From Acidobacteriota bacterium (lineage in GTDB: Bacteria; Acidobacteriota; Vicinamibacteria; Vicinamibacterales; SCN-69-37): a stretch of 64,000 nucleotides of DNA. The notes beneath the pieces are model-generated. The model was not told where the DNA came from, did not search any database, and worked only from the letters and a program-made list of their open reading frames with translations. Where the stretch lies: positions 208,609-272,608 of the forward strand of contig JADYYY010000002.1 in NCBI GenBank assembly GCA_020853395.1, given 5' to 3'. Both the position numbers and the translations under genes were made by a program. This document shows positions 1 to 64,000 of the stretch, one piece after another (the stretch's first letter is position 1; each line of letters starts with the position of its first letter).

Positions 1-468
1 GGTCACGAGCAGCGATCGCTCGCCGAGATAGTTCGCCCAGAGCGTGACGACGCCGGTCATCACGAACACGACGGTCGCGCTCTTGCCGAGCATCGACGGG
101 CGGAACGTGCGGCGCTTGACCGCGAGGTTCACCACCGCGACCGTCATCACGATCGCGATGTCGCGGCTGAGCACCAGGATCGTCAACCACACCGGCAGGC
201 GGTTCGCGAACCCGAATCCCGGCAGCGTCAGCATCACGAACATGGCCGTCAGGAGCAGCTTGTCGGCCATCGGATCGAGCCAGGCGCCGAGCGTGGTCGG
301 CTGGCCGAGTTTGCGCGCGAGCAGCCCGTCGAACGCGTCGGTCGCGCCCGCGACCGCGAACGTGAGCAGTGCCCATCCAGGCCAGCCGTAGAACATGAAG
401 AGCACGAAGACCGGCACGAGCAGCAGCCGCAGCAGCGTGAGCTGGTTGGCTGCGGTGAGAACCGCCAT
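1..468 (-). CDS. pgsA: CDP-alcohol phosphatidyltransferase, PgsA-like (3' end off window)
   Basis: Probably condenses CDP-diacylglycerol with glycerol-3-phosphate in the inner membrane, the first step to phosphatidylglycerol. The visible 156 residues carry the full family signature D-G-x2-A-R-x8-G-x3-D-x3-D at residues 47-69 (DG, AR, G61, D65, D69), which binds metal and CDP, with hydrophobic membrane segments on both sides. The ATG at 468 is the only usable start, because an in-frame stop (478-480, the stop of the upstream TPR gene) lies four codons before it. The gene is last in a tightly spaced minus-strand operon and runs off the left edge. PgsA is the usual member with this look, but another CDP-alcohol transferase (cardiolipin synthase type) is possible. 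Confidence 0.82.
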   Translation of the reverse strand, partial: MAVLTAANQLTLLRLLLVPVFVLFMFYGWPGWALLTFAVAGATDAFDGLLARKLGQPTTLGAWLDPMADKLLLTAMFVMLTLPGFGFANRLPVWLTILVLSRDIAIVMTVAVVNLAVKRRTFRPSMLGKSATVVFVMTGVVTLWANYLGERSLLVT

Positions 469-477
469 ACGGAGGAG

Positions 478-1833
478 CTACCTGCCCTGCGCCAGTTGGA
501 GGATGCGATCCACGGCGCCGACCAGCTCCGCGCCGGTCGCGGGCCGAGTGGACTGGAACCGCCCGGCGTCCGATGTCAGCGTCCCCGCCGTCACGGCCAG
601 CGCTGCAGGCCGATAGAAGACGTGGGTCACCGGCAGGTCGGCGAACCTCGGGCGCGCCGCGCGCCACCGCGTGAGATCGGCGGGCCGCCCGGCAGCGGCC
701 AGCTCGACGAGACTCGCGACGACCTGGGCCAAGTCGCCGCGCCGCACGATCGCACGCGGCTGGAAGGTGTGGTTCTCGTAGATGCGCATGACGCCGGCAC
801 GCGTCACCGGCGGGATCCAACGTGCGGCCCAATGGTCGCGGACGTCGGTGGCGACCTGCGGCGGACGCTGCGGCGCGTGCTCGAGCAGCGCGGCCAGCTT
901 CACGCCGACGTAGGCCGCCACATCGCCTCTCGTGATCGTCGCAGCCGACGCCATCGTCCTCACGGGCTCCGGCAGATCGGCGGCCGCCGCCTTCTCGCGG
1001 AGGCTCGCCGCCTTGGACCGCCAGCCCTCGCGAGGATCGATGGCCGCCGCGCGGCCGTAATAGGTCGCCGCTTCGCCGAGCTTGCCACGGCCCTCGAGCA
1101 CGCCGGCGAGCAGCGCGAGCGAATCGGCGGCGCCCGGATCGAGCTGGACCAGGCGCCGGGCGTGCTGCTCGGCGCGGTCGAGCGCGTCGGTCTGCTGCTC
1201 GAGCTGGACCAGCTCGGCAAGGATCACCGTGCTCGATGGCGAGAGGGCGAGCGCTTCCTCGAGCGTACGCTGCGCGTCGTCGGATCGGCCGGCGAGCCGC
1301 GCCGCGCGGCCGCGTTCGATGAGCGTCTGCACGTGCCGGAACCGCACGAGATCGAGGCGGGCCTTCACGCCTTCGCGCCGAGGATCGAGATCGAGGATTC
1401 GCTCCAGCGCGGCAATCGCCGCGGCGTCGTCGCCGAGCGCGATCTCGGCTTCCGCCCGGCCAGTCCAGGCCGGAAGGTAGGCGGCATCTGCCGTGATGGC
1501 CTCGGCGAACTGCGTGGCCGCCGCCTTGTAGTTCCGTTCGGCCAGCGCGACGTAGCCGAGCCCCGTGATCGAAGGGAAGAACCCCGGCGCGCCCTTCAGC
1601 ACGGCCTGGAATTCGCGCGCCGCGCGTCGCTCGTCGCCGGCCTGCAGCCACTGCCAGGCCAGGTCGTGCCGCTGCCGCAACGCCGGCGAAACGCGGAGAC
1701 GCTGGGGCACGACCGGCTCGACGTAGCCGGGATAGCGAGGCGTCAGCGACGCCGGCGGCCGCTTCGGAGCCGATGCGCAGCCGGCGGCGACCAGCACGCT
1801 CAGGATGCACGCCGCGCCGAGCCGGCCGCTCAT
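478..1833 (-). CDS. TPR-repeat lipoprotein with C-terminal SLH-like region
   Basis: A 451-residue predicted lipoprotein: an N-terminal hydrophobic stretch ends in a VAAGC lipobox with Cys19 as the acylation site. Residues about 50-290 form several TPR-like helical pairs (repeated A-x-x-F/Y, alanine-rich units such as GDDAAAIAALERILDLDP). Residues about 300-390 contain DHWAARWI and FQPRAIVRRGDLA, which resemble S-layer homology (SLH) repeats. It is presumably a periplasmic or outer-membrane-facing scaffold. It overlaps the hflX stop by four bases (ATGA) and is followed 9 bases later by the PgsA-like gene, so it is co-transcribed. The molecular function is not known; the SLH assignment is by eye only. 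Confidence 0.75.
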   Translation of the reverse strand: MSGRLGAACILSVLVAAGCASAPKRPPASLTPRYPGYVEPVVPQRLRVSPALRQRHDLAWQWLQAGDERRAAREFQAVLKGAPGFFPSITGLGYVALAERNYKAAATQFAEAITADAAYLPAWTGRAEAEIALGDDAAAIAALERILDLDPRREGVKARLDLVRFRHVQTLIERGRAARLAGRSDDAQRTLEEALALSPSSTVILAELVQLEQQTDALDRAEQHARRLVQLDPGAADSLALLAGVLEGRGKLGEAATYYGRAAAIDPREGWRSKAASLREKAAAADLPEPVRTMASAATITRGDVAAYVGVKLAALLEHAPQRPPQVATDVRDHWAARWIPPVTRAGVMRIYENHTFQPRAIVRRGDLAQVVASLVELAAAGRPADLTRWRAARPRFADLPVTHVFYRPAALAVTAGTLTSDAGRFQSTRPATGAELVGAVDRILQLAQGR

Positions 1834-3116
1834 GCCGGCATCCTCGCACGCGTGAATCGCCGCAACAACCTCCGCGGCACGTCAGCCTCGATGGAGATCC
1901 GATGGGCATCGGCCACGTGGCTCACGACGCGGGCATGCCGGTACAGCTCGGCGACGAGGTGCCGGTCCTCCTCGCGCCGATCGTCGAACTCGAACTGCAC
2001 GCGTGCCGCGTTCATCGCGAGCCGCTCGCCGATCGCTTCGATCAGCGGATCGCGACCGATGTCGCACGCGGCCGACACGAAGACGGCCGACGGATGTGCG
2101 GCCCGGAGCGCACGCAATGCGTCGTCGTCCACGAGGTCGATCTTGTTGAAGACGTCGAGCACCGGCACGAGATCCGCGCCGACCTCGGCGAGGACGGCCT
2201 CGACCGCCGCCGCCCGGCGCTCCCGATCCGGCGCCGACGCGTCGCGGACGTGCACCAGCAGGTCGGCGCGAGAGACCTCCTCGAGCGTCGCATGGAACGC
2301 GGCGACGAGCTGGTGCGGCAGCCGGTCGATGAACCCGACGGTGTCGGCGAGCAGGATCTGCCGCGCATCGGCCAGCTTCATCCGGCGCAGCAGCGGATCG
2401 AGCGTCACGAAGAGCGCGTTGGAGGCGACGGCCGCTGCGCCCGTCAGCCAGTTGAAGAGCGTCGTCTTGCCGGCGTTCGTGTAGCCGACGAGCGCGACGG
2501 TCGGCACATCCGCGCGCCGCCGGCGCGCGCCGAGATAGCCGCGCCGCCGCCGCACTTCGGCGATCTCGCGCTTCAGGCTCGCGATGCGCTGGCGAATGCG
2601 GCGCCGGTCGGTTTCGAGCTTGGTTTCGCCGGGGCCTCTCGTGCCGATGCCGCCGCCGAGCCGCGACAGCGCCGCGCCGCTGCCGGCGAGCCGCGGCAGC
2701 GTGTACTGGAGCTGCGCGAGCTCCACCTGCAGCTTGCCCTCGTGCGTCCGGGCGCGTTGGGCGAAGATGTCGAGGATGAGCTCCGTGCGATCGATCACGC
2801 GCCGGCCGCAGATGGCTTCGAGGTTCCGAGCCTGCGCCGGCGTGATGACGTTGTCGACGATCACCAGACCCGCGTCGTGCTCGTCGCAGGCGCGCGCCAG
2901 CATCTCGGCCTTGCCGCGGCCGATGAGCGTCGCGGCGTCTGGCTGATCCCGGTCCTGCGCCATGCGCAGCACCACCGCGGCTCCGGCCGCGCGCGCGAGG
3001 CCGGCGAGCTCGTCGAGCGCGACGTCGGGATCCTCGCGGCGGCCGCGCACGCCTAGGCTGACGAGGGCGGCGCGTTCGCTTGGCCGCTCGCCTGACGTCG
3101 TGACGTTGCGGGTCAT
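1830..3116 (-). CDS. hflX: GTPase HflX
   Basis: Ribosome-associated GTPase of the HflX/Obg class, 428 residues, the usual length. It has the HflX signature GGGIGTRGPGETKLE, followed by an arginine-rich helical linker and a G domain with P-loop GYTNAGKTTLFN near residue 213, DTVGFI (G3) and NKIDLV (G4). In other bacteria HflX binds or splits 50S and 70S ribosomes under stress. It starts at ATG 3116, overlapping the Sua5 stop by four bases, and its own stop overlaps the next gene by four bases, so translation is probably coupled through the operon. Confidence 0.95.
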   Translation of the reverse strand: MTRNVTTSGERPSERAALVSLGVRGRREDPDVALDELAGLARAAGAAVVLRMAQDRDQPDAATLIGRGKAEMLARACDEHDAGLVIVDNVITPAQARNLEAICGRRVIDRTELILDIFAQRARTHEGKLQVELAQLQYTLPRLAGSGAALSRLGGGIGTRGPGETKLETDRRRIRQRIASLKREIAEVRRRRGYLGARRRRADVPTVALVGYTNAGKTTLFNWLTGAAAVASNALFVTLDPLLRRMKLADARQILLADTVGFIDRLPHQLVAAFHATLEEVSRADLLVHVRDASAPDRERRAAAVEAVLAEVGADLVPVLDVFNKIDLVDDDALRALRAAHPSAVFVSAACDIGRDPLIEAIGERLAMNAARVQFEFDDRREEDRHLVAELYRHARVVSHVADAHRISIEADVPRRLLRRFTRARMPA

Positions 3117-3730
3117 CCCTCGAGAAATGTTAGCACGCGGTCCCAGGCGATCGCGCCCGTCCGAACGAGTTGCGCGGGCGTCATCCGCGCGTCGACGATC
3201 GTCGACGGCGCCCCGCCCGCCGTCTCGCCCGCGTCGAGCACGAACACACGCGCATCACGGCCAACCGCGTCCAGATCCGCCGCACGCCGGACCGGCGGCG
3301 CGCCGGTGCGATTCGCGCTCGTCGCCGTCACGGGGAAGCCGAACCGCTCGGCCAGCGCGCACGCCGGCGCCGACGCCGGCACTCGGACCGCGACGCTGCG
3401 CCGGCCACCGTGGACGAGGCCGCTCACGAGCACCGGTGCATCCACCACGACCGAGAGCGGGCCCGGCCAGAACGCGTCCGCCAGCCGCGCCGTCGCGCGA
3501 TCGAAGCGGCCGAGGCACGCCTCCGCCTGCGCTCGTGACGCAGCGATCAGCGGCACCGCCATCGCCGGATCCCGGCCCTTGAGATCGAACAGCGCCTGCA
3601 CCGCCGCCTCCTGCCGCGGATCGACGGCCAAACCGTAGAACGTGTCGGTAGGGTACGCGACGATCCCGCCGGCCCGCAGCCAGTCGACGGCTCGGTCCAG
3701 CGCGGACGGCACCGGTGCCGCGCCGCTCAC
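3113..3730 (-). CDS. L-threonylcarbamoyladenylate synthase (Sua5/YciO/YrdC family)
   Basis: Makes threonylcarbamoyl-AMP from threonine, bicarbonate and ATP, the first step of t6A37 tRNA modification. The 205-residue product has the family core GGIVAYPTDTFYGLAVD near the N terminus, FWPGPLSVV, and the TSANRTG motif near residue 144. I place the start at GTG 3730, where it overlaps the upstream SAM-hydrolase stop as GTGA; the open frame continues further upstream but only as antisense-like arginine-rich sequence inside that gene. Length fits the short YrdC form rather than the longer Sua5 form, since there is no C-terminal Sua5 domain. Confidence 0.9.
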   Translation of the reverse strand: MSGAAPVPSALDRAVDWLRAGGIVAYPTDTFYGLAVDPRQEAAVQALFDLKGRDPAMAVPLIAASRAQAEACLGRFDRATARLADAFWPGPLSVVVDAPVLVSGLVHGGRRSVAVRVPASAPACALAERFGFPVTATSANRTGAPPVRRAADLDAVGRDARVFVLDAGETAGGAPSTIVDARMTPAQLVRTGAIAWDRVLTFLEG

Positions 3731-4527
3731 GACGACGTGCGGCGCAGCTCGACGGGGTCGCCGATCCGCACGCCCAGATGCTCGGAGGCATCGGCGGCAT
3801 TGGCGGCGCACTCGAGGTGATCCGTGCTGCCGAAGAGCGCCGCCACGTCGCCAGGCGCGATGTCCGCGTACGTCGAGACGATGCGCGCAATCGATCGCCC
3901 GCCGACCGTCAACCGGAGCGTGCCGACGCCGTCGGTGAGCCTCTCGCACGACCGCCGATCGAGATTCGTGATCACGTTGCCGAACCGATCGATCCGCACG
4001 ACCACGCCGTGGAGCACCGCGTCGGCCAGCACCGGCCGAGGCAAGTCGAGCATCACGTAGTCGCTGATCGGCCGGCCGAGCGCCGAGAGGTGCACGCCCT
4101 TCGACAACCAGGCCGCCGCGGGGGCGAAGCGGTCGCGGCCTTCGAACGTGCGGCTGACCGTCGGGCGCGCGTACCGCCGCTCGGTCAGCTCGACCACCTT
4201 CTTCGGCGGCGCCTCCTGGAACACCGCCGTCAAGACACCGTTGTCCGGCGCCACGAATCGCCAGTCGCCGACGTCGGCCGCCATGCCCCGGCGCGACGAT
4301 CCGACCCCGGGATCCACGACCACGACGAAGATCGTGCCGGCTGGGTAGTACTTGTAGGTGGCGGCGAGCTCGTGCGCGGCGAAGGGCACGTCGTGCACCG
4401 GGAGATCGTGCGAGATGTCGACGAGCACGGCGTCGGGGTTGATCGACAGCACCACGCCCTTCAGCACACCGGCGTAGTGATCGCGCGTTCCGAAGTCGGT
4501 CAGGAACGCGATCAGCGGCTTGGCCAT
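3727..4527 (-). CDS. SAM hydrolase / SAM hydroxide adenosyltransferase (DUF62 family)
   Basis: A 266-residue member of the SAM-dependent halogenase/hydroxide adenosyltransferase family, which typically hydrolyses S-adenosylmethionine to adenosine and methionine. Visible family features are the N-terminal LTDFGTRDHYAG, VDISHDLPVHD, VVDPGVGS and VAPDNGVL segments, and a C-terminal half with DRFGNVITNL. The start is ATG 4527 (MAKPLIAF); the longer open frame upstream is antisense-like. It overlaps the Sua5-like gene by four bases. Chlorinases and fluorinases are rare members, and nothing here points to halogenation. Confidence 0.88.
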   Translation of the reverse strand: MAKPLIAFLTDFGTRDHYAGVLKGVVLSINPDAVLVDISHDLPVHDVPFAAHELAATYKYYPAGTIFVVVVDPGVGSSRRGMAADVGDWRFVAPDNGVLTAVFQEAPPKKVVELTERRYARPTVSRTFEGRDRFAPAAAWLSKGVHLSALGRPISDYVMLDLPRPVLADAVLHGVVVRIDRFGNVITNLDRRSCERLTDGVGTLRLTVGGRSIARIVSTYADIAPGDVAALFGSTDHLECAANAADASEHLGVRIGDPVELRRTSS

Positions 4528-4574
4528 AGCTGAGGAGATTAGCAGAGCCGCGCTCGGCGGCGCCGTGCCGCCCG

Positions 4575-5216
4575 CTACGCCGCTTTGCGGAACAGCGTCT
4601 CGCGCGTGGCGGTCTTCAGCAGGATCGACTCGGCGACCGACAGCCCTTCGAAGATCTTGTTCAGGTCGCGGTTGACGAGCACGTGACGCTTCAGCGTCGG
4701 CGCCGGCGCCGGCCGAAGCCGCAGCGCATCCGGCGCCTCGACAATGAACCGGGTGTGCTGCGAGACGTCGGTCGCCTGCGTGCCGAAGAAGCCGTAGAGC
4801 ACGCCGCCAGGACGCAGCAACGTCACCAGCCGAGACGCCAGCCGCTGGCTCGTCGGCTTGTCGAGGAAATCGAACACGTCCCAGCAGAGGATGCCGTCGA
4901 ACACAGCCGGCTCCGTCGGCAGCCGGGTCTCGAAGGTGTCGGCCAGGCTGACCGAGAGCCGACCCGTCGCCTGCTCGTCGATCGGCACGAACAGATCTTC
5001 GATCGAGATCCTGCAAGCCAGCCGGTCACCGAAGAACGCGATGTTCTGCCCGATGACCGGCCCGAGATTGAGCAGCGTCGGCCCTTCCACCGGCGCGAGA
5101 GCCGAGAGCAGACGCGGCAGGACTTTGCTGGTCATCCTGGGATCGGCGGCAGGCTCCACAGCCGGCGCGGCGAGTGCCGTCGTCCGCCGCGTCGCCCACC
5201 CGAACAGCCCCGCCAC
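4575..5216 (-). CDS. SAM-dependent methyltransferase-like protein
   Basis: A 213-residue protein with a Rossmann methyltransferase layout: TLLNLGPVIGQNIAFFG (motif I region, residues about 48-64), an acidic position after the next strand (RISIEDLF), FDGILCWDVFDFLDKP (motif IV), and LLRPGGVLYGFF (motif VI). The classical GxGxG is weak, so substrate and even activity are uncertain. It starts at GTG 5216, 26 bases downstream of the bactofilin stop, and precedes the SAM hydrolase, so it belongs to the same transcription unit. Confidence 0.7.
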   Translation of the reverse strand: MAGLFGWATRRTTALAAPAVEPAADPRMTSKVLPRLLSALAPVEGPTLLNLGPVIGQNIAFFGDRLACRISIEDLFVPIDEQATGRLSVSLADTFETRLPTEPAVFDGILCWDVFDFLDKPTSQRLASRLVTLLRPGGVLYGFFGTQATDVSQHTRFIVEAPDALRLRPAPAPTLKRHVLVNRDLNKIFEGLSVAESILLKTATRETLFRKAA

Positions 5217-5242
5217 GGTGCCCTCGTCCTGGAACGAGCGGG

Positions 5243-5749
5243 CTAGCGTCCCGCCGCAGCCGACACCGGCATCGCCGCCGGCACGGGCTTCGACTCGGCC
5301 TTCGGCTCCGCCGGCTTGGCGCCCTTCTGCATGTCGATGCTTCCGCGGAAGTGCGCGCCGTCGGCGATCGCGATCCGCGGTGCCGACAGATCCCCGTCGA
5401 CCGAGCCGGCATCGCGGATGTCGACGCGCTCGGTTGCCGTGACGTTGCCCTGCACCTCGCCCTGCACGATCACGGCTTTGGCGAAGATCGTCGCCTTGAT
5501 CTTGCCGTTGGGGCCGATGGTCAGCACGTTCTGACGCAACTCGATCTTGCCTTCGACCTGCCCTTCGATCGTCAGATCCTCGCTGCCGCTGAGATCGCCT
5601 TTGATGATGACGCTCTTGCCGATGTTCACGACTTCTCTCTCCTGGTGGCGGGTGGGTTCGACCCGGGGCGCGGCCTCGGGAGTGCTGACCGGATGGGCAG
5701 GCGGCGTTGGCTGTGCTGCTGGCCGCACGGACTCGTCACGCTTCCACAT
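5243..5749 (-). CDS. Bactofilin family protein
   Basis: A polymerising cytoskeletal protein. The 168 residues hold a central bactofilin beta-helix core from about residue 40 to 140 (VNIGKSVIIKGDLSGSEDLTIEG, GKIELRQNVLTIGPNGKIKA and similar rungs with regular glycines), flanked by proline-rich disordered tails, which is the standard arrangement. No membrane segment is visible. It is the first gene of the minus-strand operon and is transcribed divergently from the cysteine desulfurase gene. Bactofilins act in cell shape, stalk or envelope organisation; the role here is not indicated. Confidence 0.92.
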   Translation of the reverse strand: MWKRDESVRPAAQPTPPAHPVSTPEAAPRVEPTRHQEREVVNIGKSVIIKGDLSGSEDLTIEGQVEGKIELRQNVLTIGPNGKIKATIFAKAVIVQGEVQGNVTATERVDIRDAGSVDGDLSAPRIAIADGAHFRGSIDMQKGAKPAEPKAESKPVPAAMPVSAAAGR

Positions 5750-5887
5750 GAGTGTTCTCCAAGCGAAAAAACTCCTGGAGGCAGCGGGCCGGGGGACGAA
5801 CTGGCCAGCCGGGGGAGTTGAACCGCGAGTATACGAAGTGCTGTGGCATGTGTCTAGGCTTGGATCGCGGTGCTACGATGGGAAATC

Positions 5888-7048
5888 GTGGCGATTTATC
5901 TGGACCATAACGCGACCACACGCCCGCATCCGGACGTCGTGGCCGCCATGACCGAGCATCTCGCCTCCACCTACGGCAACGCGTCCTCGATACACAGTTT
6001 CGGTCAGCGCGCGAAGTCCGTTATGGACGACGCGCGTTCGGCGCTCGCATCGCTCCTGCAGGCCGAGCCCACCGAGGTCGTGTTCACGAGCGGCGGCACG
6101 GAAGCCGATAACCTGGCGATCCGAGGGGCCGCCGACGCGCTCGACGCCACGGGCCGCCGGCACATCGTGACGACGGCCATCGAGCACGAGGCCGTGCTCA
6201 ATACCGTCAAGGCGCTCGAGCGTCGCGGCTGGACCGCCACCTACCTCAAGCCGGGTGCGGACGGCATCGTGCCGGCGGACGCCGTCCGCGACGCGATGAC
6301 GCCGGCGACCGCGCTCGTCTCCGTCATGCACGCCAACAACGAGATCGGCACGCTGCAGCCGATTGCCGAGATCGCGCCGCTCGTGCGCTCGCACGGCGCG
6401 CTGCTCCACACCGACGCGGTCCAGACCGTCGGCCGGATCCCAGTATCCGTCAGGCGTCTCGGCGCCGACCTGGTGTCGCTCTCCGGCCACAAGTTCGGCG
6501 GACCGAAGGGCGTCGGCGCGCTGTGGGTCCGCCGCGGTGTCCGCCTCGTGCCGCAGATGACAGGAGGCCGCCACGAGCGATCGCGGCGCGCCGGCACGGA
6601 GAGCGTTCCCGCGCTTGCCGGCCTTGGCGTCGCCGCCGCGCGCGCGGCCGCAGGAGTGGAGCGCTGGTCGCACGTCGCCGCGCTGCGGGATCGTCTCGAG
6701 GCTGGCATCATCGCCGCCGTGCCGGGCACGACGATCAACGGCGACGCCGGACGCCGGCTGCCGAACACGACCAACATCAGCTTCGACGGCGTCGAGGCCG
6801 AGGCGCTGCTGATCGCGCTCGACCTCGAGGGCATCGCGGTCTCCACCGGATCCGCGTGCTCGTCGGGATCGCTCGAGCCGTCCCACGTCCTGCGCGCGAT
6901 GAACCTGCCGCTCGCTCGTGCGACCAACGCCCTCCGGTTCAGCCTCGGCCCAGAGAACACGGACGAGGAGGTCGCCGTCGTACTGCGGGTGCTCCCTGGT
7001 CTCGTGAGCCGGCTGCGGCGCATCGGCCGCCCTGCACTGGTGCGCTGA
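5888..7048 (+). CDS. Cysteine desulfurase (NifS/IscS type)
   Basis: PLP enzyme that removes sulfur from cysteine as a protein persulfide. Its 386 residues begin IYLDHNATTRPHPDVV; the PLP lysine is in SLSGHKFGGPKG, and the active-site cysteine lies in the loop TGSACSSGSLEPSHVL near the C terminus. The start is taken as GTG 5888, since the family starts at the AIYLDHNATT strand; an in-frame GTG at 5870 would add six residues. It ends one base before mnmA, so the pair is presumably one operon in which the desulfurase supplies sulfur for tRNA 2-thiouridine. It could also serve Fe-S cluster assembly, but no scaffold gene is adjacent. Confidence 0.93.
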   Translation: MAIYLDHNATTRPHPDVVAAMTEHLASTYGNASSIHSFGQRAKSVMDDARSALASLLQAEPTEVVFTSGGTEADNLAIRGAADALDATGRRHIVTTAIEHEAVLNTVKALERRGWTATYLKPGADGIVPADAVRDAMTPATALVSVMHANNEIGTLQPIAEIAPLVRSHGALLHTDAVQTVGRIPVSVRRLGADLVSLSGHKFGGPKGVGALWVRRGVRLVPQMTGGRHERSRRAGTESVPALAGLGVAAARAAAGVERWSHVAALRDRLEAGIIAAVPGTTINGDAGRRLPNTTNISFDGVEAEALLIALDLEGIAVSTGSACSSGSLEPSHVLRAMNLPLARATNALRFSLGPENTDEEVAVVLRVLPGLVSRLRRIGRPALVR

Positions 7049-7049
7049 C

Positions 7050-8114
7050 ATGCGCATCGTCGTGGCGATGTCGGGCGGCGTGGACTCCTCGGTCGCCGCG
7101 CAGCTGCTGGTCGAAGCCGGCCACGACGTCGTCGGGCTGTCCATGCAGCTCTACGACCAGCGCGACGGACAGGAGACGTTCGGCAGTTGCTGCAGCCTGG
7201 ACGATCTGCACGATGCCAGGCGCGTGGCGGCCGCGCTCGGGATTCCCCACTACATCGTCAATTTCGAGGAGCGGTTCCGGCAGACGGTCGTCCGCAACTT
7301 CGTCGACGAATACGCCGCCGGACGGACGCCGATTCCCTGCGTACACTGCAACGTCGACCTGAAGTTCTCCACGCTCGTCGAACGTGCGGCCGGCCTCGAG
7401 GCGGCGGCAGTCGCGACCGGCCACTACGCGCGCATCGAGTACGACGAAGATCGGCGGCGATACCGGCTGCTCCGCAGCGCGGATCCCGAGAAGGACCAGA
7501 CCTACTTTCTCTTCGGGCTGACACAGGACCAGCTCGCCCGCGCGCTGTTTCCGGTCGGCCACCTCACGAAGGCCGAGGTGCGCGCCCACGCTGCGCGCGC
7601 TCGGCTGCTCGTCGCCGAGAAGCGCGACAGCCACGAAATCTGCTTCGTGCCCGATGGGGATGCGGCCGCATTCGTCGGCCGGCATCTGCCGGAGCCGGCG
7701 GTCGAAGGCGCCATCGTCGACTCAGGTGGCCGCACGCTCGGCCGGCACCGCGGCCTCCATCGGTACACCGTCGGCCAGCGAAAGGGGCTCGGACTGTCGG
7801 GGGCAGTGCCGCTCTACGTGCTGAAGCTCGACCGCGGCGAGGGACGCGTGGTCGTCGGACCTCGCGAGGAACTCGGCAGCACGACGCTGGAGGCGACCGG
7901 CGTCAACTGGATCGCCGGGGAGCCGCCGGCCGGTCCGTGCCAGGTCACCGCCAGAATCCGCCATCGTCACCAGGACGCGCCCGCGACGGTCATCGCAACA
8001 GGCGGCGATCGAGCGACCGTGCAGTTCGACACGCCACAGGTCGCAATCACCCCGGGCCAGGCCGTTGTCTTCTACGACGGCAGCGAGGTGCTCGGAGGCG
8101 GCTGGATCGCGTGA
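7050..8114 (+). CDS. mnmA: tRNA-specific 2-thiouridylase MnmA
   Basis: Thiolates U34 of tRNA-Lys, tRNA-Glu and tRNA-Gln using ATP and persulfide sulfur. The 354-residue protein has the PP-loop SGGVDSS at residues 9-15, the first catalytic cysteine in IPCVHCN (about residue 97) and the second in SHEICFVPDGD (about residue 195), plus the C-terminal beta-barrel. It starts one base after the desulfurase stop. Two of its usual substrates, tRNA-Lys(UUU) and tRNA-Glu(UUC), are also encoded in this window. Confidence 0.96.
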   Translation: MRIVVAMSGGVDSSVAAQLLVEAGHDVVGLSMQLYDQRDGQETFGSCCSLDDLHDARRVAAALGIPHYIVNFEERFRQTVVRNFVDEYAAGRTPIPCVHCNVDLKFSTLVERAAGLEAAAVATGHYARIEYDEDRRRYRLLRSADPEKDQTYFLFGLTQDQLARALFPVGHLTKAEVRAHAARARLLVAEKRDSHEICFVPDGDAAAFVGRHLPEPAVEGAIVDSGGRTLGRHRGLHRYTVGQRKGLGLSGAVPLYVLKLDRGEGRVVVGPREELGSTTLEATGVNWIAGEPPAGPCQVTARIRHRHQDAPATVIATGGDRATVQFDTPQVAITPGQAVVFYDGSEVLGGGWIA

Positions 8115-8168
8115 GAGGGCTCGCGGCGCGACCGCTCGCAGCGGCCACCTGACGCCGCGGGCGGCGAT

Positions 8169-9104
8169 TCAGTGGCCGTGGTGCTCGAGGAAACGTTCGG
8201 CGTCGAGCGCGGCCATGCAGCCGGATCCGGCCGCGGTGATCGCCTGGCGATAGATCCGATCCTGCACGTCGCCGCAGGCGAACACGCCGGGGATGTTCGT
8301 CTTGGCGCCGCCGTAGGTGAGCAGGTATCCGTCGGGATCCATGTCGAGCTGTCCGACGAAGAGCGACGTGTTCGGCCGATGACCGATCGCGACGAACACC
8401 CCCTCGATCGGCAGCGTCTTCTCCGCGCCGGTCGCCACGTCGCGAAGCGTGACCGCCGACACGGCTCCGGCGGCCGCGTCGCTGATCGCCACGACCTCCG
8501 CGTTCCACTCGAAGCGGATCTTCGGATTGGCCCTCGCTTTGTCCTGCATGATCTTCGACCCGCGCAGGGCGTCGCGCCTATGCACGAGCGTCACGCTGGA
8601 CGCGAAGCGCGTGAGGAACGTGGCCTCTTCGAGGGCGGAATCTCCCCCGCCGACGACGGCAATCGGCCGGCCACGGAAGAAGAACCCGTCGCAGGTCGCG
8701 CACGTGGACACGCCGTGGCCCATGAGCGCACGCTCTTCGGGCAGCCCGAGCAGCTTGGCCGAGGCGCCGGTCGAGATGATGACCGTTCTCGCCTCGATGA
8801 CCGCGTCATCGGTGGTGACCCGGAACGGCCGCACCGAGAAATCGACGGTCGTCGCCATGCCGGCGCGCAGCTCGGCGCCGAACCGCGCCGCCTGGTTCCG
8901 CATCGCCGACATCAGCTCGGGCCCCATGATGCCCTGCTCGAAGCCGGGGAAATTCTCGACCTCGGTGGTCATCATCAACTGACCACCGGCGTCCAGCCCT
9001 TCGATGACGAGCGGAGACAGGTTCGCGCGCGCCGTGTAGAGCGCCGCGGTCAGCCCTGCCGGCCCCGAGCCGATGACGACAACGTTGCGAATGGAGTCGG
9101 ACAC
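8169..9104 (-). CDS. trxB: Thioredoxin reductase
   Basis: Flavoprotein that reduces thioredoxin with NADPH. The 311 residues contain the FAD-binding [16 protein letters not shown] at the N terminus, the redox-active CATC pair at about residues 136-139, the NADPH-binding [10 protein letters not shown], and a C-terminal FACGDVQD. Length is normal. It lies directly downstream of the thioredoxin gene (6-base gap), so the redox pair is one operon. The plus-strand mnmA converges on it. Confidence 0.96.
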
Positions 9105-9110
9105 GCGCGG

Positions 9111-9440
9111 TTAGAGGTGTCGATCGAGCATCTGCTTCAGCGCGCTCTTGTCGACGAGCCCGACGACCTGATCGACGATCTGGCCGCCCTTGAAGAGCAT
9201 GACGGTGGGAATGCCCCGGACCATGTAGCGCATGGTGATGCTCGGGTTGTCGTCGACGTTGAGTTTGCCGATGCTGACCTTGCCCACGTAGTCGCTGGCG
9301 AGCGTGTTGATGGACGGCTCCATGGCCCGGCACGGCCCGCACCACTCGGCCCAGAAATCCACCAGGACCGGCGTGGACGCTTTGAGGACGTCGCTCTCGA
9401 AGTTGCCGTCAGTAAACGTCAGGACGTGCTCGGATGCCAT
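9111..9440 (-). CDS. trxA: Thioredoxin
   Basis: Small cytosolic dithiol-disulfide carrier of 109 residues, with the WCGPC active site at residues 33-37 in VDFWAEWCGPCRAM and the cis-proline in GIPTVMLFKGG. The start at ATG 9440 is supported by an AAAGGAAAGGA Shine-Dalgarno stretch just upstream; the longer open frame is an antisense-like extension. It is followed by trxB and preceded on the same strand by glycogen synthase. Confidence 0.97.
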   Translation of the reverse strand: MASEHVLTFTDGNFESDVLKASTPVLVDFWAEWCGPCRAMEPSINTLASDYVGKVSIGKLNVDDNPSITMRYMVRGIPTVMLFKGGQIVDQVVGLVDKSALKQMLDRHL

Positions 9441-9469
9441 GCGACTGTTGTCCTTTCCTTTCGTGCTGA

Positions 9470-10975
9470 TCAGCGCCCGCTCCGGCTCTCCACCGCCAGC
9501 CGCGCTCGTCTGTACACTTTGACATATTCCCGGGCGGAGGTCGCCCACGAGTGGTCTGCTCCCATGCCGTTCCGAACGAGCGGCAGCCAGGCCTCTTTGT
9601 CGCGAAAGAGGCGCACGGCCTGCCGGACCGCTCGCACGAGCGCCTCCGGCGTCGCGTCCTTGAACTTGAAGCCATTCGCACCGATGGCGCGCGCGGTGTA
9701 GGGCTGGATCGTATCGTCCAGGCCGCCGACGGCGCGGACGATCGGAACCGCGCCGTAGCGGAGGCTGTACATCTGGTTGAGCCCGCATGGCTCGAACGTC
9801 GAGGGCATCAGGAACATGTCGGCGCCGGCCTCGACGAGGTGCGCGAGCGGCTCGCTGAACCCGATGTGCACGCCGACGCGCGCGGGTTGGCGCGCGGCCC
9901 AGTCGCGGAGGAACTGCTCGTACCGAGCCTCCCCGGTACCGAGGAACACCCAGGTCGCGTCGCACTCGGCCAGCCGTTCGCTCGCCTGCTCGATGAGCTC
10001 CATTCCCTTCTGCTCGACGAGGCGCGACACCATGCCGATGAGCGGCCGCGCCATCCGGTCGTCCCCCTGGGCGAACCCGAAACGCTCGAGCAGTGCGCGT
10101 TTACACGCGGCCTTGCCCTCCAGGTGGTCGGCATCGAACGGCGCCGGAAGGTACGGATCGGTCTGCGGGTTCCAGGCGGCCGTGTCGATCCCGTTCAGGA
10201 TCCCGACGTAGCGGTCGCGGCGGGCCTGCAGCGCGCCTTCGAGACCGGCGCCGAACTCCGGCTCGAGCGTCTCGCGCGCGTACGACGGGCTCACCGTCGT
10301 CACGTAGTCGCTGTACATGATGCCGGCCTTCAGGTAGCTGAGCTGGCTGTAGAACTCGCCGGTATCGATCGTGAACACCGACCATGGCAGTTCCAGCCTC
10401 GGCACGACATCGCGGGGAAACAGCCCCTGGTACGCCAAGTTGTGGATCGTGAACACGATGCCGGCGCGGCGTAGCCGCGGGAACCGTTCCGGCAGCACAC
10501 GGAGGAGCGCGGGCGCGAGGCCGCCCTGCCAATCGTGCGCATGGACGACGTCCACCGGCGTGCCCATCTCGTACTCCGCGAAGTCGAGCGCCGCGGCGCA
10601 CAGCAGCGCGAAGCGTTCAGCGTTGTCCGGGTAGTCGCGGCCGCCCTGGGTGTAGAACCCTTCGCGATCGAAATAGCGCGGCGCATCGACCATGACGATG
10701 CGCCGGTGGCGGTCCGGCTCGGCGACGAGGAACGTGACGTCTTCGGAGACGCTGCCGATCCTGACGTGCCGATGACGTTCGGCGGCGCCGGGCAAGGACA
10801 CACCGCGATAGCGTGGCAGGACGATGGTGACGTCGTGGCCGAGGTCGCCGAGCGCGGCCGGCAGCGCACCGGTGACGTCGGCGAGCCCGCCCGTCTTGGC
10901 GTAGGGCGACACCTCCGACGCCACCATGACGATGCCCAAGCGCGGGGCACGACCTGCGAGACGACGATCAGCCAA
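9470..10975 (-). CDS. glgA: Glycogen synthase (GT5, ADP-glucose type)
   Basis: Elongates alpha-1,4-glucan from ADP-glucose. The product of about 500 residues starts near SEVSPYAKTGGLADVTGALP, where KTGGL binds the sugar nucleotide, and has the C-terminal GT-B half with SRLVEQKG, PSTFEPCGLNQMYSLRYG and the E-x7-E-like catalytic region. The start is TTG at 10975, or an in-frame TTG at 10939 that would fit the family N terminus better; neither has a clear Shine-Dalgarno. It lies 29 bases upstream of trxA on the same strand. No other glycogen genes are in the window. Confidence 0.94.
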   Translation of the reverse strand: MADRRLAGRAPRLGIVMVASEVSPYAKTGGLADVTGALPAALGDLGHDVTIVLPRYRGVSLPGAAERHRHVRIGSVSEDVTFLVAEPDRHRRIVMVDAPRYFDREGFYTQGGRDYPDNAERFALLCAAALDFAEYEMGTPVDVVHAHDWQGGLAPALLRVLPERFPRLRRAGIVFTIHNLAYQGLFPRDVVPRLELPWSVFTIDTGEFYSQLSYLKAGIMYSDYVTTVSPSYARETLEPEFGAGLEGALQARRDRYVGILNGIDTAAWNPQTDPYLPAPFDADHLEGKAACKRALLERFGFAQGDDRMARPLIGMVSRLVEQKGMELIEQASERLAECDATWVFLGTGEARYEQFLRDWAARQPARVGVHIGFSEPLAHLVEAGADMFLMPSTFEPCGLNQMYSLRYGAVPIVRAVGGLDDTIQPYTARAIGANGFKFKDATPEALVRAVRQAVRLFRDKEAWLPLVRNGMGADHSWATSAREYVKVYRRARLAVESRSGR

Positions 10976-11031
10976 GGAACGGAGCCGGGGATCCGGCAGG
11001 GGCCCGTCAGCGGCGCGAGGCGCGGCGACGA

Positions 11032-12093
11032 TCAGTCGCGGTTCTGGACGAGCGGCGAGCTGGCCGCATTCAGCAGGTTCGGCACGGTCGCGGCGCGGTT
11101 CAGCAGGCCCGACGTCTTCTCCACGGCCCAGTTGAACAGATGGCGCGCCTCGGCGAACCGCAGCGTGCTGTTGGCGGCGCCGAGGACGACGACGGCCAGC
11201 GGCGCGCCCTGCGGCACCTGCAGCAACGTCGCCAGGCAGTAGCCCGCCTTCGAAATGAAGCCGGTCTTCCCGCCGATGACGTTGACGCCCTCCGTCCCCA
11301 GCAGCCGGTTCGTGTTGTGAATGGCGACGACGCCGCGATTGGTCCGGGCTTCGTACGCCTGCGTGCGCATGATCGGCCCGAGGCGCTCGTCAGACGTGGC
11401 GAACGCGATCAGGTGCGACAGGTCGTAGGCTGACGAGACGTTGCGCGCATCCAGGCCCGACGGATCCGCATAGCGCGTGTTGGTCAAGCCGAGGTGCGCG
11501 GCCATCTGATTCATTCGGCCGACGAACGCCTCGGTGCCGCCTTCGGACGTGCGGGCGAGCACGCGCGCGGCCGCATTGTCCGACGCGATGAGCGTCAAGT
11601 GCAGCAGATCCGAGTACGTCAGCACGTCGCCGGCGCGCAGGTGCGTCGTGGACGCACGCATCACGTCGGCCCGCGTCACCTTCACCGTCTGGGTGAGGTC
11701 GGGATCGTCGGCGATGAAGGTCACCGCCGTCATGATCTTCGTGAGGCTGGCGATCGAGCGCTGGTCGTGCGAATTCGCTTCCCAAAGGATGTCACCCGTC
11801 TCGGGGTTGTAGATGATCGCTGCCGCGGCCCGGACGTCAGGCACCAAATTGCCGGCGTCGTCGGTCTTGAAGCGCGGCTGTCTCGCTTCCTCGGCCAGAC
11901 GGGCGGCCGCGGCGCGGCGTGCCCTGGCGAGCGCTGCCGCGCGTGCCAGGCTGGTGCGCTGCGCGCGCTTGGCCGCCGTGACCTTCGCGCCCGACTTCGC
12001 GGTCTGCGCTGACGCGGCCGCCGGCACGATCCCGACCAACATCCCCAGAACGCCGGAGACAACCAAGCGATGAAGTCGACGCTGCGCGATCAC
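11032..12093 (-). CDS. D-alanyl-D-alanine carboxypeptidase (peptidase S11)
   Basis: Secreted penicillin-binding protein that trims pentapeptide stems of peptidoglycan. The 353 residues begin with a signal peptide ending near ASA-Q, then an alanine- and arginine-rich linker (about 30-75). The catalytic domain has SLTK (SxxK, nucleophile serine), SDN (SxN) and GKTGF (KTG box). The GTG start at 12093 is preceded by GGAGGTG at good spacing. The basic low-complexity linker between signal and catalytic domain is longer than in DacA-type enzymes. No C-terminal membrane anchor is obvious. Confidence 0.92.
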   Translation of the reverse strand: MIAQRRLHRLVVSGVLGMLVGIVPAAASAQTAKSGAKVTAAKRAQRTSLARAAALARARRAAAARLAEEARQPRFKTDDAGNLVPDVRAAAAIIYNPETGDILWEANSHDQRSIASLTKIMTAVTFIADDPDLTQTVKVTRADVMRASTTHLRAGDVLTYSDLLHLTLIASDNAAARVLARTSEGGTEAFVGRMNQMAAHLGLTNTRYADPSGLDARNVSSAYDLSHLIAFATSDERLGPIMRTQAYEARTNRGVVAIHNTNRLLGTEGVNVIGGKTGFISKAGYCLATLLQVPQGAPLAVVVLGAANSTLRFAEARHLFNWAVEKTSGLLNRAATVPNLLNAASSPLVQNRD

Positions 12094-12506
12094 GACACCT
12101 CCAGACGCCTCTTGCTACGTGTCACGGCGTTCTGCCGTCCGCGTGTGCGAAAATCGAGCGAGAAACCCGCGGCTGGATGGTAGCACGCAAGTCCAGCATG
12201 CTCAACGAGAAACGGACGCTCACCTCGAGCCGGCAGCGCGCCGGGTTTCAGCTCCGTAATGGCGCCGACAATCCCGGCGCGAAGGATGCCGGCAGGACGC
12301 CACGCGAGCCGCCGCGACGGCATCGATCCAAGCGGTTGGTCTCGTCCATCCAAGCCAGGCCCACCCAACCCGCTCCAGCCAGAAATCGGCCGCGCGCCGA
12401 AGACTTGATTCGCACTGAACTGCGCGCGAATTCGATCGCGTCGACTCATCGGTCGACGCCAGCCCCAATGGCACTTCGCTTGCAGGACGCTTGCGCGCGA
12501 GGCGCT
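12094..12506. other. Intergenic region without a recognised gene
   Basis: About 400 bases between the carboxypeptidase start and the small plus-strand ORF at 12507. Open frames cross it on both strands but show no domain-like composition and no convincing ribosome binding site, so I treat it as non-coding. It must contain the carboxypeptidase promoter on the minus strand; I could not assign -35/-10 boxes with confidence. Confidence 0.4.
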
Positions 12507-12716
12507 ATGAGTCTGGTGAAGCTGCTCGGGTTCACGACGCTGACATGCGGATGCGTGTCGGGACGGTATCGTGAAGTCGGCTCCGAGCGAGAGATTACGT
12601 ACATCGAAGAAAAGGGCACGTCCTGCGCGCAGACCGGCCACACCCGCAATCAGCCGGTCAGCGCGAACCGCGTCGCTCACGGGTTCACCAACCCGTCGGT
12701 CGGCCGGGCTTCCTGA
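12507..12716 (+). CDS. Small cysteine-containing conserved-looking protein
   Basis: A 69-residue ORF starting at ATG 12507 (GAGG a few bases upstream). The composition from the start on is protein-like rather than shadow-like: a short hydrophobic/threonine stretch leads into TCGCVSGRYRE, a regular hydrophilic segment and an SCAQTGHTRN segment, so a C-x-C pair is followed about 30 residues later by C-x4-H. This could be a small metal-binding or reductively sensitive fold. The same frame is open further upstream but with random-looking arginine/proline content. Function unknown; the ORF lies just before the methyltransferase gene on the same strand. Confidence 0.5.
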   Translation: MSLVKLLGFTTLTCGCVSGRYREVGSEREITYIEEKGTSCAQTGHTRNQPVSANRVAHGFTNPSVGRAS

Positions 12717-12799
12717 AACCGGGCCGACGGCCGACGCCGTCGTCCGGTCACATCGACCCTCTGTACTTTCGGGCCCCGACGTCCGACAATGGATGACGT

Positions 12800-13702
12800 A
12801 TGGCCCTCGTTGCCGTTTCATCGCGCCAGCCTCGTCCTCGGGTCGAGCTCTCCCTCGGCCGCTCGCGCCTCCGGTTCTTCCTTGGCGATTGCCTGGACGT
12901 CCTGCCCGACCTCGACGCGCGATCCATCGGCGTCGTCGTGACCTCCCCTCCCTACAACCTGGGCATCCGGTATCGGTCGTACCGGGACGACCTGCCGCGA
13001 ACCGAGTACCTGAACTGGACCGACCGCTGGCTGCGTGCGCTCTCGCGGGTCATGCAGGAGCAGGGGTCGCTGTTCCTCAACGTCGGCGCCAAGCCGACCG
13101 ACCCGTGGATCCCCCTGGAGGTCGCACAGGTCGCGAGGCGGTGCTTCAGCCTTCAGAACACGATTCACTGGGTGAAGTCGATCGCGATCGACCGCGAGGC
13201 CACGGGCGACGGGATCGCGCTCGATCGGGACGTCGCGGTCGGCCACTACAAACCGATCAACAGCGACCGGTTCGTCAACGACTGCCACGAGTTCATCTTT
13301 CATTTCTCGCCGAGCGGCCGGACGCCGCTCGACCGCCGGGCCGTCGGCGTCCCCTACCAAGACCCTTCCAATGCGAAGCGGTGGGCATCGGGCGGCACGG
13401 GCCGGCGATGCCGGGGGAACACCTGGTTCATTCCCTACGAGACGATTCAGAGTCGCGATCGCGATCGGCCCCACCCCGCTTCGTTCCCTCCGAAGGTGCC
13501 GGAGCAGTGTCTGCGGCTGCACGGGGTGTCGAGGGCCGGCACCGTGCTCGACCCGTTCCTCGGCCTGGGCAACACGGCGATCGCCGCCGCGAAGCTCGGC
13601 CTGGATTTCGTGGGGATCGAGCTCGATCCGCAATACCTGGACGAAGCCGCGCGCCGCGTGAAGGCCGCCCTCGACCGGCCGTCCACCCACGCCCAAGGCT
13701 GA
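12800..13702 (+). CDS. Site-specific DNA methyltransferase (beta-class order), orphan
   Basis: A 300-residue amino-methyltransferase acting on adenine N6 or cytosine N4. The catalytic motif IV is TSPPYNLG near residue 48 and the SAM-binding motif I is DPFLGLGNTAIAA near residue 249, so catalytic motif precedes SAM motif (beta-class). The Ser in TSPPY is commoner in N4-cytosine enzymes, but N6-adenine enzymes of this class also occur. A lysine- and arginine-rich middle region (about 190-235) would be the target recognition part. No restriction endonuclease gene is adjacent, so it is probably an orphan regulatory or phage-defence remnant enzyme. Confidence 0.88.
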   Translation: MALVAVSSRQPRPRVELSLGRSRLRFFLGDCLDVLPDLDARSIGVVVTSPPYNLGIRYRSYRDDLPRTEYLNWTDRWLRALSRVMQEQGSLFLNVGAKPTDPWIPLEVAQVARRCFSLQNTIHWVKSIAIDREATGDGIALDRDVAVGHYKPINSDRFVNDCHEFIFHFSPSGRTPLDRRAVGVPYQDPSNAKRWASGGTGRRCRGNTWFIPYETIQSRDRDRPHPASFPPKVPEQCLRLHGVSRAGTVLDPFLGLGNTAIAAAKLGLDFVGIELDPQYLDEAARRVKAALDRPSTHAQG

Positions 13703-13769
13703 CGCGGCGAACGCGCGGCGGCCTGGCGCGACGATACGGCGGAACTGCTGGGGGAGGCGCGCCCTGACC

Positions 13770-13794
13770 GCCCGCCAAGCCGGCGCCGGCGGGC
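13770..13794. terminator. Hairpin between convergent genes
   Basis: GCCCGCC at 13770-13776 pairs with GGCGGGC at 13788-13794 around an 11-base loop, between the convergent methyltransferase and VWFA-related genes. There is no T-tract, so this is only a candidate bidirectional terminator. Confidence 0.35.
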
Positions 13795-15122
13795 TAGCGG
13801 CCCTTCGGCCTCGGAATCGTGTACGAGTCGCGGTAGATGAGCTCGCTCACCTCGGGCCGGCTCACCGCGATCTTGATCTGCCGCCGAATCTTGAACGGAT
13901 CCGGGTTCGACGACGTGTAGCCGATCATGTAGTAGTCGCTGGTCTCGGCGTCGATCCGCTGCAGGCCCTTCTTGTAGTCGTTCGTCTGGCAGATGCAGAA
14001 CCCGCCGGTTTCTTCGCCGAGCACCCGCAGCGAGTTGGTCTGCGTGGTGATGTAGTCGCGCCAGTCGGCCGGCGTCTGCAGCCCGAGCACGTCGATCGGA
14101 ATGGAAGACGTCGTCAAGCCGCGCGGGTCGAGCGTGTAGAACACGACGTTGGCCCGGCGCGCCTCCCGCGTGAGCTGCGCGATCTCGTGGACTAGATCGG
14201 ACTCGGCGAACTCTGTTTTCTGCATGTAGTACTGATCGGCGAGCGGCGTGTCCACGTCGTAGGCCGAGCTGATCGGCCTGTTGATGTAGAGGCCCTGTTC
14301 ATCGGTGAACTCGGTCGGCGTGTCGGCCGCGCGCTGATACTCGGCCTGGATGCGGGCGTAGCGCCCCTCGCGGAACGGATCGAACGTGTAGCCGCTGCTC
14401 ACGTAGATGAACGACTTGCGCCGATCGTTGATCTTCGCCAGCTCTTCCATCATGCGGTAGGCCGTCAGGAACGCCGTGTGCGCGTTCTGACGCATCCCTG
14501 GCGGACCGGAGTTGCCGTTGCTGCCCTCGTACTTCACCGAGTCGAGGATCTCGTTGATCTTCATGCCGGCGCCGATGACCTTGTTGATCGCTTCGTCGAA
14601 CCGCCGGCGGCCGAAGTCGTAGGTCGGGTTGATCTCGATGCCCGACGGGCCGGTCGAGACGAACCCGACCAGATCGTTGTCGTGGATCAGCGTGTCGCGG
14701 ATTTCCTTGAGCGCCTGTTTGATGCGCGGCGTGTCGCTCGTCTGCAGGTGCAGATCGTCGATCAGGATCATGAAGATCCGGCCCGAGACATCGTTCGTCT
14801 GCCGCACCTTCGGCAGGATCAGCCCTTCCGAGGCGCGCATCGTCGGCGCGGGTGCGGCGATTTCCGTGAACGTGCGCCCGCCGATCATGCGGATGAACCG
14901 CTCGATCTTCTGGGGCACCCCGTCTTCCGTAACGGTGACCTCGGCGGCTCGCAGATCGGGGATGAACTTCCCTTCGCGGTCGCGGACGACGACGTCCGTG
15001 GACACGTAGTTAGTGGTCGCCCTGAAGACCGTCCCCGCCTGCTGGGCCGACAGGATGGCCGTCGCCAGCAGCACCGGCATCACGAACAGGCCGATCCCCC
15101 TGGCCATCGTCCGAAACTTCAT
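13794..15122 (-). CDS. VWFA-related domain protein, secreted
   Basis: A 442-residue protein of the acidobacterial VWFA-related family. A signal peptide (residues about 1-28, ending near LSAQQ) is followed by an FRATTNYVSTDVVVRDREGKF strand region, a TEDGVPQ segment and a von Willebrand A-like domain with MILIDDLHLQTSD in place of a classical MIDAS start. The start at ATG 15122 is chosen because GGGAG sits 7 bases upstream; five extra in-frame codons exist before it. Members are abundant in Acidobacteriota, and their ligand is unknown. Its first 113 bases overlap the end of the upstream ORF. Confidence 0.85.
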   Translation of the reverse strand: MKFRTMARGIGLFVMPVLLATAILSAQQAGTVFRATTNYVSTDVVVRDREGKFIPDLRAAEVTVTEDGVPQKIERFIRMIGGRTFTEIAAPAPTMRASEGLILPKVRQTNDVSGRIFMILIDDLHLQTSDTPRIKQALKEIRDTLIHDNDLVGFVSTGPSGIEINPTYDFGRRRFDEAINKVIGAGMKINEILDSVKYEGSNGNSGPPGMRQNAHTAFLTAYRMMEELAKINDRRKSFIYVSSGYTFDPFREGRYARIQAEYQRAADTPTEFTDEQGLYINRPISSAYDVDTPLADQYYMQKTEFAESDLVHEIAQLTREARRANVVFYTLDPRGLTTSSIPIDVLGLQTPADWRDYITTQTNSLRVLGEETGGFCICQTNDYKKGLQRIDAETSDYYMIGYTSSNPDPFKIRRQIKIAVSRPEVSELIYRDSYTIPRPKGR

Positions 15123-15771
15123 TGACGTCTCCCTCACCGGAGATTATGGCAGACGTTCCCTGCGCCTGGCCCGGCGTTTCCTCGCGGCGCCGCCCGCCCC
15201 GCCGGCCGCGGCGACGCTGCGGCAAGGCGGCAAGGATGGCGTCCCAATCGGCGTCGATCGTCGCCGCGGCGGCAGCGGCGGCCCGTTCATCCGGCCAATC
15301 GTCAGGGTTGAGACGCGCCAGGCGCGCAATCAGTTCTTGACGCTCTTCCGGCGTCCGCGCCCGGCGTTCCACGCGGTCGCGCAATTCGGCGTACCGGCCG
15401 CGCAACCGGGCCGCGCGCTCCGCGCCGAGCGCCCGGCCGAGCGTGGACGTGTCGTCCGAAGGCCTCGGGCGCGGCGGCTCCGCGCGGGCGGCTCGGGGCC
15501 CGCGCTCCCGCCAGACGCGCGGGGCAGGCTCGCGCGAGCTCGCCACGTCGCGGCTGAGCCCCTGCCAGTCGAACGAGATGTCAGGATGGGTGTGTTCGAG
15601 CGCCACGCGCGACTCGTCGTCCAACGGCCGACGGCCGACGGTCACATGGGCCGGCGTGCGGAAGAGGTACAGGACGCGGGTCGGCCCCGGGCCGCCGCTG
15701 CCGCGATACTGGTGCACGACGCAGGTCGTCTCGTAGCCCCGCTTGTCGCGCGCATAGCGGATGGACGGCAC
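15010..15771 (-). CDS. Hypothetical protein, charged, with overlapping 3' end
   Basis: No recognised domain. The GTG start at 15771 has AGAGG 8 bases upstream and lies 2 bases after the stop of the upstream gene, so initiation looks real. Residues 1-75 look folded (TRVLYLFRTPAHVTVGRR, HPDISFDWQGL); the rest is arginine/alanine-rich and probably helical or disordered. The frame continues 113 bases into the signal-peptide coding region of the VWFA-related gene, where that other gene is clearly real. The last roughly 38 residues are therefore either a true overlap or the result of a lost stop. Confidence 0.6.
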   Translation of the reverse strand: MPSIRYARDKRGYETTCVVHQYRGSGGPGPTRVLYLFRTPAHVTVGRRPLDDESRVALEHTHPDISFDWQGLSRDVASSREPAPRVWRERGPRAARAEPPRPRPSDDTSTLGRALGAERAARLRGRYAELRDRVERRARTPEERQELIARLARLNPDDWPDERAAAAAAATIDADWDAILAALPQRRRGRRGGRRREETPGQAQGTSAIISGEGDVNEVSDDGQGDRPVRDAGAAGDGHPVGPAGGDGLQGDH

Positions 15772-15773
15772 GC

Positions 15774-16412
15774 CTACCTCTTACGTTTGGCGGCCGGCTT
15801 GGCTTTCGCCTTGGCCGGCGTCCGGCCCTTGACCGCGGCCTTCGCCCGGGCAGCCGGACGGGTCGCCGGCCGCGGCCTGGCGGCGACGGGCCGCCGCTTC
15901 TTCGACGCAGGCGCAGCCTTGGCTGGCTTCTCTTTCTCTACCGCGCCGTTCGGCGCTCTGCGGGGCGCGGCGCTCTGCCGTGCCGCCGACGGGCTCTCGT
16001 TGTAGACCTTCACGAGGTCGAACCCGTCGCTCGCGGGACGGTACGTCCAGATCTCGCTGACGCGGGCCTGATTGGCTTCACACAGCCGCTTGGCGGCCTC
16101 GTAGAACGAGACCGGGATGTACAGATGGAACGGCACGCGGGCGCGCGAAAAGTGGACCCACTGGTAGAGCGCCTCGAGGTTGTTCGTCGACTCGCCGCTC
16201 TCGACTTCCACGATGAGCGCCAGCTTCCGTCCGTCCGTGAGCACGAGGTCGGGATAGAGCGTCTGGGGCCCGATCTTGACGGGGGCCAGTTGCTCGTCGC
16301 CCACGTTCACCGCGACGTTGAATTTTCGCTTGCCTTTGTACCGGGCCTGAAGGTGTCGGATGAGGCGGTCGTGCTCGAGCTGCTCACGCACGGGCCGGAC
16401 GAGAATGGACAC
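15774..16412 (-). CDS. Nuclease-fold-like protein with histone H1-like basic tail
   Basis: A 212-residue protein in two parts. Residues 1-140 contain YPDLVLTDGRKLALIVEVESGES, which has the spacing of a PD-(D/E)xK nuclease core (PD, then ExE in the next strand), followed by helices (LEALYQWVHFSRARVPFHLYIP). Residues 145-212 are almost entirely Lys, Ala, Pro and Arg (AKAKAKPAAKRKR at the end), like the tails of bacterial histone H1-like or AlgP-type proteins. This suggests a DNA-binding or DNA-processing protein. It lies immediately upstream of the hypothetical gene at 15771. The nuclease call is inference from motif spacing; activity is unproven. Confidence 0.65.
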   Translation of the reverse strand: MSILVRPVREQLEHDRLIRHLQARYKGKRKFNVAVNVGDEQLAPVKIGPQTLYPDLVLTDGRKLALIVEVESGESTNNLEALYQWVHFSRARVPFHLYIPVSFYEAAKRLCEANQARVSEIWTYRPASDGFDLVKVYNESPSAARQSAAPRRAPNGAVEKEKPAKAAPASKKRRPVAARPRPATRPAARAKAAVKGRTPAKAKAKPAAKRKR

Positions 16413-16447
16413 GCAGCCTCCAGGTGGTTAGGTCGACCGCCCGATCA

Positions 16448-16477
16448 TATGTCAAGCTACCTCCGGACAGTGACATA
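16448..16477. promoter_or_regulatory. Inverted repeat in a divergent intergenic region
   Basis: TATGTCA (16448-16454) and its exact reverse complement TGACATA (16471-16477) are separated by 16 bases, between the divergent nuclease-fold gene and the arginase gene. Arm centres are 23 bases apart, about two helical turns, as in a dimer-binding operator. No regulator can be named. Confidence 0.4.
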
Positions 16478-16555
16478 CGAGCGACGGTATCCTAACACTA
16501 TCTCTGACGTCTACATACTGTCCGCGGCCCCCGTTTCACGCCATAATTTCGCTCC

Positions 16556-17479
16556 GTGACCACGAATCTTCGCCGCACGGTCCACGTCCACGGCGTCCCG
16601 CTCGACCTCGGCAGCGGCCGGCGCGGGGTCGACATGGGGCCGTCGGCCGTCCGCATCGCCGGGTTGGGCGACCGGCTCGCCGCCCTCGGGTTCGTCGTCC
16701 AGGATCACGGCGACCTCTTGACGCCGATCCCTGAAACGCAGGCGGAAGAGGACCCGCGGAAGAAGTACGTCCATCAGATTGCCGCCGTCTGCCGCGACCT
16801 GTACCGCGCGGTGCAGCGAAGCCACGAGGCCGGGGCCCTGCCGATCGTGATCGGCGGCGACCACTCCCTCGCCGCCGGCTCGGTCGCCGCCTCGGCCGAT
16901 GCGCACGCCGGACCGGCGTCGTCCATCGGCGTGCTCTGGATCGACGCCCATGGCGACATGAACACCCCGGCCACGACCCTGAGCGGCAACGTCCACGGGA
17001 TGCCGCTCGCCGCGCTCGTCGGGGGTGAGCCAGCCGAGCTGTCGGGCATCGGACGCCGCTCGCCCGCCGTCTCTCCGGATCGGGTCGCCATCGTCGGCCT
17101 GCGCAACCTGGACGAGCAGGAGAAGCAGCGGATCCGCGACTCGGGCATCCATGTGTTCACGATGAAGGACATCGACCGGCACGGCATCGCTTCGGTCATG
17201 GAACGCGCCATCGATCTCACGTCAGCCGGCGGCGCCGGCCTGCACGTCTCGCTCGACCTCGACGTGTGCGATCCGACGATTGCGCCCGGCGTCGGCACGC
17301 CGGTCAAGGGCGGCCTGTCGTATCGCGAAGCGCATCTGGCGCTCGAAATGGTCGCCGATGCCGGCCTGCTCCTTGCGCTCGACATCGTCGAGATCAATCC
17401 GATTCTCGACGTCCGCAATCAGACCGCGATTCTCGGCACCGAACTGGCACTCTCGGCGCTCGGCGCGAAGATCCTCTGA
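16556..17479 (+). CDS. rocF: Arginase
   Basis: Hydrolyses arginine to ornithine and urea with a binuclear manganese centre. The 307 residues show all metal motifs in order: GGDHS (about residue 101), DAHGDMN (about 129-135), and SLDLDVCDP (about 233-241), followed by the C-terminal GGLSYREA. Length matches arginase, and the GVDMGPSAVR N-terminal motif favours arginase over agmatinase. The start is GTG 16556. It stands alone, with no urease or ornithine gene adjacent. Confidence 0.93.
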   Translation: MTTNLRRTVHVHGVPLDLGSGRRGVDMGPSAVRIAGLGDRLAALGFVVQDHGDLLTPIPETQAEEDPRKKYVHQIAAVCRDLYRAVQRSHEAGALPIVIGGDHSLAAGSVAASADAHAGPASSIGVLWIDAHGDMNTPATTLSGNVHGMPLAALVGGEPAELSGIGRRSPAVSPDRVAIVGLRNLDEQEKQRIRDSGIHVFTMKDIDRHGIASVMERAIDLTSAGGAGLHVSLDLDVCDPTIAPGVGTPVKGGLSYREAHLALEMVADAGLLLALDIVEINPILDVRNQTAILGTELALSALGAKIL

Positions 17480-17658
17480 CCCGGTCGCCATCCGTGCCAA
17501 GGGCGATCGGGCGAGACCGAGTCGCACCCGCAGTCGAGGTGGGCCACAGCTCGCAGTGTGCCGACCTGCGCCCGGCGCCGCCGGCCGGTCGTGTGCCTAT
17601 CGTGTGCCTGCGGTAGGGTGCCGGGAGTGGCGCGTCGCGAGATGAGGCCGTCTGTTGT

Positions 17659-17733
17659 TGGTGGGCCGCGCAGGGATCGAACCTGCGACCCTCTGGTTAA
17701 AAGCCAGGTGCTCTACCACTGAGCTAGCGGCCC
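17659..17733 (-). tRNA. tRNA-Lys (anticodon UUU)
   Basis: On the minus strand the acceptor arms GGGCCGC and GCGGCCC pair perfectly, with a D-arm (TAGCTCAGTGGTAGAGC), anticodon loop CTTTTAA and T-arm GGTTCGATCC. Discriminator A is followed by an encoded CCA (17659-17661). Anticodon TTT gives lysine. Confidence 0.97.
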
Positions 17734-17775
17734 CGCCGACGCGCTCATTGTACTCGGGACCGACATCACGTCCGG

Positions 17776-18537
17776 TCAGTGCAGCATCGCGTAGACGAAG
17801 TAGTTCACGCCGAGCTTGTAGGCATCGTTCGTCGTGTCGACCGGGAACATACCTGAGCCGGACCACTCCCAGTACTCGGCGATGTCGTTGTTGTAGTTGA
17901 CGAGCGCGAGCATCCGCTTCGACGGGTCGTTGTCCTCGAACACGCCGTAGTACTCCGGGCGCACGTTCACCGTCGGGTGCGGCAGCGTGACGGCCGGCAG
18001 CTCGAAGAACGCGTGGAAGATCGGGTGGGAATGGTCGAGCGGGATGAACTGCGCGTCGGGCAGCACCCGCAGGAACTGCTGCTCGAAGTTCGTCCACTGC
18101 TCCGCCTCGAAGTCGTCGAAGACGATGAAGCCCCCTTTGAGCAGGTAGCTGCGGAGCTGCTCGGCGCCGGCGTCGGTGATCCGCCAGAAACCCGGCTCCC
18201 ACAGGTACAGGATCGGATTGCGGAAGATCTCCGGATCCTCGAGGTCGAAGACGTTGCTCGTGTGGAGGTTCGGCGCGAGCGAGGTCAGCGCGTCGAGGAT
18301 CAGCGGAAGGTGCGTGTCGGCTTGCGGATAGTCGTGGTTCCACGCCGACGACCAGCCGCGGCCGAAGCCGCCGAGCGCCCCGCCGTACCGGATGCGCGTG
18401 AACGTGAAGCGGCCGTTGTACGGCTGGTTGACACCGACCGCCGACGGACGCACGCCGCCACGCTGCGCGAGGACGTCGGCGGCGGCGAGCACGAGGCAGA
18501 GTGCCGCCACCCAGGGCACGCGCCGGCGGGAGGTCAT
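17776..18537 (-). CDS. DUF4159 domain protein, secreted
   Basis: A 253-residue protein with a signal peptide (cleavage near VLAQR). The remainder matches the DUF4159 pattern: FTFTRIRYGG, WNHDYPQADTHL, a glycine-bounded LLKGGFIVFDDF strand, then IFHAFFEL and GVNYFVYAML at the end. Such proteins resemble the ThuA/glutamine-amidotransferase-like fold found in large predicted operons, but no biochemical role is known. The gene is divergent from the PhoB-like regulator and shares its upstream region. Confidence 0.82.
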   Translation of the reverse strand: MTSRRRVPWVAALCLVLAAADVLAQRGGVRPSAVGVNQPYNGRFTFTRIRYGGALGGFGRGWSSAWNHDYPQADTHLPLILDALTSLAPNLHTSNVFDLEDPEIFRNPILYLWEPGFWRITDAGAEQLRSYLLKGGFIVFDDFEAEQWTNFEQQFLRVLPDAQFIPLDHSHPIFHAFFELPAVTLPHPTVNVRPEYYGVFEDNDPSKRMLALVNYNNDIAEYWEWSGSGMFPVDTTNDAYKLGVNYFVYAMLH

Positions 18538-18579
18538 GCGTCAGCGTCGCACGGCCGGGCCCCCAGGCTCAACCGTCGC

Positions 18580-18595
18580 GTTACGCAGATTTAAC
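18580..18595 (+). promoter_or_regulatory. Pho-box-like tandem repeat ahead of the PhoB-like gene
   Basis: GTTAC at 18580 and TTAAC at 18591 begin 11 bases apart, the repeat period used by PhoB-family dimers. A very similar pair (TTAAC/GTAAC, 11-base period) lies upstream of pstS at 41129, and both sites contain GATTTAACG. Position: 45-60 bases before the regulator start. Confidence 0.4.
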
Positions 18596-18639
18596 GGGGT
18601 CGTGATGGCCGGGAAACCCGTGCGCGTCAGACTACGGGC

Positions 18640-19341
18640 GTGACGACGGAGACACCCCGGGCCCGCGTGCTCGTGGTCGAAGACGAACAGGACATCGCGC
18701 AGCTCATCAAGCACACGCTCGAGCGCCAGGTGATGGCGGACGTCGACATCGCGTCCACCGGCGAGGCGGCGCTCGCCCACGTGCGGACGCAGCCGCCGGA
18801 TCTGATGATCCTCGACCTGAACCTGCCGGTCATCGACGGCACGGAGGTCTGCCGCCTCGTCAAGACCCGGCCCGCGACCGCGCACGTTCCGATCATCATG
18901 CTGACGGCGCGCTCGTCGGAAGCCGATCAGGTGGCCGGGCTGGATCTCGGTGCCGACGACTACGTGACCAAGCCCTTCAGCCTGCGCGAGCTCGCGGCCC
19001 GCGTCCGCGCCGCGCTGCGCCGCCGGCACACGAAGGCGTCCGGTGCCGCGGCCAGCTATCACGGCCGGCACCTGCAGGCGGACTTCGATGCCGTCCGCGT
19101 GGCTGTCGACGGCGCGCCCATTCGGCTGACGCGGCGCGAGTTCGAGCTGCTCCGCTGCCTCATCGAGAACAAGGACCGCGTGTTGTCACGCGACCGCCTG
19201 CTCGAGCGCGTGTGGGGATACAGCCACTTCGTCGAGACGCGCTCGGTCGACGTCCACGTCGGGCGGCTTCGCGCCAAGCTCGGCGCGGCCGCCGGCCAGA
19301 TCGAAACGGTCGTCGGCCTCGGCTACCGTTTCGTCGAGTAG
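18640..19341 (+). CDS. OmpR/PhoB-family response regulator
   Basis: A DNA-binding response regulator of 233 residues. The receiver domain has the acidic pocket VVEDEQD, phospho-acceptor Asp59 (MILDLNLP), Thr in MLTAR and Lys in VTKPFS. The C-terminal winged helix has LTRREFELLRCL and the recognition helix RSVDVHVGRLRAKLG. The start is GTG 18640. No histidine kinase is adjacent, but ppx and ppk follow on the same strand and a Pho-box-like repeat precedes it, so phosphate control (PhoB) is the likeliest role. The specific regulon is inferred. Confidence 0.9.
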   Translation: MTTETPRARVLVVEDEQDIAQLIKHTLERQVMADVDIASTGEAALAHVRTQPPDLMILDLNLPVIDGTEVCRLVKTRPATAHVPIIMLTARSSEADQVAGLDLGADDYVTKPFSLRELAARVRAALRRRHTKASGAAASYHGRHLQADFDAVRVAVDGAPIRLTRREFELLRCLIENKDRVLSRDRLLERVWGYSHFVETRSVDVHVGRLRAKLGAAAGQIETVVGLGYRFVE

Positions 19342-19426
19342 TCCGGTTCCCGATACAATCGCCTGGGTCCGTTCGCCGACCCTCGGCCGGCCAGGGTCGG
19401 CGCCTGATACTCGCACCGGTCGCGAC

Positions 19427-20854
19427 ATGACGTCACCTTCCAGTCCGGTTCCCGTGGCGGTCCTCGACATGGGCGCCAGCGCCATCCGGTTGATCATCGG
19501 CGAAGCGGGGCCGAAAGGGCTCGTCCGGGTGCTCGAAGACGCGTCGCGCGGCGTCCTGCTCGGACGCGACGCGTTCTCGACCGGCGTCATCCGATCCGAG
19601 ACCGCCGACGCGGCGCTCTCGGCGCTCGAAGGGTTCCGGACGCTGCTCGGCGATTACGGCGTCGAGCGCGTGCGCGCCGTGGCCACGAGCGCCGTGCGTG
19701 AAGCCCGCAACGGCGACGTCTTCCTCGATCGCGTGAAGGCGCGGACGGGCCTCGTCTTCGAGGTGATCAACGAAGCCGAGGAGAGCCGGCTCGTCTACCT
19801 CGCGGTGCGCGATCGGCTCGCGAAGCACGGCGCGTTCAAGGGCGCGTGGACGCTGCTCGCGGAAGTCGGCGGCGGCAACACCGACCTGACGCTGCTGCGC
19901 CGCGGGCGCCCGAACCGATCCGGTGTGTACGCGCTCGGCGCGATCCGGCTGCGGCAGCAGCTCGGCCTGTCGCGGCACACGCCCGATCTTCGCGCCAGCA
20001 TGCTCAACCGCTACATCGCGCACATCGTCGACGAAATCCGGGTCGACATCCCGCTGCACCGCGTCACGCACGTCGTGGCGATCGGCGGCGACGTGCGGTT
20101 CGCCGCCGTCCACGTGCTCGACCGCGACTTCACCGACGGCGCGCCGCTCGACGTGCCGCGCGACCGGTTCCTCGCCTCGCTCGTCGTGTGCGACGCGTCA
20201 CTGCGGCTCGGCGCGCTCATCGATCTCGCCGTGCCGGGCGGACGGCTCGGCGCCGAGGACTTCGAACGCCAGGTGCTCGCGAGCGCCGATGCCGTCGGCC
20301 AGAAGTACAAATACGACCGCGCCCACGGCATGCACGTGGCTCGGCTCGCCGTCCAACTCTTCGATCAGCTCGGCGAGGAGCACGGGCTGACGCCGCGCGA
20401 CCGGCTGCTGCTCGAGGTGGCGGCGCTGCTCCACGACGTCGGGCTCTTCATCGGGCTGCGCGGACACCACCGGCACTCGCAGTACGTCCTCTCGGCGTCG
20501 CAGATCTTCGGGCTGTCCGACATCGAAACGCAAATCGTCGCCAACGTCGCCCGCTACCACCGGCGCGGGCTGCCCGACAAGAGCCACCAGGCCTACATGG
20601 CGCTCGATCGCGAGGATCGGATCATCGTCGGCAAGCTGGCGGCGATCCTTCGCGTCGCCAACGGCCTCGACGCCGAGCACCTCCAGAAGGTCCGCAGCGT
20701 GACGCTCACGCGGCGCGATCACACGTGGCTGCTGGACCTCGAGAGCACGGGCGACACGACGCTGGAGCGCCTCGCCTCGACGGCCAGGACCGATCTGTTC
20801 GTCGAGACGTTCGGCCGCCGGCTGCTGGTACAGGAGCGTGGGGTGGCGGGATGA
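19427..20854 (+). CDS. ppx: Ppx/GppA phosphatase with C-terminal HD domain
   Basis: Exopolyphosphatase and/or pppGpp phosphohydrolase, 475 residues. Residues about 1-300 form the actin-like Ppx/GppA domain (VLDMGASAIRLIIGEAG, AVATSAVREARN, EVGGGNTDLTL). Residues about 315-470 are HD-like (LLHDVGLFIGLRGHHRHSQY). It overlaps the polyphosphate kinase start by four bases (ATGA), pairing polyphosphate synthesis with degradation. Confidence 0.9.
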   Translation: MTSPSSPVPVAVLDMGASAIRLIIGEAGPKGLVRVLEDASRGVLLGRDAFSTGVIRSETADAALSALEGFRTLLGDYGVERVRAVATSAVREARNGDVFLDRVKARTGLVFEVINEAEESRLVYLAVRDRLAKHGAFKGAWTLLAEVGGGNTDLTLLRRGRPNRSGVYALGAIRLRQQLGLSRHTPDLRASMLNRYIAHIVDEIRVDIPLHRVTHVVAIGGDVRFAAVHVLDRDFTDGAPLDVPRDRFLASLVVCDASLRLGALIDLAVPGGRLGAEDFERQVLASADAVGQKYKYDRAHGMHVARLAVQLFDQLGEEHGLTPRDRLLLEVAALLHDVGLFIGLRGHHRHSQYVLSASQIFGLSDIETQIVANVARYHRRGLPDKSHQAYMALDREDRIIVGKLAAILRVANGLDAEHLQKVRSVTLTRRDHTWLLDLESTGDTTLERLASTARTDLFVETFGRRLLVQERGVAG

Positions 20855-22950
20855 CGTCGACGAATGGTCGCAACGCCAGCCTGTTCATCAATCGGGAGCT
20901 GTCCTGGCTGGCCTTCGACGAGCGTGTGCTCGGCGAGGCTGAAGACGAGACGGTGCCGCTGCTCGAGCGCCTGAAGTTCGCGTCGATTGCCGCGGCCAAC
21001 CTGGACGAGTTCTTCATGGTCCGGGTCGCGAAGCTCAAACGCGCCATCGAGGACGACGACGTCCGGCCCGATCTGGCCGGCATGACGCCCGCCGAGCAGC
21101 TCGCCGCGGTACGCAACCGCGCGCGGACGCTGATGGCGCGGATCTACACGCTCACGAGTGACGTCTTGCTGCCGGCTCTCGCCAGCGAGGGCATCCGCAT
21201 CGTCGCGTGGGACACCGTTGCGCCGCCCGAGCAGGCGGCCCTGACGTCGTTCTTCCGCGACGCCGTGCTGCCGGTCCTCACGCCGTTGGCGGTCGATGCG
21301 TCGCGCCCCTTCCCGCTGCTGTCGTCGCTGAGCCTGAACCTGGTGCTGCTGCTCGAACCGGGAGCGGACGACACGCAGCCGCGGCTGGCGGTCGTACAGG
21401 TGCCCGCGGGGCTCGCGCGGCTCGTGCGCGTGCCCGGCGCCGACGGCCCGACGTTCGTGCTGCTCGAAGACATCGTGCGGGCATCGCTCGCTCACCTGTT
21501 TCCCGGACAGCCGATCCGCGAGGTGCGGTGCATCCGCTTGAGCCGCGACGCAGAGCTGGAGCTCGACGACGAGGGGGGCCGCACCCAGCTCGAACAGGTC
21601 GAACGCGAGCTCCGCCGGCGGCGGCGCAGCGACATCACGCGGCTCGAAGTCGATGCCGACGTGTCGGTCGAGATGCGGGACATCCTCGAAGACCGCCTGG
21701 ACATCGAGGCCGAGGAAGTGTTCCTCATGCCCGGGCCGCTGGACATGCGGCTGCTCATGGGCCTCGTCGACCTTCCCGGATGCGACCGGCTGCGCGAGCC
21801 CGCCTTCGTGCCGGTGAACCCGCTCGAAGACGACGCCGATGTGTTCACGGTGCTGGACCAGCGCGACGTGCTCCTGCACCACCCGTACGAGTCCTTCGAT
21901 CCGGTGTTGGCGTTCGTCGCGCAGGCGGCACAGGACCCGGACGTGCTAGCGATCAAGCAGACGCTGTACCGCGCCACGCCGGGCTCCTCGCTCATCGAGA
22001 GCCTCCGACGGGCCGCCGAGCGCAACAAGCAGGTGACCGTCGTCGTCGAGTTGACCGCCCGCTTCGACGAAGAGCGCAACATCCAATGGGCGCGCGCGCT
22101 CGAGGAGGCCGGCGCGCACGTCGTGTACGGCGTCCGCGGCTACAAGACCCACGCGAAGATGTGCCTCGTCGTTCGCCGGACGCCCACCGGGCTTCGCCGC
22201 TATCTCCATCTCGGGACCGGCAATTACAACGAGCGGACGGCCAGGGTGTACACGGATTTCGGGCTGATGACGAGCCGGCCGGCGTTCTGTGAGGACGCGT
22301 CCGCGGTGTTCAACGCGCTCACCGGGTATTCGGATCCGCCGCAACTGCACAAGCTCGCGATGGCGCCGACCGGACTCCGCCAGCGGCTGCTCAGGCTGAT
22401 CCGGCGCGAACAGCGGTTCGCGGAGAGCGGCCGCCCGGCCGCGATTGCGGCCAAGGTGAACGCGCTCGTGGACGAGCAGGTGATCCTGGCCCTGTACGAA
22501 GCGTCAACGGCCGGTGTCGACATCCTGCTATGCGTGCGCGGCATCTGCGCGCTGCGTCCCGGCGTGCCCGGCGTGAGCGAGCGGGTCCGCGTCGTGTCGC
22601 TCGTCGATCGGTTCCTCGAACACTCGCGCATCTACCGCTTCGAGAACGGCGGCGATCAGGAGGTCTACCTGGCGAGCGCCGACTGGATGACGCGGAACTT
22701 CGACCACCGGATCGAGTTGATGTTCCCGATCGAGCATTCGGACCACCGCCGTACGGTCACGGCCGCGCTCGACGCGATGTTCCGGGACAACGTCAAGGCC
22801 TATCACCTCGATGCGGACGGCACGTACCGTCGCCGGGCTCGCGCGCGGGATCAGCCGCCGTTTCGCGTGCAACAGGCGTTGCTCGAGGACATCAGCCGCA
22901 TGGCGGACACCGCGCGGCAGCGGGCGGGCGTCTCGCTCCAGCCGCGCTGA
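20851..22950 (+). CDS. ppk1: Polyphosphate kinase 1
   Basis: Reversibly polymerises the gamma-phosphate of ATP into polyphosphate. The 699 residues equal the family length. The N domain begins LFINRELSWLAFDERVL, the catalytic half has GYKTHAKMCLV, whose His434 matches the autophosphorylated histidine, and the second conserved histidine is in YLHLGTGNYNE (His453). The ATG at 20851 overlaps the ppx stop; a much longer open frame upstream is out-of-frame shadow inside ppx. Confidence 0.95.
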   Translation: MTSTNGRNASLFINRELSWLAFDERVLGEAEDETVPLLERLKFASIAAANLDEFFMVRVAKLKRAIEDDDVRPDLAGMTPAEQLAAVRNRARTLMARIYTLTSDVLLPALASEGIRIVAWDTVAPPEQAALTSFFRDAVLPVLTPLAVDASRPFPLLSSLSLNLVLLLEPGADDTQPRLAVVQVPAGLARLVRVPGADGPTFVLLEDIVRASLAHLFPGQPIREVRCIRLSRDAELELDDEGGRTQLEQVERELRRRRRSDITRLEVDADVSVEMRDILEDRLDIEAEEVFLMPGPLDMRLLMGLVDLPGCDRLREPAFVPVNPLEDDADVFTVLDQRDVLLHHPYESFDPVLAFVAQAAQDPDVLAIKQTLYRATPGSSLIESLRRAAERNKQVTVVVELTARFDEERNIQWARALEEAGAHVVYGVRGYKTHAKMCLVVRRTPTGLRRYLHLGTGNYNERTARVYTDFGLMTSRPAFCEDASAVFNALTGYSDPPQLHKLAMAPTGLRQRLLRLIRREQRFAESGRPAAIAAKVNALVDEQVILALYEASTAGVDILLCVRGICALRPGVPGVSERVRVVSLVDRFLEHSRIYRFENGGDQEVYLASADWMTRNFDHRIELMFPIEHSDHRRTVTAALDAMFRDNVKAYHLDADGTYRRRARARDQPPFRVQQALLEDISRMADTARQRAGVSLQPR

Positions 22951-23023
22951 CGCGCACGGCCGCGTGATCACCGGGACGTTACATTCGCGTTGCACGCGGA
23001 TGCTATTGATCCGTCCGACGCCA

Positions 23024-23284
23024 ATGACTGCTCAACACAAGCACCGTGAGGCCTGGCTGCGCCGAACCGCGCGATCCCGCGGCTATCGGGTCGTGCCTTC
23101 CCCACGTCCGGCAGAAACTGGTCAGCTCGGCTACCTCGTCATCGATGTCGAGCACGACCGGATCGTGCTGGGCGCCAGCCCCACGCTGTTCTCCGCGAGC
23201 CTCGATCACGTCGAGCACTTCCTCATGGACGGCCCGGCGCCCCGCAAACGCCGCCGGATCTTGCCGCCCGACGACGCCGCTTAG
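23024..23284 (+). CDS. Small hypothetical protein
   Basis: An 86-residue basic protein, 73 bases after ppk1 on the same strand. The middle (LGYLVIDVEHDRIVLGASPTLFSASLDHVEHFL) has the alternating hydrophobic pattern of a small alpha/beta domain; both ends are basic. The start is ATG 23024, or in-frame ATG 23000, which would add eight residues; neither has a good Shine-Dalgarno. No domain recognised. Confidence 0.6.
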   Translation: MTAQHKHREAWLRRTARSRGYRVVPSPRPAETGQLGYLVIDVEHDRIVLGASPTLFSASLDHVEHFLMDGPAPRKRRRILPPDDAA

Positions 23285-23357
23285 CTGACGGATCGCGCAA
23301 CCGGCCGCCACCTCGCGGCACGGCCTTACCTCCCCACTTCACGGCGCGTACAAAGCA

Positions 23358-23381
23358 TGGGGCGTCCCGAAGGACGCCCCA
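23358..23381 (-). terminator. Terminator after the first TonB receptor gene
   Basis: A 10-bp perfect stem (TGGGGCGTCC / GGACGCCCCA) with a 4-base loop, 24 bases beyond the receptor stop. On the minus strand it is followed by TGCTTTGT, a weak T-rich run. Confidence 0.7.
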
Positions 23382-23404
23382 CCGGAGTCGCCGGATCTTC
23401 CTGA

Positions 23405-26400
23405 CTAGAAGTTGAGACGGAACGCGAACTGCCCCTGTCGCGGCGTGCCGAGCCCGACCGTACGGCCGACCGTTCCGGTCAACTTGCCGAACGTCCCGGC
23501 GGCGGCCGGTGTGTACGCCTGGCCGGGCTGCAGCCGATTGGCCTCCGTCAGCGAATCGTTCGGAATCGCCTGAGGCAGCGTGCCGACCGGGTTCGAGAAG
23601 TTGACGGTGTTCAGCACGTTGAAGATCTCGGCCCGGAACTCCACGCTGCGCCCGCCGCCGAGCGAGACGCGCTTGGCGAACACCAGATCGAGCTGCGAGA
23701 AGCTCGGACCGTGAATCGAGTTGCGCTCCAGGTTGCCGAACTCGCCCGGCGCGGGCGTCGCGAAGGCCGCCGGATTCAGGAACAGCGTGCCGCCGTCCTC
23801 GATGAACGGGTCGACGCCGGGCACGAGGTCGGGACGACGCACGTTGCGCGACGATCCGCCGCGGGGCGTGTTGATGATGGCCACGCGCCCCGCCGCCGGG
23901 TTCGCGAAGACGTTGCCCTTCGCGTCCCGGTAGACGACATCGGGGCGAACGATCTGCACGGGCACTGGCAGCCCGCTGCGGGCGTTCATGATCCAGCCGA
24001 CTTCCCAGTCGCCGAGCAGGGTGCGGAGCAGCGGGCTCGCGTTCTGCCCGAACGCCTTGCCCGTCCCATACGGCAGCTCGTAGAGCACGCTGAAGTTGAA
24101 CGTGTGCCGCACGTCGAAGTTGTTGTAGCCGATGTCGTAGTCGAACTCCTCGAGCGTGCGCGCGTTGTTCGCCGCGGTCTGTGCCTCGTTCGATCCGGCG
24201 GTGTTGCCCCGGCTGCGGCCGAACGTGTACTGCACGTTGGCGGAGAGCCCCTTCTGAGCGCGCTTCACCAGCGAGAACTGGAGCGCCTGGTAGCTGTCGC
24301 GGCCGCCGCTGGTCTTGTAGTCGATCTCGGCGTACGGGTTCTGCACCGAGACGATCGTCCCGTTCGCGTCGCGCACCGGAATCGAGAATTCGCGGACGAC
24401 CAGCGCCGCCTTCGTCGGATCGGGGTTCGTGATCACGTCGACGATGTTGTTCGCGACGCTCCGGAGGAACAGGTTCCGGCCCTGGCTGCCCACGAACGCC
24501 GCGGTCACCGCCATCCGGCCCGGCAGCTCGCGTTGCACCGAGGCCGTGTACTGGTAGACCGTTTCCGGGATCGAGTACTCGTTCGCGTAGGCGCGCGGCT
24601 GGTACGACCGCGTGTTCACGTTCTTCTCGAAGTTGGCCGCGATGGCCGCCGTGTCGACCGGAAACGATGCGTTGCTCACCGTCGAGCTGACGCGGTCGCT
24701 TTCGACCGGTTGAATCTGATCCTCCGTCTGGCCCGGGCCGACGAACACGCCGATGCCCGACCTGAAGACCGTCTGCTCGTTCAGCGCGTAGGTGAACCCC
24801 ACGCGCGGCTGGAACGCGTTCTTCTTGGTCTTGAACAGGGGCGTCGTCGGCGAATCGATCGCGCCGGTGTCGATGTTGAACTTGACCACGAGGTCGCGCG
24901 TTTCCCGGAGCGGCGTGTAGTAGTCGTACCGCAGACCGTAGTTGAGCGTCGCCTTTCGGCCGACGCGCCACTCGTCCTGCGCGTACGCGATGTAGTACTC
25001 CTGCCGGACGTTGCGTGCCCCCGCCGCACCCTTGTTGAACGGGCTCGGCGCGCTCACGTCGCCGAGGTACTGCACGCTCGACGCCTGGTTGTTGAGGAAC
25101 GCGGAGAGGTTCTGAAAGGTGTAGGTCGTGCCGCCCAGCCGGTCCGTCGACATTCGAATGGCGCGGAACTCGCCGCCCACCTTCAGCAGATGCGCGCCGC
25201 GCGCCGTCGTCAGCGCGTCGATGATCGAGACCGTGTACGGATCGTACGGCTGCCCGCGGCCGTTGGTCGCACTGTTGGCCCGGACGAGGCCGCCCGGTAC
25301 CGCGATGCCGGAGCTGGCGCCCTGCCCCGCGATGCCGGTGTTCGCCACCGAGCCGCTGAGGTTGAGCACGAGGCTCCCGAAGTCGATGCCGTTCACCACC
25401 GGCGCGATGCCGTTGATGCGCGTCGGCGCCGCGTTGTAGCCGACCTTGAACTCGTTCGTCGCGACGTTCGAGAGCGTGCCGTTCAGGCTGAACACGGCGT
25501 TCGTGGGATTGGCGGTGATCTCGACGCGCCGGCCGGTCACGCCTTCGGGCTGCACGTTCCGTCCCTGATCGTGGAAGACGCGCACGTAGGCGAGCCATCG
25601 GTCGCTCAGCTTGACGTCGAGCCGCGCGCTCGTCGCGTGCTCCCTGACGTCCTGCACGCCCTGCAGTTGCGCGATGTCGAAGTCGGGATTGGCCGATGCT
25701 CCTGGCAGAATCACGGCGTCGGGCGCGAGGAAACCCGGCCGGAGCTGGCGGATCGCCGGCACCGCGCGGTTCCAGGCCGCATCGCTCGGCACGGCTTCCA
25801 CGAAGTTCACGCCCGCGCGAAGGCGGTATTCCTCGTAGCTCACGAAGAAGAAGGCGCGGTTGCGGGCGAGCGGTCCGCCCATCGACGCGCCGAACTGGTG
25901 CTGGTTCAGCAGCGACTTCGGAAGGCCCGCGGCCGTATCGAAGTAGTTGGGCGCGTCGAACCGATCGTTGCGGTAGTACTCGAAGAGCGATCCGCGGAGC
26001 GCGTTGCTGCCCGACTTGGTGATGACCGTGACCTGCCCGCCGGTGCCGGTGCCGTACTCGGCCGGGTAGTTGCTGGATTCGACGCGGAACTCCTGGACGT
26101 TCTCGAGACTGGCCTGCAGCTTGAACGGCGTCGGCACCTCGCCGTTGAGGTTGCCCGGCGCCGCGTCGATGATCGACGACCCTTCGACGCCGTCGTACCG
26201 GATGGCGTTCTGCTCGAGCGCGCGGCCGCTGAATCGCACGTCCTGCCAGGTACCGGTGCCGGAGTTCACGGCTCCCGGGGCCTGAAGCGTCAATTGCGAC
26301 ATCTGCCGACCGTTGATCGGCAGGTTCTGGACGTCCCGCTCGTTCACGTTCACGCCGAGACGGGCCGAGCTGAGATCGATGGGCGCGATGTCGGCGGTGA

Positions 26401-26779
26401 CGGTCACGGACTCCTTCACGCCTTTCGGCTGCATCGTCAGATCCAGCGCGAACTCCTGCGCGGCCGACAGCGGCATGCCGTGGTACTCGAGCGGCTCGAA
26501 GCTGCCGAAGGTGACCTTCAACGTGTAGACCGACGGCCTGAGATTCGCGAGCACGTAGCGGCCCTTCTCGTTCGAGGTCGTCGTGCGCACCTCGCCTGTC
26601 TTCTCGTTCGTCGCGGCGACGGTGGCGCCGGCCACGGCGGACCCGGAGCTGTCGAACACGGAACCGGTGAACCGGGCATCGGACTGGGCTCCAAGTTGCG
26701 GGGCCACGGCGAGCCAGCCAACCGTGGCCAGCATCACGGACACCGCGAGCCGCAGGTGTCGTCGCATTGTCGTTCTCAT
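23405..26779 (-). CDS. TonB-dependent receptor, Oar-like with carboxypeptidase-regulatory domain
   Basis: Large outer-membrane receptor of 1124 residues. Signal peptide (about 1-32), an N-terminal beta-sandwich (ARFTGSVFDSSGSAVAGATVAATNEKTGE, carboxypeptidase-regulatory-like), a plug region (INGRQMSQLTLQAPG, SNYPAEYGTGTGGQVTVITKSG), then a long barrel ending in the C-terminal aromatic QFAFRLNF. Such proteins import oligomers or are surface adhesion factors in Acidobacteriota. The start at ATG 26779 is chosen because AGGAGA sits about 11 bases upstream; 12 in-frame codons lie further out. It is the first of three receptors on this strand. The substrate is not evident. Confidence 0.92.
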   Translation of the reverse strand: MRTTMRRHLRLAVSVMLATVGWLAVAPQLGAQSDARFTGSVFDSSGSAVAGATVAATNEKTGEVRTTTSNEKGRYVLANLRPSVYTLKVTFGSFEPLEYHGMPLSAAQEFALDLTMQPKGVKESVTVTADIAPIDLSSARLGVNVNERDVQNLPINGRQMSQLTLQAPGAVNSGTGTWQDVRFSGRALEQNAIRYDGVEGSSIIDAAPGNLNGEVPTPFKLQASLENVQEFRVESSNYPAEYGTGTGGQVTVITKSGSNALRGSLFEYYRNDRFDAPNYFDTAAGLPKSLLNQHQFGASMGGPLARNRAFFFVSYEEYRLRAGVNFVEAVPSDAAWNRAVPAIRQLRPGFLAPDAVILPGASANPDFDIAQLQGVQDVREHATSARLDVKLSDRWLAYVRVFHDQGRNVQPEGVTGRRVEITANPTNAVFSLNGTLSNVATNEFKVGYNAAPTRINGIAPVVNGIDFGSLVLNLSGSVANTGIAGQGASSGIAVPGGLVRANSATNGRGQPYDPYTVSIIDALTTARGAHLLKVGGEFRAIRMSTDRLGGTTYTFQNLSAFLNNQASSVQYLGDVSAPSPFNKGAAGARNVRQEYYIAYAQDEWRVGRKATLNYGLRYDYYTPLRETRDLVVKFNIDTGAIDSPTTPLFKTKKNAFQPRVGFTYALNEQTVFRSGIGVFVGPGQTEDQIQPVESDRVSSTVSNASFPVDTAAIAANFEKNVNTRSYQPRAYANEYSIPETVYQYTASVQRELPGRMAVTAAFVGSQGRNLFLRSVANNIVDVITNPDPTKAALVVREFSIPVRDANGTIVSVQNPYAEIDYKTSGGRDSYQALQFSLVKRAQKGLSANVQYTFGRSRGNTAGSNEAQTAANNARTLEEFDYDIGYNNFDVRHTFNFSVLYELPYGTGKAFGQNASPLLRTLLGDWEVGWIMNARSGLPVPVQIVRPDVVYRDAKGNVFANPAAGRVAIINTPRGGSSRNVRRPDLVPGVDPFIEDGGTLFLNPAAFATPAPGEFGNLERNSIHGPSFSQLDLVFAKRVSLGGGRSVEFRAEIFNVLNTVNFSNPVGTLPQAIPNDSLTEANRLQPGQAYTPAAAGTFGKLTGTVGRTVGLGTPRQGQFAFRLNF

Positions 26780-26935
26780 GGAATGGCGTTCTCCTCGATG
26801 ACGGTGAGTCAGCATCGAGAAGCACTGTAGGAAGACCGTGTAACGAGGGTGCGACGCGGGCGGGTACGTACCGTTAATTGTGAACGTCCGTGAAGAACGT
26901 CGCGTGCGTCGTCACCGATCCATCCGCGATGGAGG

Positions 26936-29900
26936 CTAGAAGAGAAACCGCAACGCGCCCTGCATCTCGCGGGCGTTCTTCGCGCTCAGGATGCGCCCGA
27001 ACGTCGAACTGCCGAAGACCCGGTTGGGCAGATCGAAGTTCGTTCGATTGAGGAGGTTGTAGGTCTCCCAGCGCCATTCGATCGTGCCGTGGCGCGTCCG
27101 CCAGCTCTTCGCGACGACCAGATCCACGTTGGCATAGCCGGGGCCCGTGACGCTGTTGCGCGGCGCCGAGCCGAACGTGTACAGCGCGGGCAACGCGAAC
27201 GCGTCGGTGTCGAACCACCGCTCGGGCGTCCGCTGACCGCCGGGCAGATCGGGGTCGCGCAACTGGTCCGGGCGCTGTGCCGGACCGGCGCCGACGTTCG
27301 CTCGGTCGACGCCGAGGTTCACGGTGAACGGTGCGCCAGAAAGCGCCGTCGCCGCCGCGCTCACCCGCCAGTTTCCCAGGACGGCCTCGCGCCATGTCCC
27401 CCGCGCGGGGGACGGCAGCTCCACCGTGGCCGTCGCAATCAACTGATGACGGCGATCGAAGCTCGATCGCGCCCACTCGCCGCCCGTCCCGAACACGTTG
27501 CGGACGTCCTGCGGCACGTTCGCTTCCGCTTCCGTTGCCCCCGGGCTCGACGCGTCGTCTTTCGACGATGACCACGTGTAGCCGACGGTGAAGGCGAACC
27601 CGCGCCGGAGGGGCCGTTCCGCCTTGACCGTGACGCCGTGATAGATCGACTTGCCGTCGAAGCGGATCGCGGTGATCCGGCTCAGCGCGGGAATCGGCCG
27701 GCGCGCCTGGATCGGTCCGGGGCCGGGTTCCGGGACGTTGCGGACCGTCGCGTTGTCGGCGCCGAGCGTCCAGGTGCCCATGTAGAAGACTTCCGTCAAG
27801 AGGCCGGGCCGCCACTCGTACTGCACGCCGCCGCTCCACGTCTGGCTGTACTCGACGTTGTAGTCGTAGTCCATGATGGACGCGCCGATCGTGCCGGTGG
27901 CGTTCGCGGTGAGGATGTCGCGGGTGCGATAGAGCGGCACCTTGGCATCGGCCGGCACGTCCACTTGCTTCGTGAAGAAGAACGGCAGATTGCGGGCGAA
28001 CGCGGCCTGCACCGAGTACGCCCACTGATTCAGGAACACGCCGTAGCCGCCGCGCACGACGCCGCGGCCGTCGTCGAGGCTGAGCGCGAACCCCGTGCGA
28101 GGCGCCAGGCGCACGGCGCTCGGATCGAGCAGTCCCCTGCCCCATCCGAGCGCAGCGGTCGTCGTCGCCGGAATCGGAACGAGCGGCATGAGGGCGGCGC
28201 CGCTCTGGTGAACCGTGCCGGCGTCGTCGCTCGCGACGACGAATCGGCCACCCGGCACCGACAGATCCACCGTGGACAGCCGGTTGTTCACGTCGTACAT
28301 GTGCTGGTTGAACTCGTACCGCAGGCCTAGATTGACGGTCAGGTTCGGCCGGACCTGCCAGTCGTCCTGGGCATAGGCGTGGAACCAGTTCGTGCGGCCG
28401 TCCTCGTCGCCACGCCCGATCCCGGACGTCGCGGACGCCGGGTAGCCGAGCAAGAAATCCGCGAGCGCGTTGCCGCTGAACTGCCCCGTGTAGGTGAAGG
28501 CACCGCGAGCGGCGTCCGGCTGTTCAGGCCGCAGCCACAACCGGAAGAAGTAGGCGCCGACCTTGAGCCGGTGACGGCCGCGATCGAACGAGAGATTGTC
28601 GTAGAGCTCGACGTGCTGGTTGTTCCGGGCGACGAACGACGTCGGATCGCCCATCGTGCTGTACAGCCCGGCGGTCGAGATCTGCGGGTAACCGACGTCC
28701 CGGGGATCGCGCGTGACGCCGATGAGCCCAGTGCCGCCCGCGAAGTCCACGCCGCGGTTCACGCTCTGCTGACCGCCGCGCACGCGCATCCAGCCGAATC
28801 GCGCCTCGTTCAGCATCGCGCCGCCGATCACCCGTGCGTGGCTGACCGCCAGGTTCCGGGTACGCGTCGTCAGCGTCCGGCCGAATCCCGGCACGAGCGC
28901 CTCCTGGAGCACGCTCGTGCCGAACGGCTGCCGCTCGTCTGCATCGAACGTGCTGAACCGGACGAAGAGCGAGTCCGCGTCGGATATCCGATGATCGATC
29001 CGGCCGCTGATCTGATGGACGTCACGCTCCAGCGCCTCGACCGCCGCGAGGTTCTGGCTCTCGCCCGCGGCCGTGGGCAGGGGCACGTCACGGAGGAAGG
29101 TTCGCGCGATCGGATCGAGGCGATCGAGCGGAATCCGGTTGCCGGCGAACGGCAGGCAACTGCCGCCCGCAACGATCGTCTCCGGATCGCAGATGGGCGC
29201 GCTGCCCGCGAAGTTGCCGTCGCGCGCGGCCAGCGACGGCACCGAGAACGTTCGCGTCAGGGAGCGCTGCAGGTGCTGGCCTTCATAGCTGCCGAAAAAG
29301 AACGTGCGGCTTCGCACGATGGGCCCGCCGAAGGAACCGCCGAACTGGTGCTGCCGCAGCGGCGGCACGGCCTGGCCGGCCGGCAGAAAGAAGTTCGGCG
29401 CGTCGAACGCATCATTCCGGTAGAACTCGAACAGGGTGCCGCCGATCGTGTTCGTGCCGGCCTTCGTCGCAACGTTGATCAACGCCGACGCCTTGCCGCC
29501 GAACTCCGCCGGGTACATGGACTTCTGGATCTTGAACTCCTCGATGGAATCGACCGAGGGACTGATCACCAGGTTGTTGAACAGCTCGTCGGTGACCTTG
29601 AGGCCGTCCAGCAGGTAGATGTTGTGTCCCGAGCGCTGCCCGCCGACATTGGGGAGAGGGCCCGCCTGCTGCAGCGCGTCGCCGCGCGTCCCGCTCGGCG
29701 GCAGCACGACCGAATCGCTGAGCTGCGCCAACGCGAGGAAGTTGCGGCCGCTGATCGGCAGATGCAGGACCTCGCGCGTGCCGATGACGTCGCTGATCTC
29801 GGCATTGGCGGTCTGGAGGAGCGGGACGTCCGATGCCGTCACGGTGACGTCTTCCGCTCTCGCTGCAGCGGCCAGCACGATCTCGAGCTGGAGGGTGCGG

Positions 29901-30205
29901 CCGATCTCGAGCGGCACACGTGTCGTGCGCGGCTGAAACCCGCTCATCGAAACCGTCAGCTCCCATGCCCCGATTCTGAGGGCCGGAAGGAAGAAGCGCC
30001 CGTCGCGATCGGTCGTGCGCGACGCGACGGTGCCGCTCGCCGCATGCGTGGCGGTCACGATCGCGCCGGGGACGACGCCTCCCGTCGCGTCGCGCACCAG
30101 CCCGCTGATCTCGCCGGTGTTCGTCTGCGCGGCTGCGCCGGCGAGCCCGTTCAACCACAGCACGAACAGGGCGCAGAGCCCGCGAGAAACTCTTCGATGC
30201 CCCAT
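26936..30205 (-). CDS. TonB-dependent receptor, Oar-like with carboxypeptidase-regulatory domain
   Basis: Second receptor of the same architecture, 1089 residues: signal peptide ending near GAAAQ, a regulatory-like domain (GEISGLVRDATGGVVPGAIVTATHAASG), a plug with LPISGRNFLALAQLSD and SMYPAEFGGKASALINVATKAG, and a barrel ending MQGALRFLF. The start at ATG 30205 places the signal peptide at the N terminus; the longer frame adds 23 unlikely residues. It resembles its downstream neighbour in layout but sequence identity looks low, so this is an old duplication or independent recruitment. Substrate unknown. Confidence 0.92.
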   Translation of the reverse strand: MGHRRVSRGLCALFVLWLNGLAGAAAQTNTGEISGLVRDATGGVVPGAIVTATHAASGTVASRTTDRDGRFFLPALRIGAWELTVSMSGFQPRTTRVPLEIGRTLQLEIVLAAAARAEDVTVTASDVPLLQTANAEISDVIGTREVLHLPISGRNFLALAQLSDSVVLPPSGTRGDALQQAGPLPNVGGQRSGHNIYLLDGLKVTDELFNNLVISPSVDSIEEFKIQKSMYPAEFGGKASALINVATKAGTNTIGGTLFEFYRNDAFDAPNFFLPAGQAVPPLRQHQFGGSFGGPIVRSRTFFFGSYEGQHLQRSLTRTFSVPSLAARDGNFAGSAPICDPETIVAGGSCLPFAGNRIPLDRLDPIARTFLRDVPLPTAAGESQNLAAVEALERDVHQISGRIDHRISDADSLFVRFSTFDADERQPFGTSVLQEALVPGFGRTLTTRTRNLAVSHARVIGGAMLNEARFGWMRVRGGQQSVNRGVDFAGGTGLIGVTRDPRDVGYPQISTAGLYSTMGDPTSFVARNNQHVELYDNLSFDRGRHRLKVGAYFFRLWLRPEQPDAARGAFTYTGQFSGNALADFLLGYPASATSGIGRGDEDGRTNWFHAYAQDDWQVRPNLTVNLGLRYEFNQHMYDVNNRLSTVDLSVPGGRFVVASDDAGTVHQSGAALMPLVPIPATTTAALGWGRGLLDPSAVRLAPRTGFALSLDDGRGVVRGGYGVFLNQWAYSVQAAFARNLPFFFTKQVDVPADAKVPLYRTRDILTANATGTIGASIMDYDYNVEYSQTWSGGVQYEWRPGLLTEVFYMGTWTLGADNATVRNVPEPGPGPIQARRPIPALSRITAIRFDGKSIYHGVTVKAERPLRRGFAFTVGYTWSSSKDDASSPGATEAEANVPQDVRNVFGTGGEWARSSFDRRHQLIATATVELPSPARGTWREAVLGNWRVSAAATALSGAPFTVNLGVDRANVGAGPAQRPDQLRDPDLPGGQRTPERWFDTDAFALPALYTFGSAPRNSVTGPGYANVDLVVAKSWRTRHGTIEWRWETYNLLNRTNFDLPNRVFGSSTFGRILSAKNAREMQGALRFLF

Positions 30206-30305
30206 CGTCGGACGCCTCGGTGTGTCGGGCAGAACGCCCGGACATTCTACGCCACGAGTGCGAAGACCAACCACACCGCGCCGGGTTGCGCGACGGCAGC
30301 GACGC

Positions 30306-32693
30306 TCAGAACTGCAGGCGCAACACGGCTCGCACGGTCCTGGGCAGCGTCGGATGCGTGTGGATGTCGTCGACGCCGGCGGCCGGCTCTCCCCTGAGAC
30401 GCGACGTGTAGAAGTAGTCCACGTCGCTGGCCCTTGCGTTCAGCACGTTGAACGCGTCGAAGACGACATGGACGCGCGGCGTCAGGTGATAGCCGATCTG
30501 CGCGTTCACGAGACTGGTGGCCTTCGATCGCACGCTGTCGTCCTCGATCAAGGGCCGCGGTCCGAAGTAGCGGAGCCGGGCGCTGCCGAAAGCGCCGCGC
30601 GTCGTCTCGACCGTCACGCCGAGCGACGCCACGACGCGCGCCGCGCCGGGAATCCGAATCCCCGCCGGGTCGTCGTCCGTGAATCGCGCGTCCGACCAGG
30701 CAAGATCGGCGTCCGCGGTCAACACAGAAGACAGCCGGAGGTAATTGGTCCACTCGATACCGTGACGACGGCTGGGCCGACTCGCTTCGGTGGTGCCGGC
30801 GTCGCCGATGAAGAGCAGCTCCGATGCGAGGTCGAGCCGCCAGATCGCGACGGTGGACTGGAGCCGCGGGATCGCGATCGTCCGAATGCCCACCTCGCTT
30901 CCCGTGGCACGAACCAGGGGCGTCACGGGCTCGACCGCGTCACCCGACGACGGGTCGCGCGTGATCGTCGCGCCTCGTGCATCGTTGCTGTGGTGTCCTG
31001 TGCCCGCGCTCACGTAGAGCTCCGTCTTCCGCCAGGGCCCCAGGATGACGCCGCCCTTCGGGCTCACGAGCGTGGAGGCGGCCGTCCCGGAATTCGCCGG
31101 ATCGTCGGCATCGACGCGAAAACGATACGCGTCCAGCCTGAGGCCCGCCGTGGTGCGCAGCCAGGGCAGCCAGCGCAGCTCGTTCGTGACGAATGCACCG
31201 GCCGATGTCTGCGCGACCGCGTCCTGCCGCGTGACGCCGATACGCCGGCGTGCTGCGGTTCGGAACAGGCCGACGAGAGGAACGTCGTCGTGGCGGATCT
31301 GAACGCCGTACGTGCTTTCGCCGGTACGCCCGGCCCAGCGCACGCGGCGCGTCTGCGTGACGCGCCCGCCGGTCACCCATCGCCGGTCGGCCTGCTCGAA
31401 CTGATCGCCGCGATCGAGATCCTCGAGGAAGTAGGTGAAGTTGGAGAACAGGTTCAGCCGATAACGTGACGCGTAGGCGGTCGCGCGAGTGAGCGTGGTC
31501 GCTGACGTGCGCTGGAACTCCGCCACCGCCGCGTAGCGCGCCGTTTCTCCGCCATCCGTCGTATCGACGGTCCCGAACCGCGAGAGCGTCCCATCGGCAA
31601 TCGCGCGATCCGGCACCTGGTCGGTCGAGTTCCAGCGGCTGCGGTAGGCCATGCCGGTGAGCGAGAACGCATTCTGCCCATTCCCCTGGCTGTAACGCAG
31701 CACTGCGTTGACCTTGCGATAGTCATCGGGCAGCGCCCACGGACCGTCGTGGTGATTCACTTCCAGCGCGCCGAGCAACGTGCCGCGGCCGACGCGCGGA
31801 GACGCGGCCAGCAGCGCTCTAGACCAGCCGTCCTGACCCGCGCTCATGCTGGCAAGAGCGTGCGGCAGGACGTTCGCGTAGTTGATGTTCGCCGAACCGG
31901 CGGCCGCGAAGTCGCCGTCCTGCGCGTCGTAGGGCCCCTTGCGGAATTGCACGCCGGTGACGAGCTCGGGAATCAGGAAGTTGAGGTCCGAATAGCCCTG
32001 GCCATGGGCATGCGTCGGCAGGTTGATCGGGAGGCCGGCCACGGTCGTCGCGAAGTCCGTCCCGTGATCCAAGTTGAAGCCACGCAGGTAGTACTGGTTG
32101 GCTTTGCCCTCCCCGCTGTGCTGGCTGATGATGACGCCCGGCACGGCCTCGAGCACCTCACCGGCGCGCATGATCGGCCGTGCGGCGATCTGCCTCGCCG
32201 TCACCGCTCCCTCGCTCGCGGCCGTGGCGATGCCGACGAGGCTCTCTTCCGGATGCGGCAGATCCGCGAGATTGCGAAACGTGTCGGCCGCCGTGACGAC
32301 GACCGCCGCGTCGAGCGCGAGCAGCATCGTCACGTCCACACGGGCGGGAGCCGTCGCGGAGACCGCGACGCCGCGTCGCCGCACGTCCGCGAAGTTCAGG
32401 AACTGGAAGGTGACGACGTATTGCCCGGCCGGCACTCCGGCGAACGCGTAGCGGCCGGACGCGTCGGTCACCGTGACCTGCGTCGTCCTCCGGTCGGTCG
32501 AGGTGACCTGCACCGAGACTCCGGATAGGACGGCGCCGCTCTGGTCGAGCACCTGGCCCGACAGCGGTGGAACGACCGCCTGCGCCGCGGCCGCCGTCAC
32601 GACGACAGCACTCAGGAGGACGAAGACGAAGGCACGGAGAGCTGAGCGGTCCCTGCGAAGGAACGGCACCGCATCCAGACGATCGATCACCAT
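30306..32693 (-). CDS. TonB-dependent receptor with regulatory-like domain
   Basis: Third receptor, shorter at 795 residues. Signal peptide (about residues 15-37, ending AAAQA), regulatory-like domain (LSGQVLDQSGAVLSGVSVQVTST), a plug with VLEAVPGVIISQHSGEGKANQYYLRGFNLDHGTDF (classic TonB plug) and THAHGQGYSDLNFL, and a C-terminal VLRLQF. Size and plug resemble metal or siderophore receptors more than the two Oar-like neighbours. The start at ATG 32693 has GGAG upstream. It borders the left end of the integrative element but lies outside it. Confidence 0.9.
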   Translation of the reverse strand: MVIDRLDAVPFLRRDRSALRAFVFVLLSAVVVTAAAAQAVVPPLSGQVLDQSGAVLSGVSVQVTSTDRRTTQVTVTDASGRYAFAGVPAGQYVVTFQFLNFADVRRRGVAVSATAPARVDVTMLLALDAAVVVTAADTFRNLADLPHPEESLVGIATAASEGAVTARQIAARPIMRAGEVLEAVPGVIISQHSGEGKANQYYLRGFNLDHGTDFATTVAGLPINLPTHAHGQGYSDLNFLIPELVTGVQFRKGPYDAQDGDFAAAGSANINYANVLPHALASMSAGQDGWSRALLAASPRVGRGTLLGALEVNHHDGPWALPDDYRKVNAVLRYSQGNGQNAFSLTGMAYRSRWNSTDQVPDRAIADGTLSRFGTVDTTDGGETARYAAVAEFQRTSATTLTRATAYASRYRLNLFSNFTYFLEDLDRGDQFEQADRRWVTGGRVTQTRRVRWAGRTGESTYGVQIRHDDVPLVGLFRTAARRRIGVTRQDAVAQTSAGAFVTNELRWLPWLRTTAGLRLDAYRFRVDADDPANSGTAASTLVSPKGGVILGPWRKTELYVSAGTGHHSNDARGATITRDPSSGDAVEPVTPLVRATGSEVGIRTIAIPRLQSTVAIWRLDLASELLFIGDAGTTEASRPSRRHGIEWTNYLRLSSVLTADADLAWSDARFTDDDPAGIRIPGAARVVASLGVTVETTRGAFGSARLRYFGPRPLIEDDSVRSKATSLVNAQIGYHLTPRVHVVFDAFNVLNARASDVDYFYTSRLRGEPAAGVDDIHTHPTLPRTVRAVLRLQF

Positions 32694-32920
32694 CACACTC
32701 ACTCCGGCGGCTATCGTCTCACGAGCATCAGCCAGACGATGCCGTGCGGAAGCACTTCTGCCGACGGTGCTGGGCGAAACAGCGTCCTCGAGGCGATCAG
32801 GCATGCTGCGCGCCGAAGCGAGCGTTACGTTTGAGCAGCAGTAATCGGCATTGCGGCTGGCGGATCAGTGGGCGCACCGCTTACGGCACGCTGCTCTCAG
32901 GGTTGGTTGGTGCAGTATGG

Positions 32921-32931
32921 TGGCGTCCCCA
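32921..32931. repeat. Left attachment-site repeat of the integrative element
   Basis: TGGCGTCCCCA here is identical to 40959-40969, which is the 3' acceptor strand, discriminator and CCA of tRNA-Glu. An 11-bp direct repeat of the tRNA 3' end about 8 kb away marks the displaced half of a tRNA integration site. Confidence 0.7.
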
Positions 32932-33013
32932 ATTTGCGTGAGTTGGAACCAGCTCCGCTGGTGGTTGAGGGCGGTTGACGGCCTGAGACGCGCGGCGTGA
33001 CGGCTTCGGTGGC

Positions 33014-33256
33014 TCAGGCAGAGAGCTGCCGGACGGCTGGCCGATCCGCTGCCGTCGGCTGGCGAAGGGCGCTCGCGGGAAGCGTGGCCACGGCCACGGT
33101 GTTGCCCGCCATGTCGAAGAACTCCACCGAGTAGCCCTCCTCGCTGACGCCCGGCACGGTGTGGCGCTCCACAACCGTGCCGATGTCGCCGGCGCGCACG
33201 CCGTGCTCGGGGACGTCCAGGGTCAGAACTACGTCGCCGTACATGTCGAAGGGCAT
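33014..33256 (-). CDS. DUF4926 domain protein
   Basis: An 80-residue small protein with the DUF4926 pattern: DVVLTLDVPEHGVRAGDIGTVVE, then YSVEFFDMAGNTVAVATL, an SH3-like beta fold. Such proteins are usually encoded beside DUF6883 genes, as here (3-base gap), and have the look of a toxin-antitoxin or immunity partner, though that is not established. Third gene of a three-gene minus-strand unit in the element. Confidence 0.8.
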   Translation of the reverse strand: MPFDMYGDVVLTLDVPEHGVRAGDIGTVVERHTVPGVSEEGYSVEFFDMAGNTVAVATLPASALRQPTAADRPAVRQLSA

Positions 33257-33259
33257 CGG

Positions 33260-33592
33260 CTACCTCGGGTACATGGTAATGAATCGGGGCACGTCGGCTC
33301 CAGTGTCGATCTGCCAGACCGAGCAGAAGAGCACCGCCCTGCCTCTGGGCGTCGTGATCGGCCCCTCAATCTCGTAGACGACACCGTAGGCGTTCGTCGA
33401 AGTGCCGGTCACGTCAAGGGACAAGTGCTGCGTTCGCAGGTCGGCTTCGAGCGCCTGCGGATTCTCGGATCGATATCCGAAGCTCAGGAGGAGCCTGGCC
33501 TTCGCGGCACCTCGCCTGTGCGACAGGTTGAGAAGGTACCCGGTGAGCTTGTCCGCTGCGATGACCGCTCTCTCAGCATTCGGTACCTTCAC
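33260..33592 (-). CDS. DUF6883 domain protein
   Basis: A 110-residue protein with the DUF6883 layout: KVPNAERAVIAADKLTGYLLNLSHRRGAAKARLLLSFGY, then a C-terminal strand region VLFCSVWQIDTGADVPRFITMYPR. I place the start at GTG 33592 with GAGG about 7 bases upstream, 7 bases after the ParD-like stop; the longer frame would overlap the antitoxin gene. The family occurs mostly as short cargo genes beside DUF4926. Function unknown; it occupies the position where a ParE toxin would be expected. Confidence 0.8.
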   Translation of the reverse strand: MKVPNAERAVIAADKLTGYLLNLSHRRGAAKARLLLSFGYRSENPQALEADLRTQHLSLDVTGTSTNAYGVVYEIEGPITTPRGRAVLFCSVWQIDTGADVPRFITMYPR

Positions 33593-33599
33593 TGCGACC

Positions 33600-33848
33600 T
33601 CACAGGCCGGCGAACAAGGCGTCGATCTCGTCCTCGGTCTCGAGTTCAATCACGCGCCCGGCAGCGACATCCTCGTAGCCGCGGTCCAGAGCATCCTTGA
33701 GCCGCTCACACTTAACAGCCACGACCTCGTCTCGCACCTGCATGAGGCGCAGGGCATCGGCGACGACCTCCACCTCGGTGCTGTAGTGGCCTTCCTCGGC
33801 CTTGCGGCGAACGAGAGCTTCGAGGCTCTTGGGAATTGCGATGTCCAT
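33600..33848 (-). CDS. ParD-like ribbon-helix-helix antitoxin
   Basis: An 82-residue protein beginning MDIAIPKSLEALVRRKAEEGHYSTEVEVVADALRLM, the beta strand plus helix-helix of ParD/CopG-type antitoxins, with an acidic C-terminal tail (ELETEDEIDALFAGL) that in ParD wraps the toxin. The start is ATG 33848, with GGAGAG 9 bases upstream, in preference to an upstream ATG at 33863. Autoregulation through the N-terminal domain is usual. No ParE-like toxin follows; instead DUF6883 and DUF4926 genes do. Confidence 0.82.
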   Translation of the reverse strand: MDIAIPKSLEALVRRKAEEGHYSTEVEVVADALRLMQVRDEVVAVKCERLKDALDRGYEDVAAGRVIELETEDEIDALFAGL

Positions 33849-33863
33849 TGTGCGGCTCTCCAC

Positions 33864-34275
33864 GCACTACGCCCCAGTCCGAGGCTGTTGCCCCTCAAGG
33901 CGTGAACCTGACCATTATGGACCCGTCTGCCGGGCTTGCAGATGTCGGAGACCACGCCCGGCACGATTCAGTTGTGGAACGGGATCCGAACGAGGCGGGC
34001 TCTGATCTGGACGCACCGGCAGGGCCGGACATGCGGTCGACACTTTCGGTAGGACGGGCGCTTGGTGCCGGCCGATATGCAGTGACGCTTGGCCACCACG
34101 CATCAGTGCTTGACAGCGTCAGCGACCGTCCCGGACACTGTCGGGAGCGCGCTCTGGGGCGCCTCCTGTCCGCGGCAAGCGAGTTTGCTCCCACCCAACG
34201 TGTTTCTTCACAACTCGAACCTTCTTCCGGCCTGAAGGTAAGCGGACGCCAGGCATCTCACGGAAGGAAGGTCTC
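33864..34275. other. Intergenic region in the element
   Basis: About 410 bases between the divergent ParD-like and ankyrin genes. Overlapping open frames show no domain-like composition. It should hold both promoters; no clear boxes were found. A GGAAGG Shine-Dalgarno lies just before the ankyrin gene start. Confidence 0.4.
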
Positions 34276-35829
34276 ATGAGCACTCTCGAAAACCTCAGGA
34301 AGTCTGCGAGGCGATGGCTGAAGGCGTTGCGCGCGGATGATGCCGACGCGCATGCTCGCCTTGAACGTGCACATCCGAATGCCCCTTCCCCTCCTGCTCT
34401 GCGCGAGGTTCAGCACGCGCTCGCACGGGAGCACGGCCACGAAAGCTGGGTCGATCTTCGGCGGGCTCTCGATGACGGCCGGCGCCGCGGGGCCGCCACA
34501 CCCGATGCCGATCAGTACGACGCTGTAGCCAAGGATGTCTTGGCGGTGTACCAGACCGGTGACGGTGCAGCGATTCAGCGCCTACAGGAGCGATTCCGAA
34601 GACCCGTAACCTGGGAAACCTTGCGCGCCGAAGTCGATCATCAACTCGAGCAGTTGCCCGATTCGTTGAGACCCAGCGCCGGACTGTCCCTGGCGGACAT
34701 CAGGCACTTCATGGCCCGGTCCGCCGGATTCCAGAACTGGGCATCGTTCTTGGACGCGTTGAGGCTTGACGGTGAAGAGTCAGAGGCCAACGCACGAGCG
34801 GCTGTCGTCGTGCCGCGACAATCCGATCCGGGACCGTCCGGCATCCTCCAGCCTGTCGAGCTCCGAATTACGCTGCCGATGGAACTTCAAGGTGGCAAGT
34901 ACACGATGACGACCGACGTGTGGAACATGCTTGCGGCAAGCCGCGCGGGTGATCTCGAAAGGGTCAAGTTGCTTGTAGCTGCTACGCCGGGGCTGGTTCG
35001 CTGCGAGCACAACTACATGCCTCCGCTTCACCTGGCGGTTCGCGAAGGTCATAAAGATCTCGTGGGGTTTCTACTGGAAAGAGGTGCGTTCGACCCCGAA
35101 CACGTGACGTATCCGTACAACGAGAAGCTGCTCACAATCGCCGAGGATCGGGACTACGCCGAGATCGCCCGGCTGTTGTGCCAGTATGCAGGCACACCAT
35201 CAACAGCCGACGGTGAGGCCGTTCACGGCGTTGGCACGATTCAGTTCCCAGCCGACGACGACGTGAATCGGCTTGAGAAGCTCGTTGCTGCGAACGCGCT
35301 CAGCGCGGTTGAGAAGCTCCTGGAGCGTCGGCCCGAACTCGTTCACTACGAACTTGCGTGTTGGGCGGAGGGAGTTCTGAGCACGCCGGCGAACCGCGCG
35401 TTTCGACAGATGCTCGAGCTGCTGCTTCGCCTCGGAGCCCGCGTGCCGGATGTCGCCAAGTGGGGCCGGGCATACTACTTCAAGCACTATGACATCGCAG
35501 CGTTTCTCTTGGAGCGAGGCATGAATCCGAACCATATGAACTGGCATCGCACGACGTTGCTGCACGACATGGCTTGGGAAGGAGACGTCCGCAAGGCGGT
35601 GTTGCTGCTGGATAGCGGTGCGAATATCGATGCCGTCGATGACGAGTTCCGATCAACACCGTTGGGCATTGCTGCGCGAGGGGGCCGACTCGAGGTTGTC
35701 AGGCTGCTGCTGGACCGCGGAGCCGATCCCAACACAGCTGGCGCGTCATGGGCGACGCCATTGGCTTGGGCGGTGAAGAAGAAGCACTCCGACATCGCCG
35801 CGGTGCTACGCTCGGCTGGAGCTCGGTGA
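34276..35829 (+). CDS. Ankyrin-repeat protein
   Basis: A 517-residue protein. The N-terminal third (1-190) contains two related helical segments with AxRxLARxHGxxSWxxL (ALREVQHALAREHGHESWVDLRRAL; SLADIRHFMARSAGFQNWASFLDAL). The rest has ankyrin repeats (MPPLHLAVREGHKDLVGFLLERGA; STPLGIAARGGRLEVVRLLLDRGADPN). This N-terminal motif plus ankyrins is common in bacterial cytoplasmic proteins of unknown target. No signal peptide. Codon use is visibly less GC-biased than the surrounding chromosome, consistent with transfer. Start ATG 34276 with GGAAGG upstream. Confidence 0.85.
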   Translation: MSTLENLRKSARRWLKALRADDADAHARLERAHPNAPSPPALREVQHALAREHGHESWVDLRRALDDGRRRGAATPDADQYDAVAKDVLAVYQTGDGAAIQRLQERFRRPVTWETLRAEVDHQLEQLPDSLRPSAGLSLADIRHFMARSAGFQNWASFLDALRLDGEESEANARAAVVVPRQSDPGPSGILQPVELRITLPMELQGGKYTMTTDVWNMLAASRAGDLERVKLLVAATPGLVRCEHNYMPPLHLAVREGHKDLVGFLLERGAFDPEHVTYPYNEKLLTIAEDRDYAEIARLLCQYAGTPSTADGEAVHGVGTIQFPADDDVNRLEKLVAANALSAVEKLLERRPELVHYELACWAEGVLSTPANRAFRQMLELLLRLGARVPDVAKWGRAYYFKHYDIAAFLLERGMNPNHMNWHRTTLLHDMAWEGDVRKAVLLLDSGANIDAVDDEFRSTPLGIAARGGRLEVVRLLLDRGADPNTAGASWATPLAWAVKKKHSDIAAVLRSAGAR

Positions 35830-36279
35830 TGAGGTCAGGTGGGCAGGCTGTGAGTCTGCCCACCTACAGCGGTTGCCGCCCGCGTCTTGTCGGTTCGGCA
35901 CGGGCAATTTGCGGCATGGCCTTGCGCTGAACCGCGGGGAATCGATAAGTGGTCCTCGCCGGCTCGTCGCCGGGCACTTGCCGTGCCCGCGAGTTGGGCG
36001 TATAAGATTCGAAGCAGTCTGCTGGTCGGCTGCGGCCCGTCACGGTGCTGATGGCACGCGGGCCGAACTCATCGCTCGGTCGCCCCAGCGGTCCCGAGCC
36101 CGGGTTCCACAGACCACGCCCTGAACGTCGCGCGGCGCAACGCCCCGAACGCTCAGCGCCTTCTTGAATCGCCCCGCGCCGTCACGGCCCGGACGCCTTC
36201 ACGGACAACTCAGCGTAACGCCTTGCTCGCTTGCCGAGCCGTATCTCGGCGAAGCCGAGCGAAGGCTGGGAGGACAGCC
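35830..36279. other. Intergenic region in the element
   Basis: About 450 bases with no supported gene between the ankyrin gene and the wHTH gene pair. It contains the hairpin at 35837-35865 near its left end and an imperfect inverted repeat of the type CGGCCCG/GCGGGCCG around 36030-36065. Nothing else recognisable. Confidence 0.4.
35837..35865 (+). terminator. Hairpin after the ankyrin gene
   Basis: AGGTGGGCAG (35837-35846) and CTGCCCACCT (35856-35865) form a perfect 10-bp stem with a 9-base loop, eight bases after the stop codon. No T-tract follows, so termination is likely but not certain. Confidence 0.5.
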
Positions 36280-37149
36280 ATGTTCGACGCGCGAGATGAC
36301 GCACGCGACCGTGATGCGCCGGAGGACCGCCGCGAGCGTGTGTACGACGAACGGGACCGCGACGATGACCCGCGCGAGACCCTGATGCGCGACCTCGATC
36401 TGCCGCGCGGCGAGGAGCGCGAGCTGGTCGCGGTCCGTGACCGCGTCTACGAGCTGGGCGGCGAGGACAGCCGCACGCTGGCCACTGTCGGCGCCTTCCG
36501 CGTCGTGCCCGAACACGACCTCGACATCGACCACGAGACGTTCGAACACCTGCACGACGAGGGCCTCGTCGAGCCGGTCGAACTCGGTGACGACGCGCGC
36601 GGCTTGACGCTCACACGGGAGGGCTGCGAAGTGCTCGACTCGCATTCACTCGATCGCGGGGACGAGCCGACACAGGACTTCTACGCGGGCATCAGCCGGG
36701 AACGCGAACTCGACCACGACTCGAACCTCTATGCGACGTACCGCCAGGAGGAAGCCCGGCTCCGCGACGAGCACGGCGGGCTCGATATCCGCCGCGTCGT
36801 CCTCGAGCAGGACCTAAAGCGCGAATACCAGGAGTTCCTGCAGGAACACAACCTCGGCCGCTCCGACGGCGATGGCCGCCCTGATCGCGACGAGCACGAG
36901 ATTCGCGAGTGGGCACGCGACCACGACTTGCCGTACTTCGGCGGGCAGGTCCACTTCCCGGACTACCGCATCGAGTACGAAGTGGACGGGCGCGAGCACC
37001 ACCAGGACGTCGAGCTGTTCACGGAGCATTACCGCGGCGCCCATGCCGCGAGCCACGCGCAGACCGGCTTCCGCATCTATGTTGTCGGTTCGCGCGGTGG
37101 CGGTGGGCGTTCCGGGCCGCATCCGCGTCTGATGGAGGAATTCCTGTGA
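36280..37149 (+). CDS. Winged-helix plus nuclease-fold-like protein, mobilisation type
   Basis: A 289-residue acidic protein. Residues about 60-125 look like a winged helix (LATVGAFRVVPEHDLDIDHETFEHLHDEGLVEPVE followed by LTLTREGCEVLDSH). The C-terminal part has HFPDYRIEYEVDGREHHQDVELFTEHY, the spacing of a PD-(D/E)xK-like core, then GFRIYVVG. This arrangement recalls replication-relaxation (Replic_Relax) proteins of mobile elements. The start at ATG 36280 is supported by GGGAGG upstream. It overlaps the next gene by four bases (GTGA), so the two proteins are made together. The family call is inference from motif layout, not a database hit. Confidence 0.6.
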   Translation: MFDARDDARDRDAPEDRRERVYDERDRDDDPRETLMRDLDLPRGEERELVAVRDRVYELGGEDSRTLATVGAFRVVPEHDLDIDHETFEHLHDEGLVEPVELGDDARGLTLTREGCEVLDSHSLDRGDEPTQDFYAGISRERELDHDSNLYATYRQEEARLRDEHGGLDIRRVVLEQDLKREYQEFLQEHNLGRSDGDGRPDRDEHEIREWARDHDLPYFGGQVHFPDYRIEYEVDGREHHQDVELFTEHYRGAHAASHAQTGFRIYVVGSRGGGGRSGPHPRLMEEFL

Positions 37150-38303
37150 CACACGAATATCCTCGTCACGACATCGACGACAGCGTCACCCGGACACGGG
37201 TGAACGCGCTGGCCGGCCTCGGATTCACCGAGCGACAGCGCGAGTTCCTCGTGACCGTGATGGTCCACTCCGGCTGCTTCCTGGAACGGCAGTACTGCGC
37301 GTTCACGGGCACGGTGCGCGGCCAGAACAGCCGCGAGTTCATGGCGCGCCTCGTGGCCCGCGGTTTCGTCCGTGCCATCGAGCCGGGACCGGTTCGGCGA
37401 GGGCGGCTGTACCACGTCCACCACAAGCCGCTCTACGAAGCGGTCGGCCAGGCCGACAACCGGAATCGACGACTTCGAACCATCGGCCGCATGGTCGAGC
37501 GCGTAATGATCCTCGACGCGATTCTGGGCGACCGGCGCTGCTGGTGGCTGAGCCCCGCCGATGACAAGTGGAAGTTCTTCTGTCTGAGACGCGATAACCA
37601 CCTGCGCCCGGAGGACTACCCGCACATCGCCTTCGGGACGGGCCGGCAGCGGACGATCCGCTGCTTCCCCGACAAGCTGCCTATCGGCGTCGATAAGAAC
37701 GACGGCGACCGTCTGGTCTGCGTGTACCTCGTGAACCGGCGCCTGTCGGTGGACTTCCGTCAGTTCCTGATTCGACACCTCGCCCTGTTGCGTTTCGTGC
37801 GCACGTGGACGATGCGGCTGCTCGTCCCACGCCGCTTCAGGAAGGCCGTCGCCCTCTACAAAGCCGCCCTCCGCGAAGAACTCTGGACGCCGATGAATCC
37901 CAGCGTCAGCAAGATGCTGGAGACCTACTTTCCCGAACGTCAGGCGCGGGGAGAACACCTTAGCGATCCGGACGATCGCTACATCCGGGACGAGTTCCGA
38001 AAGCAGGGGATGATGAAGATCCAGGCGCTCTATCGAGCGTGGAACCGACAGGGCGACGGCGTTCTCTGGCAGGCCCACTCGACCACCCTGCGCGACGATC
38101 ACTCGCACGGCTGTTCGGCAATCGAAGTCGAACTGTTGAACCGCCAATATCTCCAGCTCACCGGCACGATGGACCGTGACGTGTGGGCCAAACGGGGGGC
38201 CAAGCGAAAATCGCGTCAGCTCGGCCCCCCGGTTTCGGCGCCGTCTCCAAGCTCTCTCTCACCTCTGGTTGGCGATGAACACGAACCGCAGGCAACTGCT
38301 TGA
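37146..38303 (+). CDS. Second wHTH mobilisation-like protein
   Basis: A 385-residue protein starting at GTG 37146 inside the stop of the previous gene. Residues about 18-85 look like a winged helix (FTERQREFLVTVMVHSGCFLERQYCAFTG... FMARLVARGFVRAI). The central part has CFPDKLPIGVDKNDGDRLVCVYLVN and RQFLIRHLALLRFVRTWTMRLL, similar in layout to its partner (PD, then hydrophobic strand), suggesting a degenerate nuclease-like fold. The C terminus is basic. It probably acts with the preceding protein on element DNA. No known relaxase motif (HUH, tyrosine) is seen. Confidence 0.6.
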   Translation: MTHEYPRHDIDDSVTRTRVNALAGLGFTERQREFLVTVMVHSGCFLERQYCAFTGTVRGQNSREFMARLVARGFVRAIEPGPVRRGRLYHVHHKPLYEAVGQADNRNRRLRTIGRMVERVMILDAILGDRRCWWLSPADDKWKFFCLRRDNHLRPEDYPHIAFGTGRQRTIRCFPDKLPIGVDKNDGDRLVCVYLVNRRLSVDFRQFLIRHLALLRFVRTWTMRLLVPRRFRKAVALYKAALREELWTPMNPSVSKMLETYFPERQARGEHLSDPDDRYIRDEFRKQGMMKIQALYRAWNRQGDGVLWQAHSTTLRDDHSHGCSAIEVELLNRQYLQLTGTMDRDVWAKRGAKRKSRQLGPPVSAPSPSSLSPLVGDEHEPQATA

Positions 38304-38385
38304 CACGGCGTCCGTTGCCGCGAGTCAGGTAGCGAGGCGGCGCTCTGTGCCGGCTCGCCCGAGAACGTCGGTGCCGATGTCACAG

Positions 38386-38473
38386 CACCAACGATGGCGT
38401 GAACGACCCCGCCGCCGTGCCCGGCACCTGACCCCAGCGCACCCTGACGGGGTCGTTCACGCCATCGTTGGTG
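38386..38473. repeat. Perfect 25-bp inverted repeat
   Basis: Arms 38386-38410 and 38449-38473 are exact reverse complements, starting CACCAACGATGG and ending CCATCGTTGGTG, around a 38-base loop. A further GACCCC in the loop (38430-38435) could pair alternatively with GGGGTC of the right arm. Too long and unbroken for an ordinary terminator. Confidence 0.85.
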
Positions 38474-38688
38474 GTGTCCCGTGTCGCTGTCCGCATGTCC
38501 AGTTCGTGCAGGAGAACCGCGCCGCCCGCGTGTCCCCTCTCTTGCCCAGATGCGAGCGTAGAAGTGAGTATGCGCCTAGCGCCGCGATCGGTTCGCGCAC
38601 CGGCCTGGTTCTTCAGCAGAACACGGGCTCGTCTTGTGCTCAGATCGAGCCGCGCCACCATCGCGCAGATGATGCTGGTGCCGTGCTC

Positions 38689-38758
38689 GGCGTCGTCAAT
38701 GCTCTCCGCTTCGCTTCGACCCGACCTGTGGGCCGGGCCTTCGGGCATTGACGACGCC
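38689..38758. repeat. Perfect 14-bp inverted repeat
   Basis: GGCGTCGTCAATGC (38689-38702) and GCATTGACGACGCC (38745-38758) are exact reverse complements around a 42-base loop. The loop size is similar to that of the 25-bp repeat 280 bases to its left. Confidence 0.8.
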
Positions 38759-39241
38759 TGTGCGCGGCACGGATCGGCAATGGCGCGATGGTGACCACTG
38801 CGACGGTCGCTCACACGAGGTTGACGAAGACCGCACGCAGGCGTATGGTGGGCTCATCACTCCAGTGCAGCCAGGCACTCCTCCGGTTCGCCACAACGGC
38901 ATCCGGAGCGCACATTCGGCCGACGCTCCCAGGGCACGGTTTCGAGCGCACCATCACGACATCGCAGTCCGTAGTCACGCTCTTGGTGGCGCCGCGTTCC
39001 CAGGACCGCGCGTCGTCAGGAAGCCGCGTTCATCAGCGGCATGATCGAGCCCTGGTTCGACTGAACGCACGATAGACGGTCACGTCATCGACGCCACCGT
39101 CGCCGCTCGGAGCGCAGCTCCCGCGGATCGATGCCGGCACAGCCCGCATCCGCGCTCACCACAACGGCGCGTCGACCGCCACATCGACGCATCGGGCGCG
39201 CCACTCACCCAATCACCAATCGCGTGCGAGTGGGGGACGCC

Positions 39242-40999
39242 ATGGAAGTGCCCGAAGGTGCGGAACTCGTTCCGGAACCGATCTCGATTGCGCACTGCCG
39301 CGAACTGCTCGGCGACGAAGCCGACGCACTGACCGACGACGAGGTGCGCGACGTCGCGCGCCACGCGGAAGCGATGGCGCGCGTGCTGATTGCCCTGGCC
39401 CTGCAGGACGCCGGATTCACTGACCGCGATGCCGCGCAGACGTACCTTGCCGCCGGCGGGCGATGGACTACGCTGACCGAGATGATCGGCGCGGTGATCT
39501 ACGTTCGCGTCAGCACGAAGGAGCAGACCGAGAACCTCAGTCTGCCGACCCAGCTCAAGGCGTGTGAGGAATACTGCCGGCGGAACGGCCGCGAGATCCG
39601 CGAGCGCTTCCACGAAGAGGGCGAGAGCGCCAAGACCACGGACCGCAGCCAGCTCCAGGCGCTGCTGAAGTACTGCCGAACGCACAAGGGCCGGGTCCAC
39701 TTCGTGGTCGTCTACAACCTCACGCGCTTCGCGCGCGAGAAGTACGACCACTTCGCGCTCCGAGCGCACCTGCAGTCCCTGGGGATTTCTCTACGGTCAG
39801 CCACTGAGCCGATCGACGACACCTCCACCGGCAAGCTGATGGAAGGTGTGCTCGCCGCGTTCGCGCAGTTCGACAACGACGTGCGCTCAGAACGCACGCT
39901 GGCCGGCATGAAGGCTGCGCTGTCGCTTGGGCGCTGGACCTTCCAGGCGCCACTCGGCTACCTGAACGCGCCGAAGTGGTCCAAGAGCAGTCTCGTGCAT
40001 GATCCCGTGCGCGGTCCGCTGGTGCAGCAGGCGTTCCGCGATCTGGCTTCGGGACAGTTCACCGCACAGGAAGTGATTCGCCGCGCCACGGACGCGGGTC
40101 TACGAACGCGGCGCGACCGTCCGCTCTCACCGCAGACCTTCGGCAACATGCTGCGGAACCGCATCTACGTCGGCCACATCGAGAGTCCTGAGATCGCCGT
40201 GAGCGCACGGGGCGACTTCGAGCCCCTCATCGACGAGGCGATCTTCTACCGGGCGCAGGCCGTCCTCGATGGTCGCGTGCCGGTGGCTGCGGCACGCCGG
40301 CGAAATCATCCTGACTTTCCGTTGCGCGGCTTCGTGCGCTGCGAAACCTGCGGGCGCCCGCTCACCGGCAGCTGGTCGAAGGGGCGGAACGGCCGCTACG
40401 CCTACTACCACTGCCCGCGCCGATGCCGTGCGGTCAACGTCAGCAAGGCCGCACTCGAAGGCGCCTTCGTGGACGAACTTGCACTGCTACAGCCGACGCC
40501 TGGCTACATGCGGCTCGTCAAGGATCGCGTGCTTTGCGTGTGGGAGCAGGAGTGCGCCGCCGCCCGAGACCGAACCGCTGAACAGGATCGGCGGCTCAAG
40601 GCCGTCCGGTTGAAGCTCGATCGACTCGACGAGGCGATCCTGTACTCGGAATCGATCGACCTCGACACCTACGGCCGCCAGCGCGACAAGCTCCGCGAGG
40701 AGTTGACGTTGTCGAAGATCGATTACCACACCGAGGCCGTCGAGGAACTCGACGTAGAAGGCATCCTGGCCTTCGCAGAACGCATCCTGCCGCGTGCCGC
40801 GGACCTCTGGGTCCAGGCGTCGCTCGACTACCGCCAGCGATTGCAGCAGCTGTTCTTTCCTGAGGGGATTGCGTACGACGGAAGTCGATTCAATCGAACC
40901 GGCGTAACCGCGCCGCTTTTCAGATACTTGGAGCCCGACGAACAGGCCGAATCAAGTTTGGCGTCCCCATCGGGAATCGAACCCGAGTCTCGGCCTTGA
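39242..40999 (+). CDS. Large serine recombinase (integrase of the element)
   Basis: Site-specific recombinase of 585 residues. Resolvase domain: VIYVRVSTKEQ with nucleophile Ser91, then the arginine region YNLTRFAREKYDHF. A recombinase domain (GYLNAPKW...LRNRIYVGHIE), a zinc ribbon (CETCGRP...CPRRC) and a coiled coil (about 470-530) follow. The start is ATG 39242 (GGGG upstream), which adds an 80-residue helical module (CRELLGDEADALTDDEVRDVARHAEAMARVL) before the catalytic domain; a start at ATG 39482 would give the usual N terminus. The reading frame ends inside tRNA-Glu, giving the tail SGIEPESRP, so the last nine codons come from the tRNA gene. Confidence 0.9.
   Translation: MEVPEGAELVPEPISIAHCRELLGDEADALTDDEVRDVARHAEAMARVLIALALQDAGFTDRDAAQTYLAAGGRWTTLTEMIGAVIYVRVSTKEQTENLSLPTQLKACEEYCRRNGREIRERFHEEGESAKTTDRSQLQALLKYCRTHKGRVHFVVVYNLTRFAREKYDHFALRAHLQSLGISLRSATEPIDDTSTGKLMEGVLAAFAQFDNDVRSERTLAGMKAALSLGRWTFQAPLGYLNAPKWSKSSLVHDPVRGPLVQQAFRDLASGQFTAQEVIRRATDAGLRTRRDRPLSPQTFGNMLRNRIYVGHIESPEIAVSARGDFEPLIDEAIFYRAQAVLDGRVPVAAARRRNHPDFPLRGFVRCETCGRPLTGSWSKGRNGRYAYYHCPRRCRAVNVSKAALEGAFVDELALLQPTPGYMRLVKDRVLCVWEQECAAARDRTAEQDRRLKAVRLKLDRLDEAILYSESIDLDTYGRQRDKLREELTLSKIDYHTEAVEELDVEGILAFAERILPRAADLWVQASLDYRQRLQQLFFPEGIAYDGSRFNRTGVTAPLFRYLEPDEQAESSLASPSGIEPESRP
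40959..40969. repeat. Right attachment-site repeat, within tRNA-Glu
   Basis: TGGCGTCCCCA, read on the minus strand, is the acceptor 3' strand TGGGGAC, discriminator G and CCA of tRNA-Glu. It repeats 32921-32931 exactly; the bases on either side differ from the left copy. Confidence 0.7.
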
Positions 41000-41033
41000 A
41001 AGGGCCGCGTCCTGACCGCTGGACGATGGGGAC
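40959..41033 (-). tRNA. tRNA-Glu (anticodon UUC)
   Basis: On the minus strand, the acceptor arms GTCCCCA and TGGGGAC pair perfectly, the anticodon loop is CTTTCAA (TTC, glutamate), the T-arm is GGTTCGATTCC, and discriminator G is followed by an encoded CCA. It is intact despite integration at its 3' end. The integrase stop codon lies within it. Confidence 0.96.
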
Positions 41034-41128
41034 GCTCGTCGATCGCGCGCCAGCCCGTTAGCGTACCACAGCCCTTCGCGCCGCCGCGCCCGCCAAGCTC
41101 CATCGCGCTGCCGACGCGCGGCGACGAT

Positions 41129-41144
41129 TTAACGCAGCCGTAAC
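41129..41144 (+). promoter_or_regulatory. Pho-box-like tandem repeat ahead of pstS
   Basis: TTAAC (41129-41133) and GTAAC (41140-41144) begin 11 bases apart, about 160 bases before the pstS start. The same spacing and core occur before the PhoB-like gene at 18580. Confidence 0.4.
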
Positions 41145-41301
41145 AGCGGAGACTCGCTCGCGAAACGTGCTCCGCCTACGCTCCTTCCGTAGGCTCGTGC
41201 CTCTCATGAGCCGGCCGAAGTTCCGATGGACGCGAAGACAACGGCGTGGCCCGCCTGCACGATGCCGCCGTCGACGACCGACAGCTCCGAAGGACACTGA
41301 C

Positions 41302-42339
41302 ATGCTCAGGCTCATCACCAGACAGCGATGGCGAGCGGCGCTAGCCGCTTCGGTCGCCGCGCTGTCGGGCATCGCGCTCGCCGCCCAGCGCGTGCAGATC
41401 AACGGCGCCGGCGCGACCTTTCCGTACCCGCTCTACTCGAAGTGGTTCAGCGAGTACAACAAGATCGCGCCGAACGTGCTGATCAACTACCAGTCGATCG
41501 GGTCGGGCGGCGGTATCCGCCAGCTCACGAATCAGACGGTGTTCTTCGGCGCCACCGACGGCCCGATGACCGACGAACAGCTCCTTGCCGCCCCCGGCCG
41601 CGTGCTGCACTTTCCCACCGCCCTGGGAGCGGTCGTTCCGGCGTACAACCTGCCCGGCATCTCGCACGAGCTGACGTTCACCGGTGCCGTGCTCGCCGAC
41701 ATCTTCCTCGGGAAGATCGCGAAGTGGAACGACGCGGCCATCCGAACCTTGAATCCGGGCGTGGCGCTGCCCCCCACCGACATCACCGTCGTCCACCGCT
41801 CGGATGGCAGCGGCACGACGTACGTCTGGGTGGACTACCTGTCGAAGGTTTCTCCTGAGTGGAAGAAGCGCGTCGGAACGGCGACGGCCGTCAACTGGCC
41901 GGTCGGCCTCGGCGGCAAGGGCAACGAGGGCGTCGCCGGGCTCGTCAAGCAGACGCCAGGAGCGATCGGCTACATGGAGCCGGTGTACGCGACGCAGAAC
42001 AAGCTGGCGTTCGGCGCCGTGCAGAATGCGGCGGGCGTTCCGGTGAGGGCGTCCGCGCCATCGGTGACCGCCGCTGCGGCCGTCGCCAAGATGCCGGCGG
42101 ACTTCCGCGTTTCGATCACGAATGCGCCCGGCAAGGATGCCTACCCGATCGCGTCGTTCACGTGGCTGCTGCTGTTCGAGAGCCCGAAGGATCGGGTCCA
42201 GGCGAACGCGATGGTGGACTTCATGCGCTGGGCGCTGACCGACGGTCAGAAGTTCGCCGCCGGCCTCGGCTACGCGCCGTTGCCCACGGCCGTCGTCGCG
42301 CTCGAGCTGGAGGCGCTGAAGAAGATCGCGACCCGGTGA
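41302..42339 (+). CDS. pstS: Phosphate ABC transporter substrate-binding protein PstS
   Basis: Periplasmic phosphate-binding protein of 345 residues. Signal peptide ends near ALAAQ, followed by the PstS signature INGAGATFPYPLYSKWF, SIGSGGGIRQL, FFGATDGPM and HRSDGSGTTYVW, which form the phosphate site. The start at ATG 41302 has AAGGA upstream; the open frame reaches further 5' without signal-like sequence. First gene of pstSCA. Confidence 0.96.
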   Translation: MLRLITRQRWRAALAASVAALSGIALAAQRVQINGAGATFPYPLYSKWFSEYNKIAPNVLINYQSIGSGGGIRQLTNQTVFFGATDGPMTDEQLLAAPGRVLHFPTALGAVVPAYNLPGISHELTFTGAVLADIFLGKIAKWNDAAIRTLNPGVALPPTDITVVHRSDGSGTTYVWVDYLSKVSPEWKKRVGTATAVNWPVGLGGKGNEGVAGLVKQTPGAIGYMEPVYATQNKLAFGAVQNAAGVPVRASAPSVTAAAAVAKMPADFRVSITNAPGKDAYPIASFTWLLLFESPKDRVQANAMVDFMRWALTDGQKFAAGLGYAPLPTAVVALELEALKKIATR

Positions 42340-42346
42340 GCCCTCG

Positions 42347-43297
42347 ATGCCGCGACTGCACCGCATGAGCGATCGCGCCTTCCAGACGACGACCGGCGCG
42401 TTCGCGCTCGCCATCATCGCCATCGTCGCCGGCATCGGTTACGTCCTCTGGACCGAGTCTGCCCTCTCGATCCGGGCATTCGGGTTCGCGTTCTGGCGCA
42501 CGAGCCTCTGGGATCCGGTGTCGGGCGAGTTCGGCGCGCTCCCGTTCATCTGGGGCACGTTGTACTCGTCGACCCTTGCGCTGTTGATTGCGGCGCCCGT
42601 CGCGCTGGGCATCGCGATCTTCCTCACCGAGCTCTGCCCGGCGCCGCTGCGCGGTCCCCTGGTCTTCCTCACGGAGCTGCTCGCCTCCATCCCCTCCATC
42701 GTCTATGGCCTCTGGGGCGTCTTCGTCCTGGTCCCTGCGGTTCGGGCCGTGCAGCTCGCGTTGCCGGATGGGATCCGGACCTTGCCGCTTTTCAGCGGGC
42801 CGCCGGTCGGCGTGAGCATGCTGGCGGCCAGCCTCGTGCTCGCCATCATGGTCGTGCCCTACACCTCGTCGGTGGCGCGCGAAGTCCTCAGAGCGGTGCC
42901 TGCCGCGCAGCGAGAGGCGGCCTTCGCCCTCGGGGCGACGCGCTGGGAGGCGACGCTCGTGGCCCTCCGCTACGCGCGGATCGGCATTGTCGGCGCGATC
43001 ATGCTCGGGTTCGGACGGGCGCTCGGCGAGACCATGGCGGTCACGATGGTGATCGGCAACAACCCGCAGGCGGTGTGGTCGCTGTTCGCTCCGCAGTACA
43101 CCATGGCGGCCGTGATCGCGAACGAGTTCACCGAAGCGGCGGACGACCTCCACCTGCACGCGCTCGTCGAGATCGGCCTCGTGCTCTTCGCGATCACGCT
43201 GATGGTGAACGTCGCCTCGCGGGTGCTGATCTGGCGCATGACGCGCGAGCAGGTCCGGCGACCACCAGCGATTGTGCCCGTCGAGGCGCGGCCGTGA
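42347..43297 (+). CDS. pstC: Phosphate ABC transporter permease PstC
   Basis: Inner-membrane permease of 316 residues with about six transmembrane segments and the binding-protein-dependent transport (EAA) loop EAAFALGATRWEATLVALRYA. The first helix is TGAFALAIIAIVAGIGYVLWTES and the PstC-typical PFIWGTLYSST follows. It lies 7 bases after pstS and overlaps pstA by four bases (GTGA). Confidence 0.95.
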   Translation: MPRLHRMSDRAFQTTTGAFALAIIAIVAGIGYVLWTESALSIRAFGFAFWRTSLWDPVSGEFGALPFIWGTLYSSTLALLIAAPVALGIAIFLTELCPAPLRGPLVFLTELLASIPSIVYGLWGVFVLVPAVRAVQLALPDGIRTLPLFSGPPVGVSMLAASLVLAIMVVPYTSSVAREVLRAVPAAQREAAFALGATRWEATLVALRYARIGIVGAIMLGFGRALGETMAVTMVIGNNPQAVWSLFAPQYTMAAVIANEFTEAADDLHLHALVEIGLVLFAITLMVNVASRVLIWRMTREQVRRPPAIVPVEARP

Positions 43298-44169
43298 TCA
43301 CCCGCGACCAGCGGCGGCGGGCCCTGTCGGCGATGATGTCCGTCTTCTGCCTCGTGGCCGTGCTCGTCGCGCTGGCGCCGCTCGCGATGATTCTGTTCTT
43401 CGTCGTGAGCCAGGGCGTGGGCGCGATCGACGTCGCATTCTTCACCGAGACGCCCCAGCCAGTCGGCGAACCGGGCGGCGGCATGGCGAATGCAATCGTC
43501 GGCACGCTCATTCTGTGCGGGCTCGGCGCGCTCTTGGCGATTCCGGTCGGCGTGCTGAGCGCGGTCTACATCGTCGAGTCGGGCGGATCGCGCGTGGCGT
43601 CGGCGGCACGCTTCGCGGCCGATACGCTCAACGGCGTGCCGTCGATCGTGATCGGCATCTTCGTGTACGCGATCGCGGTGCTGCCGGCCAAGCCCTGGCC
43701 GTTCGAGGACATGAAGTTCTCCGCGCTCGCCGGCGGCCTCGCGCTCGGCGTGATGATGATCCCGATCATCACGCGCACGACGGAAGAGCTCCTCCGCCTG
43801 GTGCCCGCGGCGCTGCGGGAAGGCGCGCTGGCGCTCGGCGCCTCACGGGCGCGCACGGTGTTCACCGTCGTGCTGCCCGCCGCTCTGCCAGGCATTCTGA
43901 CCGGCATTCTCCTGGCGCTCGCGCGCATCGCGGGCGAGACGGCGCCGCTCCTGTTCACGTCGTTCAACAACCGGTTCTGGTCGACCGACGTCACCCAGCC
44001 GATTGGCTCGCTCACCGTGCAGGTCTACACGTACGCCATCTCGCCGTACGACGACTGGCATCGGCAGGCCTGGGCCGGCGCGCTCGTGCTCGTCGGGCTC
44101 GTGCTGTGCTGCTCGGTCTTCGCCCGCGCCGCGACGCGCCGCCTCGAACGCATGCACGTGGGGCGATAG
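43294..44169 (+). CDS. pstA: Phosphate ABC transporter permease PstA
   Basis: Partner permease of 291 residues starting at GTG 43294 within the pstC stop. It has PstA features GGGMANAIVGTL, GVPSIVIGIFVYA and the EAA loop EGALALGASRARTVFTVVLPAALPGI, with RIAGETAPLLFTSF near the end. pstB and phoU do not follow; the next gene is a small unrelated ORF. Confidence 0.95.
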   Translation: MITRDQRRRALSAMMSVFCLVAVLVALAPLAMILFFVVSQGVGAIDVAFFTETPQPVGEPGGGMANAIVGTLILCGLGALLAIPVGVLSAVYIVESGGSRVASAARFAADTLNGVPSIVIGIFVYAIAVLPAKPWPFEDMKFSALAGGLALGVMMIPIITRTTEELLRLVPAALREGALALGASRARTVFTVVLPAALPGILTGILLALARIAGETAPLLFTSFNNRFWSTDVTQPIGSLTVQVYTYAISPYDDWHRQAWAGALVLVGLVLCCSVFARAATRRLERMHVGR

Positions 44170-44285
44170 GCTCGGCAGCAGGTTCGCGATCCGGCGGCCG
44201 GACGAGCGCCTCGAGGATGGTTGCCGACGCTCGGGATGCGCTATCGTGTGGGGCTGTATGTTGCTCACAAGGAGTGTCTGCCGAC

Positions 44286-44570
44286 ATGTCCGCGCGCACC
44301 GCGCCAGCACTTGCCGCCCTCGATAGGTTCTTGCCCCAGATTGCCGTCCTGTCACCCGGCAGCGCGCGAGACCGGCTCCAGCAGGAGACCGAGGCCCTGC
44401 GCCGTGCCGTTGCCGCGTTTCACATGGAAGCGATTCGATTCCGGATGTACAACGTCGATCGGCTCGTCCGCGCGCTGGGCGACGGCGTCGACCTCCGCGG
44501 TCTGTTCGACGACGTCCGTCGCGAGCTCGAGCACGCGGGATTCCATACGCGGTCTCACGCCGCGCCATAG
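44286..44570 (+). CDS. Small hypothetical helical protein
   Basis: A 94-residue helical protein with an AAGGAG Shine-Dalgarno upstream of ATG 44286. Heptad-like hydrophobic spacing runs through ALAALDRFLPQIAVL and LQQETEALRRAVAAFHMEAIRFRMYNVDRLVRAL, suggesting a short coiled coil. It lies 116 bases after pstA. No family recognised. Confidence 0.55.
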   Translation: MSARTAPALAALDRFLPQIAVLSPGSARDRLQQETEALRRAVAAFHMEAIRFRMYNVDRLVRALGDGVDLRGLFDDVRRELEHAGFHTRSHAAP

Positions 44571-44610
44571 GTGACTGAGCCGGCGGCCGCGTCATCCGCG
44601 CGGTCCGTCC

Positions 44611-45207
44611 CTACAAATTCAGCGTGATGTCGAACGTGCCGCCGTCCGGACGGCCAATCATGAGCAGCTCCGGCCGGAAGCGCGGGTCTCGGGCGTTCAG
44701 CGGCTGGTTGGGAAAGAAGATCGCCGTCCAGAAATCCGACTTCCCCGGGATCCGAACGCGCACGCCGATGTGCGGCGCCCGCCCGGATGTCGCGCCGGGC
44801 ACGATCGTCGTCAACCGGTAGCGCCCATCGGCATCGGTCAACTGACGACCGCGAAACCGAGAGCCGACGGCGTCGTATCGCCCCTGCGGATCGGCGTGCC
44901 AGAAGTGGAGCTCTGCCCCTTTGATGCGCCCGCACGTGGTGCCGCTGACCGTTCCCTGCAGCGTCAAGGGCGTGCCGTTCACCCCGGCCTCGAGCAGCGA
45001 CGTCCGGAGCGGTGCCCCCTCGCGATACGTGTTGTCGCGCGGCACGGCCGGCGTGAGCCGGGCGTCCGGCGCGCACGGTGGGGCGGACGAGCCGAACTGG
45101 TCGAGCCCCTGGCCGGTCAGCGGGGCGACGCGACCTGCCACCAGGCACGCCATGGCCGTTCCGAGCCGGGCCACGAAGTCACGACGGGTGCGCATGTAGA
45201 ATTGCAT
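44611..45207 (-). CDS. Intradiol dioxygenase-like secreted protein, ligand residues altered
   Basis: A 198-residue protein with a twin-arginine-like N terminus (RTRRDFVARLGTAMACL) and the intradiol ring-cleavage dioxygenase beta-sandwich: LQGTVSGTTCGRIKGAELHFWHADPQGRYD, FRGRQLTDADGRYRLTTIVPG and PHIGVRVRI. In active enzymes the last segment is R-x-x-HIH with a tyrosine after the PG; here it is PGATSGRAPHIG, so one histidine and probably one tyrosine iron ligand are missing. It may be inactive or use another metal arrangement. ATG 45207 is the longest start; ATG 45195 (MRTRRDF) is equally plausible. Confidence 0.75.
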   Translation of the reverse strand: MQFYMRTRRDFVARLGTAMACLVAGRVAPLTGQGLDQFGSSAPPCAPDARLTPAVPRDNTYREGAPLRTSLLEAGVNGTPLTLQGTVSGTTCGRIKGAELHFWHADPQGRYDAVGSRFRGRQLTDADGRYRLTTIVPGATSGRAPHIGVRVRIPGKSDFWTAIFFPNQPLNARDPRFRPELLMIGRPDGGTFDITLNL

Positions 45208-45259
45208 AGTAGCAGGGGCGGGACTGGCATCCGCCAGCCGGCCCCCTGGAGGTCATCAC

Positions 45260-45694
45260 ATGCCGTATCCGGAGTATCTGATTGCGCCCATGCGTCACGA
45301 ACTGACCCAGCTCGGGTTCCAGGAGTGTCGGACCGCAGCCGACGTGGACAACGTCGTCAAACAGCCGGGCGTCGTCATGATGGTCGTCAACTCGGTGTGC
45401 GGGTGCGCGGCCGGCAAGGCGCGGCCGGGCATCGCGATGGCGCTGCAGCATCAGCCTCGGCCGGATCACGTCGCGACCGTGTTCGCCGGCGCCGACATGG
45501 AGGCCACGGATCGGGCGCGCGGCTACTTCACCGGGTTCGCGCCGTCGTCGCCATCGATCGCGCTGCTGAAGGACGGCAAGCTCGTCTACATGGTCGAGCG
45601 GCGGGACATCGAGATGCGATCGGCCGACGCGATCGCCGACCTGCTCACGCTCGCGTTCGACGAACACTGCGGCGCGCCGGCCGGCGCCCGCTGA
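45260..45694 (+). CDS. BrxA/BrxB family bacilliredoxin
   Basis: A 144-residue thioredoxin-fold protein with the CGC active-site motif in VNSVCGCAAGKARPG near residue 47, and PSSPSIALLKDGKLVYMVERRDIE, both diagnostic of the YphP/YqiW family. It removes bacillithiol or similar thiols from protein cysteines in Firmicutes; the thiol used here is not evident. It stands alone, divergent from the dioxygenase-like gene. Confidence 0.92.
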   Translation: MPYPEYLIAPMRHELTQLGFQECRTAADVDNVVKQPGVVMMVVNSVCGCAAGKARPGIAMALQHQPRPDHVATVFAGADMEATDRARGYFTGFAPSSPSIALLKDGKLVYMVERRDIEMRSADAIADLLTLAFDEHCGAPAGAR

Positions 45695-45705
45695 CGCTCG
45701 GAACT

Positions 45706-45737
45706 GGTGAGTGGTGAGCCGCGACTCACCACTCACC
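45706..45737. terminator. Bidirectional hairpin between bacilliredoxin and purA
   Basis: GGTGAGTGGTGAG (45706-45718) pairs perfectly with CTCACCACTCACC (45725-45737) around a 6-base loop, between two convergent genes. No T-tract on either side. Confidence 0.55.
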
Positions 45738-45789
45738 CCATCTCTCGCGACTCGCCGCTGCTTCGAGAGCTTCCTCTCGAGTTTCGCGA

Positions 45790-47208
<1,419 letters not shown>

Positions 47209-47288
47209 TTAGAGTGGCACTTCGCTCGGCCGCGTGCCCCGATCGGCGCGGCCCTTCCCAACACGCGCGACACTCGAAGGATGCCTGC

Positions 47289-48422
47289 GTGATCGTCGAA
47301 CGCCCAGCGCTCGAACGGAGAGTGGCGACGTCGCTCGACGCCGACCGCATCCCGGTGCTGCTCGGCGGCTGCGGCAGCGGCCGCACGTCGCTGCTGCTTC
47401 GGCTCGAGCACGAGCTCGGCGCGGCCCGCAGCCAGTACTTCGACATCGCCGCGGCCGCCACGACGCCCGAGCGCGCGCTGCGCGCCGTCAGCGCGTCGGT
47501 CCGCTGGCGCCGCGCGGGGAGCGCGGCCGGCGATCCGGCGAGCTCGGCGCGCGCCGCGTTCGACGGGCTCCTCGCGCTCTTCGACGAGGCCGCCCGCAAT
47601 CACGGGCCGCTCACGTTCCTGTTCGACGAGTTCCTCGACGTCCGCACGTTCGAGAGCTTCCCGGGGCTGCGGCACGTGCAGCGCGAATGGGTCGATCGGC
47701 TCGCCCGCAGTCCCGCGCGCTTCGTGCTCTCGTCGCGTTTCACCGCGCGCGTGCATCGGCTGCTGCGCGACGCGCCCGCCCGGTTCGAGGTGATCCACCT
47801 GCCGCCGCTCGGCGTGGAAGAAGTCGAGGCGCTGGCCGAGCGGGTCGACGCCGGCCGCCGCGGCTGGGCGGCCGACGTCGCCCCGGCCGTGACCGCGCTC
47901 GCCACCGGCCGGGCTGGCGCCGTCATGATTCTGCTCAACTGGCTGGCCTCGGCCGGCAGCGCCACGGATCCAGTGGCCGGCGTGGCTGCGCTCCTCGCTC
48001 CCGACGGCCAGCTCACCGCGCGCTGCCGCGAGTCCTACGAGTTCCGGCTCCAGCGGGCGCGCGGCTACGGCGCCCTCAAGGCCATCCTCGGCATCCTCGC
48101 CGAGACCGAACCGCTCAACCTGACGGAGATCTCGCAGTACTTGCAGCGCACGCCCGGCTCGACCAAGGACTACCTTTCCTGGCTCGAAGACGTGGATCTC
48201 ATCACGTCGCAAGGCAAACGCTACTCGTTCGAAGACCCGCTGCTGCGGTTGTACGTCCGGCTCTACGGCCGGCCTGTGCCTCCCACCGATGACGACATCG
48301 TGCGCGAAGTGGGCGCCTACGCGCGCGCCCTCCTGCCACAGCCGCGCGTACCGCAGCCCGCCGTCGTGATCGCTGGACCGGCCCAGGAATCGCCCCGCTC
48401 CGGGATCATCGAGATCGACTGA
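47289..48422 (+). CDS. ATPase with wHTH C terminus, variant Walker A
   Basis: A 377-residue AAA/STAND-like ATPase. Walker A is GGCGSGRTSLL near residue 26, where the usual lysine is arginine; Walker B is LTFLFDEFLDV. The C-terminal third has a winged helix (LTEISQYLQRTPGSTKDYLSWLEDVDLI) and EDPLLRLYVRLY, as in prokaryotic ATPases of the archaeal/DUF234 type. I start it at GTG 47289, with AAGGA upstream; the longer frame adds arginine-rich residues. Role unknown. Confidence 0.75.
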   Translation: MIVERPALERRVATSLDADRIPVLLGGCGSGRTSLLLRLEHELGAARSQYFDIAAAATTPERALRAVSASVRWRRAGSAAGDPASSARAAFDGLLALFDEAARNHGPLTFLFDEFLDVRTFESFPGLRHVQREWVDRLARSPARFVLSSRFTARVHRLLRDAPARFEVIHLPPLGVEEVEALAERVDAGRRGWAADVAPAVTALATGRAGAVMILLNWLASAGSATDPVAGVAALLAPDGQLTARCRESYEFRLQRARGYGALKAILGILAETEPLNLTEISQYLQRTPGSTKDYLSWLEDVDLITSQGKRYSFEDPLLRLYVRLYGRPVPPTDDDIVREVGAYARALLPQPRVPQPAVVIAGPAQESPRSGIIEID

Positions 48423-48449
48423 TCCCGGACGCTGTCCGGGCACGACGGG

Positions 48450-49439
48450 TCAGGTCGACGCCGCGCCGGGCGAGCCGCCCGTGAGCGCCGCCAACGCTTC
48501 GCGCGCGGCCGCCTGCTCGGCGTCTTTCTTGGATCGACCCGTCGCGCGGCCGGCAACAGTGCTGCCCACGAGGACCTCGATGGCGAACTGCTTGCGGTGA
48601 TCGGGCCCCTCGGCCGCGACCAGCCGGTACTGCGGCAACCCGCGGCCGTGCGCCTGCAGCCACTCCTGCAGCGCCGACTTCCAGTCCTCGGTGAACGCCG
48701 CGTCGGCCGCTTGTTCGCCGCCAGCCGCGATGAGCGGCGCGAAGAGCGACGCGATGAACGCACGAGCCGCCTCGATGCCGCCGTCGAGATAGACGGCGGC
48801 GATCAGTGCCTCGAACGCGTCGGCGAGAATCGCCAGCTTCTTGCGCCCGCCCGTCTTCTCCTCGCCCCGCCCGAGCAGGACGTACCGGCCCAGGTCGATC
48901 TGCAGGGCGAGCCGCGCGAGCGACGCAGACGAGACGATCCCCGCCTTGACCTTGGACTTGTAGCCTTCGCTGTGGGTGGGAAACCGCGCGAAGAGCATGT
49001 CGGCGATCGCGAAGCCGAGCACGGCGTCGCCGAGGAATTCGAGCGACTCGTTGTCGATGACGCCCCCCGACGCATCCTCGTGCGCGCGCGATCGATGCGT
49101 GAGCGCGTGCTCCAGCAGTCCCAGATCGCGAAACCGGTACCCGATGCGAGCTTCGAGCGGCCCGAGCGTCTCGCTGAGGCGACGCACCTCGGCGGCCGCG
49201 GCCTCGTCGAGGTGGGCGGCGATCAGGTCGCGGGCCCGGCCGGCAGCCGGTGCCGCGACACACACGCGGAACTGCGCATGACCGACGTTCAGCGGGAACA
49301 CGGACGGCGACAGCGCCGACAGCACCGCGGATTCGATGCCGTGCGACGTCAGCAAGCCGCGAACGACCTCGGTCTCGATCGACGACACGCTGCGGAAGAC
49401 CTCGATCGGCGGCGCCGCGTCCGAGTGCCGCTCAGCCAT
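48450..49439 (-). CDS. rnc: Ribonuclease III with N-terminal DUF2007 domain
   Basis: Endonuclease for double-stranded RNA (rRNA and mRNA processing). Residues about 90-240 are the RNase III domain with the signature NESLEFLGDAVLGF; residues about 250-320 are a dsRNA-binding domain (DWKSALQEWLQAHG ... ATGRSKKDAEQAAAREAL). At 329 residues it is about 90 longer than usual because residues 12-78 form an extra DUF2007-like signal-transducing domain (EVFRSVSSIETEVVRGLLTSHGIESAVL ... FRVCVAAPAAGRARDLI). Its start overlaps the SpoIIE-phosphatase stop by eight bases. Confidence 0.93.
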   Translation of the reverse strand: MAERHSDAAPPIEVFRSVSSIETEVVRGLLTSHGIESAVLSALSPSVFPLNVGHAQFRVCVAAPAAGRARDLIAAHLDEAAAAEVRRLSETLGPLEARIGYRFRDLGLLEHALTHRSRAHEDASGGVIDNESLEFLGDAVLGFAIADMLFARFPTHSEGYKSKVKAGIVSSASLARLALQIDLGRYVLLGRGEEKTGGRKKLAILADAFEALIAAVYLDGGIEAARAFIASLFAPLIAAGGEQAADAAFTEDWKSALQEWLQAHGRGLPQYRLVAAEGPDHRKQFAIEVLVGSTVAGRATGRSKKDAEQAAAREALAALTGGSPGAAST

Positions 49440-51534
49440 GGGCCTCCCCGTCAGGCTCGATCCTGAGCACGACGAGGGTCATGTCGTCGTGCGGCTCGGC
49501 CTCGCCCACGAACGCTTTCACGTCGCGCACGACGCGCTCGCGGATCGCCGCGGCGTCGAGCGCGGCATGGGCGCGCACGACCCTCGCGAGTGCCTCGTCG
49601 CCGAACATCTCGCCGTCCTGGTCCATCGCCTCAGTGACGCCATCCGTGAAGAGCACGATGAGATCTCCCGGCCGGATCGGCCGCGTGTGCTCGTCGAGCA
49701 CCTGCGCGAAGCGCGCCTCGGCGCCGGGCAGCCGCAGCCCGAGCACCATGCCGTCCGGGGCGATGACCGTCGGCTCGCCCCCTGTGACGACGATCAGCGG
49801 CGTGTGCCCCGCCCGCGCAGCGGTCAGGGTCCGCGCCTCGAGATCCAGCACCAGGTAGGTCATCGTGATGAAGCTGCGATTGTCCAAGTGCTCCGCGAGC
49901 AGGCGATTCAGCTCGATCAGCAGCCGCCGCGGCGACCGGACGGTCTCGCTCAGGGCGAGCACGAGCCCCTTCAGCTCGGCCATGTAGAGCGCGGCGGACG
50001 TCCCCTTGCCCGACACGTCGGCCATCAGCACGGCGAGCTGCCGCGGCCCGAGCTGGAAGAAATCGTAGTAGTCGCCGCCGACTTCCCGCGCCGGCTCGCA
50101 GAAGTCCGCGACCTCGACACCCGCCATTTGAGGCGGCCGCACCGGCAAGAGCGACTTCTGAATGTCGCGCGCGATCCGCAGCTCGTCGTCGAGCCGCTGC
50201 TTCTCGCGCTGGACGTGCAGCAGGAACTCGATGCTGCTGCTCATCCGGTTGAACGAGTCGGCCAGGTCGCCGAGCTGGTCGCGCGATTCGATCCGGATCC
50301 GATGGGCGAAGTCCCCCTGCTGCACCCGCTCCGTGCCGAGGAACAGCTCGTGAACCGCCGACGTGATCGAGCGCGCCAGCATGCCGCCCATGAACGCCGC
50401 CGAGCCCTGGATGAGGAGGAACAGCACCCCGAGCGCGATCAGCAGGTTCACGAAGATCGACCACCAGCTCAAGCCGACGGCCGCCTGGATATTGGTCGCC
50501 TCGATCGACGCCATGCGATCCGCCAACCGGCCGATCGGGGCGACGACGTTGATCGAGAGCGTGCCGGTGGCGCCGTCCGCCCACCGGGTGCAATCCAGGA
50601 TGGCGACGGTCTCGCGAAACAGCGACCACGCGCTGCCCGTCGCCGCCGCGCCATCCGGAGGCGCCGGTGCGCCGCAGTCGGGCGCGCTGATGCCTCCAAT
50701 CGTCGTGCCGGTGCGCTCTTCGAGCTTCGCGAGCACGTCGTCGTCAATCGGAAGATCGACGACGACGAACGTCCGCATGTCGGGCGCCGGGGAAACGGCC
50801 CGCACGACGATTCGCGGCTGCGATGGTGACACCGGCATCGGCGTGACGAGGCGGCCCACGAAATCGTGCCGCTTGATCACCCACGCGGGCACGATCGCCG
50901 GCGGCGCCGCGTGCTGCCACCGCCCTGCCGAGAGCGGCGTGCCATTCGCCCGCCCAACGACGGCGAGCGACACCTGCGGGTAGCGCGTGACGATCGCGCC
51001 ATGCGCGGCGTCGATCACCGCCTGGGACGCGCCGGGCGTGCGGCCGATCTCGATGGCCGCGCTCTCCGCGATCTGCTGCACTTCGGCGGTGAGGTCGCGA
51101 AGCCCGTCGCCGAACACGTACGACGTGACGGTGATGTACAGCAGCATGCTGCCCGTCAGCGCGAACGCGAGCACGAGCACCAGCGGAACGACCCCGATGA
51201 AGATGTAGGAGAGAATCAGCTTGCGCCGGACCCGCCACAGCAGCGCGCGCCGATAGCGCGTTGCGCCGAGCACGACGAGCACACCGCCCGCACCGATCGC
51301 CGTCAGCGAGACGACACGGCGCAGCAGCTCGAGAAAGGCCGGAAGGATGACGAGCTGGCGCGCGACGGTCAGGATCAGCAGCACGACGACCGACAGCACG
51401 AGCAGCCGGCCGGGCAGCGAGTGCAGCAGCGCGAGCGAGTAGTGCGACCGCGTGGGCAACGCGGCGGTCGGGCTATCGGGCGCTTCCTCCGTGTCCCGGG
51501 GCATGTAGCTGAAGCGCGCGAGCAGCCGTCTCAC
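49432..51534 (-). CDS. SpoIIE-family protein phosphatase with HAMP domain
   Basis: A 700-residue membrane-bound PP2C-type phosphatase. Two hydrophobic regions (about 43-95 and 107-135) precede a predicted extracytoplasmic sensor, then a further membrane helix at about 360-380 and a HAMP domain (ITSAVHELFLGTERVQQGDFAHRIRI). The C-terminal SpoIIE phosphatase has EPAREVGGDYYDFFQLG, LMADVSGKGTSAALYMAEL and PGDLIVLFTDGVTEAMDQDGEMFG with metal-binding Asp residues. It likely dephosphorylates an anti-sigma factor antagonist. Translationally coupled to rnc. No partner-switching genes are adjacent. Confidence 0.93.
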   Translation of the reverse strand: MRRLLARFSYMPRDTEEAPDSPTAALPTRSHYSLALLHSLPGRLLVLSVVVLLILTVARQLVILPAFLELLRRVVSLTAIGAGGVLVVLGATRYRRALLWRVRRKLILSYIFIGVVPLVLVLAFALTGSMLLYITVTSYVFGDGLRDLTAEVQQIAESAAIEIGRTPGASQAVIDAAHGAIVTRYPQVSLAVVGRANGTPLSAGRWQHAAPPAIVPAWVIKRHDFVGRLVTPMPVSPSQPRIVVRAVSPAPDMRTFVVVDLPIDDDVLAKLEERTGTTIGGISAPDCGAPAPPDGAAATGSAWSLFRETVAILDCTRWADGATGTLSINVVAPIGRLADRMASIEATNIQAAVGLSWWSIFVNLLIALGVLFLLIQGSAAFMGGMLARSITSAVHELFLGTERVQQGDFAHRIRIESRDQLGDLADSFNRMSSSIEFLLHVQREKQRLDDELRIARDIQKSLLPVRPPQMAGVEVADFCEPAREVGGDYYDFFQLGPRQLAVLMADVSGKGTSAALYMAELKGLVLALSETVRSPRRLLIELNRLLAEHLDNRSFITMTYLVLDLEARTLTAARAGHTPLIVVTGGEPTVIAPDGMVLGLRLPGAEARFAQVLDEHTRPIRPGDLIVLFTDGVTEAMDQDGEMFGDEALARVVRAHAALDAAAIRERVVRDVKAFVGEAEPHDDMTLVVLRIEPDGEAHG

Positions 51535-51590
51535 TGGAATTCGACTGGAGCCGGCGCAATCATAGCAGAGTCATCCGAGGCCGATCCGAC

Positions 51591-52745
51591 ATGAAACTCC
51601 CGCCTTCAGCCAGGTTCTCCACGCGGTGCATTCACGCCGGTCAGGAGCCCGACGCGTCCACCGGCGCGATCATCACGCCGATTTTCCAGACGTCGACCTA
51701 CGTGCAGGAGGCGTTGGGACGGCACAAGGGATTCGAGTACGCCCGGACGCAGAACCCGACGCGCGCTGCGCTGGAGGCGAACCTCGCCTCGCTCGAGGGG
51801 GGCGTGGCCGGCTTCGCGTTCGCCTCCGGCATGGCCGCGATCGACGCCGTGTTCTCGCAACTGGCGACCGGCGACCACGCGATCGTCACCCGGAACGTGT
51901 ACGGCGGTACGTTCCGTCTGTTCGAGCGCGTGCTTCGGCGCACGGGACTCAGCTTCTCCTACGTCGACACCGCCGATCTCGATGCGACGCATCGGGCGTT
52001 CACCCCCACGACGCGGATCTTGTTCGTCGAGAGCCCGACCAATCCCGTGCTGCGGTTGACGGACCTCGCCGCCGTCGCCACGCTGGCGCACGCACGCGGA
52101 GCGCGCCTGGTCGTCGACAACACGTTCGCCAGCCCGGCGTTGCAGCGTCCTCTCGAGCTCGGCGCGGATCTCGTGCTGCACAGCACGACGAAGTACTTGA
52201 ACGGCCATAGCGATTCGATCGGCGGCGCCGTCATCGCGGCGCGCGAAGACGACGTGGAGTGGCTGCGCTTCATTCAGAACGCTGCCGGCGCGATCCTGAG
52301 CCCGTTCGACGCCTGGCTCGTGCTTCGCGGGACCAAAACACTGGCGTTGCGGATGGCACAGCACTCGGAGAACGGCCTCGCCGTCGCCGAACACCTCAGC
52401 CGGCATCCGAGGGTCCGGCGGGTCCACTATCCGGGTCTGGCGAGCCATCCACAGCACGATCTGGCTCGACGTCAGATGCCGAACGGCTGGAGCGGCATGC
52501 TCTCGTTCGAGCTCGGGTCGTTCGAGGACGCGAGAGCGGCCCTCGACCGATTCCGCCTGTTCGCGCTGGCCGAGAGCCTGGGCGGGGTCGAGAGCCTTGC
52601 CGGTCATCCGGCGTCGATGACGCACGCGTCCGTCCCGCCCGACGAGCGGGCCGCGATCGGCATCTCGGATGCGCTGATCCGTTTGTCAGTCGGCGTCGAG
52701 GACATCGACGATCTCATCGCCGATCTGGATTGGGCACTTGGCTGA
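51591..52745 (+). CDS. PLP-dependent transsulfuration enzyme (cystathionine gamma-synthase/lyase family)
   Basis: A 384-residue Cys/Met metabolism enzyme. The N-terminal TRCIHAGQEPDASTGAIITPIFQTSTYV, FEYARTQNPTRAALE, and the Schiff-base lysine in LHSTTKYLNGHSDSIGGAV (near residue 205) define the family, with SLGGVESLAGHPASMTHA near the end. Whether it makes cystathionine, homocysteine or cysteine cannot be decided by eye. It is 1.5 kb from the sulfur-assimilation locus. Confidence 0.93.
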   Translation: MKLPPSARFSTRCIHAGQEPDASTGAIITPIFQTSTYVQEALGRHKGFEYARTQNPTRAALEANLASLEGGVAGFAFASGMAAIDAVFSQLATGDHAIVTRNVYGGTFRLFERVLRRTGLSFSYVDTADLDATHRAFTPTTRILFVESPTNPVLRLTDLAAVATLAHARGARLVVDNTFASPALQRPLELGADLVLHSTTKYLNGHSDSIGGAVIAAREDDVEWLRFIQNAAGAILSPFDAWLVLRGTKTLALRMAQHSENGLAVAEHLSRHPRVRRVHYPGLASHPQHDLARRQMPNGWSGMLSFELGSFEDARAALDRFRLFALAESLGGVESLAGHPASMTHASVPPDERAAIGISDALIRLSVGVEDIDDLIADLDWALG

Positions 52746-52789
52746 CGCGCCAGTCTCGGGTCGCCGCGGTTCCTGGAGCAGCCCGCGTC

Positions 52790-53122
52790 TCACGATTCCG
52801 CCTTCGGCCCGACGTTCTGGCCGACCCATTTCAGGTACTCCTCGCTGCCGTCCACGACCGGGACGACCAGGAACTCGGGCACGTCGTACGGATGGCGATC
52901 GTTGAGCAGCTCCCAGAGCGCATCGACCTGATCCGACGTCGTTTTGATCAGCAACTGCTGCTCATCGTCGGCTTGCGGGACGCCTTTCCACGTGTAGATC
53001 GATCGGATGGCCGGCAGGATGTTCACGCACGCCGCAAGCCCGCTGCCGACGATGTCCTGGGCGAGCTGGGAGGCATCGAAGTCCTTCGGCACCGTGGTGA
53101 GGGCCAGTACGAAGTCGCTCAT
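52790..53122 (-). CDS. cutA: CutA1 divalent-cation tolerance protein
   Basis: A 110-residue trimeric CutA1. Motifs are ACVNILPAIRSIYTWKG and EQQLLIKTTSDQVDALWELLNDRHPYDVPEFLVVPV. In other bacteria it is linked to copper tolerance, though its exact role is uncertain. Single gene, convergent with the transsulfuration enzyme. Confidence 0.95.
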   Translation of the reverse strand: MSDFVLALTTVPKDFDASQLAQDIVGSGLAACVNILPAIRSIYTWKGVPQADDEQQLLIKTTSDQVDALWELLNDRHPYDVPEFLVVPVVDGSEEYLKWVGQNVGPKAES

Positions 53123-53178
53123 GGACGTATTTTCCTCTTATCCACGCCCCGAAAACCTGCTACAAAGATCTGCGCATC

Positions 53179-53577
53179 ATGGCGTCACCCGACGAAGCCG
53201 CTGCCGTGCCCCGCGTGAACGATCGCGCGGCTGCGCGGCGGCATCTGCGCCGTCAACTCGTCCGGGATCGGTGGCGGCGCTACCTCAGCGCCGGCCTCGC
53301 GGTCGCGCTCTGCACGCTGCTCGTGAACGCCATCGTGGGCGACAACGGCTACCTGGCGGCCGTGCGGCTCAGGGCGGAGGAGGCCGAGCTGGCGGCTGCC
53401 GTCGCGGGGCTGCGGCGGGAAAATCACCGGCTTCAGGCCGACGCGCAGCGGCTCAGAACCGATCCCGCTGCGCTCGAAGAGACCGCGCGTGCCGAGCTCG
53501 GCCTGCTGCGCCCCGGTGAAACGTTGGTCGTCATCCGCGACGCCGCACCCGCGGACACCGCCGGCACCGGCCGCTAG
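53179..53577 (+). CDS. FtsB/DivIC-like septum protein
   Basis: A 132-residue bitopic membrane protein: a basic cytoplasmic N terminus, one transmembrane segment (YLSAGLAVALCTLLVNAIV, about 35-53), then a coiled coil (AEEAELAAAVAGLRRENHRLQADAQRLR) and the RAELGLLRPGETLVVI end typical of FtsB/DivIC. It acts in cell division with FtsL and FtsQ. Followed by the DedA gene. Confidence 0.85.
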   Translation: MASPDEAAAVPRVNDRAAARRHLRRQLVRDRWRRYLSAGLAVALCTLLVNAIVGDNGYLAAVRLRAEEAELAAAVAGLRRENHRLQADAQRLRTDPAALEETARAELGLLRPGETLVVIRDAAPADTAGTGR

Positions 53578-53594
53578 CCCTCGGATCACATTCT

Positions 53595-54254
53595 TTGTCC
53601 ACGCTCATCGACCTGTTCCTCCATCTCGACGAACACCTGCTGGAGTTCGTGGGCACGTACGGAGCCTGGGTGTACGGCCTCCTCTTCGCGATCATCTTCG
53701 CGGAGACGGGCCTGGTCGTCACGCCGTTCCTCCCCGGCGATTCGCTGCTGTTCGCCTGCGGCGCGCTCGGGCAGGTCGGCGTGCTGAACCTGCCGCTGAC
53801 GGCGGGCCTGCTGTTTGCCGCGGCCGTCGCGGGTGACGCGGTGAACTACGCCGTCGGCCGCCGGGCGGGACCGCGCGTGTTCAGCGCGCACGACACGGAC
53901 AGCCGTCTCCACCGGCTGCTCAACCGCGAGCACCTCACGAAAGCCCATGCGTTCTTCGAACGCTACGGCGGCAAGGCCGTCGTGCTCGGCCGCTTCGTGC
54001 CAATCGTGCGGACGTTCGTGCCGTTCGTCGCCGGCGCCGCCAGCATGACGCCCTCGGCGTTCGTCTTCTACAACGTCACGGGTGCCGCGCTGTGGGTGGG
54101 CCTCTGCGTGGGCGCCGGTGTGCTGTTCGGCAACATTCCCGTGGTCCGGGACAACTTCTCGCTCGTCACGATCGGCATCGTCTTCGTCTCGGTGCTCCCG
54201 ATCGCGATCGAGATCATCCGCAACCGGCGCCGATCGAATCCGACGGCGGCGTAG
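53595..54254 (+). CDS. DedA family membrane protein
   Basis: A 219-residue polytopic protein of the DedA/SNARE-associated family, linked to lipid-carrier recycling and membrane potential. Visible family motifs are FAETGLVVTPFLPGDSLLFACGAL and FFERYGGKAVVLGRFVPIVRTFVPFVAGAASM. It starts at TTG 53595, 17 bases after the FtsB-like stop. Confidence 0.93.
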   Translation: MSTLIDLFLHLDEHLLEFVGTYGAWVYGLLFAIIFAETGLVVTPFLPGDSLLFACGALGQVGVLNLPLTAGLLFAAAVAGDAVNYAVGRRAGPRVFSAHDTDSRLHRLLNREHLTKAHAFFERYGGKAVVLGRFVPIVRTFVPFVAGAASMTPSAFVFYNVTGAALWVGLCVGAGVLFGNIPVVRDNFSLVTIGIVFVSVLPIAIEIIRNRRRSNPTAA

Positions 54255-54330
54255 CCGGCCGAGCGCGTCATCGCCGGAAGTGGCCGGTGCAGCCGCCGAT
54301 CGGCGATACTGGCTCGACGGTTCGCGCCCC

Positions 54331-54810
54331 ATGCTCACGAGAAAATCCAAGTACGGCATCAAGGCGGTGCTCGCGCTCGCCGAACGGCAAGGCGGCCAAC
54401 CGGTGCTCATCGCCGACGTCGCGGCGAAGCACCGGATTCCGATGAAGTTCCTGCAGGCGATTCTGCTCGACCTGAAGCGCCACGGCATCCTGCAGAGCAA
54501 GAAGGGCAAGGGGGGCGGCTACTTCCTGCGCCGCGATCCTCACGACATCACGGTCGGCGAGGTGATCCGCGTGCTGGACGGCCCGCTCGCCCTCGTCCCC
54601 TGCGTCAGCCAAACGGCCTACCACCGCTGCGAGGAGTGCGTGGACGAAGCCACGTGCCGCGTGCGCTGGATCATGCGCGAAGTGCGAGACGCCACGGCCG
54701 GCATTCTCGACCGCACGTCGCTGGCGGAGCTGAACGCGCGCGGCCGTGCGACGCCGCGGCGCCGCACGGCGGCCCGCGGTCGAGCCGGCAATAGTCTATT
54801 GACACGATAG
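54331..54810 (+). CDS. Rrf2-family regulator with four cysteines
   Basis: A 159-residue winged-helix regulator (SKYGIKAVLALAERQGGQPVLIADVAAKHRIPMKFLQAILLDL at the N terminus, GKGGGYFLRR wing). A Cys cluster follows: C91, C100, C103 and C109, able to bind an iron-sulfur cluster as in IscR but with different spacing, so it may sense Fe-S status, sulfur or redox. Its stop codon lies inside the spacer of the sulfate operon promoter, and an inverted repeat overlaps the -35 box, so it is the best candidate regulator of that operon. Confidence 0.88.
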   Translation: MLTRKSKYGIKAVLALAERQGGQPVLIADVAAKHRIPMKFLQAILLDLKRHGILQSKKGKGGGYFLRRDPHDITVGEVIRVLDGPLALVPCVSQTAYHRCEECVDEATCRVRWIMREVRDATAGILDRTSLAELNARGRATPRRRTAARGRAGNSLLTR

Positions 54811-54825
54811 ACTTTGACGTCTATT
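54793..54825. promoter_or_regulatory. Inverted repeat operator overlapping the sulfate promoter
   Basis: AGTCTAT (54793-54799) and ATAGACT (54807-54813) form a perfect 7-bp inverted repeat with a 7-base spacer; a third copy of GTCTAT begins at 54819. The repeat covers the -35 box and the third copy reaches the -10 box, a repressor-type arrangement. Binding by the adjacent Rrf2 protein is inference. Confidence 0.6.
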
Positions 54826-54827
54826 CT
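54799..54827 (+). promoter_or_regulatory. Sigma-70 type promoter of the sulfate operon
   Basis: TTGACA (54799-54804), a 17-base spacer, then TATTCT (54822-54827). The -35 is perfect and the spacing ideal. Predicted transcription start is about 54833-54834, at the GTG of the cysteine-rich leader ORF. Confidence 0.72.
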
Positions 54828-54833
54828 CGTTCC

Positions 54834-54923
54834 GTGACCTGCTCGCTGCTCCCGGTCTACTGTTGCTGTGCCACGCCGGCGGCCCCCCGCTGCGCGTGTA
54901 CCACGCCGACGGCTGGCCGATGA
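54834..54923 (+). CDS. Cysteine-rich leader peptide ORF, apparently leaderless
   Basis: A 29-codon ORF (GTG 54834 to TGA 54921) encoding a peptide that begins MTCSLLPVYCCCATP. It has six cysteines, at positions 3, 10, 11, 12, 20 and 22. Its start coincides with the predicted transcription start, so translation would be leaderless. The run of three Cys codons resembles the polycysteine upstream ORFs that sense cysteine in mycobacterial sulfur operons. It precedes the porin and sulfate transporter genes by 91 bases. Not demonstrated; support is composition, promoter position and context. Confidence 0.6.
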   Translation: MTCSLLPVYCCCATPAAPRCACTTPTAGR

Positions 54924-54930
54924 GCGCGCA

Positions 54931-54997
54931 CCGCACGTAGCACCCTCCGCGCCTCACGCCCAGCTGCTTCGGCTTCGCGCCCCGCACGACCGTGCGG
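54931..54997 (+). promoter_or_regulatory. Competing hairpin arms between leader ORF and porin gene
   Basis: CCGCACG occurs at 54931-54937 and again at 54982-54988; both can pair with CGTGCGG at 54991-54997. The first copy begins 8 bases after the leader stop, so a ribosome on the stop codon would cover it. The hairpin of the second copy ends 7 bases before the Shine-Dalgarno of the porin gene. This is an attenuator-like arrangement. Confidence 0.5.
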
Positions 54998-55014
54998 ATT
55001 CTCGAGAGGACTGC

Positions 55015-56304
55015 GTGTACAGAGCACAGAATAGGGACATTTCAGCGTCGTTGCGCCGCCGCGCGCCGGCGGCCATCGTCGCGATCGCCGTGTGTGTACC
55101 GGCGTGCCTCTCCGCGCAGGCGGCCGGCCCTTCGCCCGCCGCGGCCGGCTGGCAGAGCGGCGTCGTCGTGCAGTCGACGGACGGCGACAACCGGCTGACC
55201 CTCGGCGGCATCCTGCAGGTCGACGGCAGATTCGTCGACGAAAGCTCGACGACCGCCGTCGATACGTTCGCCATTCGGAAGGCCAGGCTCGTCATGGGCG
55301 GCCGCGTGGCGAAGTACTTCGAGTTCCGGATCGTGCCCGACTTCGGCAATGGGCAGGCGACGTTGGCGGACGCCTACTTCGACTTTCTCATCTCGCCGGC
55401 GCTCAGAATCCGCGCCGGCAAGGACAAGTCGCCCGTCGGCTACGAGTTGCTGATCAGCGACGCGGCGGTGCTCTTCCTCGATCGGTCGTTGTCATCCGGT
55501 CTCGTGCCGAATCGCGATGTCGGCATCCAGGCGCAGGGAGACCTCGCCGGCGGCACGGTGGCGTACGCGGCCGGCGTTCTCAACGGCGTGCCGGATGGCA
55601 CGAGCTCGACGACCGATACCGACACCAACGGCGGCAAAGACCTCGCGGCACGCGTGGCCGTGCGGCCGTTTCGGTCCTTGCCGGCGTGGGGCGGCGCCCT
55701 TCGCGGCCTAGGATTCCACCTGGGAGGCTCGACCGGTGAACAGGCTGGGGCGCTGCCGGCGTACCGCACGTCCGGGGGCCAGACCTACTTCGCCTACGCC
55801 CCGGCTGGCAGCAGCAGCCCGGCTGTCGTCGCAAGCGGACGGCGCTCGCGCACTGCTCCCGCCGTCTTCTACTACTACAAATCGTTCGGCGCCTTCGCGG
55901 AATACGTCCGAACGACACAGCCTGTCGCTCGAGCCCAATCCGTCGTCGACGCCACGAACCACGGATGGGACGTCACGGCGTCGTACCTGCTCACCGGCGA
56001 AGCCGCAACGGCCGGGCTCCCCGCGCCTGCGACGCCATTCGATCCCTCGAAGGGGTCATGGGGAGCGCTGCAGATCGTGGCGCGTTGCGCGGCGCTCACG
56101 ATCGATCCTGCGATCTTCGAGGCCGGGCTCGCGGCGACCGGTGCCAGCCGTCGCGCGCAGCAGTTCACGATCGGCCTCAACTGGTATCCCACAGCGGCCG
56201 TGAAGTACTACCTGGACTACGAGCGAACGTCGTTCGACACGCCCGCTCCGGGCGCTCGCCCGACCGAGCACGTGATCTCGTTTCGACTTCAACTGGCCAT
56301 CTAG
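55015..56304 (+). CDS. OprP/OprO-like porin of the sulfate operon
   Basis: An outer-membrane porin of 429 residues. A signal peptide (ends near LSAQA) precedes a barrel starting [29 protein letters not shown], with [25 protein letters not shown] and [13 protein letters not shown], and ending [12 protein letters not shown]. This is the phosphate-selective porin (OprO/OprP) family, but its place ahead of the sulfate ABC genes suggests sulfate or another anion. Start GTG 55015, with GAGAGGA 5 bases upstream; longer open frame rejected since it runs through the leader region. Confidence 0.85.
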
Positions 56305-56317
56305 CCGACACGAGTCA

Positions 56318-57346
56318 ATGGCAGAACGACACGCGATGGTGATCTCCACAGTGACACGGCTCATGATGCTGACCCTTGCCGGGGTCCTGACGGCCGCCCT
56401 CGCGGGCGCGCAGTCGCTGCTGAACGTCTCGTACGACCCGACGCGGGAGCTGTACGCGCAGATCAACGCTGCCTTCAGCCGCTACTGGGAGGGCAAGACC
56501 CGGCAGAAGATCACGGTGCAGCAGTCGCACGGGGGCTCGGGGGCGCAGGCGCGCGCGGTGGCCGACGGCCTCGATGCCGACGTCGTCACGCTCGCCCTCG
56601 CGTACGACATCGACGCGATCCAGCGGGCCGGCCTCATCAACAGCGCCGCCTGGCAGACGCGCCTGCCGCTCAACAGCGCACCCTACACCTCGACCATCGT
56701 GTTCGTCGTCCGCAAGGGCAACCCGAAAGGCATCAAGGACTGGAACGACCTGGTGAAGCCGGGCGTCAGCGTCATCACGCCGAATCCGAAGACCTCCGGC
56801 GGCGCGCGCTGGAACTACCTGGCGGCCTGGGAATACGCGAAGCGTCAGCCTGGCGGAAACGACACGAAGGCCCGCGAGTTCGTCGCGGCCCTGTACCGCA
56901 ACGTGCCGGTGCTCGACTCCGGCGCGCGCGGCGCCACCACGACCTTCATCCAACGGAAGATCGGCGACGTGCTGCTGGCCTGGGAAAACGAAGCCTTTCT
57001 GGCGCTCGACGAAGCCAAGGGCCAGGTCGAGATCGTTGCGCCGTCGATCAGCATCCTCGCCGAGCCACCGGTCGCCATCGTCGACAAGGTCGTCGACAAG
57101 AAGGGCACGCGCGCGGTCGCGCAGGCGTACCTCGACTTCCTCTACACGCCGGAAGCCCAGGAGATCATCGCGAAGCACCACTACCGGCCGCGCAACGCCG
57201 AGGTCGTGAAGAAATACCTCTCGACCTTCGCGCCCATCACGCTCTTCACCATCGACGAAGCGTTCGGCGGCTGGCAACAGGCGCAGAAGACGCACTTCGC
57301 CGACCGCGGCACGTTCGATCAGATTTACCAGCCGGGCCGTCGTTGA
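56318..57346 (+). CDS. Sulfate ABC transporter substrate-binding protein
   Basis: Periplasmic sulfate-binding protein of the Sbp/CysP family, 342 residues. Signal peptide followed by [48 protein letters not shown], and [20 protein letters not shown], the family's ligand-binding motifs. ATG 56318 and ATG 56336 are both plausible starts. Fourteen bases after the porin and overlapping cysT by the stop codon. Confidence 0.95.
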
Positions 57347-58173
57347 CCGTGCCGACTCGCCACACCGTCATCCCGGGTTTCGGCCTGACGATGGGCTTCA
57401 CCCTGTTCTATTTGGGGCTCATCGTGCTGATCCCGCTCTCGATGCTGCCGCTCCGCAGCGCCTCGATGGGCTGGGCGGCATTTCGCGAAGCGGTGACCGA
57501 TCCGCGCGTCGTGGCGTCGTATCGGCTCAGCCTCGTGGCGTCGCTCACCGCCGCGGCCGTCAACGCGGTCTTCGGCGCACTCGTCGCCTGGGTGCTGGTC
57601 CGCTATCGGTTTCCCGGCCAGCGCATCGTCGACGCGCTGATCGACTTGCCCTTCGCCCTGCCGACCGCGGTCGCCGGCATCACGCTGACCGGCCTGTACG
57701 CGCCGAGCGGCTGGCTGGGCCGGCCTCTCGAGGCCTATGGCATCAAGGTGGCGTTCACGCCGCTCGGCATCACGATCGCGCTCGTGTTCATCGGCCTGCC
57801 ATTCGTCGTTCGCACGCTGCAGCCGGTCATCGAGGACCTCGACGTCGCGGTGGAGGAAGCGGCCACGAGCCTTGGCGCGAACCGTCTGACGGTTCTGACC
57901 AAGGTCATCCTGCCCTACCTCGTGCCCGCGTGGCTGACCGGCTTCGCCCTTGCGTTCGCGCGGGCCATCGGCGAGTACGGGTCGGTCGTGTTCATCTCCG
58001 GCAACATGCCGATGCAGACCGAGATCTCGCCGCTCATCATCATCACCAAGCTCGAGCAGTTCGACTACGCGGGCGCCACGGCGGTCGCCGTGATCATGCT
58101 CTCGATCTCGTTCCTGCTGCTGCTCCTGATCAATGCGATCCAGCATTGGAGCAGCCGGCGCCTGGCGCACTGA
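57343..58173 (+). CDS. cysT: Sulfate ABC transporter permease CysT (CysU)
   Basis: Inner-membrane permease of 276 residues with the CysT feature [18 protein letters not shown] at the N terminus, [27 protein letters not shown], and the EAA loop [23 protein letters not shown]. The start is TTG 57343 (overlapping the Sbp stop) or GTG 57349. It pairs with CysW. Confidence 0.95.
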
Positions 58174-58178
58174 CCTCC

Positions 58179-59075
58179 ATGGCGGGCCACGTCCACGCGC
58201 ACACGTCGAAGCTGCCACCGCCGGCGCGGCAGCTCACCGAGCCGGCCGGCCTGCGGCGGCTGCTCATCGGGATCGTGCTCGTGTTCCTCACGCTGTTCCT
58301 GGCCCTGCCGCTGGCAAGCGTCTTCACGGAGGCGTTCGCGAATGGATGGGACGCCTACGTGGCGGCAATCACGAATCCCGACGCGCTGGCCGCGCTGCGA
58401 TTGACACTGGTCGCTGCCGCGATCGCCGTGCCGGCCAACCTGCTGTTCGGCCTCGCCGCCGGATGGGCCATCGCGAAGTTCCGGTTTCCCGGCCGGAACC
58501 TCCTGATCACGCTGATCGATCTGCCCTTCGCGGTCTCGCCCGTGATCTCCGGCATGGTGTTCGTGCTGCTCGTCGGCCGGCAGGGGCTTCTCGGTCCGTG
58601 GCTGTTCGAGCACGATGTGAAGATCGTCTTCGCGGTGCCGGGGATCGTGCTGGCCACGGTCTTCGTCTCCTTCCCCTTCGTCGCCCGCGAGATCATTCCG
58701 GTGATGGAGGCGACGGGCACCGAGGAAGAAGAGGCGGCGCGCGTGCTCGGCGCCGGCGGATTCCAAACCTTCTGGCGCGTGACGCTGCCCAACATCAAGT
58801 GGGGACTGCTCTACGGCGTGATCCTCTGCAACGCCCGCGCGATGGGCGAATTCGGCGCCGTCTCCGTCGTGTCGGGCAAGATCCGCGGCCTGACGAACAC
58901 GCTGCCGCTGCACGTGGAAGTGCTCTACAACGAATACAACATCCAAGCGGCGTTCGCGGTGGCCTCGCTCCTGACCTTGCTCGCGCTGGTGACGCTCGTG
59001 GCCAAGGTCCTCGTTGAACGCCAACTCGAGCGCGCGCTGTCGTCGCAGGACGACACGACCCTCCGGAAGCCGTAA
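58179..59075 (+). CDS. cysW: Sulfate ABC transporter permease CysW
   Basis: Second permease, 298 residues, starting at ATG 58179 five bases after cysT. CysW marks are [49 protein letters not shown], the EAA loop [32 protein letters not shown] and [15 protein letters not shown]. Its stop codon shares a base with the cysA start (TAATG). Confidence 0.96.
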
Positions 59076-60133
59076 TGGGGATCGAGGTCAGGAACGTGAC
59101 GAAGACGTTCGGCGCCTTCCGGTCGCTCGACGACGTGAGCTTCCGCGTCGCGTCGGGCGAATTGGTGGCGCTGCTCGGTCCTTCGGGGTCCGGCAAGACC
59201 ACCTTGCTGCGCATCATCGCCGGGTTGGAACGCGCCGATCGGGGCACCGTCCTGCTCGAGGAGGAGGACGCGACGCACCGCACGGCCGGCGACCGCGGCG
59301 TCGGATTCGTCTTCCAGCACTACGCGCTCTTCCGGCACATGACCGTCTTCGAGAACGTCGCGTTCGGCCTTCGCGTGCGGCCGCGATCCACACGCCCGTC
59401 CGAGGACGTCATCCGCCGGAAGGTGCAGGAACTGCTCGAGCTCGTGCAGCTCGACTACCTCGACAGCCGCTATCCCCGCCAACTGTCTGGCGGGCAGCGG
59501 CAGCGGGTCGCGCTCGCGCGGGCGCTCGCGATCGAGCCGAAGGTCCTGCTGCTCGACGAGCCATTCGGCGCCCTCGACGCGAAGGTGCGCCTCGAGCTGC
59601 GGCGCTGGCTCCGCCGCCTTCACGAGGAGATCCACCTCACCAGCGTGTTCGTCACGCACGATCAGGAGGAAGCCCTCGAGCTCGCCGACCGCATCGTCGT
59701 GATGAACGAAGGGCGGATTGAACAGGAGGGGCGTCCCGAAGACGTCTTCGAGCATCCTGCCACGCCGTTCGTGATGAACTTCCTCGGCAGCGTCAACATC
59801 TTCCATGGCCGGGTCGAGAGCGGGCAGGCGCTGCTCGGGCCGATCGCGCTCGACTACCCGGATCACGCCGACGCCACGGCCCGGCCGGCCGCGGGCTACG
59901 CCCGCCCGCACGAGCTCGACCTGAGCCGCAGCGACGATGGCGGCGGCCTGTGGGCCACCGTAACCGCCCTGCACACCACGGGCGGCGTCGTCAAACTCGA
60001 GCTGTCGACCGACGATGCCCAGGTGATTCAGGTGCACGTCGGCCGAGACGTCTTCCAGGCGCTCGCGCCCGCGATTGGCGAGCGGCTGTACGTCACGCCC
60101 CGCAAGCTGCGCGTGTTCCTGTCGGCACACTGA
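59075..60133 (+). CDS. cysA: Sulfate ABC transporter ATP-binding protein CysA
   Basis: ATPase of 352 residues with Walker [10 protein letters not shown] near residues 34-42, signature [15 protein letters not shown], Walker [13 protein letters not shown] and the switch histidine in [10 protein letters not shown]. The C-terminal 110 residues form the TOBE-like regulatory domain of CysA. It completes the porin-sbp-cysTWA operon. Confidence 0.96.
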
Positions 60134-60219
60134 TGCGCCCCTTCACCTTCTGCCCGCCGTGTCGTCGCGCGTGGACCGCGTGTCGGTCTTCGTGTAAGCC
60201 GCCGGCGGCTGAGAGGTGA
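60133..60219 (+). CDS. Short Cys-containing ORF after cysA
   Basis: A 28-codon ORF whose ATG overlaps the cysA stop (TGATG). The peptide begins [14 protein letters not shown] and has four cysteines, at positions 7, 10, 17 and 21. It could be a second cysteine-sensing leader for the TonB receptor 145 bases downstream, a small metal-binding protein, or chance. No Shine-Dalgarno or promoter is obvious, so coupling to cysA would be needed. Confidence 0.3.
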   Translation: MRPFTFCPPCRRAWTACRSSCKPPAAER

Positions 60220-60363
60220 GCGCGTAGTTTCCCAGCAGGCTCCTTCCCTCCTCCTCGGCCGTCCGGCTACGCCGCTGTCGTGTGCCGGGCGCCTCGTGCG
60301 CCCTCGTGCGGCCGTCATGTCGGCGGCCGTTCACGGGGTCCAGTCGGACCCGCAGGAGAAGAG

Positions 60364-62970
60364 ATGTCGACGACGATCGTGAAGTTCCCGGCGGCGCTGT
60401 TGCTCGCGCTGCTGCCCGCGCTCGGGTTCGCCCAGGCGCAACCCCCTTCCCCCACCGGTGCCGTGACGGGCCGCGTGCGTGACTCGCTCGGCGGCGCGAT
60501 TCCCGGCGCCGTCATCCGCGTCGTGAACGAATCGACGAACACGGCCGTTCAAGCCGTCAGCAGCGACCAGGGCACTTATGAAGTCACCGGGCTGGCACCT
60601 GGTGCCTACCGGCTCGAGGCGAATCTGGACGGCTTCGAAACGGCCACGGGACGGTTCACCATCCTGGCCGGCCAGACCGCCACACTCGACGTGATTCTGC
60701 TGCCGTCCCGCATTTCGCAGACCGTCGTGGTCACGGCGCGCCGCACCGAGGAGGCCGTCCAGGAAGTGCCGATCCCGGTGTCGGTCGTCGGCGGCGATCT
60801 CGTCGCGGACGCGGGCGCGTTCAACGTCAACCGCCTGAAAGAGATCGTGCCGACCGTGCAGTTCTACTCGACGAACCCAAGGAACTCGGCGATCAACATC
60901 CGCGGGCTCGGCGCGCCGTTCGGCCTGACGAACGACGGGCTGGAACCTGGTGTCGGTCTGTACATCGACGGCGTCTTCTATGCACGGCCCGCCGCCGCGA
61001 CGCTCGACTTCCTCGACGTCGAGCGCATCGAGGTGCTCCGCGGCCCCCAGGGCACGCTGTTCGGCAAGAACACGACGGCTGGCGCCATCAACGTCACGAC
61101 GCGCAAGCCGAGCTTCACGCCGCAAGGGGACTTCGAGCTGAACTACGGCACGTATGGGTACGTCCAGGCGAAAGCCTCGATCACCGGCCCGATCACGAAG
61201 AAGATCGCCGGCCGGCTGTCGTTCTCAGGAACGCAGCGCGACGGCCTCATCTTCAACGTCGCGAAGCAGGACGACGTGAACGATCTGAACAACCTCGGCG
61301 TCCGAGGCCAGATGCTGGCCACCGTTTCCGACGGCCTGATCCTCACGGTGGCGGCCGACAATACGCGTCAGCGCCCTGAAGGCTACACGCAGGTGGTGGC
61401 GGGCGTCGCGCCGACGCTCCGGGCCGCCAACCGACAGTGGAACGCCATCGCGTCGGACCTCCGGTACACGCCGCCGAGCTACAACGCGTTCGACCGGGTG
61501 ACCGACATCGACACGCCGCTGCGGTCGAGTCAGGACATGGGCGGCGCCTCGGCCAACGCCGACTGGAAGGTCGGTCGCGGTCTCGTGACGGCGACCGTCG
61601 CGTGGCGCTACTGGAACTGGGATCCGTCCAACGACCGCGACTTCATCGGCCTGGCCGTGACGCCGGTTTCGGCCGCGCCGTCGAAACAGGACCAGTGGAC
61701 GCAGGAAGTTCGATACGCCGGCGACATCTCGCCGCGTCTCAACGTGGTCTTCGGCGTGTTCAACTTCCGGCAGGGCATCAACTCCAATCCCTCGTTCCGG
61801 CAGGAGCAGGGTGCGGCAGCATGGCGGTTTCTGCTGACGCCGAATGCCGCCGCCGCGACGCCCGGCCTGCTCGACGGCTACGGCTACGACCAGTTCGTGG
61901 ACTTCTCGACCGTCAGTTCGGCTGCGTTCGGCCAGCTCGAATGGCACGTCACCGACCGGCTGCGCATCCTGCCAGGGTTGCGCTTCAACCACGACAAGAA
62001 GCAGGTGGACTTCGACCAGCAGATCTACGGCGGCCTGCAGACGACGAACGCCGCGCTCATCGCGCTGCAGCGCTCGGTGCTGGCGCCGCAGACGTATGCC
62101 GCCAACGTGGCCAAGAACGACGTGTCGGGCCAGTTCACCGTGGCGTACAAGGCGAGCGAGCGCGCGCACGCTTTCGCCACCTACGCGAAGAGCTTCAAGT
62201 CGGTGGGCCTGAACCTCAACGGCGTTCCGACCGACGCCAACAACGACCCGGTCCTGTCGGCCGCGACGGTGAAGCCCGAGAACGTGCACCATCTCGAGGC
62301 GGGTGTGAAGACCGAGCCGCTGCCAGGCGTGACGTTCAACGTCACAGCGTTCGACACGACGATCCGCGACTTCCAGGCACAGGTCGTCAACGCGAACGTC
62401 GGCGTGCTGCGAGGTTATCTCGCCAACGCCGAGAAGGTCCGGGTGCGCGGCGTCGAATTCGACGGCAACGCGCAGATTGGCCGCCACGTCTCCCTCTATG
62501 GCGCCGGCGCCTACACGGACGGCAAGTACGTGTCGTTCACCGACGCCCCGCCCCCGCTCGAGGACACCGGCGGCCCGCAGGTCAAGGACATCTCCGGATC
62601 GCTCCTCCCCGGAATCTCGAAGTGGGCGCTCTCGCTCGGCGGCGAAGTGTCGGCTCCCGGCACGTTTTTCGGCAGCACGGGCGTGTTCTTCGCAGCCGCC
62701 GACGCCAGCTATCGATCCTCCTTCTCGTCGAGCCCGAGCGCGTCGAAGTACCTCGTGATCGACGGTTACTCGCTGCTCAACACGCGGGTCGGCTTCCGCT
62801 GGTCGGATGGATGGCAGATCTTCGTGTGGGCGCGCAACGTGCTCGACAAGGACTACTTCGAGCTGCTGACGGCGGCACCGGGCAACTCCGGTCTCTTCGT
62901 CGGTCAGCCGGGGGATCCACGCACCGCAGGGATCGCGCTGCGCGTGACGATCGGCACGGCGAGGAACTAG
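60364..62970 (+). CDS. TonB-dependent receptor with regulatory-like domain
   Basis: Outer-membrane receptor of 868 residues. Signal peptide to about residue 24 (ends GFAQA), a regulatory-like domain (AVTGRVRDSLGGAIPGAVIRVVNE), plug with VVVTARRTEEAVQEVPIPVSVVGGDLV, SAINIRGLGAP and VERIEVLRGPQGTLFGKNTTAGAINVTTRKP (classic TonB box region and plug), and a barrel ending GIALRVTIGTARN. The start has AGGAG 7 bases upstream. Position after the sulfate operon hints at a sulfur-containing substrate, but the sequence does not show it. Confidence 0.93.
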   Translation: MSTTIVKFPAALLLALLPALGFAQAQPPSPTGAVTGRVRDSLGGAIPGAVIRVVNESTNTAVQAVSSDQGTYEVTGLAPGAYRLEANLDGFETATGRFTILAGQTATLDVILLPSRISQTVVVTARRTEEAVQEVPIPVSVVGGDLVADAGAFNVNRLKEIVPTVQFYSTNPRNSAINIRGLGAPFGLTNDGLEPGVGLYIDGVFYARPAAATLDFLDVERIEVLRGPQGTLFGKNTTAGAINVTTRKPSFTPQGDFELNYGTYGYVQAKASITGPITKKIAGRLSFSGTQRDGLIFNVAKQDDVNDLNNLGVRGQMLATVSDGLILTVAADNTRQRPEGYTQVVAGVAPTLRAANRQWNAIASDLRYTPPSYNAFDRVTDIDTPLRSSQDMGGASANADWKVGRGLVTATVAWRYWNWDPSNDRDFIGLAVTPVSAAPSKQDQWTQEVRYAGDISPRLNVVFGVFNFRQGINSNPSFRQEQGAAAWRFLLTPNAAAATPGLLDGYGYDQFVDFSTVSSAAFGQLEWHVTDRLRILPGLRFNHDKKQVDFDQQIYGGLQTTNAALIALQRSVLAPQTYAANVAKNDVSGQFTVAYKASERAHAFATYAKSFKSVGLNLNGVPTDANNDPVLSAATVKPENVHHLEAGVKTEPLPGVTFNVTAFDTTIRDFQAQVVNANVGVLRGYLANAEKVRVRGVEFDGNAQIGRHVSLYGAGAYTDGKYVSFTDAPPPLEDTGGPQVKDISGSLLPGISKWALSLGGEVSAPGTFFGSTGVFFAAADASYRSSFSSSPSASKYLVIDGYSLLNTRVGFRWSDGWQIFVWARNVLDKDYFELLTAAPGNSGLFVGQPGDPRTAGIALRVTIGTARN

Positions 62971-62984
62971 ACGCGACAGACAGA

Positions 62985-63015
62985 GCCGGTCCGGGCGTTC
63001 GGCGCCCGGACCGGC
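62985..63015 (+). terminator. Hairpin after the TonB receptor gene
   Basis: A perfect 13-bp stem (62985-62997 with 63003-63015) and a 5-base loop, 14 bases after the receptor stop. Very GC-rich, no T-tract. Likely a terminator. Confidence 0.65.
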
Positions 63016-63047
63016 ACGATTGCACGGCGCTCGCGGTACGATACGAC

Positions 63048-63824
63048 GTGCGACCGGTCACGGCATTCGACATCGTCGGCGACGTTCACGGCTGCGCCGA
63101 CGAACTGCACACCCTCTTGCTGCAACTCGGCTACGCCAAGAGCGATGACGACGGCACGTGGCAGGCGCCGTCGAGCCGGCAGCTCGTCTTCATCGGCGAT
63201 CTCGCCGATCGCGGTCCCAAGAACGTCCTCGCGCTCACGATCGCGATGGACATGGTGGAGGACGGCGCCGCGCTCTGGGTACCGGGTAATCACGATGTCC
63301 AGCTCCAACGTTGGCTCGAAGGCGCCGACGTGCCGCTGCTGTACGGCCTGGACGTGACGGTTCAGGAGCTCGCCCGTGTCACCGAGGGTTTCCGCGACCG
63401 CGTCCGCGGCACGCTTCAGGCGCTGCCCAGCCACTACGTGCTCGACAACGGCCGGCTGGTCGTCGCGCACACGGGCCTGCCGGAGGCGCTGCACGGTGTG
63501 GAATCGGCGGAGGTCCGCTACCTCGCTGCCTACGGCTTTCTGCCTGGGGCCGCCGATCCGCCGTCGGACTGGACGGCTCGCCACGCGTGGGTCGCGAGCT
63601 ATGCCGGAGAAGCGGCCGTCGTGTACGGCCACACGCCGCAGCCGCGAGCCGCCTGGGTTCGGAACACGATCGACATCGACACCGGCTGCGTGTACGGCGG
63701 CCGGCTCACCGCGCTGCGATGGCCGGAGCGGGAGATCGTGGAGGTGCCGGCGCAGCGCGCGTACGCGGGGCCGGCAGTCAAGAAACGACCGCCAGCCGCG
63801 TCAACCGGTGACGACCCGACCTGA
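63048..63824 (+). CDS. Metallophosphoesterase (ApaH/PrpE-like)
   Basis: Calcineurin-like phosphoesterase of 258 residues. The metal motifs appear in order: DIVGDVHG, FIGDLADRGPKN, VPGNHDVQ and YGHTPQ, followed by DIDTGCVYGGRLTALRWPE, as in bis(5'-nucleosyl)-tetraphosphatase and PrpE-type proteins. The start is GTG 63048, right after the terminator hairpin. Substrate not determined. Confidence 0.9.
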   Translation: MRPVTAFDIVGDVHGCADELHTLLLQLGYAKSDDDGTWQAPSSRQLVFIGDLADRGPKNVLALTIAMDMVEDGAALWVPGNHDVQLQRWLEGADVPLLYGLDVTVQELARVTEGFRDRVRGTLQALPSHYVLDNGRLVVAHTGLPEALHGVESAEVRYLAAYGFLPGAADPPSDWTARHAWVASYAGEAAVVYGHTPQPRAAWVRNTIDIDTGCVYGGRLTALRWPEREIVEVPAQRAYAGPAVKKRPPAASTGDDPT

Positions 63825-63857
63825 TGTATCGCGCGCGAGCCGCCTCGCGACGCCCCG

Positions 63858-64000
63858 TCACTCTCCGAGATACGCCGCGCGCACACGGGGATTGTCGGCC
63901 ACCTCGGCGGCCGAGCCTTCGAGGATGATCGCGCCGGTTTCGAGCACGTAGCTGCGGTCGGAGTGCTTGAGGGCGGCTCGCGCGTTCTGCTCGACCAGCA
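63858..64000 (-). CDS. LivF-like branched-chain amino acid ABC ATPase (C-terminal end only)
   Basis: The last 46 residues of a gene running in from the right edge. LVEQNARAALKHSDRSYVLETGAIILEG and VRAAYLGE are the characteristic C terminus of LivF, the high-affinity branched-chain amino acid transporter ATPase. The rest is outside the window. Confidence 0.88.
   Translation of the reverse strand, partial: LVEQNARAALKHSDRSYVLETGAIILEGSAAEVADNPRVRAAYLGE

Follow-up and report, generated by a model that had tools for sequence, protein, structure and literature searches.

A large serine recombinase gene apparently split, with exchange of its C-terminal tail, by integration of its element into tRNA-Glu

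In the window (the whole 64,000-nucleotide stretch of Acidobacteriota DNA analysed here), an integrative element of about 8 kb occupies the 3' end of a tRNA-Glu gene. Comparison with related sequences suggests that integration splits the element's own large serine recombinase (LSR) gene and exchanges its C-terminal tail, the attachment site attP lying inside the 3' end of that gene. We assign this reading a probability of roughly 0.8. The features that carry it are the following.

32920 to 33000, plus strand: P' arm and detached recombinase 3' end, encoding the tail VASPICVSWNQLRWWLRAVDGLRRAA and a stop, which joining of the ends would place in the LSR frame; the zinc ribbon is proposed to bind the motif TTGGAACC (relatives, profile, codon constraint)
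32921 to 32931, no strand: attL core TGGCGTCCCCA, a displaced copy of the tRNA-Glu 3' end and the left boundary (repeat and conserved end)
39242 to 39481, plus strand: small protein whose place directly before the recombinase is conserved in the family, a candidate accessory or directionality factor (frame and family neighbourhood)
39482 to 40999, plus strand: LSR, 505 aa as integrated, whose codons from 40958 are antisense tRNA (LASPSGIEPESRP, stop) (frame, Pfam, alignment)
40959 to 40969, no strand: attR core TGGCGTCCCCA, common to the tRNA 3' end (tRNA call and repeat)
40959 to 41033, minus strand: tRNA-Glu(UUC), the integration target, left intact (ARAGORN, Rfam)

The Element and Its Boundaries

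Exact matches to TGGCGTCCCCA begin at 32921 and 40959, separated by 8,038 bp, and represent the 3' end of tRNA-Glu(UUC), the sole copy found in the source genome; ARAGORN calls the gene as tRNA-Glu(TTC), and Rfam also finds a tRNA. An earlier note on this DNA had proposed an element at this tRNA 3' end, bounded by the two repeats, with a serine recombinase abutting the tRNA and ordinary chromosomal genes on either side. These points are borne out: the repeat is exact at both positions, recombinase relatives sit likewise, antisense to and abutting the 3' ends of Lys, Ala, Glu, Gln, Met, and Arg tRNAs, the left end is a family-wide P' arm, and the flanks hold TonB-dependent receptors on the left (frames and Pfam) and a PstS-like gene on the right (frame, with PstS assigned by reading only). 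The note overlooked that the attachment site falls within the recombinase gene, whose conserved 3' end lies at the far end of the element.

By itself, the 11-bp repeat is weak boundary evidence. The note had asked whether it might recur by chance, and near matches are indeed expected by chance: with one mismatch allowed, there are four matches against 1.7 expected, and at least four occurred in 12 of 100 shuffles. A chance repeat, with the true left end elsewhere, would be consistent with so short a sequence, yet the repeat encloses the family P' arm with its tail: a profile built from 16 element ends, one row of which was the window's own tail, matches the left end with E=2.8e-12 in a whole-genome search (G000:C2:241528-241605, equivalent to window 32920–32997). 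Because the DNA inside the left boundary is a conserved element end, present in dozens of relatives, this boundary is secured independently of the repeat, and we consider a chance match scarcely credible.

Neither a circular junction of the window element nor its empty site was seen. No tRNA adjoins the PstS-like loci of six further genomes of the family, and close homologues of the left TonB gene are absent from the other 13 genomes, so neither flank offers a syntenic empty locus. Two contigs of genome G003 (L110 and L111) were considered as an empty site and set aside; their shared sequence, tRNA-Glu and the right flank (97.9% identity over 336 bp), breaks off precisely at the tRNA 3' end, and L111 may hold another element.

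A Recombinase Gene Crossing Its Own Attachment Site

The recombinase has the layout of a large serine recombinase, with a Resolvase domain (PF00239, E=2.1e-34) followed by Recombinase (PF07508) and zinc-ribbon (PF13408) domains and a coiled-coil insertion. Its Y-x-R-x-S motif is invariant in 12 aligned members, and we take the serine of this motif to be the catalytic residue. Two AlphaFold predictions, which support the domain layout only, place helices at residues 340–387 and 394–418, fitting the coiled-coil insertion; the tail helix was modelled with low confidence, and its docking was not seen. The small-protein frame at 39242–39481 joins the recombinase frame here without a stop.

As integrated, the LSR frame passes through the core and ends at a stop codon within the tRNA, read on its antisense strand, and the rest of the gene (26 codons and a stop) sits 8 kb away, at the opposite end of the element. 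Joining the element ends would restore an LSR of 518 aa, its frame running through the core into 32920–33000 and ending SWNQLRWWLRAVDGLRRAA; the circular junction would read ..GAATCAAGTT-TGGCGTCCCCA-ATTTGCGTGAGTTGGAACC.. as one open LSR frame.

The same arrangement recurs in the family. In all 33 intact LSRs beside a tRNA, the frame stays open past the tRNA end, the C-terminus is tRNA antisense, and the tail is absent. Among 69 distinct LSR ends, 28 have no full tRNA within 130 nt, and these are mostly tRNA fragments, tail junctions, and contig ends; four of them (L075, L216, L217, L221) do not clearly fit either pattern. When the LSR C-terminus with its tail was searched against 193 genomes, 66 rows were returned, most ending at the core and seven reaching the last tail residues (query position 170 or beyond). 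The window LSR and a Lys-targeting LSR form a group nested in the Lys clade (support 100/100). The split LSR clade extends across Acidobacteriota, phages, and contigs that carry the labels Nitrospira, Omnitrophica, and Chloroflexi; plasmid and phage records yielded only distant homologues.

Among the closer relatives, intact LSRs with a contiguous tail are limited to two at 43–49% identity, one on a phage contig (L196, with tape measure and endolysin genes) and one on a viral contig (L213), both lacking a tRNA. Their sequences suggest unintegrated-looking phage relatives, and their completeness is not supported by the contig ends: L196 lacks a terminal overlap, and L213 has no exact repeat longer than 10 nt at its ends. 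A third sequence (L212), 65% identical to L213 over residues 2–494, sits in tRNA-Ala and has no tail. Most Acidobacteriota copies of LSR plus tail are either remnants or junctions within arrays (L081, L054, L146), and L091 is frameshifted. A screen of 2.9 million viral contigs for circular forms, using the P' arm as a DNA pattern, matched nine contigs, none of which encodes the tail; they were taken as chance matches.

Several candidates were rejected. A 519-aa frame (L143), tried as an intact LSR with tail, was judged by eye to be a tyrosine recombinase running into the tail of a neighbouring element. In L270 and L269/L083, an LSR from a different clade reads into the same tail; these were treated as array junctions, and a second LSR clade may share the tail. 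Fragments of tRNA that end near the anticodon loop, found after the LSRs L012, L015, and L030, were tried as attP; G146 and L061 have a full tRNA-Lys farther on, which makes later insertions by other elements the likelier cause.

Conservation and Coding Constraint of the Tail

The tail profile finds matches in 74 of the 193 class genomes, more than the 38 that carry the LSR, and many elements have the tail, in the LSR frame, at their left end. It is under protein-coding constraint across 47 distinct copies. Over tail codons 11–26, entropy at codon positions 1/2/3 is 1.15/0.97/1.64 bits (permutation p=2e-4), and it is 1.27/1.14/1.65 bits (p=8e-4) in 25 copies that were not fetched by the tail peptide. 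Stops within codons 11–25 occur in 3/47 copies in the LSR frame vs 17/47 and 6/47 in the other frames, and a stop follows at codon 27 in 31/47. W9 and N10 are kept in 47/47, with a conserved L12/W15/L16/L19/L22 pattern, and the peptide is a predicted amphipathic helix, usually Ala-terminated. The conservation of the W-N codons may reflect a DNA motif instead.

These data bear on whether the locus is an ordinary tRNA-site island, with P' serving as a DNA binding site only and the in-frame tail a functionless by-product. The recombinase needs a conserved DNA motif in P', and the excess of P' ends over LSRs among the genomes would suit this account. The freedom of third positions and the recurrent codon-27 stop argue against it, as does phage L211 in tRNA-Arg, which has a different phase to the core, yet whose left end reads ..DELRLAMAA* in its own LSR frame. 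The by-product reading is already disfavoured, and we consider it improbable.

Proposed Role of the Tail

If the tail functions as a peptide, its role would be that of an integration switch or of an -AA degron. In the circular form, the tailed enzyme would recombine attP with the tRNA 3' end; integration would strip the tail and so alter the state of the enzyme, most likely leaving an integrated form poor at reversal unless assisted by a directionality factor or by a tailed copy, which an incoming element or a tandem hybrid attP could supply. Through this loss of the tail on integration, the site would act as an integration-state switch, a proposal to which we give somewhat less than an even chance. 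With similarly tentative confidence, this bacterial and phage clade may detect whether it is integrated through the exchange of its C-terminus for one read antisense from the tRNA. The direction and stability of recombination would then be governed by this exchange, and not by a separate directionality protein alone, and reading of the T-arm would allow retargeting in principle to almost any tRNA gene.

Alternatively, the tail may be a degradation tag: the free enzyme, ending in an ssrA-like -AA, would be short-lived, and integration would remove the tag to leave an enzyme that is stable and available for excision at a later time. This model shares the geometry of the switch, but its logic is the reverse of that of an integration-competent tail. 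In its favour, 51 of 63 tails of up to 40 aa end in A and 30 of 63 in AA (10/106 and 0/106 in background ORFs), and the distant tailed forms L196, L213, L218, L220, and L224 also end in A or AA. A degron requires the last residues only, whereas the conserved W9, N10, and L12/W15/L16/L19/L22 extend beyond them. We regard the degron as possible, if rather doubtful.

Target Recognition

The motif GAACC begins 20 nt from the tRNA end in 28/28 attB (target) halves and lies at an offset of 25 nt in 64/66 P' arms, the best attP/attB shift being 5 bp. This shift of the zinc-ribbon motif is seen at one half-site only (P' vs the tRNA side), and visual inspection of the printed sequences on the LSR side of attP revealed no inverted counterpart to the P' motif. 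A 5-bp attP/attB shift is known for serine integrases, and the available part of PMC3783163 reports it for LI integrase. From these offsets, the recombinase probably recognizes the universal T-arm; on the tRNA side its zinc ribbon would read the T-arm (ATCGAACC or TTCGAACC), and on the P' side TTGGAACC, displaced outward by 5 bp. Such reading would explain the changes of tRNA species between close relatives and offers a possible reason for tRNA gene targets, as the zinc-ribbon motif matches the invariant T-arm. With a target in every cell, these recombinases could serve as integration tools.

Comparison with Known Systems

Among the closest known systems are the SSV1-type archaeal ‘suicidal’ tyrosine integrases, which, in the portion of PMC8371274 available, share the site inside the integrase gene, the splitting of that gene by host integration, and the occurrence of remnants and related intact copies side by side. 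There, a complete integrase copy is proposed to stand in for a directionality factor, and self-disrupting recombinases are called exclusively archaeal. The window enzyme differs in being a serine recombinase of bacteria and phages rather than a tyrosine recombinase with Phage_integr_3, and in exchanging only its last ~26 residues, the resolvase domain and catalytic part staying in the integrated ORF. With attP inside its own gene and the tail split off on integration, the bacterial LSR would thus work like the archaeal integrases with an unrelated enzyme, the tail alone being lost. This would be an independent solution with another recombinase chemistry to self-splitting that, as far as the available part of PMC8371274 goes, was described for archaeal enzymes only. 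It also yields a simple, directly testable hypothesis of directional control for serine integrases, which normally need a separate factor.

Three further systems share single traits, as far as the available parts of their reports describe them. The A118/LI integrase (PMC3783163) has the same resolvase, recombinase, zinc-ribbon, and coiled-coil layout and the 5-bp motif shift; the window family differs in targeting tRNA 3' ends, in having attP within coding sequence, and in a C-terminus altered by integration. In the integration-dependent immunity of mycobacteriophage BPs (PMC4557955), attP likewise lies in a coding frame, the C-terminus is replaced and a tail removed, and -AA ends resemble the ssrA tag, but attP is in the repressor gene there and in the recombinase gene here. 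The phiRSM filamentous phages of Ralstonia (PMC3816273) integrate in reverse orientation at the 3' end of a tRNA by means of a serine recombinase, with a core of 13 nt; their enzyme is small and resolvase-like, and attP falls between two ORFs rather than inside the recombinase.

For annotation, the ‘GIEP..’ or ‘GFEP..’ C-termini of such recombinases would be tRNA antisense, the real 3' end of the gene lying at the far end of the element.

Conserved Pair, Palindrome, and Cargo

Two proteins travel with the LSR, followed by a palindrome.

36280 to 37149, plus strand: P289, a conserved protein outside known families, first of the pair (conserved neighbourhood)
37146 to 38303, plus strand: P385, likewise outside known families, second of the pair (conserved neighbourhood)
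38382 to 38477, no strand: conserved inverted repeat with 39-nt arms, downstream of P385, a candidate origin or oriT (6/7 elements examined)

The earlier note called 36280–38303 a mobilisation-like pair, a label that found no backing: the pair has no meaningful match in Pfam, NCBIfam, PHROG, PADLOC, or PDB. Were it, with the palindrome, a replication or mobilisation module, the element would be integrative and mobilisable. The P289-P385 order next to the LSR is kept in the window, L045, L047, L048, L049, L051, L055, L053, L065, and a G189 element, and this conservation and the recurrence of the palindrome both suit such a module; against it, relaxase and replication profiles do not match the pair, and P385 has no homologue in 72,556 plasmids. 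We consider it unlikely.

The cargo genes, for which PADLOC and PHROG yielded no specific match, are as follows.

33014 to 33256, minus strand: DUF4926 protein (PF16277, E=1.3e-17)
33260 to 33619, minus strand: DUF6883 protein (PF21814, E=1.1e-27)
33600 to 33863, minus strand: weakly ParD-like antitoxin (TIGR02606, E=5.6e-9, below cut-off)
34276 to 35829, plus strand: ankyrin-repeat protein (Pfam)

Element boundaries and recombinase family

The window is part of a 489-kb contig in a genome assembled into 21 contigs. The product of 39482-40999 is a large serine recombinase (LSR), and the minus strand of 40959-41033 is a tRNA-Glu(UUC), whose exact 27-base pattern occurs once in the source genome. 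The terminal repeat claimed in the earlier note is present: the 11-bp core TGGCGTCCCCA has an exact second copy at 32921. Since 12 of 100 shuffles contained as many one-mismatch core matches as the window, the repeat taken alone is modest evidence for an element boundary.

Relatives of the LSR were found at E≤1e-60 in 38 of 193 genomes of the class and at E≤1e-70 in 27 of 396 sampled genomes of the phylum, on contigs named, among others, Acidobacteria, Nitrospira, Omnitrophica, Chloroflexi, and Nomurabacteria, some of these bin labels probably being wrong. The source genome has two more, both degraded, adjoining tRNA-Lys(CTT) and tRNA-Ala(GGC). LSR 3' ends commonly meet an antisense tRNA 3' end (Lys-CTT, Ala-GGC, Glu-TTC or CTC, Gln-CTG, Ala-CGC, Met-CAT); on viral contigs, the tRNA is Arg-TCT, Ala-GGC, Arg-CCG, or His-GTG, the last at locus L225, where LSR identity is just 25%. 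A full tRNA lies ≤130 nt from the LSR 3' end in 41 of 69 distinct ends examined; many of the remaining 28 are followed by a tRNA fragment, a detached LSR tail (next section), or the contig end, and the ends in L075, L216, L217, and L221 fit none of these patterns clearly. In all 33 intact tRNA-adjacent LSRs, the frame stays open beyond the tRNA 3' end, with its stop within or past the tRNA. Downstream of the LSR in L012, L015, and L030, tRNA-Lys fragments are cut at an identical anticodon-loop position (..TTAAGAG), which suggests that another integrase family, using the anticodon loop, may displace these elements.

A detached tail at the left end

When relatives were searched for the displaced core, a shared left end emerged, in which the core is followed after about ten bases by a stretch near AGTTGGAACC. 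In the LSR frame formed after circularization, these ends encode a tail with the consensus LVDxxSASWNxxxxWLRxxxxLRxAA, followed by a stop. The window copy is:

32920-33000, tail, VASPICVSWNQLRWWLRAVDGLRRAA

W9 and N10 are invariant across the 47 distinct copies. These were chosen by the core plus a TGGAACC pattern, which itself selects W-N; the codons tested, 11–26, are beyond the pattern. Their mean entropy is 1.15/0.97/1.64 bits at codon positions 1/2/3 (permutation p = 2e-4), 31 of 47 copies have their stop at codon 27, and codons 11–25 are interrupted by a stop in 3 of 47 copies in this frame vs. 17 and 6 in the two others. Loci of 22 copies had been retrieved with the tail peptide itself, so the entropy test was repeated on the other 25, giving 1.27/1.14/1.65 bits (p = 8e-4); here 12 copies stop at codon 27, and 3 of 25 contain an in-frame stop vs. 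13 and 3 in the other frames. A tail profile matches 74 of the 193 class genomes, a larger number than carry the LSR; many left ends therefore belong to recombinase-less cassettes. Once four tails longer than 40 aa are dropped, 30 of 63 end in -AA (0 of 106 background ORFs) and 51 of 63 in A (10 of 106). The tail is predicted, with low confidence, to form a short helix. In-frame runs into the same tail were also seen in a tyrosine recombinase (L143, minus strand, 519-aa frame) and in LSRs of other clades (L083, L270); L275 holds an LSR ending in antisense tRNA-Gln.

Integrated and joined states in relatives

A query made of the natural LSR C-terminus plus tail from locus L081 gave 66 matches over the 193 genomes, most stopping at the core; seven, including the query's own locus, continue to residue 170 of the query or further, into the tail's last part. 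Those known in detail among the class genomes are remnants or array junctions, and intact ones come from more distant sources. On L196, a phage contig carrying a tape-measure protein and an endolysin, the LSR (identity 43% by BLAST, 44% by HMMER) ends in ..MVAPTVATLNPREFVSGLLRLRDRIAA, with no tRNA there. The LSR of viral contig L213 (49% identity) ends in ..NGLVDLLTPSWNPTLAWLRHLYDTLPRAA; since three neighboring frames matched nothing in PHROG, its classing as viral depends on the source collection. The L212 LSR, 65% identical to that of L213 over residues 2-494, is inserted in tRNA-Ala and ends in ..ELVDLTGIEPVTS. On viral contig L211, inserted at tRNA-Arg(TCT), the core phase relative to the LSR differs; even so, the corresponding left end, read in that phase, is WSAKPPEVRTGRQDIIGFIQAADELRLAMAA. 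No other single check of the reading that integration cuts the LSR's own gene is as strong. A search of the first 7–8 kb of the L212 and L214 records turned up no left core.

Tandem arrays with several cores and left (P') ends occupy one tRNA in L089/L090 (G097), L081/L082 (G186), and L084-L086 (G045). Some units lack a recognized LSR and are passive cassettes, terminating in GAGCGAAGG-type arms that include hairpin-like sequence. On contig 11 of the source genome (L040, about rc 10510-10606), two copies of the tRNA-Lys end flank a mini-element of ~95 bp, and a near copy lies 3 kb off.

Proposed mechanism and precedents

Splitting of the LSR gene and exchange of its C-terminus are shown, as far as sequence comparison reaches, and the consequence of the exchange is what we infer. 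The tail would make the LSR integration-competent, and integration would remove it. Alternatively, the tail may be a degron, which fits as well; the two readings predict opposite consequences of integration.

An archaeal review describes recombinases disrupting their own gene as exclusively archaeal (PMC8371274). Full-text searches, in a body of literature mostly without subscription papers, turned up no serine recombinase described as arranged in this way. Serine recombinases such as that of phiRSM already use tRNA 3' ends as targets, as here (PMC3816273), so the tRNA target by itself is not new.

Target choice

The distance from the first core base to the start of GAACC is 20 nt in all 28 distinct tRNA halves; it is 25 nt in 64 of 66 P' arms, an earlier GAACC being reported first in the other two; the arms were chosen with TGGAACC at offset 23, where 58 of 58 looser-pattern matches already had it before filtering. 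Between tRNA-half and P' profiles, a 5-bp shift is best (identity 0.75 over TTGGAACC), followed by 4 bp (0.56). The published LI integrase rule likewise shifts the zinc-ribbon motif by 5 bp between attP and attB (PMC3783163). We infer that the LSR zinc ribbon reads the tRNA T-arm.

In a 43-LSR tree, the sister of the window's Glu-targeting LSR, 88% identical to it, targets Lys, and the pair falls inside the Lys clade (support 100/100). Ten target labels require 15 changes over the tree, with eight targets lacking a full tRNA labeled by core (five Lys, one Glu, two Ala) and seven remote rows excluded. Targets thus change over short distances. The bases just before the core (40930-40958) resemble other Glu-targeting copies although the closest LSR is Lys-targeting (L011, L083, and L101 compared), hinting at a possible exchange between elements when the target switched.

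Conserved pair, palindrome, and cargo

Beside the LSR lie:

36280-37149, P289
37146-38303, P385
38382-38477, long palindrome (L045, 6886-6961; L049, 5400-5485; L055, 6916-7001)

The P289 and P385 frames share four bases. Their order beside the LSR is kept in the window, L045, L047, L048, L049, L051, L055, L053, L065, and a G189 element; in L042, 10 kb separate the pair from the LSR. The palindrome, with core TGGCGTGAACGACCCC, directly follows P385 in six of seven elements examined and is a candidate origin or oriT of some system. A small protein precedes the LSR (window 39242-39481) in most of the relatives examined; profile searches gave no match naming it, P289, or P385. The left part of the element encodes DUF4926, DUF6883, weakly ParD-like, and ankyrin proteins, the first three genes being consecutive at 33014-33863, a row resembling toxin–antitoxin type cargo.

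Follow-up and report, generated by a model that had tools for sequence, protein, structure and literature searches.

What does a short open reading frame (ORF) crowded with cysteine codons do directly in front of a sulfate-transport operon? In the window, the 64,000-nucleotide stretch of an Acidobacteriota contig analysed here, an earlier note described a GTG-started ORF of 29 codons with six cysteines, three of them in a row, and proposed that it is a leader controlling the sulfur-uptake operon downstream. We find that this Cys-rich ORF is very probably a member of a conserved family that lets the ribosome measure cysteine and turns sulfur uptake on at shortage. Our best reading of the locus is a cysteine-responsive translational attenuator, on at low cysteine and under an Rrf2-controlled promoter, to which we assign a probability of about 0.72. 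The note's central claim is strongly supported, since relatives from several families of the order have kept the ORF, its Cys codons, its position ahead of sulfur genes and an RNA helix; a Cys leader before a sulfur-uptake operon thus stands, and the RNA arms that the note proposed for the switch do not.

The leader ORF and its promoter

The ORF, which encodes VTCSLLPVYCCCATPAAPRCACTTPTAGR, is present as described, and the GTG of the porin gene lies 91 nt past its stop codon, the spacing originally given (Table 1). From the local base composition, the chance of at least six Cys in 28 codons is roughly 3e-4, and among the 414 ORFs of 15–60 amino acids in the 64-kb window only the leader combines CCC with at least 17% Cys. 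Taken without relatives, the window sequence makes a case for a Cys ORF that is suggestive, not strong. After cysA, on the same strand, lies an ORF that looks like a TonB receptor and has a carboxypeptidase-regulatory-like N-terminus (60280–62970, by eye); it resembles the receptors found directly 3′ of the leader in other genomes and likely belongs to the leader-controlled regulon.

Table 1. Features of the leader locus and the downstream operon (window positions).
Feature	Position	Strand	Basis or remarks
Rrf2-family transcription regulator gene	54331–54810	+	Pfam PF02082, E 5.6e-35; directly upstream of the leader, 3′ end overlaps promoter
Inverted repeat AGTCTAT-N7-ATAGACT, candidate Rrf2 operator	54793–54813	.	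Arms 54793–54799 and 54807–54813; read directly from sequence
Promoter TTGACA-17-TATTCT	54799–54827	+	−35 TTGACA 54799–54804; −10 TATTCT 54822–54827
Cys leader ORF, VTCSLLPVYCCCATPAAPRCACTTPTAGR	54834–54923	+	29 codons, GTG start; probably leaderless mRNA start; homologues in 22 other genomes
P1 5′ arm, GCCGACGGCTGG	54905–54916	+	Last codons of leader ORF; covariation
Predicted anti-RBS segment, CACGTAGcacCCTC	54934–54947	+	Constrained fold, ribosome on stop codon
P1 3′ arm, CCAGCTGCTTCGGC	54960–54973	+	Untranslated; family consensus CCARUCGNUCGGC
Static hairpin CCGCAC-GACC-GTGCGG	54982–54997	+	5′ of porin Shine–Dalgarno; sequence not conserved; second hairpin of the earlier note
Porin Shine–Dalgarno GAGAGGA and GTG start	55004–55017	+	Read from sequence
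Porin, first gene of operon	55015–56304	+	Pfam PF07396 Porin_O_P, E 2.7e-23
Sulfate-binding protein, sbp	56318–57346	+	TIGR00971 over cut-off; PF13531
cysT permease	57343–58173	+	PF00528
cysW permease (start inferred)	58179–59075	+	PF00528 on 58209–59072
cysA ATPase	59075–60133	+	PF00005 and PF17850 CysA_C_terminal

The promoter elements were also borne out: TTGACA, a 17-base spacer and TATTCT stand before the ORF, and the predicted transcription start coincides with the leader GTG, 7 nt past the −10 box. The pattern TTGACA-N16–18-TATTCT occurs once in the 4.28-Mb genome, and its backward control pattern not at all. From the start of the −35 box to the GTG the window has 35 nt; its relatives mostly have 39–47 nt, that is, a 5′ untranslated region of a few bases. 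Because a TTGAC-like box lies 33–50 nt 5′ of the in-frame leader start in 18 of the 22 genomes having upstream sequence, the mRNA probably starts at the leader or a few bases before it.

The 7-bp inverted repeat overlaps the −35 box, as would be expected of the Rrf2 site named in the earlier note, to which the product of the adjacent gene may bind. Similar repeats, TAGTCTA...TAGACTA, occur 5′ of leaders in three relatives (G134, G138 and G122), and an Rrf2 gene adjoins several leaders, not all. A dual control, with an Rrf2 layer on top of the leader, is plausible from this arrangement. At one locus of another genome (L025 in G125, approximately 1960–1995), an Rrf2 orthologue is followed by the TAGTCTA/TAGACTA repeat and then directly by a gene, with no leader of the window's type; operator and leader are therefore separable.

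A leader family in relatives

The first relatives were reached through orthologues of the neighbouring Rrf2 protein, without using the Cys peptide. Cys-rich short ORFs beside Rrf2 genes (at L019, L020, L022, L023, L024 and L037, of which L037 and L019 are, judging by length, on the same contig) fall into two kinds, which we denote type A and type B. The initial type A set (the window, L020, L024 and L037, with G122 and G139 added by pattern search) precedes uptake genes and shares the tail C-x-C-A-C-I-G-P-T-x-x-x-stop. Hidden Markov models (HMMs) built from six, later ten, peptides were run against 396 genomes sampled from the phylum and 193 from the class. At E ≤ 1e-3 the class search matched 19 genomes, ten of them outside the query alignment, against approximately 0.2 expected by chance in 193 genomes. 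With weaker matches in the right context included, type A comprises 23 genomes of the window's order, probably Vicinamibacterales, with the family tail C-R-C-A-C-I-G-P-T-x-x-x-stop. The comparison of related upstream regions that the earlier note had called for thus finds both the ORF and its Cys codons. Because a Cys-rich HMM retrieved the members beyond the seed alignment, the Cys that they contain cannot be counted as independent evidence.

In the 396-genome sample of the phylum, the candidates that we inspected beyond the class were unconvincing; 38 genomes chosen through Rrf2 relatives gave one weak match, with an in-frame stop; and the second HMM match in the window's own genome (G000:C17:67579) has no Cys-rich short ORF with a suitable neighbour and is no further type A locus. 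Searches of 20 leader loci against Rfam covariance models gave no match at E ≤ 1, and no named leader family in NCBIfam or Pfam matched. Most of the genomes are probably metagenome assemblies.

The genes that follow the leader are varied. By Pfam, the next gene encodes a TonB receptor with a CarboxypepD_reg domain in seven genomes (G134, G129, G121, G186, G082, G060 and G135), a TauE/SafE permease in eight (G057, G139, G093, G072, G076, G122, G136 and G059) and a Porin_O_P protein in the window and G003; in G002 it encodes a sulfate-type solute-binding protein. G138 has a redoxin-domain protein first and then a porin (by eye), and some of the assignments in G105, G131, G123 and G046 were made by eye only. 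The sbp gene is present in only four of the 14 genomes of the window's family: the leader is there in the window, G002 and G003, and the G001 contig breaks off upstream of its sbp. In addition to the type A leader before sbp, G002 has a second one, MTSSLSCRCRPCACVSCRDACITPTAGW, in front of a TonB receptor (L259, approximately 3001–3085, + strand).

A conserved helix and a predicted ribosome-dependent switch

In every leader the final codons open with GCCG and continue with a near-constant ACGAY, and CCARUCGNUCGGC or a near-match lies 23–59 nt past the stop codon. These segments form a helix that we denote P1; in the window, 54905–54909 pair with 54969–54973 and 54912–54916 with 54960–54964. 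Across 23 distinct rows, 89.7% of the cells are paired and seven of the 11 pairs are altered on both sides, and on none of five measures does any of 500 shuffles reach the observed value; because the 23 species are related, not independent, the P values overstate independence. A shift of one to three columns destroys the signal, the true register being the best. In the strongest pair, columns 9 and 21, nine species have C-G and seven have U-A. We set the alignment manually, using UCGGC as the anchor, and two rows carry N at the bulge; this anchoring is in favour of the core pairs and not of the changes flanking them. Another candidate, a hairpin within the ORF (P0, codons up to and including C-R-C-A), folds in many species but was rejected, its two-sided changes being no more frequent than in shuffles.

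Cys codons make up 147 of 638 in-frame codons (23%), compared with 29 (4.5%) and 6 (0.9%) in the other frames. Arg19 uses all four CGN codons and Cys18 either Cys codon; TGT is invariant at Cys22 and CCG at Pro25, the latter as an RNA constraint would predict. As P1 explains the conservation of the tail proline and threonine, only the Cys codons and the Arg argue for the peptide itself.

The switch envisaged in the earlier note consisted of two CCGCACG copies, at 54931 and 54982, competing for CGTGCGG at 54991. All three segments exist, but they are not conserved: no family leader other than the window's has two copies with a complement, and the arms are peculiar to this genome. Moreover, the predicted folds for both ribosome positions contain the 54982/54991 hairpin, which is therefore not the switch. 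The pairing conserved in the family is instead that of P1.

We folded each RNA with the bases occupied by the ribosome barred from pairing, the ribosome being placed either on the first Cys run or on the stop codon. Opening the Shine–Dalgarno (SD) sequence costs on average 5.1 kcal/mol when the ribosome sits on the Cys run and 8.4 when it sits on the stop codon, and the SD is the more open in the former state in 22 of 23 species. Shuffling the leader tail raises the stalled-state cost to 7.2, and shuffling only the 12-nt arm raises it to 6.5; either removes much of the difference (paired Wilcoxon p=3e-6 and 3e-5, respectively). With the ribosome on the stop codon, the window is predicted to form an OFF helix of CACGUAG (54934–54940) with CUGCGUG (55011–55017), which includes the porin start codon, and of CCUC (54944–54947) with GAGG (55006–55009). 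This helix varies between species, and anti-SD:SD covariation over the family is not significant (p=0.12 and 0.05 in longest-run permutations), so that the model is weaker for the OFF state than for P1. As a covarying element the anti-SD:SD helix was rejected, on these p values and because duplex energies are equal for own and swapped partners.

On the basis of these data, we propose the following mechanism. Transcription would start at or just before the leader start codon, from a promoter under the candidate Rrf2 operator, and the Cys-rich leader, with its conserved coding pattern, would be translated. When charged Cys-tRNA is scarce, the ribosome would stall in the Cys run, leaving the last codons free to pair with CCARUCGNUCGGC as P1; the folding suggests that P1 then keeps the intervening segment off the ribosome-binding site (RBS) of the next gene, so that translation of the uptake gene can proceed. 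With plentiful cysteine, the ribosome would reach the stop codon and cover the P1 5′ arm, and the segment after the stop codon would, in the predicted folds, pair with the RBS (CACGUAGcacCCUC with GAGGaCUGCGUG in the window) and shut translation. What supports this direction, on when the ribosome stalls, is the constrained folding.

The same Cys sensor could act through Rho-dependent termination, a C-rich, G-poor loading site being exposed or hidden by the ribosome. The stretch from the leader stop to the P1 3′ arm is indeed 31–65% C and 14–27% G in the 23 species, and the same idea has been proposed for mycobacterial cys leaders lacking terminators (PMC1262725). However, the C-rich stretch may equally be anti-SD sequence, and Rho alone does not account for the dependence of SD accessibility on where the ribosome is placed in the model; we consider this output unlikely. 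An intrinsic terminator was not found in the window's leader region, and among the 23 type A gaps only those of G105 and G131 contain a T5 run. Only in G131 is the run terminator-like by eye: about 46 nt past the leader stop (L208), CCGGTC...GACCCGG-TTTTT lies around and after the P1 3′ arm, possibly an intermediate between translational and transcriptional output.

We give still less weight to the idea that P1 belongs to an RNA structure to which a ligand or protein binds, the ORF being incidental. The nucleotide invariance of P1 and of the codons for C22 and P25 would fit such an RNA, but the Cys runs ahead of P1 differ in length and in their use of TGT and TGC, Cys is strongly confined to one frame, Arg19 is free among its CGN codons and Rfam yields no match. 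A functional Cys-rich microprotein, for example one binding metal or acting in redox chemistry, would account for the high Cys content and for the conservation of some tails; it is very improbable given that the number of Cys (4–9) and their spacing vary widely, that the N-terminus is not conserved and that those tail residues which are conserved fall in the RNA arm. A chance Cys-rich ORF, conceivable from the window's P value among several hundred small ORFs, is refuted by conservation in 23 genomes before sulfur-uptake genes. The translational attenuator remains our preferred reading.

Known cysteine leaders and a second acidobacterial family

Seliverstov et al. (PMC1262725) predicted terminator-less Cys leader peptides in mycobacteria and other bacteria, Shell et al. 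2015 (PMC4633059) put such ORFs forward as candidates for the first bacterial examples of attenuation directed by cysteine, and mycobacterial polycysteine ORFs were tested by Canestrari et al. 2020, as cited in PMC9094748, PMC9031893 and PMC13236596. Like these mycobacterial leaderless ORFs, the type A leader is Cys-rich, probably leaderless or nearly so, contains consecutive Cys codons and lies directly 5′ of sulfur genes; no terminator was found in the window's leader region, nor for the mycobacterial cys leaders (PMC1262725); and ribosome speed at the Cys codons, reported to act on downstream translation in mycobacteria, would do so here according to the folding. In contrast to the mycobacterial leaders, its C-R-C-A-C-x-x-P-T tail encodes one arm of a covarying helix, its targets are mostly outer- and inner-membrane sulfur transport and it adjoins an Rrf2 gene in several genomes of a different phylum. 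The analogy drawn in the earlier note is thus apt in mechanism, and RNA architecture and phylum differ; our literature searches, in line with that note, found no case from Acidobacteriota.

As in the trp, his and ilv attenuators, the leader peptide is rich in the regulated amino acid and the position of the ribosome would set alternative RNA pairings; in contrast to them, the window's type A leader has no intrinsic terminator. Rrf2-family repressors of cysteine synthesis exist, CymR being an example. The window resembles such systems in having an Rrf2 regulator beside sulfur genes and an inverted repeat over the promoter, but CymR controls transcription initiation, and in the window such Rrf2 control would be a second layer over the leader.

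Type B, an unrelated Cys leader family of the same order with the tail EVPALSVxxxG (loci L229–L249 and L252–L254, in G134, G139, G122, G142, G129, G141, G138 and others), does fit the trp-type layout. Its terminator, GCCCGGG...CCCGGGC-T4–7, precedes cysD or a siroheme-synthase-like gene, and a terminator-like hairpin with a T run follows the stop codon in 21 of the 24 matches read from the class search. The next gene is mostly cysD and in several cases siroheme-synthase-like (by eye). Type B is absent from the window's genome, in which cysD directly follows another gene, with no leader. Type B has the layout of a textbook transcription attenuator for cysteine. On balance we lean towards a picture in which one order holds two unrelated Cys leaders, a translational one for uptake (type A) and a terminator-based one for sulfate activation (cysD) and siroheme genes (type B), often flanking a single Rrf2 gene.

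If this is true, type B would represent the classical, terminator-based kind of attenuator for cysteine, of which we found none described in the literature searched. In that literature, ribosomal cysteine sensing has so far been tested only in mycobacteria; an acidobacterial family with its own RNA helix would mean that this solution arose or spread elsewhere. Genomes that hold both types would allow translational attenuation to be compared, in a natural setting, with transcriptional attenuation by the same signal. The family also points to TonB receptors, porins and TauE/SafE permeases as likely sulfur-scavenging parts in these hard-to-grow bacteria.
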